From: Pseudidiomarina indica
GTDB taxonomy: Bacteria; Pseudomonadota; Gammaproteobacteria; Enterobacterales; Alteromonadaceae
Length of the DNA stretch: 64,000 nucleotides
Assembly (NCBI GenBank): GCA_029279945.1
Contig: JAJUHK010000004.1
Coordinates: forward strand, 1-64,000
Direction: 5' to 3'
How positions within the stretch are numbered: position 1 is the first letter of the stretch; each line of letters starts with the position of its first letter. The notes beneath the pieces are model-generated. The model ran no database searches. It saw only the letters and a list, made by a program, of their open reading frames with translations, and had not been told where the DNA came from. The translations under genes were made by a program, and so were the position numbers. Below, one piece after another: positions 1-64,000 of this stretch.

Positions 1-13
1 GGCGGTTTTAGTC

Positions 14-37
14 AAGCCCTTTTCGGCTTCTTTTTTT
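14..37 (+). terminator. Rho-independent terminator-like hairpin
   Basis: AAGCC (14-18) pairs with GGCTT (25-29) and is followed by a seven-T run. It would end a plus-strand transcript that starts before the window. No gene is visible upstream, so its client is unknown. Confidence 0.5.
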
Positions 38-115
38 AGACCTTAAACCGCAGCTTTCGGCGGCTTCGTTGCCTGCCTCAAGCGTGGGGCGCATTTTAGA
101 GATTTAAGCGCTGCC

Positions 116-140
116 GTCAAGGGCATTTTTGACTTTTTTT
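116..140 (+). terminator. Second terminator-like hairpin upstream of trmA
   Basis: GTCAA (116-120) and TTGAC (129-133) form a short stem followed by T7. It lies about 100 bp after the first hairpin. The rest of 1-318 shows no supported gene, and 141-318 probably holds the trmA promoter, although I see no clear -35/-10 pair. Confidence 0.35.
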
Positions 141-318
141 AAGGTTTTTTGACTGACTGCTGATTTTGTGAGCGAAAGCAACAATAAGCCAACAAAAACG
201 AACTAATTTCAGCATTAGTGTAAGTCTTTCAAGACGAACTTCAGGTGGACTTTTGAATGTCGCTCGTTACAATTCGCCTCGCTTGTGATTGCGCACAACA
301 ATTTATTAGGAATCAGCT

Positions 319-1416
319 ATGGCGTTAACGACAATTTACCCAGAACACTATCAACAGCAGCTCGCCGACAAAGCAGAACTACTGCAGCAAATGTTGAATC
401 CCTACAGCAGTGCTCAACTTGAAGTATTTCCATCACCAGCAGAGTACTATCGGATGCGTGCTGAATTCCGCATTTGGCATGACGGCGATGATTTATACTA
501 CATTATGTTCGATAGCGAGACCCAGCAGCGGATCCGTGTTGATCAGTTTCCGATCGCAAGCAAGCTCATCAATCAGTTAATGCCAGCGTTATTAGATTAT
601 GTTCGTGATCGTCCAAAGCTACGCTATCGCCTATTTCAAGTGGATTTTTTAACCACCACCACCAACCAAGCAGTAGTTTCATTACTTTATCACCGCCCAC
701 TCGATGACCAATGGCAACAAGAAGCCGAGCAATTACGCCAACATCTTTCCCAGTTCGGTACCATCCACATTGTTGGGCGAGCGCGCAAACAAAAATTATG
801 TGTGGACCAAGACTGGGTGGTAGAGACTCTGACCATGCAGAATCGCCACTATCATTTTCAACAAATTGAGAATAGCTTCACGCAACCTAATGCTGTTGTA
901 AATCAACACATGATTAGTTGGGCACTTACTGTGACAGCAGATAGCTACGGCGATTTGCTTGAACTCTACTGTGGTAATGGCAACTTTAGTTTGCCGATGG
1001 CGCAAAACTTCAATCATGTCTTGGCGACTGAAATTAGTAAAACCTCTGTTGCTTCAGCTCGGTATAACTGTGCGCTAAATAACATTGATAACGTTACCTT
1101 GGTACGGATGTCGGCAGAAGATTTTAGTGCTGTTATGCAAGGTGAAAAGCAATCTCGACGACTTCCCGCTGAGCAGTTCGCTCATTTCAATTGCCAAACA
1201 GTACTAGTGGATCCACCCCGGGCTGGATTAGATGACGCAACGCTTGAGCTAGTCAGTCGTTACCCCACTATCGTTTATATTTCATGTAATCCGAAGACGT
1301 TGGTGAAGAACTTAACGCGGCTGACACAAACGCATCAGGTGGTTCGCACAGCGTTATTTGACCAGTTCCCCTATACCTCTCATATGGAGGCTGGGGTTTT
1401 ATTGCAGCGCCGCTAA
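319..1416 (+). CDS. trmA: tRNA (uracil-5-)-methyltransferase TrmA
   Basis: TrmA uses S-adenosylmethionine to make 5-methyluridine at position 54 of the T-loop of nearly all tRNAs. The 365-residue length matches the family (E. coli 366). Visible marks are the SAM-binding LYCGNGNF (residues 216-223), DPPRAG (298-303), the nucleophile Cys323 in SCNP, and Glu357 in the C-terminal HMEAG, which fits the general base. The upstream QQIENSFTQPN segment is typical of TrmA rather than RlmC/RlmD, and there is no N-terminal TRAM or FeS cluster domain. It is monocistronic and converges on a MerC-like gene with only 4 bp between stops. Confidence 0.96.
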   Translation: MALTTIYPEHYQQQLADKAELLQQMLNPYSSAQLEVFPSPAEYYRMRAEFRIWHDGDDLYYIMFDSETQQRIRVDQFPIASKLINQLMPALLDYVRDRPKLRYRLFQVDFLTTTTNQAVVSLLYHRPLDDQWQQEAEQLRQHLSQFGTIHIVGRARKQKLCVDQDWVVETLTMQNRHYHFQQIENSFTQPNAVVNQHMISWALTVTADSYGDLLELYCGNGNFSLPMAQNFNHVLATEISKTSVASARYNCALNNIDNVTLVRMSAEDFSAVMQGEKQSRRLPAEQFAHFNCQTVLVDPPRAGLDDATLELVSRYPTIVYISCNPKTLVKNLTRLTQTHQVVRTALFDQFPYTSHMEAGVLLQRR

Positions 1417-1420
1417 TCGT

Positions 1421-1795
1421 TTAGAGTAACAATCCTTCAGACAAACGAACGAGGCGTAAATTGACCCAGTGGGCAGCAATAATCAAGCTAGCCCCAATGA
1501 GAATGATGATAGGTTCTCCCATTGCACCTAAACTATCCTTATGCCAATAGATAACACCACCAGCGAACAATAGGATTAATGGATAGAAGCGGGAATGTTT
1601 ACGCACCCCAGCAAGTAGTGCAATCAGACCAACCACGAGGCTGGTTCCCAAAATAATACGCTCTAATAACGTTGCTCCGATAAAGGACAACCCAATTAAT
1701 GAGAGCATTGGGAGGATGACAGGCAATAGCAGGCAGTGCAACGCACATAATGTGGTTACCCAAATTCCTGTTTTATCTAATGATTGCTGTGTCAT
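1421..1795 (-). CDS. MerC-domain inner membrane protein
   Basis: This 124-residue protein is almost wholly hydrophobic, with four probable transmembrane helices. The N-terminal CALHCLLLPVILP contains the paired cysteines of the MerC family (mercury-uptake-like proteins). There is no merA, merR or merT nearby, so a mercury role is not supported by context. Chromosomal MerC-domain proteins of marine gammaproteobacteria are commonly left uncharacterised. The ATG at 1795 is the only good start. I am confident of the family and not of the substrate. Confidence 0.75.
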   Translation of the reverse strand: MTQQSLDKTGIWVTTLCALHCLLLPVILPMLSLIGLSFIGATLLERIILGTSLVVGLIALLAGVRKHSRFYPLILLFAGGVIYWHKDSLGAMGEPIIILIGASLIIAAHWVNLRLVRLSEGLLL

Positions 1796-1856
1796 ACCTT
1801 AATTCTCTTGCGTCAACCCGCCTATCGATAACTGTTACATTATAACATTACCTTTG

Positions 1857-2831
1857 TTAAGCGCAAGTCACATCGAAGGGTAAAACGTGACGTATATCAT
1901 CCAGTCCAGTTTGCAGCATCAGTAAACGATCGACACCTAAGGCTACTCCAGAGCATGCTGGCAGCCCAGTTTCAAGGGCTTTCAACAAGCGTTCATCGGG
2001 TGCTTTAGGAGTTTTCCCAAACTGTTGGCGTAAGTGATTATCTTGTGTAAACCTTGCTCGTTGTTGAGTGGCATCGGTCAATTCTTGATAACCGTTAGCT
2101 AATTCTACACCTCCAACATAAACCTCAAAACGTAAGGCCACTCGCTCATCGTGCGGATCGATTTGCGCCAACGCTGCCTGGCTGGTCGGAAAATGACTAA
2201 TAACAGTAATAGCTTTGGCGTCAAACTGTGGCTCAATGATCAGGGCTAATGCCAACTGTAACAAGGTGTCGCGATCATTTTCACGGCATGCTAAGTCGGC
2301 AACATGCTCATACTGGCTGAGACACGCTTGCAATTCAGCCACAGTCGCAGTGAGTGGGTCCACTGTTAAATAGTGTAAAAATGCTTGCTGATAGGTGAGT
2401 TGATGAACCGCATAATTGCCTAACACCTGATGTAGGAGGTCAACCACTTCTGCAATGAGCGCTGGCATCTGAAAGCCAATGCGGTACCACTCCAGCATGG
2501 TAAACTCAGGATTATGGAACCGGCCCACTTCATCATCCCGAAATACTTTCCCTAACTGGTAAATCGACACACCATGTGCCGCCAGCAATCGTTTCATGGC
2601 ATATTCGGGAGAGGTTTGCAGGTAAAATTCTTGGTCAGGATAACGACTGATTCGGGTTACTAAATTTTCCAGATGTAAATCAGTTACACCACAACGGCTT
2701 AAGAGCGGGGTATCAACTTCTAAAACATCGCGCGCTTCGAAAAACGCGCGAATAGTGCGGAACAAAGCAGCTCGCTGCTGTAGCGTGGCCAAGCTGGCAC
2801 AAGGTTGCCACCGTTCAGTGAGCTGCGTCAT
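1857..2831 (-). CDS. epmA: EF-P beta-lysylation protein EpmA (PoxA/GenX)
   Basis: EpmA is a truncated class II lysyl-tRNA synthetase that attaches (R)-beta-lysine to Lys34 of elongation factor P. The 324-residue protein (ATG at 2831, MTQLTERWQP) is only the catalytic core and lacks the N-terminal anticodon-binding domain of LysS. Recognisable parts are the motif 2 region FRDDEVGRFHNPEFTMLEWY and the motif 3 GVDRLLML near the C-terminus. The frame stays open further upstream into efp, but the ATG at 2831 gives the usual family length. It follows efp by 10 bp on the same strand, with epmB divergent beyond efp, so target and modifying enzymes are clustered. Confidence 0.95.
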   Translation of the reverse strand: MTQLTERWQPCASLATLQQRAALFRTIRAFFEARDVLEVDTPLLSRCGVTDLHLENLVTRISRYPDQEFYLQTSPEYAMKRLLAAHGVSIYQLGKVFRDDEVGRFHNPEFTMLEWYRIGFQMPALIAEVVDLLHQVLGNYAVHQLTYQQAFLHYLTVDPLTATVAELQACLSQYEHVADLACRENDRDTLLQLALALIIEPQFDAKAITVISHFPTSQAALAQIDPHDERVALRFEVYVGGVELANGYQELTDATQQRARFTQDNHLRQQFGKTPKAPDERLLKALETGLPACSGVALGVDRLLMLQTGLDDIRHVLPFDVTCA

Positions 2832-2841
2832 ACCTAAGGAC

Positions 2842-3411
2842 TTACTTCTGAACGCGTGATACGTACTCGCCCGAGCGGGTATCGACTTTAACGATTTCAC
2901 CGATTTGCACAAACAGTGGAACTCGTACTACGGCGCCAGTGCTTAATGTTGCTGGCTTACCACCAGTGCCTGCGGTATCACCTTTTAAGCCGGGGTCAGT
3001 ATCAACGACTTCCAGTTCAACGAAGTTAGGTGGCGTTACCGCAATTGGATTACCATTCCATAGCGTTAAAGTACACAAATCTTGCTCAACCAACCATTTG
3101 GTGGCATCTCCAACAGCTTTCGCGTCGGCAGCAAGCTGTTCAAAGGTTTCGTTGTTCATGAAATGCCAGAATTCACCGTCATTATACAGATAAGCTAATT
3201 CCATATCGGCAACGTCGGCACCTTCTACGGTTTCACCTGACTTGAACGTTTTCTCAACCACTTTACCGCTAATGAGTTTACGGATTTTAACACGGTTGAA
3301 TGCTTGCCCTTTACCTGGCTTAACAACTTCGTTCTCGATGATGTTACAAGGCTCACCATCTTGCATAATTTTTAGACCAGCCTTAAATTCGTTTGTGCTG
3401 TAATTCGCCAT
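2842..3411 (-). CDS. efp: Translation elongation factor P
   Basis: EF-P relieves ribosome stalling at consecutive prolines. The 189-residue protein has the KOW-like N-terminal domain with Lys34 in the KPGKGQA loop, the residue that EpmA/EpmB beta-lysylate, followed by two OB-type domains. The C-terminal [12 protein letters not shown] is the conserved EF-P signature. I chose the ATG at 3411 because GAGGAAAGT lies just upstream; the frame extends further but without family similarity. It probably forms an operon with epmA and is divergent from epmB. Confidence 0.97.
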
Positions 3412-3522
3412 ACTTTCCTCATTAATAAGCAATACGTGAAGCGATTTCGCGGGCAATAATAAACCATCTTGCGATTATTTTCAGGTAAAATAATTAGCAC
3501 CCCGTCATAAACTTGTTTGTAG

Positions 3523-4524
3523 TTGGTGTCAAAATTGAAAATAATCTCGGTACGCCCGCAATGGCAGCAAGAATTAGCTCAGTCATTTACTGACCCACAG
3601 CAGCTAGCCCGATTCCTAAACTTGCCGCAACAATGGGTAGCGCAGCACGAAGCAGCACGGCGCTTATTCCCGTTACGCGTCACCCGCCATTTCGCCAGCC
3701 TGATGGAGCCTGGGAACACCGGTGATCCGCTATTGCTACAAGTGTTACCCCATGCCAATGAGTTCATTGAACGTGAAGGATTCATCACCGATCCACTCGC
3801 CGAACAAAATACCGGAAAAAATGGCGTTTTACATAAATATAAATCGCGGGTATTAGTCATCCTACGCGGTGGGTGTGCCATCAATTGCCGCTACTGCTTC
3901 CGTCGGCACTTTCCCTACGCCGATCATCACTTCGGTCAAGCGGAACTTGCTCAATTACTCACCCTGATTGAGCAAGACCCGAATATTAATGAAGTCATTC
4001 TAAGTGGTGGTGATCCGCTGATGGCCACCGATCAACACGTGGCACAATTACTGACGAAACTTGAACAAGTACCACAGCTAAAGCGGATCCGCATTCATTC
4101 AAGGCTACCGGTCGTGTTGCCATCACGTCTGACCGAGAGCTTAGCCCAACGGTTGGCAAGCAGTCGCTTGCAAGCGATTTTGGTGTTACACATCAATCAT
4201 CCGAACGAAATCTCACCACAACTAACACAAGCATTGCTGTTCTGGGCACAGGCTGGGATAACGCTCCTTAACCAGAGCGTGCTGTTGGCGGGAGTTAACG
4301 ACGATGCCAAGGTTCTTACAGAACTTTCTGAAATGTTGTTTAGTGCTCGTGTTTTACCGTACTACTTACATCAACTTGACCGCGTCGCTGGGGCAAGCCA
4401 CTTTGCCGTCAGCGACGCTGTTGCACGTGCGCTATTACAACAATTACAAGCAAATTTGCCAGGTTTTTTAGTTCCTAAACTAGTTCGTGAAGTTGCTGGC
4501 GAGCCAAGTAAGACACCGCTTTAA
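3523..4524 (+). CDS. epmB: EF-P (R)-beta-lysine forming lysine 2,3-aminomutase EpmB
   Basis: EpmB is a radical-SAM, PLP-dependent aminomutase that converts L-lysine to (R)-beta-lysine, the substrate EpmA ligates to EF-P. The radical SAM motif C-x3-C-x2-C is in GGCAINCRYCFRRHFPY, followed by the SGGDPL glycine-rich motif and HSRLPV. The 333-residue length fits the family. The start is uncertain: TTG at 3523 or GTG at 3526 are adjacent and neither has a strong Shine-Dalgarno sequence. It is divergent from efp. Its stop overlaps the convergent DUF3016 gene by 4 bp. Confidence 0.94.
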   Translation: MVSKLKIISVRPQWQQELAQSFTDPQQLARFLNLPQQWVAQHEAARRLFPLRVTRHFASLMEPGNTGDPLLLQVLPHANEFIEREGFITDPLAEQNTGKNGVLHKYKSRVLVILRGGCAINCRYCFRRHFPYADHHFGQAELAQLLTLIEQDPNINEVILSGGDPLMATDQHVAQLLTKLEQVPQLKRIRIHSRLPVVLPSRLTESLAQRLASSRLQAILVLHINHPNEISPQLTQALLFWAQAGITLLNQSVLLAGVNDDAKVLTELSEMLFSARVLPYYLHQLDRVAGASHFAVSDAVARALLQQLQANLPGFLVPKLVREVAGEPSKTPL

Positions 4525-5045
4525 TTGGCGGTGTCGGTGAAAGTGGCGCTAAACCACTCTTTCAACAGTTCTTTTTCCATGTGCAGCGGGTCACGACCGG
4601 CTGCACGCAAGCTTCGGGTGTTACGAACTGGACTGACTTTACGCAACACCACATTCTCTTCCTCCTTGAGCACTTCACCGGTCGCCGACAAATACTTGTA
4701 GCTAATCACAAGTTTTGGTGACGAAGTATCATCGAACACCCGGTAATAATCGACACCGCCAAATCCATAGGTCGGCTCAATCTGTCCAGCTAAGTCAACA
4801 TCCTCAAAGGTCACCTGCAATCGATGTCCTGCCGGAAGGCCAGCCGCTAACTCTTGCAGATATTGTGTAAAATTGGTTTTAGTTTGCGTCGCAAATGGTT
4901 CCTTTGGTTGATTCACAGATTCAAAGTCGGTATACACATCAATGTCATGCCACTGTACGTCAACTTGGGCAGGTTGTGCGTTAGCAACACCTACAGCTAA
5001 CAATAACATGCCAATACTCAGTGCTAATTGAGTCATTACTTTCAT
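4521..5045 (-). CDS. DUF3016 family periplasmic protein
   Basis: A 174-residue protein with a clear Sec signal peptide (hydrophobic core ALSIGMLLLAVGVANA, cleavage after ANA). The mature part has the pattern of the DUF3016 family: VQWHDIDVYTDFES near the start and a charged C-terminal FTDT. No biochemical function is known to me. The start at 5045 is chosen for its GAGGAGG ribosome binding site; an in-frame start at 5078 would add a non-hydrophobic extension before the signal. The gene converges on epmB and lies just outside the left border of the integrated element. Confidence 0.8.
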   Translation of the reverse strand: MKVMTQLALSIGMLLLAVGVANAQPAQVDVQWHDIDVYTDFESVNQPKEPFATQTKTNFTQYLQELAAGLPAGHRLQVTFEDVDLAGQIEPTYGFGGVDYYRVFDDTSSPKLVISYKYLSATGEVLKEEENVVLRKVSPVRNTRSLRAAGRDPLHMEKELLKEWFSATFTDTAN

Positions 5046-5163
5046 GATCGCCTCCTCATTTGTGCGGCTCGATATCACCTATCATAAAATGACGTGTATT
5101 TATAAAGACGGTCGCCTGAGATGTTTTGTGACACAAATACCTGCACTGCCGACAAACTCAAAT

Positions 5164-5195
5164 AAAAAAGGGAGATGCCACAGCATCTCCCTTTA
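5164..5195 (-). terminator. Original groL terminator, now stranded by the insertion
   Basis: GGGAGATGC and GCATCTCCC form a perfect 9 bp stem with a four-base loop. Read on the minus strand it ends in a six-T run. In the uninterrupted chromosome it would lie about 35 bp after the groL stop codon. The integrated element now separates it from groL by 10 kb. On the plus strand the T run is weak. Confidence 0.75.
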
Positions 5196-5227
5196 GTCGT
5201 TCACGGTATAATGTGACGATGCGACTG

Positions 5228-5247
5228 ATATTACATCATGCCGCCCA
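5228..5247. repeat. attL core
   Basis: A 20 bp sequence identical to 15329-15348. On the minus strand it spells the last groL codons and stop, but here it is detached from groL. It marks the left element-chromosome junction. Confidence 0.9.
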
Positions 5248-5314
5248 CCACAAAGCATAACCGTATGATATTGCAGTTATTTATTCTTTTTCATACACTT
5301 AATGCAAACATTTC

Positions 5315-5334
5315 TGTCAACAAAACTGTCAACA
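5315..5334 (+). repeat. Integrase arm-type site candidates, left end (2 copies)
   Basis: TGTCAACA occurs at 5315-5322 and 5327-5334, exactly 12 bp apart and directly repeated, 11 bp before the integrase start. The same octamer with the same spacing and orientation occurs at the right end. This suggests arm-type binding sites for the integrase or an excisionase; their position also suits autoregulation of the integrase promoter. Confidence 0.6.
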
Positions 5335-5344
5335 TTAAGTAGTC

Positions 5345-6652
5345 ATGAGCAAAAAGAAATCGATTATTGACCGCAATCTGAACAAGCGTGGCAACGTCTA
5401 TTGGTACTCTCGAAGAATCCCTAAAGAATTACATGATGTTCTTGGCAAAAAGCGTGTGGACATATCCCTGAAAACTAGCGACCTCCAACTAGCACGAATA
5501 CTCAGAGATGAAAAAGATGCAGAAATATCTCGCCTGTTATACAACAAAACAGCACTTCGTAGAGCCAAGCTAGAGCAAGCGCTAGATGACTTTAGGCTTT
5601 ACGAAAAGAAGTCTGCGGATTCCGGCTCAGTGTTTATCGATTTTCCACTATCATCAGCAGATCTGAGAGCAATGGGGCATGAAATAGAAGCCGATGCTCT
5701 TAGTATCCTTGAAGGCTCAAAAGAAACTCGGGAGAAGTATAGCTTGAGCTTAGGTGAAGCCGTTTCACTCACGAAACAACGCAAGCAAGGTAGCATTACA
5801 GATGAGTCATTACATCGCTATGACAAAGCAGCGGAAAAGTTTGCAGAGTTTATGCGAGAAGATGTTCATTCGCTCCCAATAAAATCCATCGACCGAGTGA
5901 CTGCACATAAGTTTGTACGTTTCCTAGAAACCTCAGGCTATAAGCGAGCAACTATTCAAGGCTTACTAAACCGTCTCAAGGTTGTTTGGCAGCAATCAGC
6001 TAACTTAGGTCATGTCGGGCATGAAAACCCGTTCGATAATCAAGACATAATTGTCGCTGACACTCGTGAGGATAACAAAACACAATTGTTTAGTGATGCC
6101 GAGCTTGAGCAAATTATCGATTTGGTTAACCAGCAATCACGAGACTTTAAGCTCATCATTAAGATTCTAGCGTTTACAGGCGCTCGCCCTGCGGAAATCT
6201 GTAACCTGTCCGTGGATGCGTTTAGAGAGCATGAGGGAGTAAAGGTGCTAGTTATTAAACAGGGTAAAACTCTCGCAGCATCACGGTTTATTCCACTTAC
6301 AGAAGAATTGATTAATGACATCGAAAGCCACTGCAACCTTCGTGTGGCAGATGCTCCGCTCTTTGATATGGATGCTAAAGAAGTTAGCCGCCTTTTCTCA
6401 AGGTTGAAATCTAAGGTAATTTCTAGTGACGAGCGAAAAGTAATGTATAGCTTACGAGTTCACTTTGCCACCGCAGCTCAACGTGCTGGCGTGAGAGAAG
6501 ATATAGCCGCTCAAATAGTCGGTCACTCGAATGCCAAAACGTTAACTTTTGGGTATTACTCTAAGGGACATGAAGCACCTGTTTTGAAAGAAAACTACGA
6601 CAAAATTGCCAGCTACATTAAGAGCAGGTGGAAAGTAAACATCGACATTTGA
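5345..6652 (+). CDS. Tyrosine site-specific recombinase (integrase)
   Basis: A 435-residue integrase that should catalyse integration and excision at the groL site. An N-terminal region (about 1-130) begins with a basic RNLNKRGNVYWYSRRIP arm-type DNA-binding segment, followed by a SAM-like core-binding domain (about 135-230) and the catalytic domain. Catalytic residues are Arg281 (TGARPAEI), Arg371 (YSLRVHFA), His394 (GHSNAKT) and the nucleophile, most likely Tyr404. The box II histidine normally three residues before the second arginine is Tyr368 here, a tolerated substitution in some relatives. It is the first gene inside attL and is transcribed inward, the usual position. Its regulation may involve the TGTCAACA repeats just upstream. 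Confidence 0.93.
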   Translation: MSKKKSIIDRNLNKRGNVYWYSRRIPKELHDVLGKKRVDISLKTSDLQLARILRDEKDAEISRLLYNKTALRRAKLEQALDDFRLYEKKSADSGSVFIDFPLSSADLRAMGHEIEADALSILEGSKETREKYSLSLGEAVSLTKQRKQGSITDESLHRYDKAAEKFAEFMREDVHSLPIKSIDRVTAHKFVRFLETSGYKRATIQGLLNRLKVVWQQSANLGHVGHENPFDNQDIIVADTREDNKTQLFSDAELEQIIDLVNQQSRDFKLIIKILAFTGARPAEICNLSVDAFREHEGVKVLVIKQGKTLAASRFIPLTEELINDIESHCNLRVADAPLFDMDAKEVSRLFSRLKSKVISSDERKVMYSLRVHFATAAQRAGVREDIAAQIVGHSNAKTLTFGYYSKGHEAPVLKENYDKIASYIKSRWKVNIDI

Positions 6653-6765
6653 GGCGTTCAAGTCCCGCCAATTGAAACTCTGTGCTGGTTAATTTATAAA
6701 TACATTCAAATAAAAGTTAATGCTAAGGGGAAGATAGGAAAACTCCAGTCATTCCCCTCACTTAG

Positions 6766-7707
6766 TCAGGAAGCTCGCTTCAAAGTTGAGTATTTGGTTA
6801 GTATTGGCTCGAGTTTCTTTGCTAGCGCTCTAACAACAGGAACACACACGCTGTTTCCGAACTGTTTATAGGCCTGTACATCGCTCACTACAATTTTAAA
6901 GTCATCGGGAAAGCCCTGTAAACGTGCAGCTTCCCTTGGAGTTATCTTGCGCGGATTCTTATCCTTTCCTTGCTCAATGAGGATTTCCGAACCATCTTTG
7001 TAATAACGAGCGGATATGGTGTTTGTATAGCTAGAATCAGCGTTAAACAAACCGTAGCCAAAACCATTACCTTTCGTCTTATGTTGCTCTTTTCGTCTCT
7101 TGTGACCTTCCCAGAGTCTGTCTGATAGTGTGTATTTGTCTGGGACTTGGGTTTCTAATATATCTCCAACTCGAGTAGCCTGCTTTGTTGGCTCGGGAAA
7201 GTCAAAATCATCATTGTTCTTCAATGCAACTATGTAGATACGCTCTCGGTTCTGAGGAACGCCAAAGTCACGAGCTGCTAAGATCTGACTGCTCACCGAA
7301 TAGCCAAGCTCTTCTAAAGTCTCTTTCATTACCCGATAGGTTTTACCCTTATCATGAGTCTTCAAGCGCTTGACGTTTTCAAGTAGAACGACAGGCGGTT
7401 TATGATGTTCGATTATCTTAGCAATGTAGAAAAACAAAGTCCCCCTCGTGTCATTAAAGCCTTTTTGCAACCCAGCTTGGGAGAATGGCTGACACGGAAA
7501 GCCAGCAAGTAGCAAATCAAATTCAGGAATTTCCGAAGGCTCAATCTGGGTAATGTCACCAGCAGGGACGTCCTTGAAGTTGGCTTCGTATGTTTGTCTA
7601 GCGAACTTATCTATTTCAGATGAAAAGACACAATCGCCTCCAAGCTCGTCAAATGGCAATCGGATACCACCAATTCCAGCAAATAAATCTATAAATTTAA
7701 AACTCAT
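6766..7707 (-). CDS. DNA (cytosine-5-)-methyltransferase of a type II R-M system
   Basis: The modification enzyme of the pair; it places 5-methylcytosine in the recognition site. The 313-residue protein has the ordered C5 motifs: I FIDLFAGIGG (residues 5-14), IV GFPCQPFSQAG with the nucleophile Cys72, VI ENV, VIII QNRERIYIV and X QFGNSVCVPV. The target-recognition stretch with GNGFGYGLF and SARYYKDGSEILI resembles, from memory, Dcm/EcoRII/SsoII-type enzymes that recognise CCWGG or CCNGG; specificity is inference. I chose the ATG at 7707 because it forms an ATGA overlap with the nuclease stop and puts motif I at the N-terminus. An in-frame start at 7719 is possible. It is translated after the nuclease gene. 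Confidence 0.93.
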   Translation of the reverse strand: MSFKFIDLFAGIGGIRLPFDELGGDCVFSSEIDKFARQTYEANFKDVPAGDITQIEPSEIPEFDLLLAGFPCQPFSQAGLQKGFNDTRGTLFFYIAKIIEHHKPPVVLLENVKRLKTHDKGKTYRVMKETLEELGYSVSSQILAARDFGVPQNRERIYIVALKNNDDFDFPEPTKQATRVGDILETQVPDKYTLSDRLWEGHKRRKEQHKTKGNGFGYGLFNADSSYTNTISARYYKDGSEILIEQGKDKNPRKITPREAARLQGFPDDFKIVVSDVQAYKQFGNSVCVPVVRALAKKLEPILTKYSTLKRAS

Positions 7708-8585
7708 GATTGCGCCCAATACTTCAAATTTTGTGGTATTTCATCAAAAAAGTAGTCTTCAAAGCTGACAACATTTCGCTTATTTCGCAGTGCTTCTTGC
7801 TGCTTAACTTCTTTGTAAACAACCAGTATGACGTTATGGTTTGCCATCTGCTCTACCTTGTTTGAGCTAATGTCCTCATCCACTGTTAGCAGATAAATAG
7901 ACGGCAGGCCTGTTCGGTTGATTTCTTCAATAACCTCTTGCCAACGCTCACGCAATGTTGTTTTCATCGTCCCGATAACAACCTTGTCACGCCTTTGCTC
8001 AAAAGCATCAAGATTCGGTAACAGTGAATCTACAATCTTACCCAAGTTTCTGGTCTTGAACATCTTAGAGCCGATACTCGCTTGAGATTCGTAAGGGTAT
8101 CTAAGTACATCATAGAGACCATATATAATGCCCTCAAATACCTTTCCTGCACGCGAACGCCGAGACTGAGTGTTACTCAAGGACAGTCTATAAATATATG
8201 GATAGATTTGCCCTGCGTAGTCACCGAAAAAGTCACGAAGTTTACGCTTAATTTCTTCCTCTCCTTTCTCGAAAAGTTCGTATAGCTTCTCAAATTTTTC
8301 GCATGGCACTGTGAATCGCTCTGAGATGTGCTTTAAAAGGTAAGCATTCATCTCTGCCTCTTGCAGCAGGAATGATTTAAACGCTTCTTCGCGCAGCACT
8401 CGAATAACTTCGGAAACTTGTCTCTCCTCATATAAAGCTTGCATAAGCTCTGCTTGCTCTTCGAGAACCTTAGTAACGGTGTCTTTGGGCGGCAAAATAA
8501 AGGCCTTTCGAGTTTCCTGTATGTAGCTATCAAACCCGTCCTTTTCGTCGTCTGGTATCTCGGTTAGGAATCCTAAATCTTGCAT
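7704..8585 (-). CDS. Type II restriction endonuclease, EcoRII/PspGI-like
   Basis: A 293-residue partner of the methyltransferase, with its stop overlapping the methyltransferase start as ATGA. The C-terminal half has the pattern of the EcoRII-C/PspGI/SsoII nuclease fold: SRRSRAGKVFE (141-151), an aspartate at 186 (KIVDSLLP), Lys208 in TMKTTLRERW and Glu221, which gives a D-x21-K-x12-E arrangement, then YLLTVDEDIS. The N-terminal 120 residues are helical and charged. The family is assigned from motif order and the C5 methyltransferase partner and not by alignment. Nuclease-first order is unusual for establishment in a new host; no controller protein with a recognisable HTH is adjacent. Confidence 0.75.
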   Translation of the reverse strand: MQDLGFLTEIPDDEKDGFDSYIQETRKAFILPPKDTVTKVLEEQAELMQALYEERQVSEVIRVLREEAFKSFLLQEAEMNAYLLKHISERFTVPCEKFEKLYELFEKGEEEIKRKLRDFFGDYAGQIYPYIYRLSLSNTQSRRSRAGKVFEGIIYGLYDVLRYPYESQASIGSKMFKTRNLGKIVDSLLPNLDAFEQRRDKVVIGTMKTTLRERWQEVIEEINRTGLPSIYLLTVDEDISSNKVEQMANHNVILVVYKEVKQQEALRNKRNVVSFEDYFFDEIPQNLKYWAQS

Positions 8586-8822
8586 CCGCTTCTCTTGTTA
8601 TTGTCGTTGGGTTCATTATATGGAATACGCCATCAAACTCAATTAACTCATGCGTGAAAAAATTAGCCCCCACCTTAGATGTTGTAGTTGCCTTTACGGC
8701 TAATCACGTAGAAAGCAATCGCGAACAACTCCAAATCGCTTGTAACTACATGTTTTTATTGATTTATTTTGTTTTTTGCTTATATTTATGAATGATTTGA
8801 TAGCTACGTAAGGAGAGGCGTC

Positions 8823-9128
8823 ATGAGCGATAATGAATTATACCTTATGAAGAACGTGGTTTTAGAAGCTAGGCTTTGGGAGAAACTGGGTAAAGCCAAA
8901 ATTGAAACCTTTTTCGGTGTGTCTGAACTTATTGCTTTAGCAGTGGATTCGTTTGACTTCACTTCTATCGCAAACAAAAAAGACCGTACAAGGAAGGCCA
9001 AGGCTGAGAGAAAGACACCTCCATATCAGCGCTTTTTCGATGAGCGAAATCAACGCGAACTGCAACGTATAAAAGCTAAGAGAAAAGAGGCAACGGCAAG
9101 TGAATCTGATGAGCAAGGGGCTAAGTAA
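8823..9128 (+). CDS. Small basic protein of unknown function
   Basis: A 101-residue protein with a good ribosome binding site (AAGGAGAG). I do not recognise it. Residues 1-50 are predicted helical with a hydrophobic SELIALAVDSF; residues 52-101 are highly charged and lysine/arginine rich, suggesting nucleic-acid contact. It is divergent from the restriction genes across a 237 bp AT-rich spacer that contains an inverted repeat, TGTAGTT (8683-8689) and AACTACA (8744-8750). That arrangement would suit a regulator of the R-M genes, but no HTH is evident. Confidence 0.6.
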   Translation: MSDNELYLMKNVVLEARLWEKLGKAKIETFFGVSELIALAVDSFDFTSIANKKDRTRKAKAERKTPPYQRFFDERNQRELQRIKAKRKEATASESDEQGAK

Positions 9129-9151
9129 AGCCCCGAGCTTAGCCTGTATCT

Positions 9152-9325
9152 TTATTCCTTATGATGAAGCGCCACTACTTCTTTGGCTAGAGCTGCTGCC
9201 AGCTCATTAATTTCCTCATTCAATCTGTCGACTTCTGCTTTCGCGCGGTTAAGCGTAAATTCCCAGGTCATAATTACGCGTTTTTTCTGCTCAAGTTGTT
9301 CGTGAAGATTTGCTACATCATCCAT
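9152..9325 (-). CDS. 57-residue coiled-coil small protein
   Basis: A short minus-strand frame starting ATG at 9325 with a TAGGAAAG ribosome binding site. Its product starts MDDVANLHEQLEQKKRVI and is almost entirely heptad-like helix (ANLHEQLEQ, DRLNEEINELAAALAKEV). This amphipathic pattern and the absence of stops support a real gene. It converges on the 101-residue gene with a 23 bp gap. Function is unknown; a dimerising accessory or regulatory protein is a guess. Confidence 0.5.
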   Translation of the reverse strand: MDDVANLHEQLEQKKRVIMTWEFTLNRAKAEVDRLNEEINELAAALAKEVVALHHKE

Positions 9326-9468
9326 ACCAAAGCTTTCCTAATGCACCTTTGGGGGTGACCAATTTTAGCACAAAAATCTGTGAGCCTATTCGACCAATCA
9401 GGAAAAGCGATTCCCCCCCCCCGTAGGGGTGCTTGTGCTTATCGAGCATATGTCGAATCGCCAACGAC

Positions 9469-10539
9469 CTAAGGGTTGGGAAGCTTTAGTAGAAGCGCTT
9501 GAGTTCTTGCGCCAGTAATTTCGTAGGCTGCGGCTGCTTTTTTAATGAGTCGCTCATCACTACTTAACAGGTAATCGCAATGTGTGGCTAACGAGACGTG
9601 CTGCATGTCACTAAAGGAACTAGCAAATCTCTTACGTTCTTTTAATCCTTTATCGGGGTAATAACCAGCCAAGTTCAGATGAAAGTAGACGCTTGATACC
9701 TGCTCAGACACGAAGTTTCTTCGTTCGGGGTTTATGGGGTTAGGAGCATCTACGCCAAAAAACTGATACATGGTAACGTCGGACTGTTTAATGTTTTCGT
9801 CACGAGATATCACTTGCCACACTTGCTCAACGACTTTTGGCGGCTCTATGTTGTTAAGGTCTTTCGGGCTTAGCCTAAGCTCTTCTCGGTAACGGCGGAG
9901 CGCTGACTGAGACGTGTCGTTAAGCTTAAGGGTGGTCTTTAGGTTATCCGCAAGCTGCTTAAGGATGATTTTGTAGTCATTTAGCGAGACTGCTTTCATT
10001 GTCCCTAAAAACTCAAATAGGCGCGGAAGCTCTTCTCTAGCGTTTGGGAAGAACGGCTCTAAATTTCTTATGTTGTCTTCTAGTGAGCGAGCGTTACGCT
10101 CAAATGCTTCAAGCATTCTCTTAATTATGTCGTCGACTGTAAGATCTGGTAGCCCTCCCATTATCTTGTGAGTAACTAGTAAGTTGGCTTCAACTAAGTA
10201 ATCTAGGTCGCGATTCTGAATGAAGTTCTGATATACCTCAGCAGGACTCTGAGACTGAATGATTGCATCACCCGTTGGCATGAACTGGGCGTTTAGGTTT
10301 AGCCGCAAATGAAACGCTTCTAACTCTTCTAGAACATCCAAGTATTCCGCAGCGTTTCCACCACCATCTTCTGCTCGACTTATCTCTCTGAGTGTCTCGT
10401 CTGAGTAAATTGCACGGAAGCGCTCTGAGAATACGGCATCATCAAATGAGTAAACGCCTTTTCGCAGAGAGTCGATTATGTTCTGGTCTAAATACAACAA
10501 AGGCCTAGCATCTTCACTATCACGGTAATACGGAATCAT
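9469..10539 (-). CDS. PIN-like domain protein (possible nuclease)
   Basis: A 356-residue protein whose termini look like the two halves of a PIN-like nuclease fold. The N-terminal LYLDQNIID carries Asp18, followed by YSDETLREI (Asp47, Glu52). The C-terminal FSDMQHVSLATHCDYLLSSDERL supplies Asp311, Asp322 and Asp328. The central 90-290 region is a long helical insertion of unknown role. Large PIN-like proteins of this layout occur in defence islands and may cleave RNA or DNA. No antitoxin-like gene overlaps it, so a toxin-antitoxin role is not supported. The start at 10539 has the upstream sequence GAGAGGGAGCTG. Confidence 0.65.
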   Translation of the reverse strand: MIPYYRDSEDARPLLYLDQNIIDSLRKGVYSFDDAVFSERFRAIYSDETLREISRAEDGGGNAAEYLDVLEELEAFHLRLNLNAQFMPTGDAIIQSQSPAEVYQNFIQNRDLDYLVEANLLVTHKIMGGLPDLTVDDIIKRMLEAFERNARSLEDNIRNLEPFFPNAREELPRLFEFLGTMKAVSLNDYKIILKQLADNLKTTLKLNDTSQSALRRYREELRLSPKDLNNIEPPKVVEQVWQVISRDENIKQSDVTMYQFFGVDAPNPINPERRNFVSEQVSSVYFHLNLAGYYPDKGLKERKRFASSFSDMQHVSLATHCDYLLSSDERLIKKAAAAYEITGARTQALLLKLPNP

Positions 10540-10634
10540 CAGCTCCCTCTCAAGCTTTAGTCACTCTGAACACCTTACTTAGTAATAGCCAGCGATACAA
10601 TCCACCCAGCACAGTGGTTCATTTAGGTATAGAG

Positions 10635-10674
10635 TATCGATACACTCAGATGAGACACAAAAAGTGTATCAATA
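10635..10674. promoter_or_regulatory. Candidate resolvase site (inverted repeat)
   Basis: TATCGATACACT (10635-10646) and AGTGTATCAATA (10663-10674) are inverted 12 bp arms differing at one base, separated by 16 bp. The site lies 76 bp upstream of the serine recombinase start, where res subsites and resolvase promoters normally sit. Only one clear subsite is visible, so it could instead be an operator. Confidence 0.5.
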
Positions 10675-10750
10675 GAGTTGATTTTTATATTTTGAGGCAG
10701 TATAACTTTAGCGGTCTAGAGTTAAATGAGACAGTTGAGGTTATACAGAC

Positions 10751-11302
10751 ATGCAAAACATTGGTTACATCCGAGTATCAACAGTTGACCAAAAGACCGA
10801 CCGACAGCTTGACGGTATTCAGTTAGACCGAGTGTTCACTGATAAATGCTCAGGCTCTACTACCGAGCGTCCACAACTAGAACAGCTAAAGGCTCATGTC
10901 CGAGAGGGTGACATCGTTCATGTGCATAGCATTGACCGAATGGCTCGTAACCTAGAGGACTTACTCGATTTAATCAGGTTCTTCGATAACAAAGGTGTTC
11001 AGGTTCAATTCAAGAAAGAGAACATGACCTTTGGCGGTGCTGAGAACAACCCCATGCAGAAACTCATTCTATCGGTTATGGGATCTGTCGCTGAGTTTGA
11101 GCGAGCGATTATCTTAGAGCGCCAGCGAGAGGGTATAGAGAAAGCTAAACTACGTGGCGTTTACAAAGGGCGTAAGAAGTCTGTCGATAGAGACAAGGTG
11201 CTTGAGCTTCACCAGCAAGGCGTTAAGAAGATGCAGATAGCTAAGAAGCTAGGCATAGGTCGAGCGACGGTCTATCGGATACTTGAAGAACAGGCTAGTT
11301 AA
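10751..11302 (+). CDS. Serine recombinase, resolvase/invertase family
   Basis: A 183-residue small serine recombinase. The catalytic serine is Ser10 in IGYIRVST; the Arg-containing SIDRMARN and the SVAEFERAIILERQREGI helix that precedes the DNA-binding part are present. Residues about 140-183 form the Hin-like HTH (KKMQIAKKLGIGRATVYRIL). It is the length of Tn3/gamma-delta resolvases, which resolve multimers or cointegrates. In an element that already has a tyrosine integrase, dimer resolution of a circular replicating form is a plausible role. An inverted repeat just upstream may be its site. Confidence 0.94.
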   Translation: MQNIGYIRVSTVDQKTDRQLDGIQLDRVFTDKCSGSTTERPQLEQLKAHVREGDIVHVHSIDRMARNLEDLLDLIRFFDNKGVQVQFKKENMTFGGAENNPMQKLILSVMGSVAEFERAIILERQREGIEKAKLRGVYKGRKKSVDRDKVLELHQQGVKKMQIAKKLGIGRATVYRILEEQAS

Positions 11303-11423
11303 TTAGGTTGGTAGGCGAACTGAATTTGACAAGTGTCGCTCTGTAAGCTTCTTTATATATGCTACATCCAGCATTTATCCATAATGCGACCCTAACGAGC
11401 AGGGGGGTACATTTGGGTAATCT

Positions 11424-11435
11424 CCGAGCGCTCGG
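11424..11435. promoter_or_regulatory. Perfect 12 bp palindrome in a small-gene leader
   Basis: CCGAGCGCTCGG is followed by CTTTT and by a further CCGAG copy at 11442-11446. It lies 30 bp before the 36-residue gene. It may be an operator or an attenuator-like hairpin. Confidence 0.35.
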
Positions 11436-11465
11436 CTTTTACCGAGAATTAGCGAGGAACTGTCG

Positions 11466-11576
11466 ATGGCAAAAACCAAAGATGGTAAAAAGAAAGTTTA
11501 CGTCGCTGAGCATGTGCGGATTATTAACGGCAAGAAAGTTAAAATTCGAGCTCATTACCGCTCAACAAACGACTAA
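11466..11576 (+). CDS. 36-residue basic small protein
   Basis: ATG at 11466 follows GAGGAA with 7 bp spacing. The product starts MAKTKDGKKKVYVAEHV and continues IINGKKVKIRAHYRS, which is strongly basic and beta-hairpin-like. Composition and a good ribosome binding site favour a genuine gene. The function is unknown; the charge suggests DNA or RNA binding. It is downstream of the resolvase in the same orientation but has its own 160 bp leader. Confidence 0.5.
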   Translation: MAKTKDGKKKVYVAEHVRIINGKKVKIRAHYRSTND

Positions 11577-11634
11577 ACTTTGATGAGATGCTGGGTGTAG
11601 CACTATCGCAAATAGCTACTCCTTACTTGCCTCA

Positions 11635-12549
11635 TTATGACAAGTTACGCTTCAACTCACTAAAGAAGCGAAGTGTTTCTACAGTGAGGTAAACTTTTTC
11701 TCGCTCGCTCTTTGCCACTAACTCAATGAGTCCTGCATGAACCATTTTAATAACTACCCCTTTTACAGCGCCAACACTTAGGTTCTGATTAGGAGTTTTA
11801 ATATCGGTGATTATCCAGCCCTCGGGGTGTTCTTTGCAAACATGTTCAATAATTTTTTCGGCGCTTGTTATTTCATTCTTATGCGCAAGCTCGTCAATAT
11901 CCATCAATAGCTTGGATGCTATATATTTTTTAGTTTGATGGTGACCTTCTGTCATTCGCAGTAAAGAGGTCAACTCATTGGATGAGAAGTTTATGAAGTT
12001 TGAGTCAGAGCTTATTGAGTTCTCATCACTGGTGGTTTCGTTTCTGGACTTAGCCACGTTCAATTTGCTAACAAGGTTTTTTAGTTCCTTTACCTCGGAG
12101 TCCTTCTCGCTCATCTCTTCTTGGTGTGCTCTCGCGCGCTCCTCCATCAGTGCTAATAATTTTTCTTGGTCTTCCAATGTTAATCGGTTTGCTTTTTTCA
12201 GAATGATGTCAGTGATACGGCCTGAGTTATTGTCACTCAAAGACCAAAGCATATTCCCAAAGTTTCGGATAGCAGGATATGTAATACAAAATAAAGATGC
12301 GACTAGGAGAGGAAGCCAGAAGCCGTCTTGCCAACCAGTCATGTCATTTTTGATAATAGATATTTTTTCAGAGGGAGCGCCATCAGCCCTGATAAAGAAG
12401 TACAACACCTCCCAGTTAAATAGTAGCCACGAGGCAAAAAAAGCGCTTCCTATTGGTGTGACCAACCTATCTTTTACGGGTGACAGCACTGCATCAAAAA
12501 AGTCTGAAATCGATTTAGGGAAATCCACAGCTAGCTTTCTCCGAGCCAA
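11635..12549 (-). CDS. Two-helix membrane protein with coiled coil and winged-helix-like tail
   Basis: A 304-residue protein I cannot name. Residues 33-53 (IGSAFFASWLLFNWEVLYFF) and about 76-95 are transmembrane helices. Residues 120-165 are a charged coiled coil, 168-190 a Ser/Asn/Glu-rich linker, and 195-304 a globular helical domain ending in a pattern like a winged helix (VGAVKGVVIKMVHAGLIELVAKSEREKVYLTVE). The SPVKDRLVTPIGSAF lead-in recurs, as I recall, in unannotated membrane proteins of defence and mobile regions. It may link a cytoplasmic sensor to the membrane, which would fit an abortive-infection effector, but this is inference. Confidence 0.6.
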   Translation of the reverse strand: MARRKLAVDFPKSISDFFDAVLSPVKDRLVTPIGSAFFASWLLFNWEVLYFFIRADGAPSEKISIIKNDMTGWQDGFWLPLLVASLFCITYPAIRNFGNMLWSLSDNNSGRITDIILKKANRLTLEDQEKLLALMEERARAHQEEMSEKDSEVKELKNLVSKLNVAKSRNETTSDENSISSDSNFINFSSNELTSLLRMTEGHHQTKKYIASKLLMDIDELAHKNEITSAEKIIEHVCKEHPEGWIITDIKTPNQNLSVGAVKGVVIKMVHAGLIELVAKSEREKVYLTVETLRFFSELKRNLS

Positions 12550-12637
12550 ATAGAAGTTAATAAGTTTAACTTAATCCATCAGCTCGTTGATTTCGACAAA
12601 AATTTAATACATAGGAATTGTCCGAGATTGCGATATT

Positions 12638-12711
12638 ACCCCTATAAATCACACCCCTATGGGGAAGGTTAAACCCCTGTTTTAACGTTCTCCAGCAAAT
12701 CCCACCCCTAT
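12638..12711 (+). repeat. ACCCCTAT iteron-like repeats
   Basis: ACCCCTAT occurs at 12638-12645, 12653-12660 and 12704-12711, with a one-base variant ACCCCTGT at 12673-12680, all in one orientation within 74 bp. The 12550-13128 spacer holds no convincing gene; a 70-codon minus-strand frame runs through the repeats but has no supporting pattern. Short directly repeated motifs upstream of a replication-like gene resemble iterons. Confidence 0.5.
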
Positions 12712-12852
12712 GATAAAGCCGCCGCAGTTGTGGTGGTCTTTTCGATACGTTGTCGGTGGCTAGTGATTGTCTGGTCATTGGCTTGGTAGATAATTACTCA
12801 ATAACAATCACGGTAACGGTGAGCTAAGCGTCAGTCTGTTGGTTACCAGTTA

Positions 12853-12942
12853 CCTTGTCTTAGGTTGATTAATTAACCATCAAACTAAGTGATTTCGACT
12901 GGTCTATAAACAGATGACTAGCCTTGTCTTAGTAACCATCAA
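12853..12942 (+). repeat. Imperfect direct repeats upstream of the polymerase-like gene
   Basis: CCTTGTCTTAG occurs at 12853-12863 and 12922-12932. TAACCATCAA occurs at 12874-12883 and 12933-12942. The two motifs are in the same order but with different gaps, so this is a degenerate duplication. CCAAGCA follows several times between about 12950 and 13030. The segment is a candidate origin or operator region. Confidence 0.45.
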
Positions 12943-13128
12943 CCATCTACTAGCCAAGCATTGACCAAGCACTAGACCTCACTGACTTCATCGTATTGTC
13001 CTTTATCATTTATTCATTAACCAAGCAGACGCTGGGGGTGACTTAGCTATCTTAGAGACGACCTTAAGTCATTAGGGTATGGTTTAGAAAACCTTAAGCC
13101 TACCTAGCGTCCTCTTACGGAGGACTAC

Positions 13129-14430
13129 ATGATTCAACAATCAATTACACATTCAAAACGTAACTACGAATGGTCAAAGACATTATGTGAACACCATGAT
13201 TTCACTGAGTTTGTTCGAGATGTATCTCTAGACACCAGTTCAGGGTTATCAGGTAGTGCAATAGATGACCTGTTTAGTGAGTGGTATCCAAGCATTAGCA
13301 ACAGAGCTAAGCGTGGGACAAAGCAAGCCTTTCAGTCAGCCTTATTGAACATCGCTAATGCGCTGAGTGAAACTGACAGATACCAAGAGCCGACTGGGTT
13401 TCTCTGCTCTACGCTGAACAAGTACAAGCGAGAGATTAAGCGGTACAAAGACAACGACTTTAGCCGTGTACTCTTTGCATCGGTACTGAGAGATCTGGCT
13501 AATAGAGGCTTCCTAGAGTTTTACCGAGGGTTTAAGGGCAAGAACCATACGAAAGGACTGTTATCCCTTTGGTTGCCAACAGACAACGCTAGAGAGCTTC
13601 TCAGTGAACTTAGCGCCAGCGTTGAGGTGACACCATTTCACGATAGTATTGAGCCGATTGTGCTGAAAGATGACGAGGGTGAACTCATCGACTACCAAGA
13701 CAACGATGAGACACGATTGATGCGCTCAGAGTTGGAGATATTGAATGAACTGAGAGAGTCAGTAACGTGGTCTTATCGTCCTGCTGAACGCATTCATAGC
13801 GACACTGGTAAAGCGTTTCTAAGTGACCAATATGTGACGCTAGGCTCTCGTAATGTCCGCTTTAAACGCTCATTCAAAGGCTCATTTAGCATCGGTGGTC
13901 GGTATTACGGGAATGCTCAGTGTCTAAGCAAGGCTGAGCGCTCGACTATCATCATCAATGGAGAGCCAACGACTGAACAAGACATCAAAAGCATGCATGT
14001 TCGTATGCTTTACAACTATCTAGGGAAACCAGCGCCAGCCGATGGTTATGACATTGACGGATATGACCGAGAAACGGCTAAGAAAGTGGCTTTGATTGCA
14101 CTTAATGCTGACTCAGAGAAGTCTGCCGCTGGCGCTATTCGTCAGAGTCTAGGGTTTACCTCAGATGAAGCAAAGCAAGCCATAGAGAGCTTTAGGAACG
14201 CCCACAAGCCAATCGCTCAGTTCTTGTATTCGTCGAGTTGGAAGCAACTGCAATACTTAGACAGTGAGCTGGCGAGGGGTATTCAGCTTAAAGCGGCTGA
14301 ACAAGGGATTCCAGTGATACCCATTCACGATAGCTTTCTATCTGGTGCGAGCAAGGCTGATACATTGACTGAGATAATTCATAGCGAATACGAGCAACGC
14401 TTCGGCTATCTGCCTATTGTCTGTTCCTAG
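13129..14430 (+). CDS. Uncharacterised protein with family A/T7-like polymerase motifs
   Basis: A 433-residue protein with a strong ribosome binding site (GGAGG). No standard annotation comes to mind. The C-terminal half carries three ordered motifs that match single-subunit polymerases. Motif A is DIKSMHVR (Asp285 to Arg292, the spacing of DYSQIELR in DNA polymerase I). A motif B-like helix has Arg314-x3-Lys318 with Asn326 where the O-helix tyrosine lies. Motif C is IPIHDSF (His400, Asp401), close to the IHDSF of T7 RNA polymerase. Residues 251-283 (GGRYYGNAQ, INGEPTTE) precede motif A as in homologues I recall from plasmids and islands. The N-terminal 180 residues are helical, possibly DNA binding. 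It is much shorter than Klenow or T7 polymerase and has no visible exonuclease. Repeats upstream suggest it replicates the element. Confidence 0.6.
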   Translation: MIQQSITHSKRNYEWSKTLCEHHDFTEFVRDVSLDTSSGLSGSAIDDLFSEWYPSISNRAKRGTKQAFQSALLNIANALSETDRYQEPTGFLCSTLNKYKREIKRYKDNDFSRVLFASVLRDLANRGFLEFYRGFKGKNHTKGLLSLWLPTDNARELLSELSASVEVTPFHDSIEPIVLKDDEGELIDYQDNDETRLMRSELEILNELRESVTWSYRPAERIHSDTGKAFLSDQYVTLGSRNVRFKRSFKGSFSIGGRYYGNAQCLSKAERSTIIINGEPTTEQDIKSMHVRMLYNYLGKPAPADGYDIDGYDRETAKKVALIALNADSEKSAAGAIRQSLGFTSDEAKQAIESFRNAHKPIAQFLYSSSWKQLQYLDSELARGIQLKAAEQGIPVIPIHDSFLSGASKADTLTEIIHSEYEQRFGYLPIVCS

Positions 14431-14442
14431 CGACAACCCAAA

Positions 14443-14477
14443 AAGAGAGGCGCAATTTAGCGCCCCTCGTTTAGTTG
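14443..14477 (+). terminator. Terminator-like hairpin after the polymerase-like gene
   Basis: GAGGCGC and GCGCCCCTC pair with a two-base bulge, followed by a short T run (GTTTAG). The remaining bases to 14674 hold no feature I can support. Confidence 0.4.
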
Positions 14478-14674
14478 TGACTTGCAACTAATTCATTTTG
14501 TCGAATCACTCTGGCCTAGAGCATTCGCTCATTAGGAGTTACTCGGACTCAATTTTCACTCAACCAACCTCATAACCATCATGGTCAAAATCAGTATCTA
14601 GAACTACTAATCTGAGCTATCCAGTAAGGCACCGCCTTAGAGGAAAAGACACTGTCTCGTTCACTCATTCCCAC

Positions 14675-15208
14675 TTACCTAGCTTGCCCCTCTCGGTTAA
14701 GACTGCTTGTTCTAGCAACCATTTGATTTGGGGGTATCCAAAAACGCTTCCAAAGAAATACTCCTCTGTTGGCATCGGATATTTGAATAATAGACCAACT
14801 GGTTCGACCAGTCAAATTTTGTCCAGTGAATGCGTCGTGATGCTCTCGAAGTTTATTACGGATAGACACGCACTGATTAGCGATACGCTTAGCTTCCTCA
14901 GTGTCACCACGAGTTAACGCTGCGAATGCTTCAACAACCACCATGTAGAACTTAACGTCTACCCACATGGCGTATGCGTAGAGTGCTTCGAGAGTTGCTA
15001 AAGTTTGCCAACCGACTGTTCCTGCGCCTGTCTTTCTAAGAACCTGCATATTTGCAGTTTCTTCCAAATGGTCACGTACCTTGTTACGCCACTGACTAGG
15101 GGCTTGACTCGCTTTCAGGTCAAAGGCACGCCAAATATCATTAAGGTCGAACATTCCGTCTTTATTGGAAACGATGGTTGCGGTTATGTTGTTGAATGTT
15201 AAGGTCAC
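14675..15208 (-). CDS. KilA-N-like (phage antirepressor type) protein
   Basis: Residues LTFNNITATIVSNKDGMFDLNDIWRAFD, then SQWRNKVRDHLE, match the KilA-N/Bro-N pattern of phage DNA-binding proteins, including a C-terminal GRTSWSIIQISDANRGVF. I selected the GTG at 15208 because the domain begins immediately after it. The frame stays open to a GTG at 15283, but that extension would translate the hairpin and TGTCAACA repeats. An ATG at 15151 would cut into the domain. It is the last gene before attR, on the same strand as groL and downstream of it. A regulatory role in excision or induction is likely by family, not shown here. Confidence 0.7.
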   Translation of the reverse strand: MTLTFNNITATIVSNKDGMFDLNDIWRAFDLKASQAPSQWRNKVRDHLEETANMQVLRKTGAGTVGWQTLATLEALYAYAMWVDVKFYMVVVEAFAALTRGDTEEAKRIANQCVSIRNKLREHHDAFTGQNLTGRTSWSIIQISDANRGVFLWKRFWIPPNQMVARTSSLNREGQAR

Positions 15209-15214
15209 AAAAAC

Positions 15215-15247
15215 AAAAAAGGGAGATGCCGAAACACCTCCCTCTTT
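15215..15247 (-). terminator. Element-borne terminator behind groL
   Basis: On the minus strand GGGAGGTG and CATCTCCC form a stem with a loop, followed by TTTTTTG. It lies about 85 bp past the groL stop. Its plus-strand sequence shares 16 identical bases (15215-15230) with the displaced original groL terminator at 5164-5179. Confidence 0.6.
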
Positions 15248-15250
15248 CAC

Positions 15251-15282
15251 TGTCAACAAAAGCGTCAACAAAAATGTCAACA
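15251..15282 (+). repeat. Integrase arm-type site candidates, right end (3 copies)
   Basis: TGTCAACA at 15251-15258, CGTCAACA at 15263-15270 and TGTCAACA at 15275-15282 are directly repeated at exactly 12 bp. They match the two copies near the left border, as expected of arm-type sites flanking attR. Confidence 0.6.
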
Positions 15283-15328
15283 CGATTGCATAACCCTTTG
15301 TTTTTATTAGGGTTAATTGACGGCCTTA

Positions 15329-16969
<1,641 letters not shown>

Positions 16970-16980
16970 TTATTTCCCTC

Positions 16981-17274
16981 TTAAGCTTCGATAATCGCTA
17001 GAATGTCTGACTCAGACATAATCAGGTATTCTTCACCGTCGATCTTTTGTGTTTTAACACCATAGCTCTCATTGAACAGGACGATGTCACCTACTTTTAC
17101 GTCCAAGGCTTTCACCTCGCCATTATCAAGGATACGGCCGTTACCGACTGCTACAACTTCACCGCGAGTTGATTTTTCTGCTGCTGAGCCAGTCAGTACA
17201 ATCCCACCCGCAGACTTGGTTTCTGCTTCTGCGCGTTTAATGATCACACGATCATGTAAAGGACGAAGTTTCAT
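16981..17274 (-). CDS. groS: Co-chaperonin GroES
   Basis: The heptameric lid of GroEL. The 97-residue protein begins [16 protein letters not shown] and has the mobile loop [21 protein letters not shown]. It is first in the groSL operon, with a 5' leader of about 90 bp that contains a stem-loop at 17317-17337 (GCTTCAG/CTGAAGC). It is divergent from cutA-dsbD. Confidence 0.98.
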
Positions 17275-17364
17275 CGTTGATAACTCCTAAACCTACAGTT
17301 TATGGTTGATAACAATGCTTCAGAATCACTCTGAAGCCGTTAAAAAAATCTTGTGTACCCTGTT

Positions 17365-17390
17365 ATGGGGGGCAAAAAATAGATATCAAG
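17365..17390 (-). promoter_or_regulatory. Sigma-32 type heat-shock promoter of groSL
   Basis: On the minus strand CTTGAT (17390-17385), then 14 bp, then CCCCAT (17370-17365). This closely matches the sigma-32 consensus CTTGAA-N13-15-CCCCAT and lies 91 bp before the groES ATG. Confidence 0.8.
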
Positions 17391-17456
17391 GTTTTCTGAT
17401 AAATTTTTTTTGATTTCGTATACTGACTCACATGACAACATAGCTAGGACGTATGT

Positions 17457-17780
17457 ATGACGACCCAATTCCGTTTAGTAATCTGCAGTTGTCCAAGTAA
17501 AGCGGTCGCCACCGCATTGGCTGATAAGATTTTACGAGCCCGTTATGCGGCCTGCGTGAATATCAGTGCTCCTTCCACGTCCATGTATTGGTGGGAGGAT
17601 CACATTCATGCAGATGAGGAAGTTTTGCTACAAATCAAGACCACTGCAGATCAGCTTGAAGCATTATTTGAATTGATTCAGACTGGGCACCCGTATGATG
17701 TTCCAGAAATCATTGCACTTGACATCACCACCGGCTCGGAAGCCTACCTTAACTGGATACAACAGGTGACACAATCATGA
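17457..17780 (+). CDS. cutA: Divalent cation tolerance protein CutA
   Basis: A 107-residue trimeric PII-like protein linked to copper and divalent-cation tolerance; its exact role is unsettled. It begins TTQFRLVICSCPSK and has the conserved YAACVNISAPSTSMYWWEDH and HPYDVPEIIAL segments. Its stop overlaps the dsbD start by 4 bp (ATGA), so the pair is translationally coupled, a common gammaproteobacterial order. Confidence 0.93.
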   Translation: MTTQFRLVICSCPSKAVATALADKILRARYAACVNISAPSTSMYWWEDHIHADEEVLLQIKTTADQLEALFELIQTGHPYDVPEIIALDITTGSEAYLNWIQQVTQS

Positions 17781-19549
17781 TGTTAAACTCGATTCGCTGG
17801 TTACTTGCCGCCCTTTGTGTTGTTGGATTGATTGCAACGACTGCAGCACAATCGCAATTTAAACTCCAAATCGACGACCCGTTCGCACAACAAACCCAAT
17901 TTTTACCCGTCGACGACGCATTTCAGTTTGATTTTCGCCAGAACGGCAATCAGCTGGTATTGAAGTGGCAAATTGCTGATGGGTATTACATGTACCAGCA
18001 TCGCTTCCTAGTGCAATCGCCAGTGCAGCTGAGTGAGGCTCCAGAATTACCTGAAGGCGAGCCCCATTTTGATGAGTTTTTCGGTGAAACCATCATCTAC
18101 CGTGACGCTGTCGAACTAACCTACTTATTGGCTCAAGCTGAGCCCAATCAAGAATTCGTTATCTCATACCAAGGCTGCGCTGATGCTGGCCTGTGCTATC
18201 CCCCCACCGAAAAAACCATTTATTTAAGTGGCGTGCAAAGTGATGGGCGGCCGGCCATTGACTTCCAACAAGTCGCAGCAAACTCACAACAAATAACGCC
18301 ATCAAGTTTTGTCGATACCATTATTGAGCAACCATTTTGGCTGGTCTTGGTGCTGTTCTTGATCTTTGGTATTGGGTTGGCATTTACACCATGTGTGTTG
18401 CCCATGTACCCAATTATTTCAGCCATTATTATGGGGCAAAATAATGCTGCAGCGGCAACCAACAAACCCCTGAGCACTCGCCGGGCATTCACCCTGAGTT
18501 TCGCTTATGTGCAAGGGATGGCTATTACGTACTCGATTTTAGGTGTCGTCGTTGCGTTAGCCGGGTTACGCTATCAAGCCATGCTGCAACATCCAGCTAT
18601 TTTAGTCACATTAGCAGTCATTTTCGTGCTACTGTCATTCAGTATGTTCGGGTTGTACACCATTCAGTTACCACAACGCTGGCAAAACTACTTGAACCAG
18701 ATAAGCCAAGAGCAACGCGGTGGCGCTCATTCAAGTGTGTTCTTAATGGGGGCTATTTCAGGCTTAATTGCCTCTCCTTGTACGACAGCACCACTGTCTG
18801 GGGTTTTGCTGTTTATCGCACAATCAGGCGACCTGACCATCGGCGCCGCAGTCTTGTATGCTTTGAGTATTGGAATGGGGCTACCACTGTTAGCGTTTGG
18901 GGTGACTGGCGGCAAATTATTACCCAAGGCTGGTGCGTGGATGAATACCATTAAACGCGTTTTTGGTGTTGTACTCTTAGGGGTCGCTTTAGTCCTTGTT
19001 GAGCGTTTAATCCCATACCAAGTTGCCGACTGGTTATGGATCGTCTTTATCGTAGGAAGCCTTGGCTTTCTCATCGTTGCTGATTGGCGCGAATTGCCAC
19101 GTCACATTGCCATACGCTTTGTGGCCGCGTGGGTAGTATTAGGCGGCATCCTGATGTACAGCTGGTGGCCTCAGCCGCATCATAAATTACCATTTATTCA
19201 AGTCCGCACGGTAGCAGAAATTCAAGCTCACCTAGACCAAGCGGCAACGAATAACCAGCTGGTTATGCTCGATTTATACGCCGACTGGTGTGTGGCCTGT
19301 AAAGAGTTTGAACGTGATACGTTTAGCACTGAGGTGGTGGCTGCTGCCACGGCAAACGTCATTTTGTTGCAAGCTGATGTTACCGCTAACACTCCAGATA
19401 ACCATGATATTTTGGCTACGTACCAAGTATTAGGCTTACCATCGATCTTATTTTTTAAGGATAACGCTGAAGTTGAACGTTCACGGGTCACTGGATTTAT
19501 GGCTGCAACGCCATTCGCAGAACACATTGACGCGTTAACAAAACGTTAA
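17777..19549 (+). CDS. dsbD: Thiol:disulfide interchange protein DsbD
   Basis: DsbD carries electrons from cytoplasmic thioredoxin across the inner membrane to periplasmic isomerases and cytochrome maturation proteins. The 590-residue protein has all three modules: a signal peptide and N-terminal immunoglobulin-like domain with CADAGLCYPP, an eight-helix transmembrane core with FTPCVLPMYP and SPCTTAPLSG, and a C-terminal thioredoxin domain with DWCVACKEFE. Every catalytic cysteine pair is intact. It is coupled to cutA. Confidence 0.96.
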   Translation: MMLNSIRWLLAALCVVGLIATTAAQSQFKLQIDDPFAQQTQFLPVDDAFQFDFRQNGNQLVLKWQIADGYYMYQHRFLVQSPVQLSEAPELPEGEPHFDEFFGETIIYRDAVELTYLLAQAEPNQEFVISYQGCADAGLCYPPTEKTIYLSGVQSDGRPAIDFQQVAANSQQITPSSFVDTIIEQPFWLVLVLFLIFGIGLAFTPCVLPMYPIISAIIMGQNNAAAATNKPLSTRRAFTLSFAYVQGMAITYSILGVVVALAGLRYQAMLQHPAILVTLAVIFVLLSFSMFGLYTIQLPQRWQNYLNQISQEQRGGAHSSVFLMGAISGLIASPCTTAPLSGVLLFIAQSGDLTIGAAVLYALSIGMGLPLLAFGVTGGKLLPKAGAWMNTIKRVFGVVLLGVALVLVERLIPYQVADWLWIVFIVGSLGFLIVADWRELPRHIAIRFVAAWVVLGGILMYSWWPQPHHKLPFIQVRTVAEIQAHLDQAATNNQLVMLDLYADWCVACKEFERDTFSTEVVAAATANVILLQADVTANTPDNHDILATYQVLGLPSILFFKDNAEVERSRVTGFMAATPFAEHIDALTKR

Positions 19550-19584
19550 ATCTTGCTGCTAACGGCGGTGATAAGACCAGTATT

Positions 19585-19615
19585 TTGCTGCGTATTTGCA
19601 TTTTTACTCTATAAT
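19585..19615 (+). promoter_or_regulatory. Possible sigma-70 promoter of aroQ-accBC
   Basis: A perfect TATAAT at 19610-19615 lies 31 bp before the aroQ ATG. The best -35 (TTGCTG at 19585-19590) is 19 bp away, which is long, so the -35 assignment is weak. Confidence 0.4.
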
Positions 19616-19646
19616 GCCGAAATATTTCTTGAACTAGGGGTCAAAA

Positions 19647-20159
19647 ATGACCTCTAATATCAATATTGATACGTTCGCAGCAGATCGCAGCATTATGACC
19701 GCAATTAATGATAGAAAATTCCGAGTACTTGTCCTCAATGGTCCTAACTTAAATTTGTTAGGTTCGCGGGAACCTGAAATTTATGGCACGACCACTTTGA
19801 TACAAGTCGAGCAGCGGTTGCAGCATAGCGCTCAAGAACTAGGGTTTGAGCTTGAGTGCTGTCAGGCAAATGCTGAGCACCAGCTCATCGATATCATTCA
19901 TGCCGCCCCACAAACTGGCGTTAATTACATCGTTATTAACCCAGGTGCGTTCGCACACACCAGTATTGCATTACGTGACGCGCTTGCTGGGGTTGCAATA
20001 CCATTTACCGAAATTCATCTTTCCAATATTTATGCTCGCGAAGAGTTTCGTCGGCATTCGTACTTAGCAGATATTGCCGTTGGGGTTATTTGTGGCTTGG
20101 GCGTTCAAGGTTATGAATTAGCGTTGCTCGCAGCAAAACACTACTTAACTGAGCAATAA
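19647..20159 (+). CDS. aroQ: 3-dehydroquinate dehydratase, type II
   Basis: Catalyses the third step of the shikimate pathway, dehydroquinate to dehydroshikimate. The family core starts with [21 protein letters not shown], followed by [32 protein letters not shown] and a late [11 protein letters not shown]. The 170-residue form chosen here carries a 24-residue N-terminal extension compared with usual 145-150 residue enzymes. I kept it because AGGGG lies 6 bp before this ATG, whereas the internal ATG at 19695 has no comparable site. It precedes accB and accC, the common gammaproteobacterial cluster. Confidence 0.95.
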
Positions 20160-20190
20160 CGAACATCAAACATCGGGGTTAACAACCATT

Positions 20191-20661
20191 ATGGATATTC
20201 GCAAAATCAAGAAACTGATCGAACTTGTTGAAGAATCAGGTATCGCTGAACTAGAAATTACCGAAGGCGAGGAGTCGGTTCGCATTCATCGCGGTGGCCA
20301 GTATAGTGCGCCAGTGCATTATCAATTACCTCCGCAGCCTATGCCAGCAGCTGCTCCAGCGGCAGCTCCAGCAGCAGAACAGCCAGCAGTAGCAGCAGAA
20401 CAGCCAGCAGTAGCAGCAGAGCCTAGCGGTCACCTCGTTCGCTCACCAATGGTTGGTACCTTCTATTCAGCACCAGCACCAGGCGCCAAAGACTTTGTTA
20501 GTGTTGGGCAACAAGTCAAAGTTGGCGATACATTATGTATCGTTGAAGCAATGAAAATGATGAACCATATCGAGTCAGATAAGAGCGGTGTCATCAAACA
20601 AATTCTCGTGGAAAACGGTGAGCCGGTTGAATTTGATCAACCACTTTTTGTCATCGAATAA
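20191..20661 (+). CDS. accB: Biotin carboxyl carrier protein of acetyl-CoA carboxylase
   Basis: AccB carries biotin between the carboxylase and carboxyltransferase in the first step of fatty acid synthesis. The 156-residue protein has a short N-terminal region, a Pro/Ala-rich linker (about 48-78) and the biotinyl domain (82-156) with Lys122 in EAMKMMN as the biotinylation site. The linker contains a perfect 21 bp tandem duplication (20371-20412). It is followed by accC after 24 bp. Confidence 0.97.
20371..20421 (+). repeat. 21 bp tandem repeat in the AccB linker
   Basis: Two perfect 21 bp units (20371-20391, 20392-20412) and a partial third encode the repeated AAEQPAV linker. Such in-frame repeats can vary in number without harming the folded domains. 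Confidence 0.85.
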
Positions 20662-20685
20662 CACATATCGACACAGGACATCGTC

Positions 20686-22035
20686 ATGTTAGATAAGGTA
20701 GTCATTGCCAACCGAGGCGAAATTGCATTGCGTATTCTTCGCGCATGTAAAGAACTCGGTATTAAAACCGTTGCTGTTCACTCTACAGTGGACCGTAACC
20801 TCAAGCATGTGTTGCTAGCAGATGAATCGATCTGTATTGGTAACGCACCTGCAGCAGAAAGCTATTTAAATATTCCGCGCATCATCAGCGCAGCCGAAAT
20901 CACTGATGCAACTGCAATTCATCCAGGTTATGGCTTTTTAGCAGAAAATGCTGATTTCGCCGAACAGGTTGAAAAATCTGGATTCGTTTTTGTAGGTCCA
21001 ACCGCGGATGTCATTCGGTTAATGGGGGACAAGGTTTCGGCTATTGAAGCCATGAAGAAATCAGGTGTTCCTTGCGTACCAGGCTCTGATGGCCCGTTAG
21101 GTGGTGATGATGAAACCAACCTGAACATTGCCAAACGCATTGGTTATCCAGTGATTGTTAAAGCGGCAGGGGGCGGCGGTGGCCGCGGTATGCGCGTTGT
21201 GCGCAAAGAAGAAGAATTACTGAACGCCATTCGCACCACCCAAACCGAAGCCGGAGCGGCATTTGGTAACTCCATGGTATATATGGAGAAATTCTTAGAA
21301 AACCCACGCCACATCGAAATTCAGGTACTAGCTGACGGACAAGGCAATGCGGTTTACTTAGGAGAACGTGATTGCTCGATGCAACGGCGCCACCAAAAAG
21401 TAGTTGAAGAAGCGCCAGCTCCAGGTATTACGCCAGAAATGCGTCAGTTCATCGGTGAACGCTGTGTGAAAGCCTGTCTTGAAATCGGCTATCGCGGTGC
21501 TGGTACCTTCGAATTCTTGTATGAAAACGGCGAGTTTTATTTCATCGAAATGAACACCCGTATTCAGGTGGAACACCCTGTTACAGAAATGATTACCGGC
21601 ATTGATTTAATCAAAGAACAACTGCGTATTGCTGCGGGTCAGCCGTTGTCCATTTCACAAGAAGATGTGGTCATTCGCGGACATGCTATTGAATGCCGCA
21701 TCAACGCCGAAGATCCAGCGACATTCATCCCCTCACCAGGCTCAATTAATCGTTTCCACTCGCCAGGTGGTTTGGGTGTACGTTGGGATTCGCATGTCTA
21801 TGCCGACTATAAAGTCCCACCTAACTACGATTCTATGATTGGTAAGCTAATCACTTACGGTGAAAATCGTGATGTTGCTATCGCACGAATGCGTAATGCC
21901 TTAAATGAACTCATTATTGAGGGTATTAAGACCAACGTGCCATTGCAGAAAGACATCATGGCAGATGAAAACTTCCAACAAGGTGGCACTAACATTCACT
22001 ACCTTGAGAAGAAACTCGGTATGGGTGGTCATTAA
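20686..22035 (+). CDS. accC: Biotin carboxylase subunit of acetyl-CoA carboxylase
   Basis: ATP-dependent carboxylation of AccB-biotin. The 449-residue ATP-grasp enzyme begins [20 protein letters not shown] and has the glycine-rich [11 protein letters not shown] lid, [19 protein letters not shown], and [15 protein letters not shown] with the catalytic Glu and Arg region. Length and motifs are standard. prmA follows after only 5 bp, and the group is probably one transcript from aroQ. Confidence 0.98.
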
Positions 22036-22040
22036 GCTTC

Positions 22041-22922
22041 ATGCCTTGGATTCAACTTACCGTTTCTGCACCAGAGCGGCATGCGCCCCATGTGGGCGAC
22101 ATGCTCGCTGGTAATGGTGCCATGGCTGTTACCTACCGTGATGCACAAGATAACCCTATTTTTGAGCCACCGATAGGTGAGGCGGTGTACTGGCAAGAAA
22201 CACTTGTGACTGGGTTATTCCCTGCCGAAACCGACCTCGCACCAATCATTGCTAATCTTGCTAAATCCAGTTACTTCAAGAACGGATTAAATTACAAAAC
22301 CGATCAACTGGAGGATAAAGATTGGGAACGGGAATGGATGGATAATTTCCATCCCATTCAGTTCGGTCAACGGCTCTGGGTGTGTCCAAGTTGGCGTGAA
22401 ATTCCGGATCCTAAGGCAGTAAACATCATGCTCGACCCTGGCATGGCATTTGGTACGGGTACCCACCCCACCACGGCACTATGTCTCGGCTGGCTAGACG
22501 GTCAAGAATTGCAGAACAAAACCGTGGTTGATTTTGGCTGCGGCTCAGGCATCTTAGCCATAGGTGCGCTATTGCTAGGCGCCAAGCGAGCCATAGGTAT
22601 CGATATTGACCAACAAGCACTGCTCGCAAGTAAAGAGAATGCCGCACGTAACGGTGTTGCAAATCAGCTAGAAGTGTATTTACCAAGCCAACAGCCGAGC
22701 TTACGAGCTGATGTGGTCCTGGCGAATATTTTAGCTGGCCCACTCAGGGAGTTGGCGCCCGTGATTAGCGATTATGTCGCACCAGGTGGTGAGTTGGTCA
22801 TGTCGGGAATTCTTGAACGGCAAATCAATGCCGTACAAAATGCGTATGCAGATCTCTTTGAATTTAGCCCGGCTAAAATCAAAGAAGGCTGGGTGATGCT
22901 ACACGCAAAACGCAAACAGTAA
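22041..22922 (+). CDS. prmA: Ribosomal protein L11 methyltransferase
   Basis: PrmA trimethylates ribosomal protein L11 using SAM. The 293-residue protein has the N-terminal substrate-recognition domain and the Rossmann domain with VVDFGCGSGILAIGALLLGA, preceded by MAFGTGTHPTT, and DVVLANILAGPL as motif IV. It lies 5 bp after accC. Confidence 0.96.
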   Translation: MPWIQLTVSAPERHAPHVGDMLAGNGAMAVTYRDAQDNPIFEPPIGEAVYWQETLVTGLFPAETDLAPIIANLAKSSYFKNGLNYKTDQLEDKDWEREWMDNFHPIQFGQRLWVCPSWREIPDPKAVNIMLDPGMAFGTGTHPTTALCLGWLDGQELQNKTVVDFGCGSGILAIGALLLGAKRAIGIDIDQQALLASKENAARNGVANQLEVYLPSQQPSLRADVVLANILAGPLRELAPVISDYVAPGGELVMSGILERQINAVQNAYADLFEFSPAKIKEGWVMLHAKRKQ

Positions 22923-22950
22923 GTACCGACCGATTTGTCAAGAGCAAAAA

Positions 22951-23000
22951 GTACAAAAAAGGCGGCTTTTGTACAAATTACAGCCTTTCATTTAGCCGCC
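22951..23000 (+). promoter_or_regulatory. Two overlapping hairpins between prmA and dusB
   Basis: GTACAAAA (22951-22958) pairs with TTTTGTAC (22967-22974) around GGCGGC. The GGCGGCT beginning at 22961 can instead pair with AGCCGCC (22994-23000). The two folds are mutually exclusive. It may be a terminator of the acc operon or a leader structure for dusB-fis. Confidence 0.4.
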
Positions 23001-23046
23001 AAATTCCCTAAAATTTCCCACCTTTGAGTTGCACAGTTTTTAACCG

Positions 23047-24012
23047 ATGCGGATCGGCACATTTCAACTAACAAACCCAGTTATTCTTGCCCCTATGGCA
23101 GGGGTCACAGATCAACCCTTCCGACGGCTATGCCATGAGTTGGGGGCTGGGCTGACGGTGTCTGAAATGTTATCCAGCAATCCGCTCGTGTGGGATACCA
23201 AGAAATCACGTGACCGCATGGATTACAGTGATGATTTTGGCATCCGTGCTGTGCAAATTGCAGGGTCAGAACCCGAATTGATGGCGGCAGCGGCGCAGTA
23301 TCAGGTTGAACTGGGAGCGCAAATTGTCGATATCAATATGGGCTGTCCTGCCAAAAAGGTTAATAAGAAATTAGCTGGCTCGGCGTTACTCCAGCACCCT
23401 GATTTAGTGGCTGAGATTATTTCAGCTGTGGTCGCTGCAGTCGACGTGCCCGTTACTCTAAAAATACGCACAGGCTGGGATCCTGAACATCGCAATGGTG
23501 TTGCAATAGCCCAATTGGCTGAACGGTTGGGTATACAATCATTAGCTGTTCATGGGCGTACCCGCGCCTGTATGTACAAAGGTAACGCAGAATATGACAC
23601 AATAAAGGCCATCAAAGCCGCTGTCCGTATTCCCGTGATTGCCAATGGTGATATTACGTCACCCCAAAAGGCCAAACAGGTCCTTGAGTATACCGGTGCC
23701 GATGCCATCATGATTGGCCGCGGTGCCCAAGGGAATCCGTGGCTGTTTCGTGAGGTTGCTCATTACTTAGCAACCGGTGAACAGCTACCACCGCCAACCA
23801 CCGATGAAGTTCGTCAAACCGTTATACGGCATGTCTGCGAACTGCATGACTATTACGGTGATTACAGCGGTGTACGAATTGCCCGAAAACATGTGGGCTG
23901 GTACTTACACCAGCACCTGCCCACTTCAGATTTTCGTCGGGTGTTTGTTGGTATCGAAAGTGCCAATGAACAAATCCAAGCCCTGACGGAGTTTTTTGCA
24001 ACAGTAAACTAG
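23047..24012 (+). CDS. dusB: tRNA-dihydrouridine synthase B
   Basis: A flavoprotein that reduces uridine to dihydrouridine in tRNA D-loops. The 321-residue TIM barrel begins [26 protein letters not shown] and has the catalytic-cysteine segment [29 protein letters not shown] and [14 protein letters not shown] for FMN binding. It is directly followed by fis, the classic dusB-fis operon. Confidence 0.97.
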
Positions 24013-24030
24013 AAGAGATAGAGCGCACCT

Positions 24031-24324
24031 ATGTTTGATCAAAACGCTAATCGTGATCCGATTTCTCCCTTTACAACAATCGGTAACAACTCGCAGCCGA
24101 AGCCGTTACGTGATTCTGTAAAGCAGGCCTTAAACTCATTTTTAAAGCAATTAGATGGTCACGATCCTGAAGAACTCTATGAACTGGTTCTTGCCGAGGT
24201 GGAAGCACCTTTATTAGAAGAAGTAATGACCTATACTCGTGGTAACCAAACGCGTGCGGCGACCATGTTAGGCATTAACCGCGGCACACTACGCAAGAAG
24301 CTGAAAAAATACGGCATGAACTAA
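24031..24324 (+). CDS. fis: Nucleoid-associated protein Fis
   Basis: A DNA-bending growth-phase regulator. The 97-residue protein ends with the Fis HTH ([19 protein letters not shown], then [18 protein letters not shown]), as in the family. Sequence and position 18 bp after dusB agree. In enterobacteria the dusB-fis promoter is strongly growth-rate regulated; this is family knowledge and not seen here. A terminator hairpin follows. Confidence 0.97.
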
Positions 24325-24337
24325 TATGCCGCCGGAA

Positions 24338-24366
24338 AAAGAGCGCCTTGTGTGCTCTTTTTTTCT
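24338..24366 (+). terminator. Terminator of dusB-fis
   Basis: AGAGC and GCTCT flank a short loop, followed by a T-rich run (TTTTTTTC). Confidence 0.75.
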
Positions 24367-24394
24367 TTGATGAATTCAAAAAGGTAACGCAATC

Positions 24395-25963
24395 ATGCAA
24401 CATCGTCCTATTCAACGCGCCCTCTTAAGTGTTTCTGATAAGACCGGAATCGTCGAATTCGCCCAAGCTTTGGTGCAACGAGGCGTGGTGATTCTGTCAA
24501 CTGGTGGTACCGCAAAACTATTACGCGATAAGCAAATTCCGGTCACTGACGTGTCTGAACATACTGGACAAGCAGAAATTATGGATGGTCGGGTAAAAAC
24601 CCTTCACCCGAAGATTCATGGTGGCATATTAGGCCGGCGCGATCTCGACCAAGCAGTCATGGCTGAGCAAGATATTGCCCCAATCGACCTTGTTGCGGTA
24701 AACCTGTACCCGTTCGCTGAAACTGTAGCTGACCCCAATTGCACCCATGAGCAAGCGGTTGAAAATATCGATATTGGCGGGCCAACCATGGTGCGGGCAG
24801 CAGCTAAAAATCACCGTGACGTTGCTATTGTCGTTAATACCGGTGATTATAATCGCGTGATTGCAGAGATGGATGCCAATCAAAACAGTTTAACCTTTGA
24901 AACACGCTTTGATTTGGCCGTCAAAGCCTTCGAGCATACCGCCCAATACGATGGCATGATTGCCAATTATTTCGGCGCGCGGTTACCTGCTCATAACAGC
25001 CCCTTCCCGCGCACCTTCAACATGCAGTTCATCAAGCAACAAGACTTACGTTACGGTGAAAACAGCCACCAACAGGCAGCGTTTTACGTTGAGCCGAGCC
25101 CGCGTGAAGCCTCTGTGGCTACGGCGGTTCAACTACAAGGCAAAGAACTCTCTTACAACAACATCGCAGATACCGATGCTGCACTGGAATGCGTCAAGTC
25201 ATTTGCCGAGCCTGCTTGTGTCATTGTCAAACATGCTAATCCTTGTGGTGTGGCTATTGGGGATAACCTGTTAGCTGCATATGAGCGTGCCTTTAGCACT
25301 GACCCAACATCAGCCTTTGGCGGCATCATTGCGTTTAATCGTGAGCTTGATGAAGCAACTGCCAAAGCTATTATCGACCGTCAGTTTGTCGAGGTGATCA
25401 TTGCTCCAGTGGTCAGTGCAGCAGCACGTGCAATCGTCGCAACGAAAGCTAATGTGCGCCTACTTGAATGCGGCCAGTGGCCGGCTGAACGCTCGCCAAG
25501 CTGGGATTACAAGCGCGTGAATGGTGGCTTGTTATTACAAGACAATGATTTAGGCAATATTACGGCTGATGACTTAAAAGTAGTGACCAAAAAGCAACCA
25601 ACCGAAGCCCAGTTAAAGGACTTACTCTTTTGCTGGAAAGTTGCTAAATTCGTGAAATCCAATGCTATCGTGTATGCTCGCGATGGTATGACGATCGGTG
25701 TTGGAGCAGGCCAAATGAGCCGTGTTTATAGTGCCAAAATTGCCGGTATCAAAGCTGCGGACGAGAATTTAATCGTTACTGGTTCAGTGATGGCTTCAGA
25801 TGCCTTCTTCCCATTCCGGGACGGTATTGATGCAGCTGCAGAAGCAGGTATTGCAGCGATTATTCAGCCTGGCGGTTCAATCCGTGATGATGAAGTTATT
25901 GCTGCTGCTGATGAACATGGGATTGCCATGGTATTTACTGGCATGCGTCATTTCCGCCATTAA
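24395..25963 (+). CDS. purH: Bifunctional AICAR transformylase / IMP cyclohydrolase
   Basis: Performs the last two steps of IMP synthesis. The 522-residue protein has the N-terminal cyclohydrolase ([41 protein letters not shown]) and the C-terminal transformylase ([37 protein letters not shown]). It is followed by purD after 22 bp, as in many gammaproteobacteria. No clear PurR box was found in the short upstream gap. Confidence 0.98.
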
Positions 25964-25985
25964 TTATTAAGAGACGAGAACTTCC

Positions 25986-27272
25986 ATGAATGTATTGATC
26001 ATTGGCGGCGGCGGTCGCGAACATGCCCTAGCATGGAAAGTAGCGCAATCACCACGAGTAGCACGAGTGTTTGTTGCGCCAGGTAATGCGGGGACTGCCG
26101 CAGAACAAGGCATCGAAAATGTTGCGATTGCTGCTGATGATATTGATGCGTTGCTGGCGTTTGCCCAGTCGCAACAAATTGGTTTAACCATTGTGGGGCC
26201 TGAGGCACCATTGGTCCTTGGTGTAGTCGACCGCTTTCGAGCTGCTGGTTTAACCATCTTTGGTCCAACCCAAGCAGCGGCACAGTTAGAAGGCTCTAAA
26301 GCCTTTAGCAAAGACTTTTTAGCACGGCATAACATCCCTACGGCGACCTATGCCACATTTACTGATATCGACGCAGCGAAAGCCTATGTTGCCAAGCAAG
26401 GAACCCCAATTGTAATCAAAGCAGACGGGTTAGCTGCTGGCAAAGGCGTCATCATCGCCCAATCGCGAGCTGAAGCATTTGCTGCCATCGACGATATGTT
26501 AGCTGGTAACCGTTTTGGTACTGCGGGCAGTCGCGTGGTGATTGAAGAGTTTCTCGTCGGTGAAGAGGCGAGCTTTATTGTCATGGTTGACGGAGAAACG
26601 GCCCTGCCATTTGCTTCGAGCCAGGATCATAAAGCCCGTGACAATGGTGACCAAGGTCCAAATACAGGTGGCATGGGTGCCTATTCACCAGCCCCAATTG
26701 TGACGCCAGAAATTCATGATTGGGTCATGCAACATGTGATCGAACCAACCGTCGTTGGTATGCGTGCCGAAGGTCATCCATATACTGGATTTCTTTACGC
26801 CGGATTAATGATTACCCCTGATGGTACTGCCAAAGTGTTGGAATATAACTGTCGTTTTGGCGACCCAGAAACCCAGCCGATTATGCTGCGGTTAAACTCA
26901 GACCTAGTCGAATTGTGCCTAGCCGCTTGTGCTGGTCAGCTGGCTGGACAGCACATTGAGTTTGATCCACGCGCCACTGTTGGGGTGGTTATGGCCGCTG
27001 GTGGCTATCCTGATGACTACGCTAAGGGCGATGTGATTCATGGTATTGACGCTGCCGAAACCACTGGCGCAAAAGTGTTTCATGCTGGAACTAAGCGTGA
27101 TGAACAAGGCCAGTTAGTAACGGCAGGAGGCCGGGTGCTGTGCGTTACCGCGATTGGAAATACAGTAACTGAAGCACAACAACGAGCGTATGCTGCCGTT
27201 GCTAAAATTGATTGGCGCAATGTCTACTACCGTACCGATATTGCCCATCGTGCCATTAATCGGAATGCCTAA
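25986..27272 (+). CDS. purD: Phosphoribosylamine-glycine ligase
   Basis: Joins glycine to phosphoribosylamine, the second step of de novo purine synthesis. The 428-residue ATP-grasp enzyme begins MNVLIIGGGGREHALAWK, has KADGLAAGKGVI in the lid, DHKARDNGDQGPNTGGMGAYSP, and EYNCRFGDPETQ for metal binding. It forms an operon with purH. Confidence 0.98.
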   Translation: MNVLIIGGGGREHALAWKVAQSPRVARVFVAPGNAGTAAEQGIENVAIAADDIDALLAFAQSQQIGLTIVGPEAPLVLGVVDRFRAAGLTIFGPTQAAAQLEGSKAFSKDFLARHNIPTATYATFTDIDAAKAYVAKQGTPIVIKADGLAAGKGVIIAQSRAEAFAAIDDMLAGNRFGTAGSRVVIEEFLVGEEASFIVMVDGETALPFASSQDHKARDNGDQGPNTGGMGAYSPAPIVTPEIHDWVMQHVIEPTVVGMRAEGHPYTGFLYAGLMITPDGTAKVLEYNCRFGDPETQPIMLRLNSDLVELCLAACAGQLAGQHIEFDPRATVGVVMAAGGYPDDYAKGDVIHGIDAAETTGAKVFHAGTKRDEQGQLVTAGGRVLCVTAIGNTVTEAQQRAYAAVAKIDWRNVYYRTDIAHRAINRNA

Positions 27273-27287
27273 CCCAGTGGGTTAGGC
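27267..27287 (+). terminator. Perfect hairpin overlapping the purD stop
   Basis: GCCTAACCC and GGGTTAGGC form a 9 bp stem with a 3-base loop; the purD stop codon lies in the left arm. No T run follows, so it may be a processing or weak termination signal. Confidence 0.45.
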
Positions 27288-27300
27288 TATCGACTCTCGA

Positions 27301-27666
27301 TTAATCTTCAACGACCAAATCGTCGTCATCTCCACCCGAAAGTTCAAGGGCATCATCGGTATAGCGGCTACGGCCATACATACTGCCTACTTTCGGGCGA
27401 TTAATTCGCGCTTGGTACTTTGACCAGGCTTTCTCAATCGGAGTTTCTGCTGCCTTTTCACCTCGAGCAACTGCTAGCAATGACTGCTCTTCTGCTGATT
27501 CTGGCTCTAACTCACCACTCATCAATGCCGCAATCAGACTACCATGCTTACTGAGGAGTTCGCTTTCGCGAATTGAAAAATCTCCTGAACGGGCAAAGCC
27601 GTACGGGTAATTTTTGAAGTCATTAAATGGCTTTTTGATGATTTGCTCACGGTTAACAGTCGCCAT
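27301..27666 (-). CDS. maoP: MaoP/YifE family protein (DUF413)
   Basis: A 121-residue protein with the DUF413 pattern: NYPYGFARSGDFSIRESELLSKHG, then AWSKYQARINRPK, and an acidic C-terminal tail. E. coli YifE was named MaoP because, with the maoS site, it organises the Ori macrodomain; I assign the name by similarity recalled from memory. It converges on purD. No partner gene is nearby. Confidence 0.82.
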   Translation of the reverse strand: MATVNREQIIKKPFNDFKNYPYGFARSGDFSIRESELLSKHGSLIAALMSGELEPESAEEQSLLAVARGEKAAETPIEKAWSKYQARINRPKVGSMYGRSRYTDDALELSGGDDDDLVVED

Positions 27667-27791
27667 TGTGTGTCTTTCCTCCAGACCAACAACTACAGGT
27701 AAAAGATAACGCCTTTTGCGTCAGTGACGATATAGAGGCGAATGACCCTAAAGTCAATATATTTATTTCGTTTTACCTGAAAATGACGATT

Positions 27792-29078
27792 TTACCCGAG
27801 CTTCACTCGTAAGCCCCAGTCATCCCATGCCTGCTGTGCAAGCCCTTCACGGAATTCTGGAGCCGCTATAGTAATCAGTGCTGCAGCGCGTTCAGTGAGG
27901 CTTTTCGCTCTTAAGTTGGCAACCCCAAATTCGGTAACGACGTAATGTACGTGGGCACGTGTGGTCACTACTCCAGCGCCTGGGTTCAGCATGCTGGAGA
28001 TACGTGAGATTTTCCCACCACATGCCGTTGCGGGAAGTGCGATCACTGAACGTCCCCCCTCAGATAGGCTTGCCCCGCGAACAAAATCCATTTGCCCACC
28101 CACTCCAGAGTATATTTTGGTACCCATAGAATCAGCACAAACCTGACCACTAAGATCAATCTGTAACGCACTGTTAATGGCCATCACTTGCTTGTTTTGC
28201 CGAATCACCGCAGTGTCGTTGGTATACTCCACATCTAAGAAGGCTACCAGCGGGTTATCATTTACAAAGTCATAAAGTTTCTGGCTACCCATCGCGAAGG
28301 TGGTCACGATTTTGCCGCGGTGCTTACGCTTGCGCGAGTTATTGATCACGCCACTTTCAACTAAGGGCAGTACGCCATCAGAGAACATTTCCGTATGGAT
28401 ACCAAGATCCTTATGGCTACCTAGGCAGCGTAGCGTTGCATCGGGTATCGCTCCAATGCCCATCTGTAGACAGTCGCCATCGTCAATTAAACCGGCAACT
28501 AACTCACCAATTCGGCTCGTCACGTCGGATTGCTCCGGTTGCTGATGAATAGGAAGCGGTGCCTCGTGTACAAAATAGCGGTCGATTTGGTTCAATGATA
28601 TAAATGAATCACCGTGCGTGCGTGGCATATAAGGATTGACCCACGCAATAACCTTACGCGCAACCTGCAACGCTGCACGCGTCGCCTCTACCGAAATTCC
28701 CAAACTACAGTAGCCATGTGCATCAGGTGGGGACACTTGAATCAGCACCGCATCTAACTTTTGCTCACCAGAACGGAATAATTTCGGGATTTCTGATAGG
28801 AACATAGGCACATAATCAGCCAACCCTTCATTCACCGCCCCACGGGTTGATTTACCTACGAAAAATGCCCGTTGTCGAAGATGCCCCTTTAGTTCTGGCT
28901 GACATAGTACTTCGCTATGTTCGGTATGGAGCTGCAACAAAGTAAGGTTGCGCCGCGATAGCGCCACCTCTGCTAAACCTTCTAACAGCTTGTAGGGTGT
29001 TGCCGCCATGGATTGACACCAAATGACGTCGTTGTCTTCCAAAATTTGCAGCGCTTCATGTGCATTTTGAACGAGCAT
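27792..29078 (-). CDS. Acetyl-CoA hydrolase/transferase family protein
   Basis: A 428-residue CoA-transferase of the 4-hydroxybutyrate CoA-transferase/acetyl-CoA hydrolase type. It has the two-domain layout, with GIGAIPDATLRCL and HTEMFSDGVLPLVESG in the middle and YVVTEFGVANLRAKSLTERAAALI near the end. The likely active-site Glu lies in the ANGxxE-like region LVAFLDVEYTND, so assignment of the catalytic residue is uncertain. The acyl substrate cannot be read from the sequence. It is divergent from the DUF423 gene. Confidence 0.85.
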   Translation of the reverse strand: MLVQNAHEALQILEDNDVIWCQSMAATPYKLLEGLAEVALSRRNLTLLQLHTEHSEVLCQPELKGHLRQRAFFVGKSTRGAVNEGLADYVPMFLSEIPKLFRSGEQKLDAVLIQVSPPDAHGYCSLGISVEATRAALQVARKVIAWVNPYMPRTHGDSFISLNQIDRYFVHEAPLPIHQQPEQSDVTSRIGELVAGLIDDGDCLQMGIGAIPDATLRCLGSHKDLGIHTEMFSDGVLPLVESGVINNSRKRKHRGKIVTTFAMGSQKLYDFVNDNPLVAFLDVEYTNDTAVIRQNKQVMAINSALQIDLSGQVCADSMGTKIYSGVGGQMDFVRGASLSEGGRSVIALPATACGGKISRISSMLNPGAGVVTTRAHVHYVVTEFGVANLRAKSLTERAAALITIAAPEFREGLAQQAWDDWGLRVKLG

Positions 29079-29134
29079 AATGAGTCCTTTTCAGTTACAG
29101 TTTTAACAACATCAACACAAGGTATATTCTAGCT

Positions 29135-29506
29135 ATGAAAGTATTCGTTATGCTTGGCGCGATCAATATGGCGTTAGGGGTAGTTTTGGGAGCATTTGGG
29201 GCACATGGATTAAAAAATTTCGTGAGCCCAGAGCACGTTGCAGTCTTCCAAACGGGCGTTCAGTATCAAATTTACCACGCACTTGGATTGTTGTTGGTTG
29301 CCGTATTACTAAAACAATTTCCAACTGCTGGTGGATTACGCACTGGTGGTTGGATTATGCTCGCGGGAATTATTCTGTTCTCAGGCAGCCTTTATTTACT
29401 GGCGTTAACCGGGATAAGATTCTTCGGTCCAATCACACCCGTTGGTGGTATCTGCTTTATCGTCGCTTGGATCTGGATATTCTGGGCGGTACTTAAAGAA
29501 ATTTGA
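29135..29506 (+). CDS. DUF423 family membrane protein
   Basis: A 123-residue protein of four transmembrane helices. The MLGAINMALGVVLGAFGAHGL start and ITPVGGICFIVAWIWI end are the DUF423 (YgdD) signature. Function is unknown. It ends 24 bp before the tRNA gene on the opposite strand. Confidence 0.85.
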   Translation: MKVFVMLGAINMALGVVLGAFGAHGLKNFVSPEHVAVFQTGVQYQIYHALGLLLVAVLLKQFPTAGGLRTGGWIMLAGIILFSGSLYLLALTGIRFFGPITPVGGICFIVAWIWIFWAVLKEI

Positions 29507-29529
29507 GATTGATTTACTAAAGAGAAATT

Positions 29530-29605
<76 letters not shown>

Positions 29606-29732
29606 ATGTCTTAACGAGGGCGTATTTTACCGATCCTCAACGCCCCGTCAACCCCTTTTTCAGATCCACCCATGCATTCGTTCGCAATTTGGTCACTTCG
29701 AGCGAAAATTAGCCGCACCGCAATAGTTCAGG

Positions 29733-30275
29733 TTATTTGAACAAATGTGTACGGTAATAACGCAACTCTTCTATCGATTCGCGAATATCTGCCAACGCAG
29801 TATGTGTCCCTTGCTTGCTTAACCCTTTCGCAACCTCCGGAGCCCAGTATTTAGCAAGTTGTTTTAGTGTACTTACATCTAAATTTCGGTAGTGGAAATA
29901 GGCCTCTAAGGCGGGCATATGTTGCGCGAGAAACCGGCGATCCTGACAAATGCTGTTACCGCACATAGGTGAACTACCAGGCGTTACCCACTGTTCTAAA
30001 AACGCAATCGTTGCAGCACTTGCTTGTTCATCGTTATAAGTGCTGACTTTGACACGTTCTATTAAGCCTGACGACGTGTGGGTGCGCACGTTCCAGTCAT
30101 CCATACGGTCTAAGTATTCTGGTGGCTGATACACAGCCAGCACAGGCCCTTCAGCTAGCACATTTAAGTCGTAATCGGTGACTATGGTGGCCACTTCTAT
30201 AATATGGTTGGTTTCTGGACATAACCCAGTCATTTCTAAATCGATCCAAATGAGTCGATCGGCACTTGCTGTCAT
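29733..30275 (-). CDS. orn: Oligoribonuclease
   Basis: A 3'-5' exoribonuclease that finishes RNA decay by degrading 2-5 nt fragments and pGpG. The 180-residue DEDDh protein begins with [10 protein letters not shown], then [14 protein letters not shown], and ends [18 protein letters not shown], giving all acidic residues and the catalytic His. It is divergent from rsgA; orn-rsgA-psd neighbourhoods are conserved. Confidence 0.97.
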
Positions 30276-30366
30276 TGACGTTTACCTTATCGAGTTACAA
30301 TTAATTTCAGACACTTCTGGCCATGATCATGTATGATTCTGCATAGTATGAACTGGAATGAATTTG

Positions 30367-31425
30367 ATGGCAAAACAACGACGTCTCAATAAAGGGCAAT
30401 TACGCCGAATTAAGTCCAATCAAGAAAAGCGTTTACAGCAAGTGCACCAAGATCTTGATAGACACGATGATACAGTACTCGAAGCTGCAGAGTCAGGTAT
30501 CGTCGTCAGTCGTTTTGGACAACAAGCGATTATTTGTACCGCTGCAGAGCCAGCGTTGCGCTGTCATATCCGTCGCACTATCGATTCTTTAGTTTGTGGC
30601 GATGACGTGATCTGGCGGCGCTTCAAACAACGTCATGACGAGATTGCTGGCGTCATTGAAGCGGTTCAACCACGGCGTACATTACTTAGTCGGCCAGATT
30701 TTTACGACGGGTTAAAACCAGTTGCCGCGAATGTAGATCAAATCCTCATCGTCAGCAGTGTGTTACCGGCATTTTCCTCACAGATCATTGATCGCTATCT
30801 AGTCGCCTGTGAGGACATTGGGGTCACGCCGGCGATTATTCTCAACAAAGCTGATTTACTCGACCAATTACCTGCAGACGAGCAGAAAGAGATTACCGAA
30901 GCATTGACCATGTACCGTAATATAGGCTACCGAGTTGAAACAGTGAATGCCCTGCAACCTGAGTCTGCCCAGCCAGTGCGCGAGCTCTTGGTAGACCACT
31001 GCTCGATTGTGGTTGGCCAATCAGGGGTTGGTAAATCATCGCTGGTCAATGCACTGATGCCCCATATTAACGCCGATGTAGGCGCCATCTCTGGCGGCTC
31101 TGGGCTAGGTCAACATACCACTACCGTAGCTACACGCTACGAGGTTCCTACCGGCGGTGTCCTGATTGACTCTCCTGGAATTAGGGAATTCGCGTTATGG
31201 CATCTTGAGCCAGAACGTGTTGCTTGGTGTTATATCGATTTTCGCCCCTATCTGGGACAGTGTAAATTCCGCGATTGTAAACATCTCGATGACCCCGGCT
31301 GTGCATTACAAGAAGCCTGTCAAGCAGGTGACCTACACGAATTACGGCTGTACAATTACCATAAAATAATCGAATCGATGGCATTAAAACCATCCCGTGC
31401 AACAACAAGAGGTAAAAAAGCGTGA
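30367..31425 (+). CDS. rsgA: Ribosome small subunit-dependent GTPase RsgA
   Basis: A late 30S-assembly GTPase. The circularly permuted GTPase order is visible: NKADLL (G4), then GQSGVGKSSLVNAL (G1), then DSPGIREF (G3), after an N-terminal OB-fold; the C-terminal zinc knuckle is FRDCKHLDDPGC. The start at 30367 (MAKQRRLNKGQLRR) matches the basic N-terminus of the family; an in-frame ATG at 30358 is also possible. Its stop overlaps the psd GTG by 4 bp. Confidence 0.95.
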   Translation: MAKQRRLNKGQLRRIKSNQEKRLQQVHQDLDRHDDTVLEAAESGIVVSRFGQQAIICTAAEPALRCHIRRTIDSLVCGDDVIWRRFKQRHDEIAGVIEAVQPRRTLLSRPDFYDGLKPVAANVDQILIVSSVLPAFSSQIIDRYLVACEDIGVTPAIILNKADLLDQLPADEQKEITEALTMYRNIGYRVETVNALQPESAQPVRELLVDHCSIVVGQSGVGKSSLVNALMPHINADVGAISGGSGLGQHTTTVATRYEVPTGGVLIDSPGIREFALWHLEPERVAWCYIDFRPYLGQCKFRDCKHLDDPGCALQEACQAGDLHELRLYNYHKIIESMALKPSRATTRGKKA

Positions 31426-32294
31426 ACTGGAATCGCGTTAAAATACAACTGCAGCATGTTATGCCTAAACATGCCATTTCCCGGGCGATGGGTAAGTTTG
31501 CCGCAGCGCAAGCGGGCTGGTTTACTCAAGCGTTTATTCGTTGGTTCATTCGTCACTATAAAATTGATATGAGTGAAGCAGTGCTAGAACAGCCCAGTGA
31601 CTATAAAACCTTTAATGAGTTTTTTACCCGTTATTTAAAGCCAGAATTACGCCCGTTGTTAGCAAATGAACCCCATTTGTTTGCACAGCCAGTCGATGGT
31701 GCTGTGAGCCAGCTTGGCGACATTGAAGATGGCCGTATCTTCCAAGCAAAAGGGCATGATTACAGTTTACTTGAGTTATTAGGTGGTGACGAAGAAGCGG
31801 CCAAACATTTTGAAGATGGCGATTTTGCCACCATTTATTTGGCCCCAAAAGATTATCACCGTATTCACATGCCCTGTGACGGTGTACTTCGGAAAATGAT
31901 TTATGTGCCTGGTGATCTGTATTCCGTGAACCCATTGACAGTCGCTAACGTACCTAATCTCTTTGCTCGTAACGAGCGTGTTATTGCCATTTTTGATGGT
32001 GAGTTTGGGCCATTTGCGATGATCTTAGTTGGGGCAACCATTGTCGCCAGCATTGGCACTGTTTGGTCTGGCACAGTGACGCCACCGACTGGTCAAGATA
32101 CTCATGCGTGGCATTATCCCGCCTCTGGTGACCAAGCTATTCGCTTAAATAAAGGCGATGAGATGGGGCATTTCAAGTTGGGTTCAACTGTTATTCTGTT
32201 ATTCCCCGATGACGTGATCGACTTTACCGATGACCTTGAACCCGGTTCAGTCACTCGTGTCGGTGGTATTCTCGGCAAACGTGACGATGACTAA
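31422..32294 (+). CDS. psd: Phosphatidylserine decarboxylase proenzyme
   Basis: Makes phosphatidylethanolamine at the inner membrane. The 290-residue proenzyme self-cleaves at the LGST motif (Ser255 in FKLGSTVILLFP) to form the pyruvoyl cofactor. The catalytic-site histidine region YHRIHMPCDG is present. It starts with GTG, overlapping rsgA (GTGA). A bidirectional terminator follows. Confidence 0.97.
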   Translation: MNWNRVKIQLQHVMPKHAISRAMGKFAAAQAGWFTQAFIRWFIRHYKIDMSEAVLEQPSDYKTFNEFFTRYLKPELRPLLANEPHLFAQPVDGAVSQLGDIEDGRIFQAKGHDYSLLELLGGDEEAAKHFEDGDFATIYLAPKDYHRIHMPCDGVLRKMIYVPGDLYSVNPLTVANVPNLFARNERVIAIFDGEFGPFAMILVGATIVASIGTVWSGTVTPPTGQDTHAWHYPASGDQAIRLNKGDEMGHFKLGSTVILLFPDDVIDFTDDLEPGSVTRVGGILGKRDDD

Positions 32295-32310
32295 CATTAA
32301 GTCAGATAAT

Positions 32311-32342
32311 AAAAAGGCTTCATAAATCATGAAGCCTTTTTT
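32311..32342. terminator. Bidirectional terminator between psd and the RND pump gene
   Basis: AAGGCTTCAT and ATGAAGCCTT form a perfect 10 bp stem, with A5 before and T6 after. It serves both convergent genes. Confidence 0.9.
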
Positions 32343-32349
32343 GTTTGGG

Positions 32350-35300
32350 TTATTCCACTTTTTGGTCGGGATACTCTTGTTCCAGTGCCTGCAATTCTTT
32401 CGCAATCGTTTCTGGCGAGGTGGTATTACGCGCCAGCAGTGAGTACAGCGCTGGAATCACAAAAATAGTGAGGAACGATGACAACGCTACCCCCGCAAAA
32501 ATCACCACCCCAATCACAGTTCTGCTTTCTGAACCTGGACCAGAGCCGAGAATCAATGGAATCGCACTGACCAACGTGGTGACCGCAGTCATCACAATCG
32601 GACGTAACCGCTGCTGTGACGCTTGCAGCAAGGCATCATCAAACTTCATTCCGGCATCGCGAAGCTGGTTCGAGAACTCAACAATAAGGATCCCGTTCTT
32701 CGCTGCTAAGCCAATCAACATCACAATCCCGATTTGGCTATAAATGTTGATGGTCATATCGGTCATATACAATCCGATAATTGCGCCCAAAATTGCTACA
32801 GGCACCATCAGCATAATCACAAACGGGTGCACGAAGCTCTCAAACTGTGCCGCTAACACGAGGTAGGCAACTAACAGTGCCAGCACGAATACAAAGATAA
32901 CTGAGCTGCCACTTTCTTTGTAAAGCTGCGATTCACCTTTGTAGTCAATAGTGACGTCATCTGGCAATTCGGTGCGCACAATTTCTTCTAAGTACGCCAA
33001 CGCCTCACCTAATGAATAGCCTTCCGCTAAGTTGGCTTCGATCGTGATACTACGCATCCGGTTATAGCGGTTAAGTGAGCCAGCTGTTGCCTTTTCTTCA
33101 ATAGTCACCAAGTTTGACAGCGGTATTAGCTGGTTCGATGAACTCGAGCGAACATAAATATTATCAATGGCTGTTGGGCTACGATAATCGGAGCGTTCAC
33201 CTTCTAAGATAACATCGTACTCTTCACCACGGTCGATGTAAGTTGTTGCTCGCCGTTGCCCCAGCATTGTTTCTAAAGTTCGGCCAATATCCCCCACCGA
33301 TACGCCAAGATCTGACGCACGTTCCTGATCAATACGAATCAGTAACTGTGGCAGAGTTGCTTTATAGTCGCTATCCAGATCCAGTAGGTACGGATTATTA
33401 CTCGCCTTTTCAATCACGATATCGCGATATGCAGCCAGCTGTTCATAAGTATTACCTTGCAGCACAAATTGTACTGGTCGTCCGTTACCGCCACTGATAC
33501 CGCTACGCATGAAGGCGTAAGCGCGAACCCCGGTCAGATTATTGAGTTTCTGCGACACTTCATCCATCAACTCAAAGGTTGACCAATCGCGTTCCTCAAA
33601 GGGTATGGTTCCGACTGTTGCCACCCCAGCTGAATCACCCCAGCCCGGTGAACGAATAATCAGTCGGTCAATTTTACCTTCCTCTAAATAGGGCATTAGG
33701 ATCCGCTCAACTTCACGCATATGCGCTGAGTTGGATTCAAAGCTAGCCCCTTCTTCACCACGGACGAGTACAAAAAAGGTACCGCGGTCTTCGGGTGGTA
33801 CGAACTCCTGTTCAACGAACTGCATGATACCATATGCCAACACCCCAGAAGTAATAACCAACAATGCTGCCAGCCAGGGGTATGCTAACGTCCGTTTCAG
33901 AACACGCACATAACCTTGTTCGATATAACTAAAGGCTCGATCAATCAGCTGACCAAACTTGTTCGATCGCTCCTTGCGCTCCAAAATTTTGGAGCCTAAC
34001 ATCGGCGATAGTGTCAGCGCAGTAAGACTAGAGAATGCAACTGCTGCGGCAATAGCGAGCGCAAACTCAGTAAAGAGCTGGCCAATATTACCATCCAAGA
34101 ATGCCAGCGGTACGAATACCGAAATAAGTACAGCGGTCGTTGCTAGAACTGCGAACCCAACCTCTCGGGCACCTCGAAATGCAGCCAACAACGGGGGTTC
34201 ACCTGCTTCAATCCGGCGGTAGATGTTTTCTAATACGATGATAGAGTCATCCACCACCAACCCGATGGCGAGCACCAGCGCCAACAACGTCAGTAAGTTG
34301 ATCGAGAACCCCATAGCAAACAAGGCAATATACGAGGCAATAATGGCCACTGGTACCGTAAGCGCCGGAATTAGGGTGGCGCGAAGGTTCCCCAAGAAAA
34401 GATAAATAACAATGATAACCAACGCCATCGCAATGAGCAGGGTATTGTACACCTCATCAATCGACCCCTTGATAAAGATCGATGAGTCGTAACTAGGTAC
34501 AATAAACATCGATTCGGGAAGCGTCTGCATAATATTTTCTATTTCTTTGCGAACATTCTCAACCACTTCTAGCGTGTTGGCTTTCGATTGTTTCACAATC
34601 CCGATACCAATCATGTTGACGCCATTGCCACGGAAGTCAGTTTTATCGTTCTCCGAACCCATTTCGATGCGAGCAACTTCGGCCAAGCGCACCAGTTGCC
34701 CGTTATCTCCGCGTTTAATACTCAAACGTTCGAAATGCTCTGGCGTAAGATAGGTTCGCGCAACTCGCACCGTAAATTCGCGGTCAATAGATTCAACTTC
34801 TCCTGCGGGCAGCTCAACGTTTTCCGAACGTAAGCGATTTTCTATATCGGTAACGGTGATATTGCGAGCCGCCATAGCATCTCTATCCAGCCATATACGC
34901 ATGGCATAACGACGTTCACCACCAAGTACGACACGAGCGACCCCGTCTACCACTGACAGGCGATCTGCTATATATCGGTCCGCATAGTCGGTCAATTCTA
35001 AGACCGACATTGTCTCACTGCGTAAGTTGTACCAGACGATCGTACTTTCATCGGAGTTTGCTTTTGAAACTTCGGGTGGATCAACCTGCTCAGGCAGGTT
35101 ATCAAGGACACGTGAAACCCGATCACGAACGTCATTGGCGGCAGCATCAATATCGCGCGATAACTCAAACTCAATACTGATTCGTGAACGACCATTACGG
35201 CTGTTTGAAGAAATATTCTTAATCCCCTCAATACCGCTGATACGATCTTCAATAACCTGCGTGATCTGTGTTTCAACGATATCTGCGGAGGCGCCACGAT

Positions 35301-35451
35301 ACGTTGTATCAATCGAAACAATCGGTGGGTCGATATCGGGGTATTCGCGTAGTGGTAGCATCGAAAATGCGACCACGCCGAATACAATTAGCAATATATT
35401 AACAACCGAGGCAAAAACTGGACGTTTAACCGATAAGTCAGAGAGTAACAT
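32350..35451 (-). CDS. RND efflux transporter, AcrB-type permease
   Basis: A 1033-residue inner-membrane proton-driven pump of the hydrophobe/amphiphile efflux family. Twelve transmembrane helices lie in two repeats separated by large periplasmic loops. TM4 has the proton-relay LALVLAIGLVVDDSIIVLENI, and the second repeat has the related IVMLIGLAAKNGILIVEF. It follows its membrane fusion partner by 5 bp. No TolC-like gene is in the window. Drug range cannot be inferred from sequence. Confidence 0.94.
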   Translation of the reverse strand: MLLSDLSVKRPVFASVVNILLIVFGVVAFSMLPLREYPDIDPPIVSIDTTYRGASADIVETQITQVIEDRISGIEGIKNISSNSRNGRSRISIEFELSRDIDAAANDVRDRVSRVLDNLPEQVDPPEVSKANSDESTIVWYNLRSETMSVLELTDYADRYIADRLSVVDGVARVVLGGERRYAMRIWLDRDAMAARNITVTDIENRLRSENVELPAGEVESIDREFTVRVARTYLTPEHFERLSIKRGDNGQLVRLAEVARIEMGSENDKTDFRGNGVNMIGIGIVKQSKANTLEVVENVRKEIENIMQTLPESMFIVPSYDSSIFIKGSIDEVYNTLLIAMALVIIVIYLFLGNLRATLIPALTVPVAIIASYIALFAMGFSINLLTLLALVLAIGLVVDDSIIVLENIYRRIEAGEPPLLAAFRGAREVGFAVLATTAVLISVFVPLAFLDGNIGQLFTEFALAIAAAVAFSSLTALTLSPMLGSKILERKERSNKFGQLIDRAFSYIEQGYVRVLKRTLAYPWLAALLVITSGVLAYGIMQFVEQEFVPPEDRGTFFVLVRGEEGASFESNSAHMREVERILMPYLEEGKIDRLIIRSPGWGDSAGVATVGTIPFEERDWSTFELMDEVSQKLNNLTGVRAYAFMRSGISGGNGRPVQFVLQGNTYEQLAAYRDIVIEKASNNPYLLDLDSDYKATLPQLLIRIDQERASDLGVSVGDIGRTLETMLGQRRATTYIDRGEEYDVILEGERSDYRSPTAIDNIYVRSSSSNQLIPLSNLVTIEEKATAGSLNRYNRMRSITIEANLAEGYSLGEALAYLEEIVRTELPDDVTIDYKGESQLYKESGSSVIFVFVLALLVAYLVLAAQFESFVHPFVIMLMVPVAILGAIIGLYMTDMTINIYSQIGIVMLIGLAAKNGILIVEFSNQLRDAGMKFDDALLQASQQRLRPIVMTAVTTLVSAIPLILGSGPGSESRTVIGVVIFAGVALSSFLTIFVIPALYSLLARNTTSPETIAKELQALEQEYPDQKVE

Positions 35452-35456
35452 AGATG

Positions 35457-36515
35457 TTAACCCTCCCGAATAACGACAGAAACACCATCGCGCAGGCGAA
35501 TCATGCCCTCGGTCACGACTTTGTCACCAGGTTTGATGCCGTCAATAATTTCGACAATGCCGGGTTTGCGGCGGCCAATAGTGACTGGAGTTTGGTGGGC
35601 AACAAGGTTGTCATCAATAACATATACAAACATGCGATCATTAATCGGTACTACCGCCTTTTCTGGCAGAATGATGGCTTCATCCACGCTCCGTAATAAA
35701 CTCACTCGCAACAACATGCCTGGGCGGAGTTTATTATCTTTGTTGGGAATAATGGCTCGTACTAGAATTGACCGCGTTAATGGATCCACCCGCGAGTCAA
35801 TGCTGCGTATTTCACCACGGAACTCCTCGCCCGGATATGCACCACTACGCGCCACCACGTCTTGCCCCACTTTTAAACTAGCAAAGAATAATTCCGGAAC
35901 GTTAAAGTCCAATTTGATTGGGGTTACATCATCTAACGTAGTAATTTGCTGGCCTGGGCTCACCAATGAACCAACGCTCACGTGACGAATCCCTAAACGA
36001 CCGTCAAATGGTGCCACAATACGTTTCTGTGCTAACTGCGTTTCTGCAACTTCAAGCGCTGCAATAATTTCTTTGACGGTAACATCTTGTGATTCCAGCT
36101 GTTGCTGAGAGGCGGCGTTTTGGCGCCGTAAATCGACCAGACGTTGATATTGACGATTTGCTTCAGCTAAGCGGAACTTTAGCTCTTGCACCCGTGCGTT
36201 TTCTTCTCGAGAGTCCAACTCCACTAGCACATCACCGGCTTTTACCACATCACCATCGTCAAAGTAGACGGCCATCACAATGTCTTGTGTTTGGGCTGTA
36301 ACTACGATTGATTCATTAGCCTGCGCTGTGCCAAGAGCTTCAATCACATCACGAAACTCACTCATCTGAACAGTTTGAACGCGCACTGGGACGGGGTTTT
36401 GAGGACGCTCTTCTTTTCCAGCAGTCGGATCGGCAATCCCCAAAAAGTAGATGGCAGCGGCGGCTGCCAATATCAAGACAATTGTGATCGGATTAAATAA
36501 GTTTCGTGCTGCCAT
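35457..36515 (-). CDS. RND efflux membrane fusion protein
   Basis: The periplasmic adaptor of the pump. The 352-residue protein begins with an uncleaved-looking hydrophobic helix (ITIVLILAAAAAIYFLGIA), then has the split lipoyl domain (VTAQTQDIV ... VVAPFDGRLGIRHVSVGSLV), a coiled-coil hairpin (about 105-165), and a C-terminal beta-barrel ending MIRLRDGVSVVIRE. It is first in the operon and no local TetR or other regulator is visible. Confidence 0.92.
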   Translation of the reverse strand: MAARNLFNPITIVLILAAAAAIYFLGIADPTAGKEERPQNPVPVRVQTVQMSEFRDVIEALGTAQANESIVVTAQTQDIVMAVYFDDGDVVKAGDVLVELDSREENARVQELKFRLAEANRQYQRLVDLRRQNAASQQQLESQDVTVKEIIAALEVAETQLAQKRIVAPFDGRLGIRHVSVGSLVSPGQQITTLDDVTPIKLDFNVPELFFASLKVGQDVVARSGAYPGEEFRGEIRSIDSRVDPLTRSILVRAIIPNKDNKLRPGMLLRVSLLRSVDEAIILPEKAVVPINDRMFVYVIDDNLVAHQTPVTIGRRKPGIVEIIDGIKPGDKVVTEGMIRLRDGVSVVIREG

Positions 36516-36636
36516 AAATCCCTCAGGTTACCGCGTTGGCTTCATGTCATTCTCTGACACTATTGTAACCTAGTGATTCTTCGCAGCATCCCCGCTCATC
36601 GGACAATAAACGGGGTTTACCGCAAAAATGAAATGA

Positions 36637-37707
<1,071 letters not shown>

Positions 37708-37744
37708 ACATCCAAGTTAACCATTGAGTGAATGTGCTAGCTTA

Positions 37745-38572
37745 TCATTTTTGAGTATTTTTTTCCTGATCAATTTCAGCTTTTAGCCGCATGATCAGCT
37801 TATTGGCGATGGTTCCAGGTTGTGGGATTTGTGGCAGTTGATCGATATCAAACCACCCCCCTTCTTCCAACTCAAAGGGATCAATACGCACTTCACCACT
37901 TTCCCACTCGGCTAAAAACCCGATCATTAACGAGTTAGGAAATGGCCACGACTGACTCAGAACATAGCGCGGGTGCTTAATGCGAATACCTGCCTCTTCC
38001 ATAACTTCACGGGCCAACGTCGTTTCTAGTGGTTCGCCTGCTTCTACAAAACCTGCCAGAACCGAGTACATCCCTTCCGGATGCCGCTTACCGCGTGCCA
38101 ACAGAATTTGCCGGCCTTTACGGATGGCGACAATAATGCAAGGAGAGATACGTGGGTAACAGCGATGTTGACAGGTATGGCAATGCATTGCGATTTCCCA
38201 ATCAACGGCCTGCATCCGTGCGCCACAGCGCCCACAATAACGATGCGTAGCTAAAAAGTCAGCGACTTGCTTCGCTCGTGCAGCCATCGCAAACAATGCA
38301 TCGTCAGAGCCAATAATTAACTCGCGAACGCTACGAAATTCACCTACCACTGAAAAGTTTAAATCTCCGTAATCCGCAATAACCAAATAGCAGCTCCGCT
38401 CGCGTAACTCGCCAATGTGAACTGTGGTGTAATCATTGAGATCAGGAAATGGTAACTCGTCGAGAAAGCCATGAGGGATTTGCCGACTTTCGGTCATCAA
38501 CAATTCACCGCCGGAAATCACAAACCACCATGCCGGCTCATCAGTTGCTGGTCGCTGGTAGGGTTTTGTCAT
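37745..38572 (-). CDS. nudC: NAD(+) diphosphatase / NAD-cap decapping Nudix hydrolase
   Basis: NudC hydrolyses NADH and can remove NAD caps from RNA. The 275-residue protein has the zinc ribbon CGRCGARM ... CHTCQH, the Nudix box GFVEAGEPLETTLAREVMEEAGI, and the NudC-specific SQSWPFPNSLMIGF. The SQPWPFP consensus has Ser where Pro is usual. It precedes hemE, as in other gammaproteobacteria. Confidence 0.93.
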   Translation of the reverse strand: MTKPYQRPATDEPAWWFVISGGELLMTESRQIPHGFLDELPFPDLNDYTTVHIGELRERSCYLVIADYGDLNFSVVGEFRSVRELIIGSDDALFAMAARAKQVADFLATHRYCGRCGARMQAVDWEIAMHCHTCQHRCYPRISPCIIVAIRKGRQILLARGKRHPEGMYSVLAGFVEAGEPLETTLAREVMEEAGIRIKHPRYVLSQSWPFPNSLMIGFLAEWESGEVRIDPFELEEGGWFDIDQLPQIPQPGTIANKLIMRLKAEIDQEKNTQK

Positions 38573-38660
38573 AATAATAACCTGAATTAAAAGCGAAATA
38601 AGTTGACGCTAGCTTACCATCATCAGTAGATTGGTGGCTATGGATGAATTGGAGAACGAT

Positions 38661-39134
38661 ATGTTAACGCGTAATGAATTGGCGAAACAACGATGGGCCG
38701 GAGCTCACGCTGCAATTGATGTTTGGTTGCAGGCACGGCAAGAATTACTGGTAGAGTATTTTATGCTCGCCGGGCTTCCTCCCTATGCTCGCGAATCTCA
38801 GGCCCTACCTGCAGCGTCAGATATCACGCATTTTTGTGGCTTATTAATGGATTACGTCTCGGCAGGTCATTTTGAAATTTATGACAAAGTGATCCGCAAC
38901 AGCCAAGGTGCACCTGCAGAAAGTTTGCAGCATGTGGAGGATGAAGTATTTCCACATATTGCAGAAACCACCAATGCAGCGCTCGACTTCAACGATACTT
39001 ATGGACACATCACCGCTGATACGAATTTGCCTAAGTTTGATGCAGATTTATCGGTACTGGGAGAGGCGCTAAGCCTGCGGATGGAACTTGAAGACCAACT
39101 CTTAGCAATGTTAGAGCAGCATCAGCTGCTCTAA
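38661..39134 (+). CDS. rsd: Regulator of sigma D (Rsd/AlgQ family)
   Basis: An anti-sigma factor that binds RpoD and lets RNA polymerase use alternative sigmas. The 157-residue helical protein shows the family's WLQARQELLVEYFMLAG and LLMDYVSAGHFEIYDKV segments and a C-terminal LSLRMELEDQLL. The ATG at 38661 is preferred because GGAG lies 6 bp before it; the open frame runs further upstream. It is divergent from nudC. Confidence 0.88.
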   Translation: MLTRNELAKQRWAGAHAAIDVWLQARQELLVEYFMLAGLPPYARESQALPAASDITHFCGLLMDYVSAGHFEIYDKVIRNSQGAPAESLQHVEDEVFPHIAETTNAALDFNDTYGHITADTNLPKFDADLSVLGEALSLRMELEDQLLAMLEQHQLL

Positions 39135-39149
39135 CACATGGGGCTGAAC

Positions 39150-39914
39150 TTATTGAATTTCAAACACATCATCTTCCGCTTCTGGATCGATGATGTTCAG
39201 TAACTCAACTTCAAAAATGAGGGTTGCATGTGGTGGGATTTGGCCACCTGCAGCACCGCGCTCACCATACGCTAAGTGTGGTGGAATCACGAAGCGATAT
39301 TTGTCGCCTACGCTCATCAATTGCAGTCCTTCAACCCACCCACTAATCACACGGTTTAATGGGAATACAATTGGTTCACCCCGCTCAACTGAGCTATCGA
39401 ATACGTCGCCATTCACTAGCGTGCCATGGTAGTGTACTTCCACTAAATCAGTTTCTTTTGGCTTTTGTCCACCTTCACCTTGCACTAATACTTCATATTG
39501 TAGGCCTGATTCGGTCAATGTTACTTCAGCACGTTGCGCGTTCTCAGCTTGGTATGCATCGCCTTCTTCCTTCGCTTTACCACCAACAACAGCTGCACGT
39601 TGCTCGCTATATTGCATCTGCATTGTGGTGATCAATTCCTCAGCCTCTGCTTGTGAGATTTTTGATTCACCTTTCAACGCATCGACAAAGCCAGCAATAA
39701 CTAAATCACGCTCTAAAACAAGCTCTGCTTGTTCTTGACGATCGAGAGTTTCGCTGACGAATTCACCTAATGTGGAACCGACTGCATACGCCATCTTATC
39801 TTGTTCACTATCCGGTGCCGCTTCACTTACAGGGTATTTATCTTGTTGCTGCATACACCCAGATACTGCCAGTGCAATCATGGTCAGCATTAGGGGTTTC
39901 TTTAATTGTTTCAT
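39150..39914 (-). CDS. fkpA: FKBP-type peptidyl-prolyl isomerase lipoprotein (FkpA-like)
   Basis: A periplasmic folding helper. The 254-residue protein begins with a lipoprotein signal (ALAVSGC lipobox), so it is probably anchored, unlike soluble E. coli FkpA. An N-terminal dimerisation region (about 35-125) precedes the FKBP domain (VEVHYHGTLVNGDVFDSS, IPPHLAYGERGAAG, FEVELLNI). The C-terminus is acidic. It is divergent from slyX, and fkpA-slyX neighbours are conserved. Confidence 0.9.
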   Translation of the reverse strand: MKQLKKPLMLTMIALAVSGCMQQQDKYPVSEAAPDSEQDKMAYAVGSTLGEFVSETLDRQEQAELVLERDLVIAGFVDALKGESKISQAEAEELITTMQMQYSEQRAAVVGGKAKEEGDAYQAENAQRAEVTLTESGLQYEVLVQGEGGQKPKETDLVEVHYHGTLVNGDVFDSSVERGEPIVFPLNRVISGWVEGLQLMSVGDKYRFVIPPHLAYGERGAAGGQIPPHATLIFEVELLNIIDPEAEDDVFEIQ

Positions 39915-40001
39915 TCATTGTCTCCAGGATTGAATTATCTGTCAGAGTACGTTGTAATTCGTCGCACTACGTATAGTACACACATTTGGGGGCATTTGCC
40001 T

Positions 40002-40235
40002 ATGGCTGCGCAATATCAAAATGAATTACTTAATCGCATCGCCGACCTTGAGAGTCGCTTTGCGTTTCAAGAAGATACCATCGAAACCTTGAATCAGTTG
40101 CTTACCCAACAAGCAGAAGAATTGGCAAACATGCAACGTAAGATGCAGTTACTCATTGAAAAGTTCCAACAAATGAGTGAGCAGCGTCATGATAATCCTA
40201 TCAACCCTGCGGATGAGATTCCGCCACACTATTAA
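40002..40235 (+). CDS. slyX: SlyX family protein
   Basis: A 77-residue coiled-coil protein. The start MAAQYQNELLNRIADLESRFAFQ and the end DEIPPHY match SlyX, whose function is unknown. The open frame extends upstream to 39906, but the ATG at 40002 gives the family length. Confidence 0.9.
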   Translation: MAAQYQNELLNRIADLESRFAFQEDTIETLNQLLTQQAEELANMQRKMQLLIEKFQQMSEQRHDNPINPADEIPPHY

Positions 40236-40305
40236 TAGCCCCTCGAAAACTTGACCCGATTTAGCTGAGCCCGTATAACAAGCATTCAACGTTTACGGAG
40301 GATCC

Positions 40306-41184
40306 ATGTCGATTCAACATCCTATCATTGCAGTAACCGGGTCGTCAGGTGCAGGCACCACCACTACTAGCCAAGCGTTGCGGCACATTTTTCGGTCATT
40401 GAATGTGCACGCTGCAATGGTTGAAGGCGATAGTTTCCATCGTTATTCACGCCCCGAAATGGAAGTTGCCATACGTAAAGCACAAGAACAAGGCCGCCAT
40501 ATTAGTTACTTTGGCCCTGAAGCAAATGATTTCCATCGGTTAGAAGCATTATTCAAAGAGTACGGTGCAACCGGAACCGGCGAAACTCGGCGCTACTTAC
40601 ATTCATTCGATGATGCCGTACCTTACAATCAGGTTCCCGGTACTTTTACCCCGTGGGAATCATTGCCAGAAAACACTGACGTTCTTTTCTATGAAGGCTT
40701 ACACGGCGGTGTTTGTGGGGACGACTATAATGTTGCCCAACATGTCGATTTACTCATTGGGATGGTACCTATCGTCAACTTAGAATGGATTCAGAAGTTA
40801 TTGCGCGATACCTCTGAACGAGGGCATTCACGCGAAGCGGTGACCCAAAGTATCGTTCGAAGCATGGAAGATTATATTCATCATATCGTACCGCAGTTTT
40901 CCCGAACCCATATTAACTTTCAGCGCGTCCCAACGGTCGATACATCGAATCCGTTTAGCGCCAAAGATATACCATCATTGGATGAAAGTTTTGTCGTGAT
41001 TCGCTTCCGTGGCATTAAAAATGCCGATTATCCCTATTATTTGCGGATGATTGATGGGTCATTCATGTCGCGCATGAACACATTAGTGGTTCCAGGCGGG
41101 AAAATGGGGTTCGCAATGGAATTAATCCTCACCCCTGTGGTGGAGGAGTTACTCGCAAAGAAGCGCGCGGCCAGCTCTAATTAA
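40306..41184 (+). CDS. prkB: Phosphoribulokinase-like protein PrkB
   Basis: A P-loop kinase of the phosphoribulokinase/uridine kinase fold. The 292-residue protein begins HPIIAVTGSSGAGTTTTSQAL (Walker A) and has DVLFYEGLHGGV (Walker B). Without RuBisCO in heterotrophs its substrate is unclear. It lies between slyX and rlmJ, and its stop overlaps rlmJ on the other strand by 4 bp. Confidence 0.9.
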   Translation: MSIQHPIIAVTGSSGAGTTTTSQALRHIFRSLNVHAAMVEGDSFHRYSRPEMEVAIRKAQEQGRHISYFGPEANDFHRLEALFKEYGATGTGETRRYLHSFDDAVPYNQVPGTFTPWESLPENTDVLFYEGLHGGVCGDDYNVAQHVDLLIGMVPIVNLEWIQKLLRDTSERGHSREAVTQSIVRSMEDYIHHIVPQFSRTHINFQRVPTVDTSNPFSAKDIPSLDESFVVIRFRGIKNADYPYYLRMIDGSFMSRMNTLVVPGGKMGFAMELILTPVVEELLAKKRAASSN

Positions 41185-42026
41185 AGCATTAAACACTGAT
41201 ACTCAGCGCCGCGAGCTTGAGCCAATATGGGGGTCAGGTAAGCCATGATGGTACCAGCCTGTTGCGTCAATCCGTAAGGTGGATTGATAAACAACATACC
41301 ACAGCCATTAAAGCAACTCGCATCGGTTGCTGCTCGTACTAATATATCGACCACAAAAACCTGCTCAACGCCACGAATGGCCTTCACTTTTTGGTGAAAC
41401 TCACCCACCACTAACGGGTCTTTAATGGGGTACCATACCGCATAAGTTCCAGTAGCCCAACGCCGTACCCCAGCACTCAGTGCAGTAACGATTTGGTCGA
41501 ATTCATCACGTTGTTCAAACGGCGGATCAATCAGCACCATGCCCCGCTTTTGCGGTGGTGGAACTAACGCTTTAAGTGCTCCATAACCATCAGTGGCAGT
41601 CAGCACTTTGACCTGCCGAGAAGCCGGAAACTCTCGCGCATTCGCTGCTAACAGTTGACTGTCATACGGGTGTTTTTCACACAGTACTAAACTATCTTGC
41701 GGGCGTAAATGTAATGCGCTGAGCCAAGGTGAGCCTGGGTACCAACGTACCTCACCTTGCGGGTTAAGCTGCTGCACTGCTTCGACATAAGGTGTGATCG
41801 CTGGCGGTAAATCCGTACGTTCTAGCAAACGCGCAATGCCTGCCATGAACTCGCCTGTTTTGGTTGCTTCCTCACTGGCTAAGTCATACATACCGACACC
41901 AGCGTGGGTATCAAGAACCCAAAACGGTTTTTCTTTCGTGTGTAAATAACGCAACGCAACACATTGCAAAACATGCTTAATAACATCAGCAAAATTACCG
42001 GCGTGATAACTATGGCGGTAATTCAT
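41181..42026 (-). CDS. rlmJ: 23S rRNA (adenine(2030)-N(6))-methyltransferase RlmJ
   Basis: Methylates A2030 of 23S rRNA. The 281-residue protein begins MNYRHSYHAGNFADVIKH and has the SAM motif LDTHAGVGMYDL and the catalytic MVLIDPPFE (DPPF). It starts 1 bp after the OsmC-like gene stop, which suggests co-transcription. Confidence 0.95.
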   Translation of the reverse strand: MNYRHSYHAGNFADVIKHVLQCVALRYLHTKEKPFWVLDTHAGVGMYDLASEEATKTGEFMAGIARLLERTDLPPAITPYVEAVQQLNPQGEVRWYPGSPWLSALHLRPQDSLVLCEKHPYDSQLLAANAREFPASRQVKVLTATDGYGALKALVPPPQKRGMVLIDPPFEQRDEFDQIVTALSAGVRRWATGTYAVWYPIKDPLVVGEFHQKVKAIRGVEQVFVVDILVRAATDASCFNGCGMLFINPPYGLTQQAGTIMAYLTPILAQARGAEYQCLML

Positions 42027-42443
42027 TTAGGCATTCTCAATGGTGTAACTGTGAGTAATTGCCACCGATGCTTCCAGCATTTTTGCTACTGAACAATATT
42101 TATCAGCAGACAGTGCTACTGCGCGTTCAACATGCTGTTCAGCAATATCAGTCCCACGCACCACAAAGTGTAAGTGGATCTTGGTAAATACCGCCGGTAC
42201 AGCATCTGCACGTTCACCTTTTACTTGGCACTGCACACCGACCACTTGCTGTCGAGCTTTTTGCAAAATGCTCACCACATCAACTGATGAGCATCCGCCG
42301 GCAGCCATTAGCACTAGCTCCATTGGGCTCGCGGCGACTTCTTTGTTGCCGTCCATAGTTACGTTATGCCCAGTCCCCGATTGTCCATCAAACACAAGGC
42401 CATCACGCCAAGTAACGGTTGCTTCCATGGTCGCTGTCATCAT
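42027..42443 (-). CDS. OsmC family protein (YhfA-like)
   Basis: A 138-residue OsmC/Ohr-fold protein. Its GCSSVDVVSIL motif includes one conserved cysteine and a second lies in ADKYCSVAKML, the usual peroxide-reactive pair. I chose the ATG at 42443, because AGGAG is 3 bp before it; a TTG at 42458 is in frame. In many gammaproteobacteria yhfA sits by crp and prkB; here crp is absent. Confidence 0.85.
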   Translation of the reverse strand: MMTATMEATVTWRDGLVFDGQSGTGHNVTMDGNKEVAASPMELVLMAAGGCSSVDVVSILQKARQQVVGVQCQVKGERADAVPAVFTKIHLHFVVRGTDIAEQHVERAVALSADKYCSVAKMLEASVAITHSYTIENA

Positions 42444-42462
42444 GAACTCCTGCGTCAATCAC

Positions 42463-44960
<2,498 letters not shown>

Positions 44961-44978
44961 AGTGAGTCTCCGCTTAGC

Positions 44979-46202
<1,224 letters not shown>

Positions 46203-46335
46203 TCACTGCCGTTATAATCGGTATCAATTCACCTGATTTAGGTTTTTAAAAGTGGCTCTATTATTGCAGAAAAAACCTACTCTGTCGTGGTCCGTCGATA
46301 GAATTAAGTGAATGTTTTGGAAGGTTTAGCTCAAA

Positions 46336-46361
46336 TTGCATCGTGGTTGCATAACTATGCA
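46336..46361. promoter_or_regulatory. ARG-box-like site upstream of astC
   Basis: TGCATAACTATGCA (46348-46361) is a near-perfect palindrome with the TGNAT-N4-ATNCA layout of the ArgR box, and a further TTGCAT half site is at 46336-46341. It lies 137 bp upstream of the astC ATG. ArgR with arginine is known to control ast genes in enterobacteria. Confidence 0.5.
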
Positions 46362-46406
46362 CAAACCACATGGACACACGCATAAATAAGCTAACTACGA
46401 TGCTGT

Positions 46407-47003
46407 TTACGTATCTATAGGGTAACCACAGTGTCGCAAAAACTGCCTCAACACCGCATGTCCATATTCAGTTTCGATCGCTTCGGGATGGTATTGCAGG
46501 CCCCAAATCGGCCACTGTTGGTGACGAACCGCCATGACTTCACGATGCCCTAAGGCGTTAGTTGCCCAAGCGTCTACCAGCAGCTCAACGGGGATAGTTT
46601 CAGGTGCCAACACAAGTGAATGATACCGAGCAACGTTGAATGGTGACGGGAGCCCGCTAAACAACCCATCCCCATTATGCTCGAGCGCCGACGTTTTACC
46701 GTGCATGACTTGCTCTGCTCGCACCACTTGTGCACCGAAATGTTGGCCGATCGCCTGATGCCCTAAACAAATACCGAGCATGGGTAGTTTACCGGCAAAT
46801 GCTGCAATAGCGGCTAACGTAATTCCTGCGTCATTTGGCGTGCCTGGGCCTGGCGAAATCACCAAGCCGCGTAGTGGCAACGCCGCAATATCGGCCACTT
46901 CGATCTGATCATGACGAACAACTTCAACTGCCGCACCCAACTCGCGCAAATAGTGCACGATGTTGTGCGTAAAAGAGTCGTAGTTATCGATCATTAACAA
47001 CAT
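46407..47003 (-). CDS. pabA: Aminodeoxychorismate/anthranilate synthase glutamine amidotransferase subunit
   Basis: Supplies ammonia for p-aminobenzoate (folate) or tryptophan synthesis. The 198-residue class I amidotransferase begins MLLMIDNYDSFTHNIVHYL and has the nucleophile Cys in LGICLGHQAIGQ and the His-Glu pair in LQYHPEAIETEYG. The position next to the aminotransferase gene favours PabA. It follows trpS by 3 bp. Confidence 0.9.
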   Translation of the reverse strand: MLLMIDNYDSFTHNIVHYLRELGAAVEVVRHDQIEVADIAALPLRGLVISPGPGTPNDAGITLAAIAAFAGKLPMLGICLGHQAIGQHFGAQVVRAEQVMHGKTSALEHNGDGLFSGLPSPFNVARYHSLVLAPETIPVELLVDAWATNALGHREVMAVRHQQWPIWGLQYHPEAIETEYGHAVLRQFLRHCGYPIDT

Positions 47004-47006
47004 AGT

Positions 47007-48011
47007 TTACGGCCGCGGCACAAACCCGATCACATCATAAACACGACGCAAGGTCTGCTGGGCATGAGCCTGTGCTGCTTCCGCACCTTTGCGCATCACG
47101 TCATCTAAGTATGTACGATCTTGCCGATACTCTTGATAACGTTTCTGAATTGGAGTCAGCATCGCAACCACCGCATCAGCTGTATCAGTTTTTAAATGAC
47201 CGTACATCTTGTCCGCATATTCTGGGACTAAGTCAGCAATCGTTCGCCCAGTAGCTGCCGACAAAATTGATAGTAAGTTGGATACACCGGCTTTTTCTTC
47301 AGGGTTGAAATAAATACGGGCTTGCTCATCAGAATCCGTCACGGCACGTTTTAGTTTCTTCGTGATAACTTTCGGATCTTCTAATAATCCAATATAGTTA
47401 CTAGGGTTTTCATCCGATTTAGACATCTTTTTGGTCGGATCTTGCAAACTCATAATCCGTGCGCCAATCTCTGGAATAAATGGCTCTGGTACGGTAAATA
47501 CGTCACCGTAAATATTATTAAACCGATTAGCGACATCGCGCGCCAATTCCAAATGCTGCTTTTGGTCATTGCCTACGGGTACTTCATTAGCTTGGTAAAG
47601 CAGAATATCTGCAGCCATCAACGCTGGATAAGTGAACAACCCAGCATTGATGTTATGCGCATGGCGATCAGCTTTATCCTTAAACTGAGTCATGCGGTTC
47701 AACTCGCCCATCTGGGTGTAACAATTTAACACCCAAGCCAATTGGCTATGCTCTGGAACATGTGATTGCACAAATATGACGCTTTTATTTGGATCAAGAC
47801 CACAAGCCAAATACAGCGCTAAACCATCTAACGTTGCTTCGCGCAATTGCTGCGGTTCTTGACGTACTGTAATGGCATGCAAATCAACCAACATAAAACG
47901 GCAATCGTGGGTATCTTGCATGGTGACCCACTGCCGTAATGCACCAATGTAGTTACCAATGGAGAGTTGTCCAGAAGGCTGACAGCCACTTAGTACAATG
48001 GGTTTACTCAT
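47007..48011 (-). CDS. trpS: Tryptophanyl-tRNA synthetase
   Basis: A class I synthetase charging tRNA-Trp. The 334-residue protein has the HIGH-equivalent [13 protein letters not shown] and the KMSKS motif ([12 protein letters not shown]). Gene order rpe-trpS-pabA is retained, while gph and dam, which are neighbours in E. coli, are absent here. Confidence 0.97.
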
Positions 48012-48026
48012 AATTCATTTGTTCCG

Positions 48027-48701
48027 TTATTGAGCTACTTTGGCAAGTTCGGCACGCATGGCACGAATCACTTGCGTATAATCAGGTTGGTTAAATATTG
48101 CAGAGCCTGCAACAAACATGTCCGCCCCAGCGGCGGCAATTTCCGCGATGTTATCAACTTTCACACCGCCATCAATTTCCAATCGAATTGGACGTCCGCT
48201 GGCGTCGATCCGTCGCCGTGCTTCACGCAGTTTATCAAGGGTAGCGGGGATAAATGATTGACCACCAAAGCCTGGATTCACCGACATCAACAAAATAACA
48301 TCGACCTTATCCATTACGTAATCAAGGTAATGCAACGGAGTTGCTGGATTGAATACCAAACCAGCCTGACAGCCCGCATCACGGATTTGCTGTAACGAGC
48401 GGTCAATATGCATTGAAGCTTCTGGATGAAAGGTGATGATTGATGCGCCAGCGCTTGCAAAATCAGCAATCATCCGCTCCACTGGCTGCACCATCAAATG
48501 CACATCAATAGGCGCCGTGATACCATAGTTGCGTAACGCCTGACACACCATCGGCCCAATCGTTAAATTCGGCACAAAATGGTTATCCATCACATCAAAG
48601 TGAATGACGTCAGCCCCTGCTGCTAAAACATTTGCCACTTCCTCGCCAAGACGAGCAAAATCAGCCGATAATATGGATGGTGCAATCAAATAATCGCGCA
48701 T
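48027..48701 (-). CDS. rpe: Ribulose-phosphate 3-epimerase
   Basis: Interconverts ribulose-5-phosphate and xylulose-5-phosphate in the pentose phosphate pathway. The 224-residue TIM barrel starts [19 protein letters not shown] and has [33 protein letters not shown] and VDGGVK-like [12 protein letters not shown]. The ATG at 48701 has GAGG 5 bp upstream. It is 15 bp before trpS. Confidence 0.97.
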
Positions 48702-48839
48702 AGCCACCTCGAAAATTATGGAATTGGGCTTAGTGTACCAAAGCTCAACTTGCTTGGCAGTTAAAAATCATCAATCAGGCATAGCCGTTGTGCAAAAATC
48801 CTGCTATTTTATAGGCTCTTCACTGCTGCGGAGATGTCA

Positions 48840-49157
48840 ATGAAACTGTCAAAATGGTCAGTTATTTGCTTGGTTAACATTGTGCTTATGTGTACAGTGG
48901 CAGCTGCTGCGTGGCAATCCCAACCCGACCAACTTCATACTGCAGACGTCTGTACAGCGCCATCCGCCGTCAATACACAAGCTAACGACATGAACGATAG
49001 TGAGTTATGTACGAAGCAAGACGACGTACCCCATCATGTTACTTGGGGAAGTTGGTTGGCGGGGAAGAGCCGTTCTGCGCAGTTCCATTTTTTAGATTTA
49101 TTTGAATTGCTGTTTGGCTCAATGAACAAAAAACAACACGATTATAAACCTTTCTAA
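48840..49157 (+). CDS. Hypothetical secreted or membrane-anchored small protein
   Basis: A 105-residue protein with an N-terminal hydrophobic helix (VICLVNIVLMCTVAAAAW) and no motif I recognise. The mature part has two cysteines (DVCTAPS and ELCTKQD) that may form a disulfide. The ATG at 48840 has GGAG 6 bp upstream. It is followed by the DUF2970 gene after 12 bp and is divergent from rpe. Confidence 0.55.
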   Translation: MKLSKWSVICLVNIVLMCTVAAAAWQSQPDQLHTADVCTAPSAVNTQANDMNDSELCTKQDDVPHHVTWGSWLAGKSRSAQFHFLDLFELLFGSMNKKQHDYKPF

Positions 49158-49169
49158 TGGATTAACGGC

Positions 49170-49397
49170 ATGATGAATTGGCTCCAAGCATCTGAAGATG
49201 CGACAAGTAAACCATCATTTTTTGCAGTTGTTATTAGTATTTTGGCCGCCCTCTTTGGGGTCCAGTCAGAACGCAACCGTCAGCGGGATTTTAATCATGG
49301 TAATCCCGCTATCTATATCGCGGTTGGTATTGTTTTTATCGTGTTATTTGTGCTTACGCTGATACTGGTTGTGAACTGGGTGGTGCCGAGTTCATAA
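49170..49397 (+). CDS. DUF2970 family small membrane protein
   Basis: A 75-residue protein with the DUF2970 pattern: SFFAVVISILAALFGVQSERNRQRDF, then a C-terminal transmembrane helix. Function is unknown. Its final 44 bp overlap the 3' end of the convergent prlC gene, so both stops lie in each other's coding sequence. Confidence 0.8.
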   Translation: MMNWLQASEDATSKPSFFAVVISILAALFGVQSERNRQRDFNHGNPAIYIAVGIVFIVLFVLTLILVVNWVVPSS

Positions 49398-51429
49398 TTC
49401 CAGAATGCCGTAACAGAGCATCTATTTGTGGATCTCTGCCACGAAACTGTTTAAATAATTCCATTGCATCACGCGAGCCCCCTTGTTCCAATATCGCACG
49501 CATAAAATCTTGGCCTGTCTGACGATTAAAAATCCCTTCTTCCTCAAACCGTGCGAAGGCATCTGCGGACAGCACTTCAGCCCATTTGTAGCTGTAATAC
49601 CCAGCAGCGTAACCACCCGCAAAAATATGCGCGAAACTATGTTGGAACCGGTTGTAAGCGGGTGGGAACACAACGGCGACTTGCCGCCGTACTTCATTCA
49701 ATGTGCGCTGGATAAACTGCTCGTCAACACCTTCGTGATAATCACGATGAATGCGCAAGTCAAACAAGCTGAATTCAAGCTGCCGTACCATCTGCATGGC
49801 GGATTGAAAATTGCGGGCAGCTAACATCCGCTCCAGCAGTTCCTGTGGTAATGGCGCGCCTGTTTCAAAGTGACCAGAAATCAGTGCTAATGCTTGCGGC
49901 TCCCAGCACCAATTTTCTAAAAATTGCGATGGCAGCTCTACTGCATCCCACGCTACACCGTTAATGCCTGAGACCCCAGCAACATCAACCTTGGTTAACA
50001 TGTGATGTAAGCCATGGCCAAACTCATGGAATAAGGTAATCACTTCATCATGAGTGAATAAGGCCGGTTTACCATCAACCGGACGGCTGAAGTTACAGGT
50101 CAAATAGGCCACCGGATGTTGTAATTGTCGCTGTGCAGTCAAGCGACGCACTGCACACTCAGCCATCCAGGCACCACCTCGTTTACCACTGCGAGCATAC
50201 AAATCGAGGTAGAAACTGCCGCGTAGGTTATTATCCTGATCAAAAATGACAAAATAGCGCACCTGCGGATGCCAGGTTACCGCAGATTGCTCTTCAATAC
50301 GTAATCCAAACAGCCGTTCAACCACTTGGAAAAGCCCTTTCACCACCTGATGTTCAGGGAAATAGGGGCGTAACTGCTCATCCGATATCGCATAGTGTTG
50401 TTGCTTCAGTTTTTCACTGTAATAAGCCACATCCCAAGCATTTAGTTCGCTCATGCCATGCAGCTGCTGAGCAAATGCCACCACTTCTTGATATTCCTGC
50501 TGCGCTTGCGGCAGTGATCGTCGCGCGAGATCTTCTAGAAACTGTTCTACTTGCTCGGTAGATTCAGCCATTTTCGTAGCGAGTGATAATTCGGCGTAGT
50601 TGGCAAAGCCTAACAGCTGCGCCAATTCGTGACGGAGCGCCAAAATTTGATTCATGATGGCAGAGTTGTCAAATTGTCCTGCTTGCGGGCCCATATCCGA
50701 TGCGCGAGTCGTATAGGCTTCGTACAGAGTACGGCGTAACTCAGGGCTATCGGCATAAGTCATCACTGCCTGATAACTAGGAAAATCCAAACCGAACCGC
50801 CAACCTTGCTGCTGATGTTCTTCTGCAGCAGCACGCGCAGCCTGCACAGCAGTTTCAGGTAGACCTGCTAATTGGCTCTCATCGGTAACTAATAAATGCC
50901 AGCCATCAGTGGCATCCAACAGCTGATTACTAAACGTTGACGCCAACTCCGACAACTGCGCTTGAATTTCAGCGTAACGTTGTTTTTGCGCTTTGGGTAA
51001 CGCAATGCCCGATAGTTCGAAATCACGCAGGGTGTGCTTTACCACCTGTTGTTGGGCAGTGTTTAAGCGTTCATATTCAGCACTTTCACGTAATTGTTTA
51101 AACGCTTGATAAAGGCCCTCATGCTGACCAACATAAGTACTGTATTCCGATAACAAGGGTAAACACTGATCATGGGCTTGACGTAATGCAGGTTCACTCA
51201 TTACGGCATTTAAGTGAGAGACGGGCGACCAACTACGTTCCAATAAATCATCGACCTGCTCTAATGGGACAACCAATCCTTCCCAGCTAAAATCCCCACG
51301 CTCCAATACCTGCTCGATAGTTGTTTTACAAGCCGCAATTCGTTGCTGAATAGCTTCAACAATATGAGTTGGCTGGATGCGGTCAAAGGGGGGTAAATGA
51401 TAATCGCTGAGTAAAGGGTTTTGACTCAT
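49354..51429 (-). CDS. prlC: Oligopeptidase A (M3 family)
   Basis: A zinc metallopeptidase that degrades signal and other short peptides. The 691-residue protein begins MSQNPLLSDYHLPPFDRIQP and has the M3 zinc motif in FHEFGHGLHHMLTKV, with the later Glu in a WDAVELPSQ segment. I chose the ATG at 51429, because AGAGGACG lies before it and it fits the family N-terminus; the frame reads 16 codons further upstream. Confidence 0.96.
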   Translation of the reverse strand: MSQNPLLSDYHLPPFDRIQPTHIVEAIQQRIAACKTTIEQVLERGDFSWEGLVVPLEQVDDLLERSWSPVSHLNAVMSEPALRQAHDQCLPLLSEYSTYVGQHEGLYQAFKQLRESAEYERLNTAQQQVVKHTLRDFELSGIALPKAQKQRYAEIQAQLSELASTFSNQLLDATDGWHLLVTDESQLAGLPETAVQAARAAAEEHQQQGWRFGLDFPSYQAVMTYADSPELRRTLYEAYTTRASDMGPQAGQFDNSAIMNQILALRHELAQLLGFANYAELSLATKMAESTEQVEQFLEDLARRSLPQAQQEYQEVVAFAQQLHGMSELNAWDVAYYSEKLKQQHYAISDEQLRPYFPEHQVVKGLFQVVERLFGLRIEEQSAVTWHPQVRYFVIFDQDNNLRGSFYLDLYARSGKRGGAWMAECAVRRLTAQRQLQHPVAYLTCNFSRPVDGKPALFTHDEVITLFHEFGHGLHHMLTKVDVAGVSGINGVAWDAVELPSQFLENWCWEPQALALISGHFETGAPLPQELLERMLAARNFQSAMQMVRQLEFSLFDLRIHRDYHEGVDEQFIQRTLNEVRRQVAVVFPPAYNRFQHSFAHIFAGGYAAGYYSYKWAEVLSADAFARFEEEGIFNRQTGQDFMRAILEQGGSRDAMELFKQFRGRDPQIDALLRHSGIMNSAPPSSQPVSA

Positions 51430-51526
51430 GGAACGTCCTCTTGAATAATGCAGTAATTCGATCATACACCATAACATGTGGCTTCTTGAGTAATATTCAA
51501 GATCACGTACAACAATAGGGTTTACT

Positions 51527-53833
51527 ATGACAACGTCACACCGTTCGCAACTGCGCTACACCTTGGCAGCACTTCTTACCAGTATGGTTTTGGTTGGCTG
51601 TAGCAGCGTGCCTGAAACAACACTTCCAGAACCAACTCAGCATTCAGCAGCACAAGGACACCTGGTTTCCTTTGACGACCTCTATGATCGCGGTCTTTAC
51701 CATGCTGCAGGGGTAGGTCCAACTCGCTGGCTTAGTGATGGCTCTGGTTACACGGTGTTGGAAGCTAGCGCAACCGGTGGCCACTCGGTGGTTCGTTATC
51801 ACCCCGAAACCCAGCAACGGGACGTCTTAGTGGCGGCGGAACATTTGCGCCCCACCCCCACCGAACAACCGTTAACCATTGCCGACTATAGTTGGTCTGA
51901 TGATGGCAATAAATTACTTATTTTTACCAACACCAAACGTTCGTGGCGTACCCATACGTTAGGTGATTACTGGGTCTTTGATCGCACCACCTTACAACTA
52001 CAAAAGCTAGGCGGCAGCGCAGAACCATCAACGCTGCAGTTTGCCAAGTTCAATCCCCAAGCGACTCGTGTCGCATATGTGATGAAAAACAATATTTACG
52101 TCGAAGAGTTAAGTACTCGACGCGTCACTCAACTGACCAAAGATGGCAATGACACCATCGTTAATGGCACCTTTGATTGGGTCAATGAGGAAGAGTTTTT
52201 CTTGCGTGATGGTTTCCGTTGGAGTCCAGATGGCCAATCAATCGCCTACTGGCAACTCGATACTGCCGGCACGCCATTATTTACCATGATTAACAATACC
52301 GATGAGCTATATCCAACCTTAAAACAGTTTCCCTACCCCAAAGTGGGTGAAACGAACGCAGCCATGCGCATTGGTGTTATGCCATCGACAGGCGGTAAAA
52401 CCACATGGATCAAAATTCCTGGAGATCCACGTCAACATTACTTAGTAAGAATGCAATGGGCTGGCAACAGCTCTCAACTACTCATTCAGCAGTTGACCCG
52501 ATCACAAGCGGTCAACACCGCATATCTAGCTGATACCACCACAGGCAATGTTCGGCCAATTGTGACCGAGACGACTGATAGCTGGGCCGAATACGTCGAC
52601 GACGTTGAATTTATTCATTCTGGCCAAGCCTTTACTTGGCTCAGTGAGCGCAGTGGTTACCGCCACCTCTATTTGGTGCAACGCGATAGTGGCCGTATCC
52701 AAGCTATTACCCGTGGTAACTGGGATGTGATTGAAGTTCTACAAATCAATGAAGCAGACGGCTGGGCATATTTTATTGCCTCCCCCAACAGCCCATTGGA
52801 ACGGTACTTATTCCGTGCCAGCATAGATGGTAGCGGTAAATTAGAGCGGCTCACTCCAGCGCAACCTGGTACGCATAGCTATCAACTTTCGGCTGACGCC
52901 AAATATGCGGTACATACATTCTCGAACGTTGAACAAGTCCCTGTGGTAGATATGATTAGCCTGCCCGATCACCATAGTATTCGCGTGATCAAAGATAATG
53001 AGAAAGCACAGCAGGCGGTGAACCAGTTACAGCGGGGCGAATTTGAGTTCTTTCAAGTCGAAGCTCGTGATGGTCTTACGCTGGATGGGTTCTTAATGAA
53101 GCCGGCGGACTTCGATCCTAGCAAACGCTACCCAATTGTTTTTTATGTATACGGTGAACCTTGGGGACAAACAGTCAGCAACAGTTGGGGTGGTGAGCGG
53201 TTCCTATTCCATACGTATCTAACCCAACAAGGTTACTTGGTTGCTTCAATCGATAACCGGGGTACCCGTTCACCGCGGGGCTTTGAATGGCGCCGTTCAA
53301 TTTACCAAAACCTCGGTGATATTACGGTCCGTGATCAATACGATGCCTTACAAGCCATGTTGCAACGGTGGCCATTCATCGATGCCGAGCGTGTCGGTAT
53401 TTGGGGACATAGCGGTGGTGGTTCTCAAACCCTTAATGCCATGTTCCGCTATCCAGACAGTTATCATGTTGGTATGGCGCTAGCGCCAGTGCCAGATTTG
53501 ACCTTGTACGATACTATTTACCAAGAACGGTATTCAGGGCTATTACCAGAAGCGGCCGAACGTTATCGTGAAACATCAGCTATTACTCACGCCAGTCAGT
53601 TAGCTGGACGTTTACTACTGGTTCACGGTACCGCTGATGACAACGTCCATTTTCAAGGAACCGAACGTTTAGTGAACGAATTGATTAAACATGGTAAGCA
53701 GTTTGACTATTTTGCTTACCCTAACCGTACACATGGTATTAGCGAAGGTAAAGGTACTACCCGTCATTTACGAACCATGATGGTAGAGTTTTTGCAGCGC
53801 TACTTGCCAGTTAACTCTGCAGCCTCACAGTAA
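51527..53833 (+). CDS. Dipeptidyl peptidase IV-type S9 serine peptidase (lipoprotein)
   Basis: A 768-residue prolyl oligopeptidase-family enzyme. The N-terminal signal has a lipobox (VLVGC), so it is probably anchored in the periplasm. A beta-propeller domain (DPPIV_N, about 90-480) precedes the alpha/beta hydrolase domain. The catalytic Ser is in WGHSGGG, Asp in HGTADDNVHF and His in NRTHGI. Such enzymes release Xaa-Pro dipeptides, useful for a marine protein degrader. The 3' end overlaps the next convergent gene by 34 bp. Confidence 0.92.
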   Translation: MTTSHRSQLRYTLAALLTSMVLVGCSSVPETTLPEPTQHSAAQGHLVSFDDLYDRGLYHAAGVGPTRWLSDGSGYTVLEASATGGHSVVRYHPETQQRDVLVAAEHLRPTPTEQPLTIADYSWSDDGNKLLIFTNTKRSWRTHTLGDYWVFDRTTLQLQKLGGSAEPSTLQFAKFNPQATRVAYVMKNNIYVEELSTRRVTQLTKDGNDTIVNGTFDWVNEEEFFLRDGFRWSPDGQSIAYWQLDTAGTPLFTMINNTDELYPTLKQFPYPKVGETNAAMRIGVMPSTGGKTTWIKIPGDPRQHYLVRMQWAGNSSQLLIQQLTRSQAVNTAYLADTTTGNVRPIVTETTDSWAEYVDDVEFIHSGQAFTWLSERSGYRHLYLVQRDSGRIQAITRGNWDVIEVLQINEADGWAYFIASPNSPLERYLFRASIDGSGKLERLTPAQPGTHSYQLSADAKYAVHTFSNVEQVPVVDMISLPDHHSIRVIKDNEKAQQAVNQLQRGEFEFFQVEARDGLTLDGFLMKPADFDPSKRYPIVFYVYGEPWGQTVSNSWGGERFLFHTYLTQQGYLVASIDNRGTRSPRGFEWRRSIYQNLGDITVRDQYDALQAMLQRWPFIDAERVGIWGHSGGGSQTLNAMFRYPDSYHVGMALAPVPDLTLYDTIYQERYSGLLPEAAERYRETSAITHASQLAGRLLLVHGTADDNVHFQGTERLVNELIKHGKQFDYFAYPNRTHGISEGKGTTRHLRTMMVEFLQRYLPVNSAASQ

Positions 53834-54525
53834 TCTAGAAATTTATTGTTCAGCACGGTCATCCCGTGCTGACGCAACCACTGTTCTGCCTCCCGGTAGT
53901 TGGGCGAATAGCGTGCGACTAATTGCCAAAAAGCGGGACTGTGATTGAATTCACGTAAGTGACATAGTTCATGAATCACTACGTTGTGCACCACCCACGC
54001 AGGCGCTAACCACAACTTCCAGCTAAACCGCAAAGCTCCCGCGCGAGTACAATGCCCCCATTTGCTGGAAAAGTCACCGACCGACCAACCGATTGGCATC
54101 AACTGTGTCACCTGCCACTGCTTAAAGAATTGATCCAACCATTGCTGTGCTTGAGCTTGATACCACGTTCGTACCAACTGATAAGCCGTTGTCGCTGCAG
54201 GGCTTCGAGCAGTTAAGGTAAGCCGCAACCGATCGCCAACCTGCTCCACTTGTTTTCGTGTGCCGCGCAGCACTTCTATCGTCAACGGCATTCCTAACCA
54301 ACGAATCTGTTCCCCCGACTGCCACTCACGAGGAGTCAACCGGTTCAGTTGGACCCTTTGCCTTTCAAGGTGCTTACGAACCCAGGCTGCTTTCGCTTCT
54401 ACTACCGCAGCAATTGCTGCCGTTGATGCATGCTGCGGTGCTAGAACATACAACTCACCAGCTGTAACTTTCAAAGCAATACTACGGCGGCGCTGACTGC
54501 GATTAATTTTGTAGATTAGGGTCAT
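53800..54525 (-). CDS. YgjP-like metallopeptidase-domain protein (DUF45/SprT-like)
   Basis: A 241-residue protein with zinc-binding VIHELCHLREFNHSPAFW and the preceding SKWGHCTRAGALRFSW typical of YgjP/DUF45 proteins. Whether it is proteolytic is unclear. The first ATG of the open frame is at 54570; I prefer the ATG at 54525 (MTLIYKINRSQRRR), as the family begins near there, but neither has a strong ribosome binding site. Confidence 0.82.
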   Translation of the reverse strand: MTLIYKINRSQRRRSIALKVTAGELYVLAPQHASTAAIAAVVEAKAAWVRKHLERQRVQLNRLTPREWQSGEQIRWLGMPLTIEVLRGTRKQVEQVGDRLRLTLTARSPAATTAYQLVRTWYQAQAQQWLDQFFKQWQVTQLMPIGWSVGDFSSKWGHCTRAGALRFSWKLWLAPAWVVHNVVIHELCHLREFNHSPAFWQLVARYSPNYREAEQWLRQHGMTVLNNKFLDYCEAAELTGK

Positions 54526-54652
54526 CGGTTTTTTCGTTATATTAAGCCACTTAATATCAGCTAAGCGCATTGCACCTAGCGGCCTTTTCAGCGATCATAA
54601 CCGCTATTCATTTCAAAATCTGTAGATTAAGCATGTCCAAGGAGTTATGCAC

Positions 54653-56011
54653 ATGAGCCGACATTATGATTATCTTGCTATTGGTGCAGGAAGTGGTGGT
54701 ATTGCATCAGCGAACCGCGCAGCAATTCGAGGCGCCAAAGCAGCGGTCATTGAAGCAAAAGCGGTCGGTGGAACTTGTGTCAACGTCGGTTGTGTTCCGA
54801 AAAAGGTCATGTGGTTTGGCGCTCACATTGCCGAAGCTATTAAGTACAGCCCTGCTTACGGCTTCCAATTAGAATTGAACAGCTTCGATTGGGCTACTTT
54901 AGTCGCCAACCGTGAAGCCTACATCGAGCGCATCCACGGTGCTTATCACCGTGGTTTTGCCAGTAATGGCGTAGACTTTATTGAAGGCTTTGCACGCTTT
55001 ATTGACAACAAGACGGTTGAGGTTAACGGCGAACGCATCACGGCTGATCACATTACCATTGCCGTTGGCGGCCGTCCCTTGATTCCAAATATTCCCGGAG
55101 CTGAGTACGGAATAGATTCCGATGGCTTTTTCGCCCTCACCGAACAACCAAAGAAAGCAGTCGTCGTAGGTGCAGGCTATATCGCAGTTGAAATTGCTGG
55201 TGTACTGCATGCTTTAGGTACCGATTCGCATCTAATGGTACGAGGCGACCGCCCATTACGTTACTTCGACCATGACATTACGGACGGCCTGCTGGATCGC
55301 ATGCGCCAAGATGGACAAACACTGCATACTGGCTGTGTTGTTAGTAAAGTTGAGCGTGCTGCTACGACCAATTTACTCACCATACATACCGAATCAGGGC
55401 AACTAATAACCGATGTAGACTGCTTGATTTGGGCAATTGGTCGCGAACCAGCTACTGATGCCATTAATCTTGAAGCTGCAGGAGTGACAACTGACGACAA
55501 GGGTTTTATTCGCACCGATAAATACCAGAACACCAACGTGCCAGGTATTTATGCCGTGGGCGACATTACCGGCGAGGCTCAATTAACACCGGTAGCAATT
55601 AAAGCTGGCAGGCTTTTAGCCGAGCGCCTATTTAACAAGGATCTCCCCGATGCTCACATGGATTACAGCTTAATTCCAACTATTGTGTTCAGCCATCCAC
55701 CGATAGGCACGGTAGGCCTCACCGAAGCAGAAGCACGTGAGCAATACGGTGATTCGGTGAAAGTTTACCGTTCACAGTTTGCCGCTATGTATAACGCTGT
55801 GACACCACATCGTGCACTCAGTACCTTTAAACTGGTATGTGTCGGTACAGAAGAAAAAGTGGTGGGGTTACACGGTATCGGTGAAGGTATGGATGAGATT
55901 CTACAAGGTTTTGCGGTAGCCATGAAAATGGGTGCAACCAAAGCAGATTTCGATGCCACCGTAGCGCTACACCCGACCAGTGCAGAAGAGTTCGTTACTA
56001 TGAGGGGGTAA
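54653..56011 (+). CDS. gor: Glutathione-disulfide reductase
   Basis: Reduces oxidised glutathione with NADPH. The 452-residue flavoprotein has the FAD motif GAGSGG, the redox-active [13 protein letters not shown] (Cys42 and Cys47 from this start, as in E. coli Gor), NADP-site [15 protein letters not shown], and the C-terminal HPTSAEE with the catalytic His-Glu. I chose the ATG at 54653 because AAGGAG is 8 bp before it; an ATG at 54647 is too close. Confidence 0.96.
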
Positions 56012-56048
56012 CTCGTCAATGCCAATATGGCATAAGTGCTGTTGCAAA

Positions 56049-57605
56049 TTAATCCCGAGATCGCGAACTTTGCCGGACCGGTTGAGTCGATTCATAACGT
56101 GGCGTCGGAGTTGGCATACTCCGAGGCGTATGACGTGGTGTGTGAGTAGCAGCCGGTCGCGGTGCTCCCATACTTGGCGTTGATGGCGTCACCATCCGTG
56201 GCGTGTTTTGTATAGCTCGCGGTGTCGTTGATACATCGCCAGGTGTGGTTTGGATTGCCCGTGGTGTGGTACTTTCCCAGCGTGGCGTTGTTGATACTGG
56301 CGGTGTTACCGTTGGTTGCCGCGATGAAGCTGGGGGACGAGCTACTGGCTGTTCCCGCATAACAGCATCGCCCCATTTCGGTGGTGTATTGCGTGGTGTG
56401 ATTTGCACATTTGGCCGCGATTGCGGTACTGTCGGTTGACTTACACCGGCTCGCGGTGACGGAATCGCTGGCGTGTTACCAACCGCTCTTGGTGATGCAG
56501 TCACCTTAGGATCGCGCGTAGCTGGCTCCAGCGATACCGCGGCTCCACGCAATGATGTTGCCAACGCCTCATGAGTGACCGCCCGCTGACTGACTCGCGG
56601 GTGTGTCGCAGCTGCACTTTGACGATCCCCACCAGTCACCATATAGTATTTGGGTTGCTGTGGTTGTAGGTCACGATGGCGATAATCAACACCACGGCGA
56701 TGACGTGGATTGTGATACCAACGCGAACTGTTCACGCCTGTCATGTAATAATCACGGCGGTGTTTAACGGGATTACGGTAGTAATGACGGTTAATTACCA
56801 CATACCGCTGCGGCCAATAGAAGTGACTAAAGTAGTACTGGGCAGGGAAGGTATAACTGATCCCCCAATAAATCCCTGAGCCAACACTGACCGTCAACGT
56901 GGGTCGTGTCCAATATACCGGGGGATAGCTATGCCAACGCCAGCTACCATACACTACCCAAGGGTTATAATAAGGAACGTACACGGTTTCTGTTTTCACC
57001 GTCTCAATTACAATGACACGTTTTTCCTCAACTACTTCTGGCGTGGTATCTTGGCGAGTATTTGCAACCACTTGAGGCACCACACGCGGTACCACTTCCT
57101 GCACCACGTCAATATTCTCATTGGAACGTAAGCTACCAGCCGCATAGGCATCTGCGCGTAATACTTGGATCCGTTCTAATACGTCCTCTTGTTGCGCTAA
57201 AAAGGCTTCCCCAATGCTTTGCATCCATTGCAAGTCGTCACTCATATGCTGCAATACATCGGGAGTTCCCACTAAGGCTTTTACACTAGGATCCCACGTC
57301 TCGCCTGCTGCTCGTTCGAGCGCCTGTTGTGGTGATAAACGGTCATTTTCACGAACCCAACGTTCAGCAGCTACCACTTCCAACGGGTAGGTGGACGCTA
57401 TTAGAATATGTGATAGTAAGCTGTCGGGATATAGGGCGATGGGAGCCAATAACCGATCGAGTTCAGCCTCAGAGTAATGCTCAGTGGCTGGTTCAGGATT
57501 GGTTTCGGCTTGAGCAACAGTGATGCTACCGACTAAACTCATCACTATCAGCGCTACGGCCAACTGCCAAAAGCGAAAGTGATTGATAAACTGATGTTGG
57601 TGCAT
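56049..57605 (-). CDS. DUF3300 protein with repetitive C-terminal tail
   Basis: A 518-residue secreted protein. After a signal peptide (LVGSITVAQA) comes the DUF3300 domain (LDRLLAPIALYPDSLLSHIL, WDPSVKALVG), then a Tyr/Trp/His-rich middle (about 190-300) and a 200-residue low-complexity tail rich in Thr, Pro, Arg and Ser with degenerate TPR-like units (TTPRAIQ, TTPGDV, NTPRMV). Function is unknown. The tail is a disordered or surface-binding segment with net positive charge. Confidence 0.82.
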   Translation of the reverse strand: MHQHQFINHFRFWQLAVALIVMSLVGSITVAQAETNPEPATEHYSEAELDRLLAPIALYPDSLLSHILIASTYPLEVVAAERWVRENDRLSPQQALERAAGETWDPSVKALVGTPDVLQHMSDDLQWMQSIGEAFLAQQEDVLERIQVLRADAYAAGSLRSNENIDVVQEVVPRVVPQVVANTRQDTTPEVVEEKRVIVIETVKTETVYVPYYNPWVVYGSWRWHSYPPVYWTRPTLTVSVGSGIYWGISYTFPAQYYFSHFYWPQRYVVINRHYYRNPVKHRRDYYMTGVNSSRWYHNPRHRRGVDYRHRDLQPQQPKYYMVTGGDRQSAAATHPRVSQRAVTHEALATSLRGAAVSLEPATRDPKVTASPRAVGNTPAIPSPRAGVSQPTVPQSRPNVQITPRNTPPKWGDAVMREQPVARPPASSRQPTVTPPVSTTPRWESTTPRAIQTTPGDVSTTPRAIQNTPRMVTPSTPSMGAPRPAATHTPRHTPRSMPTPTPRYESTQPVRQSSRSRD

Positions 57606-57714
57606 GGTAATGCCTCCATACGGCAGATAGCAGACAATGCTACCCCTTAATTGTTTAGTCGATGCAGCATCAAGTAAAGTTCATTATAGTTCAAAATTTA
57701 ACCCCAGGTGGCGT

Positions 57715-58158
57715 ATGGCAAACTATCAAATTCAGTTCAAGCGAGTCTATGACGCGCCAGCAACCAGTGATGGAATACGTGTATTAGCTGATCGACTATG
57801 GCCTCGTGGTATCAAGAAAGTAGCGTTAGCACATCACGACTGGTGTAAAAATGCCTGCCCATCACATCAATTACGTCAAGATTACCATGCTCAGATTATT
57901 GACTGGCCCACGTTTGCCCAAGCATATGCTGACGAATTGGCAGCTAAACCAGCCGTATTGTCGCAGCTACTTGCGTATGCCCGCCAATCCACATTAACCT
58001 TACTTAGCGCAGTCAAAAATTTTGAGCATTCGCACTTACCCGTGTTAAAACAGGCCATCTTGACCTCGCTAGAGCACGAAGACCAAGAAATAAACAATAA
58101 CGAACCAAGCTCACCCGTTTGTTTTGGGAATGACTTTAATCATTGGGGAAAACAGTGA
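57715..58158 (+). CDS. DUF488 family protein (YeaO-like)
   Basis: A 147-residue protein. The segments QFKRVYDAPATSDGIRVLADRLWPRGIKK and TLLSAVKNFEHSHLPVL are the DUF488/YeaO pattern; the function is unknown. The ATG at 57715 has AGGTGG just upstream; the frame is open to 57637 but without similarity. Its stop overlaps the GTG of the next gene (GTGA), so they are coupled. Confidence 0.85.
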   Translation: MANYQIQFKRVYDAPATSDGIRVLADRLWPRGIKKVALAHHDWCKNACPSHQLRQDYHAQIIDWPTFAQAYADELAAKPAVLSQLLAYARQSTLTLLSAVKNFEHSHLPVLKQAILTSLEHEDQEINNNEPSSPVCFGNDFNHWGKQ

Positions 58159-58850
58159 CGAACGATTTTATAGAAGTATATGACGATGCATTACCCGCCG
58201 AATTCTGCGATCGCTTTATTGAGTTATTCGAACGCAGTCCTCACCGGCAGCAAGGACGTACCGGAGGAGGCGTTGATGTGAGCAAAAAACTCAGCGAAGA
58301 CTTATATCTAAATCAGCACAACGAATACGCAAACGAATTACGGACGATTTGTGATGTGACAACACGTTACGCCGTAGAATACTTTAAAAAATACCACTTT
58401 GCTTTGATTGCTCCTATCGGGCTCACCGTCAAACATCCGAAAACCGGCCAGCCAGTCAACCTCACCCACGACAACTTCGACGAGTTAGCAGCGGGCAAAG
58501 AACAAGCATTTATGCAACTGCTGTATCGGTTAGGACCAATTCAAGCACAGAAATATCATCGTGGCGAAGGTAACTATAATTACTGGCATTGTGAAGTATT
58601 TCCCGAGAAGAACGGCTATGAGGCATTACATCGAACATTACTATTTATGTTCTACTTAAATGATGTCGAAGAGGGTGGCAGCACCGACTTTTATTACCAA
58701 CAACGTAGTATTCAGCCAAAGCGCGGGCGCATGGTTATTGCCCCGGGATATTTTACCCATACCCACCGCGGGACTGTCCCTCACTCGAATGATAAATACA
58801 TTTTGACCAGTTGGATACTACTTAACCCAGGTCAGCAATTATTCCGGTGA
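58155..58850 (+). CDS. 2OG-Fe(II) oxygenase family protein (prolyl 4-hydroxylase-like)
   Basis: A 231-residue oxygenase with the double-stranded beta-helix of the P4Hc type. The iron triad appears to be His-x-Glu in WHCE and the later His in FTHTHRG, with Arg as 2OG anchor; most relatives have HxD. The YHRGEGNYNYWHCE stretch before the triad is characteristic. The substrate is unknown. The GTG at 58155 overlaps the DUF488 stop; TTG at 58143 is an alternative. It overlaps the convergent OsmC gene by 12 bp. Confidence 0.8.
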   Translation: MTNDFIEVYDDALPAEFCDRFIELFERSPHRQQGRTGGGVDVSKKLSEDLYLNQHNEYANELRTICDVTTRYAVEYFKKYHFALIAPIGLTVKHPKTGQPVNLTHDNFDELAAGKEQAFMQLLYRLGPIQAQKYHRGEGNYNYWHCEVFPEKNGYEALHRTLLFMFYLNDVEEGGSTDFYYQQRSIQPKRGRMVIAPGYFTHTHRGTVPHSNDKYILTSWILLNPGQQLFR

Positions 58851-59288
58851 CTTTAAGATTTTACCCGTACTATCGCGAACGGTAACGGCCACATCGATAC
58901 CTTGACGCACACTTTGGGTCACTACGCAGAAGTTCTCAAATTGCTCTAGCGCTCGGTCTAGTCGTTCGAGAACTTCTGCCGCCTGACCTAGGTTCAACTC
59001 CACATTCATCGATGTCACCCGCAAGCGACCATCCACGCGTTCTAAATCGCCCTCAACGGTCGCCGTTACCCGCCCTGGATCACCTTTAAATTTACGGATC
59101 GCAAACATCAAACTTGCAGCTAAGCAGTTTGCTACTGCGGCGGCTAATAGCTGACTTGGGCCTGGCCCTTCACCATGACCGACCGGCTCGTGTTCGTCAG
59201 TGATAATTCTTCCAAACTCACCAAAATCAATTTCAAATTTATAATGATCAATCAAAGTTAGTTTTGCGGCAAATGCTGGTGTACTCAT
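58839..59288 (-). CDS. OsmC family protein
   Basis: A 149-residue protein of the OsmC/Ohr fold, distinct from the paralogue at 42027. The likely peroxide-reactive cysteines are in AAVANCLAASL and ENFCVVTQSV. The ATG at 59288 has AGGAGG upstream; an upstream ATG at 59327 would add 13 residues. It converges on the oxygenase gene. Confidence 0.83.
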   Translation of the reverse strand: MSTPAFAAKLTLIDHYKFEIDFGEFGRIITDEHEPVGHGEGPGPSQLLAAAVANCLAASLMFAIRKFKGDPGRVTATVEGDLERVDGRLRVTSMNVELNLGQAAEVLERLDRALEQFENFCVVTQSVRQGIDVAVTVRDSTGKILKSPE

Positions 59289-59360
59289 GTATTCCTCCTG
59301 ATTTTCTGCAATAATAATCTGTTCCATTTATTCCATCGTATCGCGCAAGGAGAATGATTC

Positions 59361-61040
59361 ATGAAGAATCCGCTGTATATTCCCTATGCAGGCCCTAATT
59401 TACTTGAAACCCCCTTACTTAACAAAAGCAGTGCATTTACTCGTGAGGAACGACTGGCATTTAACCTTATGGGGCTATTACCACCGCGATATGAAACGAT
59501 AGAAGAACAAGTACAACGATGCTACATGCAATATCAATCGTTTGATTCAGCTATCAACAAACATATTTATTTGCGAGCCATTCAAGATAACAACGAAACC
59601 CTATTCTACAGGTTATTGCAAGAGCATCTAGACGAAATGATGCCAATTATCTATACCCCGACTGTTGGCGATGCTTGTGAACAATTCTCCGATATTTATC
59701 GGAGTTCTCGTGGGTTATTTATATCCTATGAAGACCGCGAGCATATGGATGACATCTTGCGGAACGCCACCAAACGTAAGGTTAAAGTCATTGTAGTAAC
59801 TGACGGTGAACGTATTTTAGGCCTCGGCGACCAGGGCATTGGTGGCATGGGAATTGCCATCGGAAAACTTAGTTTATACACCGCATGCGGCGGTATTAGT
59901 CCCGCCTATACGTTGCCGGTATGTTTGGACGTGGGCACCAATAACGAAAAGCTTTTGGCCGATCCGATGTACATGGGGTCACGTCATAAACGTATTGATG
60001 AGGACGAATATAACGCCTTTGTTGACCAGTTCATGACAGCCGTACGCCGACGTTGGCCCGATGCTATGATTCAATTTGAAGATTTTGCACAACCAAACGC
60101 AACGCCATTGCTGCAAAAGTACCGCCATACTTATTGCTGCTTTAACGACGATATTCAAGGCACCGCAGCGGTAACAGTCGGGACCCTATTAGCCGCCTGT
60201 CGAAGTATTGGAACGTCATTAAAAGATCAAAACGTTGTCTTTGTTGGTGCTGGTTCCGCCGGTTGTGGTATCGCCGAGCAAATCATTCGGCAGATGATGG
60301 CAGAGGGTCTTACTGATGAACAAGCACGACGGCAAATCTTTATGGTCGATCGCCACGGCCTTCTCACTGAAGGTATGAGCGATTTGCGCGATTTCCAGCA
60401 AGCTTTGGCGCAACCACTCACGTATATTGGCGACTGGCAGTATAGCGGCCCATACGCGTCCTTATTAGACGTGATACACTGTGCGAAACCAAGTATTTTA
60501 ATTGGTGTTTCTGGTCAAGCTGGGCTCTTTACGGAGCAAGTTATTCGCGCCATGCATCAATACACACCACAGCCCATTATTTTCCCGTTATCCAATCCAT
60601 CACGACAAATTGAAGCTCATCCAGAGAAAATTGTGGAGTGGACTGAAGGTCAAGCTATTATAGCCACCGGTAGTCCGTTCGCTCCAGTTGAATATCAAGG
60701 CCAGCAATACCCTATTGCTCAGTGTAACAACAGCTATATTTTCCCAGGTATTGGGCTCGGCGTTATTGCCGCAAAAGCACAGCTCATTTCCGATGAGATG
60801 TTGATGGCCGCTAGCAACACGTTAGCAGAACAATCGCCGCGGGTATTGGGTAAAGGGCCACATCTACTTCCCTCCATTAACCAGATTGCTGAACTGAGTA
60901 AAAAAATCGCATTTCAAGTTGCTTCAGTCGCAATGCAGCAAGGGTTAGCGCTGCAGGTCAGTGACGAGCAGCTATGGCAAAAGATTGATGACAACTTCTG
61001 GTATCCAACCTATCGACACTATCGCCGGGTGAGTATTTAA
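59361..61040 (+). CDS. maeA: NAD-dependent malic enzyme
   Basis: Oxidative decarboxylation of malate to pyruvate. The 559-residue protein begins [25 protein letters not shown] and has the family's [35 protein letters not shown], the metal segment [17 protein letters not shown] and [16 protein letters not shown] for NAD binding. Length matches SfcA/MaeA. It is monocistronic. Confidence 0.96.
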
Positions 61041-61106
61041 TAAACATCTACTAGCGCTTTATACGATTTCATTGTATGTTTTAACCAGATGATGCAAGGA
61101 GGTCGT

Positions 61107-62069
61107 ATGCGCTGGATGCTCATTCTACTACTGCTGACTGCTCTGCCCGGTGCATATGGTCAGGATATCAGCGGAGAACAATCATCAGCGGATGATGAAC
61201 AAGCGACTCTAGATAGATTTCGCCATGGATTAACTCGCACTGTCAATGCAACGGCGCGATGGATCGACTCGTTCTTTACCGACGAAGTAGACCCCGCTGC
61301 CTATAATACTGCTACAGGCAGTTTGCGAATCACTCCTGAATGGAGCGAATACGACGGTTTTAAAATCGATTCTAGCTTTCGAGCCAAGGTAGTCTTCCCT
61401 CATGCTGAGCGTAAGTTCTCGGCCTTCATTGGCCGCGGTGACTTTGACGACATCATTACCGAAACTCAGCAATCACGACCATCGGTTATTCACCGTGGTA
61501 ATACCAATGAAGAATGGATGGTTGGGCTGGGATTCGACCCGCACATAGAAAACAAACAACACAGAGTGTCGTTTGGTGCTGGGTTCCGCGGCGGCTTGAA
61601 ATTAGACCCCTACCTACAAGCACGTTATCGCTACGAAGCAATCTTGTCATCACAATCTGAATTTGCTACCCAGTCGGTAGCTTTTTGGCGTGATAGCGAT
61701 GGTTTTGGTATCTCTCAAACCCTCGAGATTGAAACCGCTTTATCTGACGTTTGGTATTCCAAAAGCTGGGTGAAAGGTACTTTCGCTGAACGCAGTGACG
61801 GATTACGTTGGCAAGCCTCACAAAAAATGTATTATCTCTACCATATCGACCGTGCTATTGGTGGTGAAATATGGTGGTATGGGGAAACAGCCCATGACGT
61901 TCCTCTGCAAGATTACGGGTTACGCGTTTTGCACCGTAATCGATTTCTACGTGAGTGGTTATTCCTAGAGAGCTGGATAGGGCTCCACTGGCCGCGTGAA
62001 AAACTCAGCGAACAGCGTGAACCACGTTGGCTAGTCGGGATTGAGTTAGAGCTCTTATTTGGCAGTTAA
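61107..62069 (+). CDS. Hypothetical secreted or outer-membrane protein
   Basis: A 320-residue protein with a signal peptide (LILLLLTALPGAYG) and an aromatic-rich, alternating beta pattern (FRAKVVFPHAERKF, RFGAGFRGGLKL-like stretches), suggestive of an outer-membrane barrel. I recognise no family. The ATG at 61107 has a strong AAGGAGGT site; an in-frame ATG at 61089 is upstream. It follows maeA by 66 bp. Confidence 0.6.
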   Translation: MRWMLILLLLTALPGAYGQDISGEQSSADDEQATLDRFRHGLTRTVNATARWIDSFFTDEVDPAAYNTATGSLRITPEWSEYDGFKIDSSFRAKVVFPHAERKFSAFIGRGDFDDIITETQQSRPSVIHRGNTNEEWMVGLGFDPHIENKQHRVSFGAGFRGGLKLDPYLQARYRYEAILSSQSEFATQSVAFWRDSDGFGISQTLEIETALSDVWYSKSWVKGTFAERSDGLRWQASQKMYYLYHIDRAIGGEIWWYGETAHDVPLQDYGLRVLHRNRFLREWLFLESWIGLHWPREKLSEQREPRWLVGIELELLFGS

Positions 62070-62106
62070 ATAATAAACCAACCCCATTATTTAGAGTTTG
62101 CGGATC

Positions 62107-62568
62107 ATGTATCAAGACAGCTTAGACACACCATTAGGTACGATCACCATAACTAGCAATGATGGCACAGCGATCAGTAGCGTATCCTACACGCCCGTCA
62201 GCGATGCCCCTTCTTGTGAGATTACCCAGCGTGCCAAGCAGCAATTACAAGAGTATTTTGCCGGACAGCGTACGCTGTTTGAGCTGCCATTGGCCCCAAC
62301 AGGGACACCGTTTCAACAACGCGTATGGCAACAACTCCTAACCGTGCCTTACGGGCAGACGGTCAGTTATCAAGCCATTGCTGAGGCCATTGATAATCCT
62401 CGCGCCTGTCGTGCCGTCGGCGGAGCCAACGGAAACAACCCAATCCCAATCATTATCCCCTGTCATCGAATTATTGGCGCGAATGGCACTCTAACAGGCT
62501 ATACTGGTGGAATTCATAAGAAAATATGGTTACTTCAGCATGAGGGAGCTGACTTTATCCCTTTGTAA
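62107..62568 (+). CDS. ogt: Methylated-DNA-[protein]-cysteine S-methyltransferase
   Basis: A suicide repair protein that removes alkyl groups from O6-alkylguanine. The 153-residue protein has the active site IIIPCHRIIGANG with Cys in PCHR and the helix-turn-helix PYGQTVSYQAIAEAI. It lacks an Ada N-terminal domain. I chose the ATG at 62107; an upstream TTG at 62098 is in frame. Confidence 0.94.
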   Translation: MYQDSLDTPLGTITITSNDGTAISSVSYTPVSDAPSCEITQRAKQQLQEYFAGQRTLFELPLAPTGTPFQQRVWQQLLTVPYGQTVSYQAIAEAIDNPRACRAVGGANGNNPIPIIIPCHRIIGANGTLTGYTGGIHKKIWLLQHEGADFIPL

Positions 62569-62668
62569 AGTTACGGCAAAACCGAGTACAACAGATTGTC
62601 TCGAACAAAAATTCGTTCTTTACTAAGTGTTATGAGATAACTCATAACTTCCAAAAAAGGAGATTGAC

Positions 62669-62923
62669 ATGGTTCGATTTGCATTTGCCATCTTGATGGT
62701 ATTCAGTGCGATGAATATCGCTATAGCTCAAGACACTAATGCTCAGCAAGGTCAGTTAACCACTGAGGAAGCTAAGCAGAAAGCGGCTGAAGTACAAGCT
62801 GAACGAGAAGCGCTACGGGAAAAAATGAAGGCTGAAAAAGAAGCCTTACAGCAAGAGCGTAAAAATCAAATTGATAAGTTAAAGACCAAGTCGACCAAAA
62901 AAGACGACAACGGCGACAACTGA
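62669..62923 (+). CDS. Small secreted coiled-coil protein
   Basis: An 84-residue protein with a signal peptide (ILMVFSAMNIAIAQ) and a mature part that is almost all charged helix (EVQAEREALREKMKAEKEAL) ending in a lysine/aspartate-rich tail. No family is recognised. An AAAGGAG ribosome binding site precedes the ATG. Confidence 0.6.
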   Translation: MVRFAFAILMVFSAMNIAIAQDTNAQQGQLTTEEAKQKAAEVQAEREALREKMKAEKEALQQERKNQIDKLKTKSTKKDDNGDN

Positions 62924-62924
62924 T

Positions 62925-62941
62925 AGCCAACTGTGTTGGCT
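62925..62941 (+). terminator. Stem-loop after the coiled-coil gene
   Basis: AGCCAAC and GTTGGCT form a 7 bp stem with TGT loop, but no T run follows. Confidence 0.35.
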
Positions 62942-63048
62942 GGTAGGCTCTGTTTCGGCTCCCATGAAAGTGTATAATGTGTATGACTTTGTGTTATACA
63001 TGATTGGCCGTATTATTTGATACGCTATCAATGAAGGAACATACATTC

Positions 63049-63942
63049 ATGGGATTCGAGCAGCCGGTTACATTACCTAATTTACCAGGGATGTTTTTTC
63101 GCTCCCTGTTTACCGTTGCGCGAAATGATCAAGCTGAAGCTGGAGTTCAAACGCTCCGCGCCGAATTTACTGCTCCAGCATTTTCAGTCACTCAGCTCAC
63201 TCGCTATCAACAAGCATTTGATGGTTTCGTCAGTGAAGTTCCCCTAACACTCATGTACTGTCTCGCTCAGCGCGTTCATTTAGCACAAATGCTTGGCGAG
63301 GAATTCCCTTGGCCCGCCCCTGGGCTCGTGCATGTGAGCAATAGCTTGGAACAACATCATACAATCCAACCAAGCGAAGGCTTCCACATCAAAGCGGTAA
63401 TCAAATTACCTGCCCGTGGTCCGAACGTCTCACCACGACGGCTACGTCCCAAATTTACCGTGGAATTTTGGCAGCAGGGGCAGCACGTCGTGACTTGTAT
63501 CAGTGAGTACCAAGTCATGCCTAAACAATCGGAACGTCCACGAAAAAGTAGAGAGCGTAAAATCGTTGATGCGCCTTGCGATCCTTGGCAAAAAATAAAC
63601 GTATGGTCGTTGGGTTGTAAAGTTGCGCGTGATTACGCCCGCCTCTCTGGGGATTTCAATCCGATCCATTTACACCCATTACTGTCGCGGTGGTTTGGTT
63701 TTGAACAACCGATCATACACGGGATGTATATGTCCGCTCGGGCGTTGGCTGAAATTGAACGCCATGCACAGCGTCCGGTACATAAACTTGATGTGACTTT
63801 TAAACGTCCTGTGCCATTACCGGCACAAGTGACTTTGTGGCATCAGCTGCATGAAGATGGGAGTGGAAGTTATCAAATTTGTGGGACAACGGACTACTTA
63901 CAACGTCTAGAAGGTACCTTTGTTTTAGCTCAAGACTACTAG
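63049..63942 (+). CDS. MaoC-like dehydratase (hot-dog fold)
   Basis: A 297-residue protein. The C-terminal half has the MaoC hydratase-2 motif region YARLSGDFNPIHLHPLLSRWFGFEQPIIHGMYMSARAL with the catalytic Asp/His pair; the N-terminal half is a degenerate hot-dog. Likely substrates are enoyl-acyl thioesters. The ATG at 63049 has AAGGA upstream; further in-frame starts lie at 63031 and 63004. The hairpin at 63960-63978 downstream has no T run. Confidence 0.85.
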   Translation: MGFEQPVTLPNLPGMFFRSLFTVARNDQAEAGVQTLRAEFTAPAFSVTQLTRYQQAFDGFVSEVPLTLMYCLAQRVHLAQMLGEEFPWPAPGLVHVSNSLEQHHTIQPSEGFHIKAVIKLPARGPNVSPRRLRPKFTVEFWQQGQHVVTCISEYQVMPKQSERPRKSRERKIVDAPCDPWQKINVWSLGCKVARDYARLSGDFNPIHLHPLLSRWFGFEQPIIHGMYMSARALAEIERHAQRPVHKLDVTFKRPVPLPAQVTLWHQLHEDGSGSYQICGTTDYLQRLEGTFVLAQDY

Positions 63943-63959
63943 CTTATAGTGAATTCTTA

Positions 63960-63978
63960 CAGCCCCAGTGAGGGGCTG
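63960..63978. terminator. Stem-loop near the window end
   Basis: CAGCCCC and GGGGCTG form a 7 bp stem around AGTGA. No T tract is present on either strand, so termination is doubtful. Confidence 0.3.
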
Positions 63979-64000
63979 CAAGAGTTCAACTTTATTACTC

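Follow-up and report, generated by a model that had tools for sequence, protein, structure and literature searches.

A predicted TV-Pol/divPolA2-type mini-polymerase in a mobile island at groEL of Pseudidiomarina indica and its possible role in element replication

In the window, that is, the whole stretch of 64,000 nucleotides of Pseudidiomarina indica DNA that was analyzed, the gene for a 433-residue protein (hereafter P0001) sits in a mobile island bounded by att repeats at groEL. The island, bounded by its 20-bp repeats, measures 10,121 bp and contains, besides two further ORFs without a library name, the following features.

5228–5247, unstranded: att direct repeat, left copy, exact over 20 bp (repeat search)
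5345–6652, plus strand: tyrosine integrase with DUF6538 N-terminus (PF00589, E 1e-10; PF20172, E 1.2e-13)
6766–7719, minus strand: cargo, C5-cytosine DNA methyltransferase (PF00145, E 8.7e-112)
7704–8585, minus strand: cargo, EcoRII-C type restriction endonuclease (PF09019, E 2.1e-18; PADLOC REase_II, E 5.8e-35)
10751–11302, plus strand: serine recombinase of the gamma-delta resolvase type (PF00239, E 2.1e-36)
11635–12549, minus strand: protein of unknown function, PHROG 4780 (E 3.3e-18)
12640–13128, plus strand: constrained non-coding upstream region, candidate origin and/or control region (conservation, inverted repeat)
13129–14430, plus strand: P0001, mini-polymerase of the TV-Pol/divPolA2 family, 433 aa (ORF, PHROG, AlphaFold2, Foldseek, alignment)
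13300–13614, plus strand: N-terminal domain of P0001, residues ~58–162, probable winged helix (AlphaFold2, Foldseek)
13864–14427, plus strand: polymerase core of P0001, residues 246–433, with GR hairpin R258, motif A D285, fingers D305/Y307 and R314-x3-K318, and motif C H400-D401
14675–15283, minus strand: KilA-N-like protein (PF04383, E 2e-4; its 21.6 bits fall short of the Pfam cut-off, 23.8)
15329–15348, unstranded: right-hand copy of the att direct repeat, within the 3' end of groEL (exact over 20 bp)

The att word at the groEL end recurs with one mismatch in L182 (genome G755), L185 (G761) and L186 (G769); the latter two groEL stretches hold one copy of the word and no polymerase match, the L185 stretch ending 1.4 kb beyond. 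GTCAACAAAA-type repeats at 5316–5334 and 15264–15282, near both island ends, are perhaps integrase arm sites. Judged by eye, the PHROG 4780 protein resembles a membrane protein in which one portion is coiled. The 356-aa product of 9469–10539 (minus strand) gave no convincing match in Pfam, PHROGs, NCBIfam or PADLOC; it is 96.6% identical to the product of L182 17134–18204, which in G755 lies beside the resolvase, the resolvase itself being 75% identical. The relative of the KilA-N-like protein in L183 (G761) reaches 24.9 bits, above the Pfam cut-off.

The ORF of P0001 is intact, starts with ATG, is preceded by GGAGG at 13119–13123 and was found as a single copy in its own genome by DNA search. 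Comparison with the 94.9%-identical L183 relative (411/433 residues) indicates purifying selection, with identities of 0.956/0.977/0.855 at codon positions 1/2/3. A preliminary description of this DNA had placed the ORF and numbered its motifs (D285-I-K-S-M-H290-V-R292, R314-x3-K318, N326 and I-P-I-H400-D401-S-F), and all of these were found as given. That the three motifs did not arise by chance became apparent from alignment A7, comprising P0001 and 81 of 99 available relatives (82 rows, AUR84708 not among them), in which G257, R258, R271, D285, Y307, K318, H400 and D401 are invariant, and R314 (81 rows), N206 (80), N326 (79, with Q in 3), D305 (78) and S402 (75) nearly so.

Several positions nonetheless carry residues unusual by the standard of Pol I. 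Residue 290 lies five after the first Asp, the place of the ribose-discriminating Glu710 of Pol I, whose equivalents are E161, five after D156, in the PolA alignment and G542, five after D537, in T7 RNA polymerase; the 82 rows show H in 68, N in 9, Q in 4, L in 1 and E in none. Position 322, which corresponds to Pol I Phe762 and is Leu in P0001, is N in 43 rows, L in 24, A in 7, M in 4, Q in 2, T in 1, H in 1 and never F, and Asn326 stands at the position of Tyr766. On account of this Asn the preliminary description had called motif B degenerate, a view that did not hold since Asn326 is the family rule (79/82) and thus not a sign of decay. Inactivity of P0001 through degeneration was likewise considered and rejected, its odd residues being rules across the 82 rows. 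The DYS motif A that the preliminary description gave for homologues is indeed the most frequent form (Y at 286 in 51/82, S at 287 in 45/82), and the DIKS form is common to P0001 and its three same-genus relatives.

Standard libraries were of limited help in naming the protein. P0001 matched phrog_4756, of unknown function, at E 2.9e-41, as did all 16 members of a first diverse alignment; the best functionally named phage family was phrog_414 RNA polymerase, which gave a weak motif C match (E 0.0012) and was weakly matched by 3/16 members. Pfam, NCBIfam and PADLOC yielded no P0001 match over the cut-off or with a convincing E-value: PF00476 (DNA_pol_A) matched neither P0001 nor any of the 16 members, and PF00940 (RNA_pol) scored 11.2 bits with P0001, below its cut-off of 22, and weakly with 2/16 members (best E 0.15). 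Searching the PDB by sequence found no polymerase, and a single-protein scan of viral contigs found nothing.

We turn to the predicted fold. AlphaFold2 on the 82-row alignment gave a model with a mean pLDDT of 85.6 and a pTM of 0.80, ten-residue block means being 86–98 from residue 241 onward. After one long helix (193–210), the core begins with strands 246–250 and 258–260, a hairpin carrying R258, and continues with strand 279–286, at whose end D285 stands, helix 289–297, helix 314–326 with the RxxxK motif, the long helix 370–391, a hairpin (397–399/402–406) with H400-D401 at its turn, and helix 407–425. In the model, this order of elements matches that of a PolA-type palm and fingers. Foldseek against the PDB returned 13 matches at E≤0.001, 13/13 of them family-A DNA polymerases (best 8jrb, E 1.1e-4, probability 1.00), and among the 50 PDB matches listed 9 were mitochondrial RNA polymerases. 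Query-normalised TM-scores were low (0.23–0.37) and rmsd values large, and we therefore take it that only the core is common to P0001 and the PDB polymerases. Against viral models, the top 11 matches were 400–450-aa proteins at E 1.1e-15 or better, one of them annotated ‘DNA polymerase’ (Rheinheimera phage Barba31A). No confident match to a non-polymerase fold was obtained for the whole protein. The proposal of the preliminary description, a compact single-chain polymerase of the PolA/T7-RNAP superfamily, thus gains support from the AlphaFold2 model, the Foldseek matches, the conservation and the divPolA2 match given below.

The region ahead of the core was modelled alone (residues 38–246, 70 rows, mean pLDDT 76.8), and residues ~58–162 are predicted to form three helices, then a two-strand wing and a further helix. 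At a threshold of E≤0.001 Foldseek found nothing for this domain, the lowest E being 8.2e-3; the majority of the 50 matches listed were MarR-, PadR- or QsrR/YodB-like regulators or TFE/TFIIE, all winged-helix proteins, and a few were of other kinds. The N-terminal domain thus probably resembles a winged helix, a reading of the model in which we have moderate confidence.

In motifs and gene company, P0001 fits the TV-Pol family, which Iyer, Abhiman and Aravind defined by such motifs in 2008 and predicted to be primase-polymerases (PMC2579912), the likeness being judged from the published description. Shared with TV-Pols are the two palm Asp residues (D285 and D401, 82/82), the hairpin Arg (R258, 82/82, its equation with the authors' Arg being our assignment), the fingers Asp with RxxxK (D305, whose role is assigned here, R314 and K318; 78, 81 and 82 of 82) and the lack of a fused nuclease. 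TV-Pols also have a thumb of two antiparallel helices; ahead of the core, the P0001 model shows the one long helix 193–210. The length is also shared, TV-Pols being described as 400–600 residues (PMC2579912), so that the earlier statement that P0001 is shorter than any standard member was wrong. A subset of TV-Pols likewise has an extra N-terminal domain and adjoins at least one of a gamma-delta resolvase, integrase or transposase amid restriction-modification operons (PMC2579912), in keeping with the integrase, resolvase and restriction-modification genes of the island. One Brucella element combines a TV-Pol with a resolvase and a Bro-N/KilA-C protein (PMC2579912), in place of which the window island has the KilA-N-like protein. 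In contrast to another TV-Pol subset, P0001 was not found with a D5 helicase (PF08706 absent in 4/4 gene-bearing genomes of the genus), although this helicase is not required of the resolvase subset, and the N-terminal domain of TV-Pols was predicted to be all-helical in 2008 (PMC2579912), whereas our model suggests a winged helix. Microcystis phage LMM01, which encodes a TV-Pol, gave no match to the A7 profile in a search run without a positive control.

By sequence, P0001 belongs to the kind represented by divPolA2 of Caudoviricetes and PHROG 4756. The divPolA2 representative AUR84708 scored 148.5 bits with the A7 profile and 22.7 bits with P0001 alone, in a one-sequence database whose E-values are not comparable with those of library searches. 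According to Yutin et al. 2024, divPolA2 has an N-terminal domain for which no similarity was found, its phages also carry a regular polymerase, and a function as repair DNA polymerase or RNA polymerase was left open (PMC11348598). Besides the sequence family, the two share an N-terminal globular domain of their own and a palm without Pol I thumb or exonuclease, absence of the thumb in P0001 being judged from secondary structure alone. They differ in that divPolA2 is phage-borne and P0001 lies in an integrative island, and in that AUR84708 does not have the His290, Asn326 and HDS forms and reads F-D-E in motif C; its phage indeed also has a PF00476 match (44.7 bits). With a description as TV-Pol dating from 2008 and one as divPolA2, for phages, from 2024, the family is not new, and the idea of a new type of enzyme is not supported. 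In a 2026 survey of the DNA polymerases of bacteria, the portion covered here names PolA1-3 and PolA1-like but not P0001's group (PMC12926913).

A third comparison is with CCPol, which together with its partner MP is a primase-polymerase that uses dNTPs and makes primers de novo, as stated by Bebel et al. 2020 (PMC7581432); related PolA-SSB primases of SCC elements are treated by Rice 2023 (PMC10061031). CCPol is also a mobile-element A-family polymerase without active exonuclease domains, and its authors count it among the TV-Pols; it differs, however, in being without the N-terminal domain of many TV-Pols, in needing the OB-fold partner MP for priming, in being paired with a helicase, and in keeping Glu710 and Phe762 equivalents, which the 82 rows replace throughout. 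Regarding an OB-fold partner, the small ORFs at window 8823–9128 and L183 7814–8137 had no Pfam match. With Pol I and T7-type RNA polymerase, P0001 shares the superfamily fold and the catalytic residues of motifs A, B and C, yet it is about half as long, has no exonuclease and differs in His290, Asn326 and shortened spacings.

These comparisons bear on whether P0001 might act as a compact RNA polymerase and transcribe genes of the element or of phages, the option also named for divPolA2 by Yutin et al. (PMC11348598). Its motif C reads HDS in 75/82 rows, like four ssRNAPs, where PolA has HDE, and phrog_414 is its best functionally named phage family, as indicated above. In profile-profile comparison, a small test in which the family matched neither PolA nor ssRNAP significantly, the values were 31% against ssRNAP (4 rows, motif C region) and 1.5% against PolA (9 rows); a control with known homologues, PolA against ssRNAP, gave 0.03%, showing that the test is without power, and it was therefore not used to choose between DNA and RNA polymerase. 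DNA polymerases, on the other hand, rank first by structure, RNA polymerases making up 9 of the 50 PDB matches listed, and the spacing from the GR hairpin to motif A (27 residues) is nearer to that of PolA (37) than to that of T7 RNA polymerase (112). We consider a transcriptional role unlikely. On these sequence and model data, P0001 is probably a small, active predicted nucleic-acid polymerase of a family already described and little studied.

We also analyzed how the family is distributed. By tblastn, P0001 matched 70/50,697 phage records (Vibrio, Aeromonas, Pseudoalteromonas, Shewanella and Pseudaeromonas), those listed being mostly 90–145 kb and, where annotated, naming the gene ‘hypothetical protein’, and 3/72,556 plasmids. 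Among whole genomes, a single-sequence search found it in 4/369 of the class and a 16-row profile in 24/398 of the phylum, its own genome included in both. A single scan through the GTDB collection returned 443 stretches that match the pattern. A relative is encoded in 369 of them, of which 79 loci were kept; by their titles these are mostly Rhodobacterales, with some Rhizobiales, SAR116 and Litoricola and a few others. Neighbor clusters were built from ORFs of at least 90 aa by single linkage, one member per cluster being Pfam-checked, and as raw counts they place an integrase cluster in 56/79 bacterial loci (37/42 of those with at least 8 kb on both sides), a serine-recombinase cluster in 17/79 (14/42) and a type III modification cluster in 17/79 (10/42).

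Some loci deserve separate mention. L053 holds two family members (3089–4396 and 7812–8834) about 3.4 kb apart, as does L127; G487 and G670 have extra matches in ORFs of 98–153 aa comprising the motif C part only; and in L014 (Shewanella phage KASIA) the close neighbors of the family member include a gene annotated as RNA polymerase and an AAA ATPase.

Within the genus, 4/20 genomes hold the gene, its own included, and a DNA search of all 26 genus genomes returned the same four. G755 (L182) has an 80%-identical polymerase and the resolvase already mentioned at the corresponding end of groEL, where some of the cargo is different, the island being covered at its groEL end and its far end lying outside the stretch. 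This island also encodes a ClpP-like SDH-type serine protease (L182 10844–11737, minus strand, PF01972) and an 859-aa N6-methylase/HSDR-like protein (13758–16337, plus strand). In G749 (L184), long repeats at a tRNA-Ser gene flank a 49%-identical polymerase together with a resolvase and an integrase; the anticodon of this tRNA gene is the same as at the G761 site. At the latter, in L183, 36-bp repeats at tRNA-Ser enclose an element of 5,518 bp, whose ORFs of at least 80 aa are only the polymerase, a KilA-N protein, an ORF of 107 aa and an integrase that also has DUF6538 but is a different one. The KilA-N gene of L183 (10505–11044, minus strand) has a stop within the stretch matching the window protein, and a 161-aa ORF with a KilA-N match remains.

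Window positions 12639–15195 are 92.4% identical to L183 8471–11031. As this identity extends across different elements, the non-coding region, polymerase and KilA-N gene travel together, the module recurring in an element whose integrase and target site are not those of the window island; from island to island the nearby cargo changes and the polymerase is constant. In a tree, the four same-genus copies group together (support 100), near phage members; open forks and long branches led us to draw no conclusion on the origin of the gene.

The DNA upstream of the gene was analyzed in the same relatives. Positions 12700–13128 match L183 at 415/429 and L182 at 350/431 positions (gaps counted as differences), whereas 4-fold degenerate sites of the gene are identical at 143/166 and 99/144, respectively; the excess upstream (Fisher p 1e-5 and 0.0024) shows, as far as sequence comparison goes, that these ~430 bp are under constraint. 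The preliminary description of the upstream region as repeat-rich agrees with the 95 repeated 6-mers in 12640–13128, where shuffles average 61.7, and the 39 repeated 7-mers, where they average 18.2 (0/500 shuffles as high in each case). Iterons were considered and set aside, as only the total of short repeats, and no single repeated word, exceeds shuffles.

The region also contains a long imperfect inverted repeat, and its 489 nt fold as DNA with a z of -5.9. A three-sequence RNA consensus has 136 pairs, 5 of them with double changes, and RNA energies over 400 nt give the window a z of -2.95. With DNA parameters over 480 nt, the window has a z of -4.1 and L183 one of -3.9, against -1.7 for L182 and +0.3 for L184; none of 88 controls went below -3.63, and two of 88 wider-family upstream regions lie below the window (-6.19 and -5.53). 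By RNA energies the wider family is not unusually structured (median z -0.47 over 89 regions, the window among them, and -0.435 over 88 controls; p 0.59 when the window is left out), 11/99 loci that were broken or cut having been left out of both fold analyses. A conserved structured RNA was rejected, the fold being poorly kept in L182 and L184 and the wider family resembling controls, and Rfam gave no match over 5000–15400 at E≤1. The fold is kept as a lead only; that P0001 copies the folded region or uses it as a primer has little support. The region may serve as an origin.

Taken together, these results suggest a model in which P0001, as a TV-Pol/divPolA2-type minimal polymerase, is the core replication protein, both initiator and primase-polymerase, of a small integrative element, a function that we regard as moderately probable and that agrees with the earlier proposal of a replication or primase-like protein, itself probably right. 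The integrase would excise the element as a circle, whose constrained upstream region might then be bound by the N-terminal winged helix; the palm domain would make a primer there, or extend one, by two-metal chemistry at Asp285/Asp401, and the circle would be copied with helicase and bulk synthesis supplied by host enzymes. At the positions by which Pol I discriminates nucleotides, Glu710 and Phe762, P0001 has His290 and Leu322. We base this replicator function on the invariant catalytic residues, the exclusively family-A Foldseek matches at E≤0.001 and the AUR84708 score; on the integrase and serine-recombinase clusters in 37 and 14 of the 42 full-flank loci; on the att repeats at groEL, the content of the 5,518-bp element, the 92.4%-identical shared block and the non-coding constraint; and on the winged-helix-like N-terminus, together with the de novo priming by CCPol with MP (PMC7581432).

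Several points argue against it. CCPol needs MP and keeps Glu710/Phe762, unlike the P0001 family; PF08706 is missing from the four genus genomes, so that the TV-Pol-plus-helicase arrangement is absent; divPolA2 phages, of which one was checked, also carry a regular polymerase, so that divPolA2 need not be the replicase in every case; L182 and L184 show the upstream fold weakly or not at all, and the wider family is not unusually structured; and the winged-helix matches are weak. A stronger form of the model appears possible but doubtful to us: a one-protein replicator, in which a winged-helix origin binder fused to a mini PolA palm would prime and copy the element that carries it, with neither a helicase nor an SSB partner encoded there, and in which the His290 ‘steric gate’ may permit a start with ribo- or deoxynucleotides. 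If true, P0001 would unite initiator and primase in a single chain and stand apart from DnaG, AEP, piPolB and PolA-SSB primases.

The coexistence with a regular polymerase in phage relatives (one checked; PMC11348598) would, like the family-A fold without exonuclease, also suit a DNA polymerase that depends on a primer and serves the element in repair or gap filling. We find this quite improbable, as the gene co-travels with a constrained non-coding region and is kept in a 5.5-kb element in which no other replication gene was recognised. A defence protein, as the restriction-modification cargo beside P0001 and the type III modification cluster in 17/79 bacterial loci might suggest, is very improbable given that P0001 has no PADLOC match, phages carry the family and cargo varies between islands while the polymerase stays; and a DNA-binding initiator whose polymerase site no longer works, to which the unusual His290 and Asn326 at the Glu710 and Tyr766 positions might point, is if anything still less credible, because the two Asp, the Lys and the Gly-Arg never vary among very diverse members, 81/82 of which also keep the motif B Arg, conservation that is hard to explain without catalysis.

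Overall, the kind of protein is already known, and what is new is its groEL island with att repeat, the 5.5-kb tRNA-Ser element, the winged-helix-like N-terminus and the upstream constraint. The literature found on TV-Pol and divPolA2, so far as its text was available, did not link divPolA2 to integrase islands and held no activity, excision or replication data for the P0001 subfamily, and the available part of a study on jumbo-phage transduction of islands does not mention a polymerase (PMC12595487). The family was predicted to be a primase-polymerase in 2008 (PMC2579912) and met again in phages in 2024, where its function was left open (PMC11348598), and standard libraries give P0001 no functional name even though one genome scan yielded 369 stretches encoding relatives. 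The most likely job of P0001 would be replication initiation together with primer or strand synthesis for the excised element. With only an integrase, a KilA-N protein, a small ORF and the polymerase, the 5.5-kb element is a very small test object, in which a family-A palm as stand-alone replication initiator, and a winged-helix-like domain with constrained upstream DNA as an origin system, could be tested, and the unusual His290 and Asn326 make substrate choice a testable question as well.
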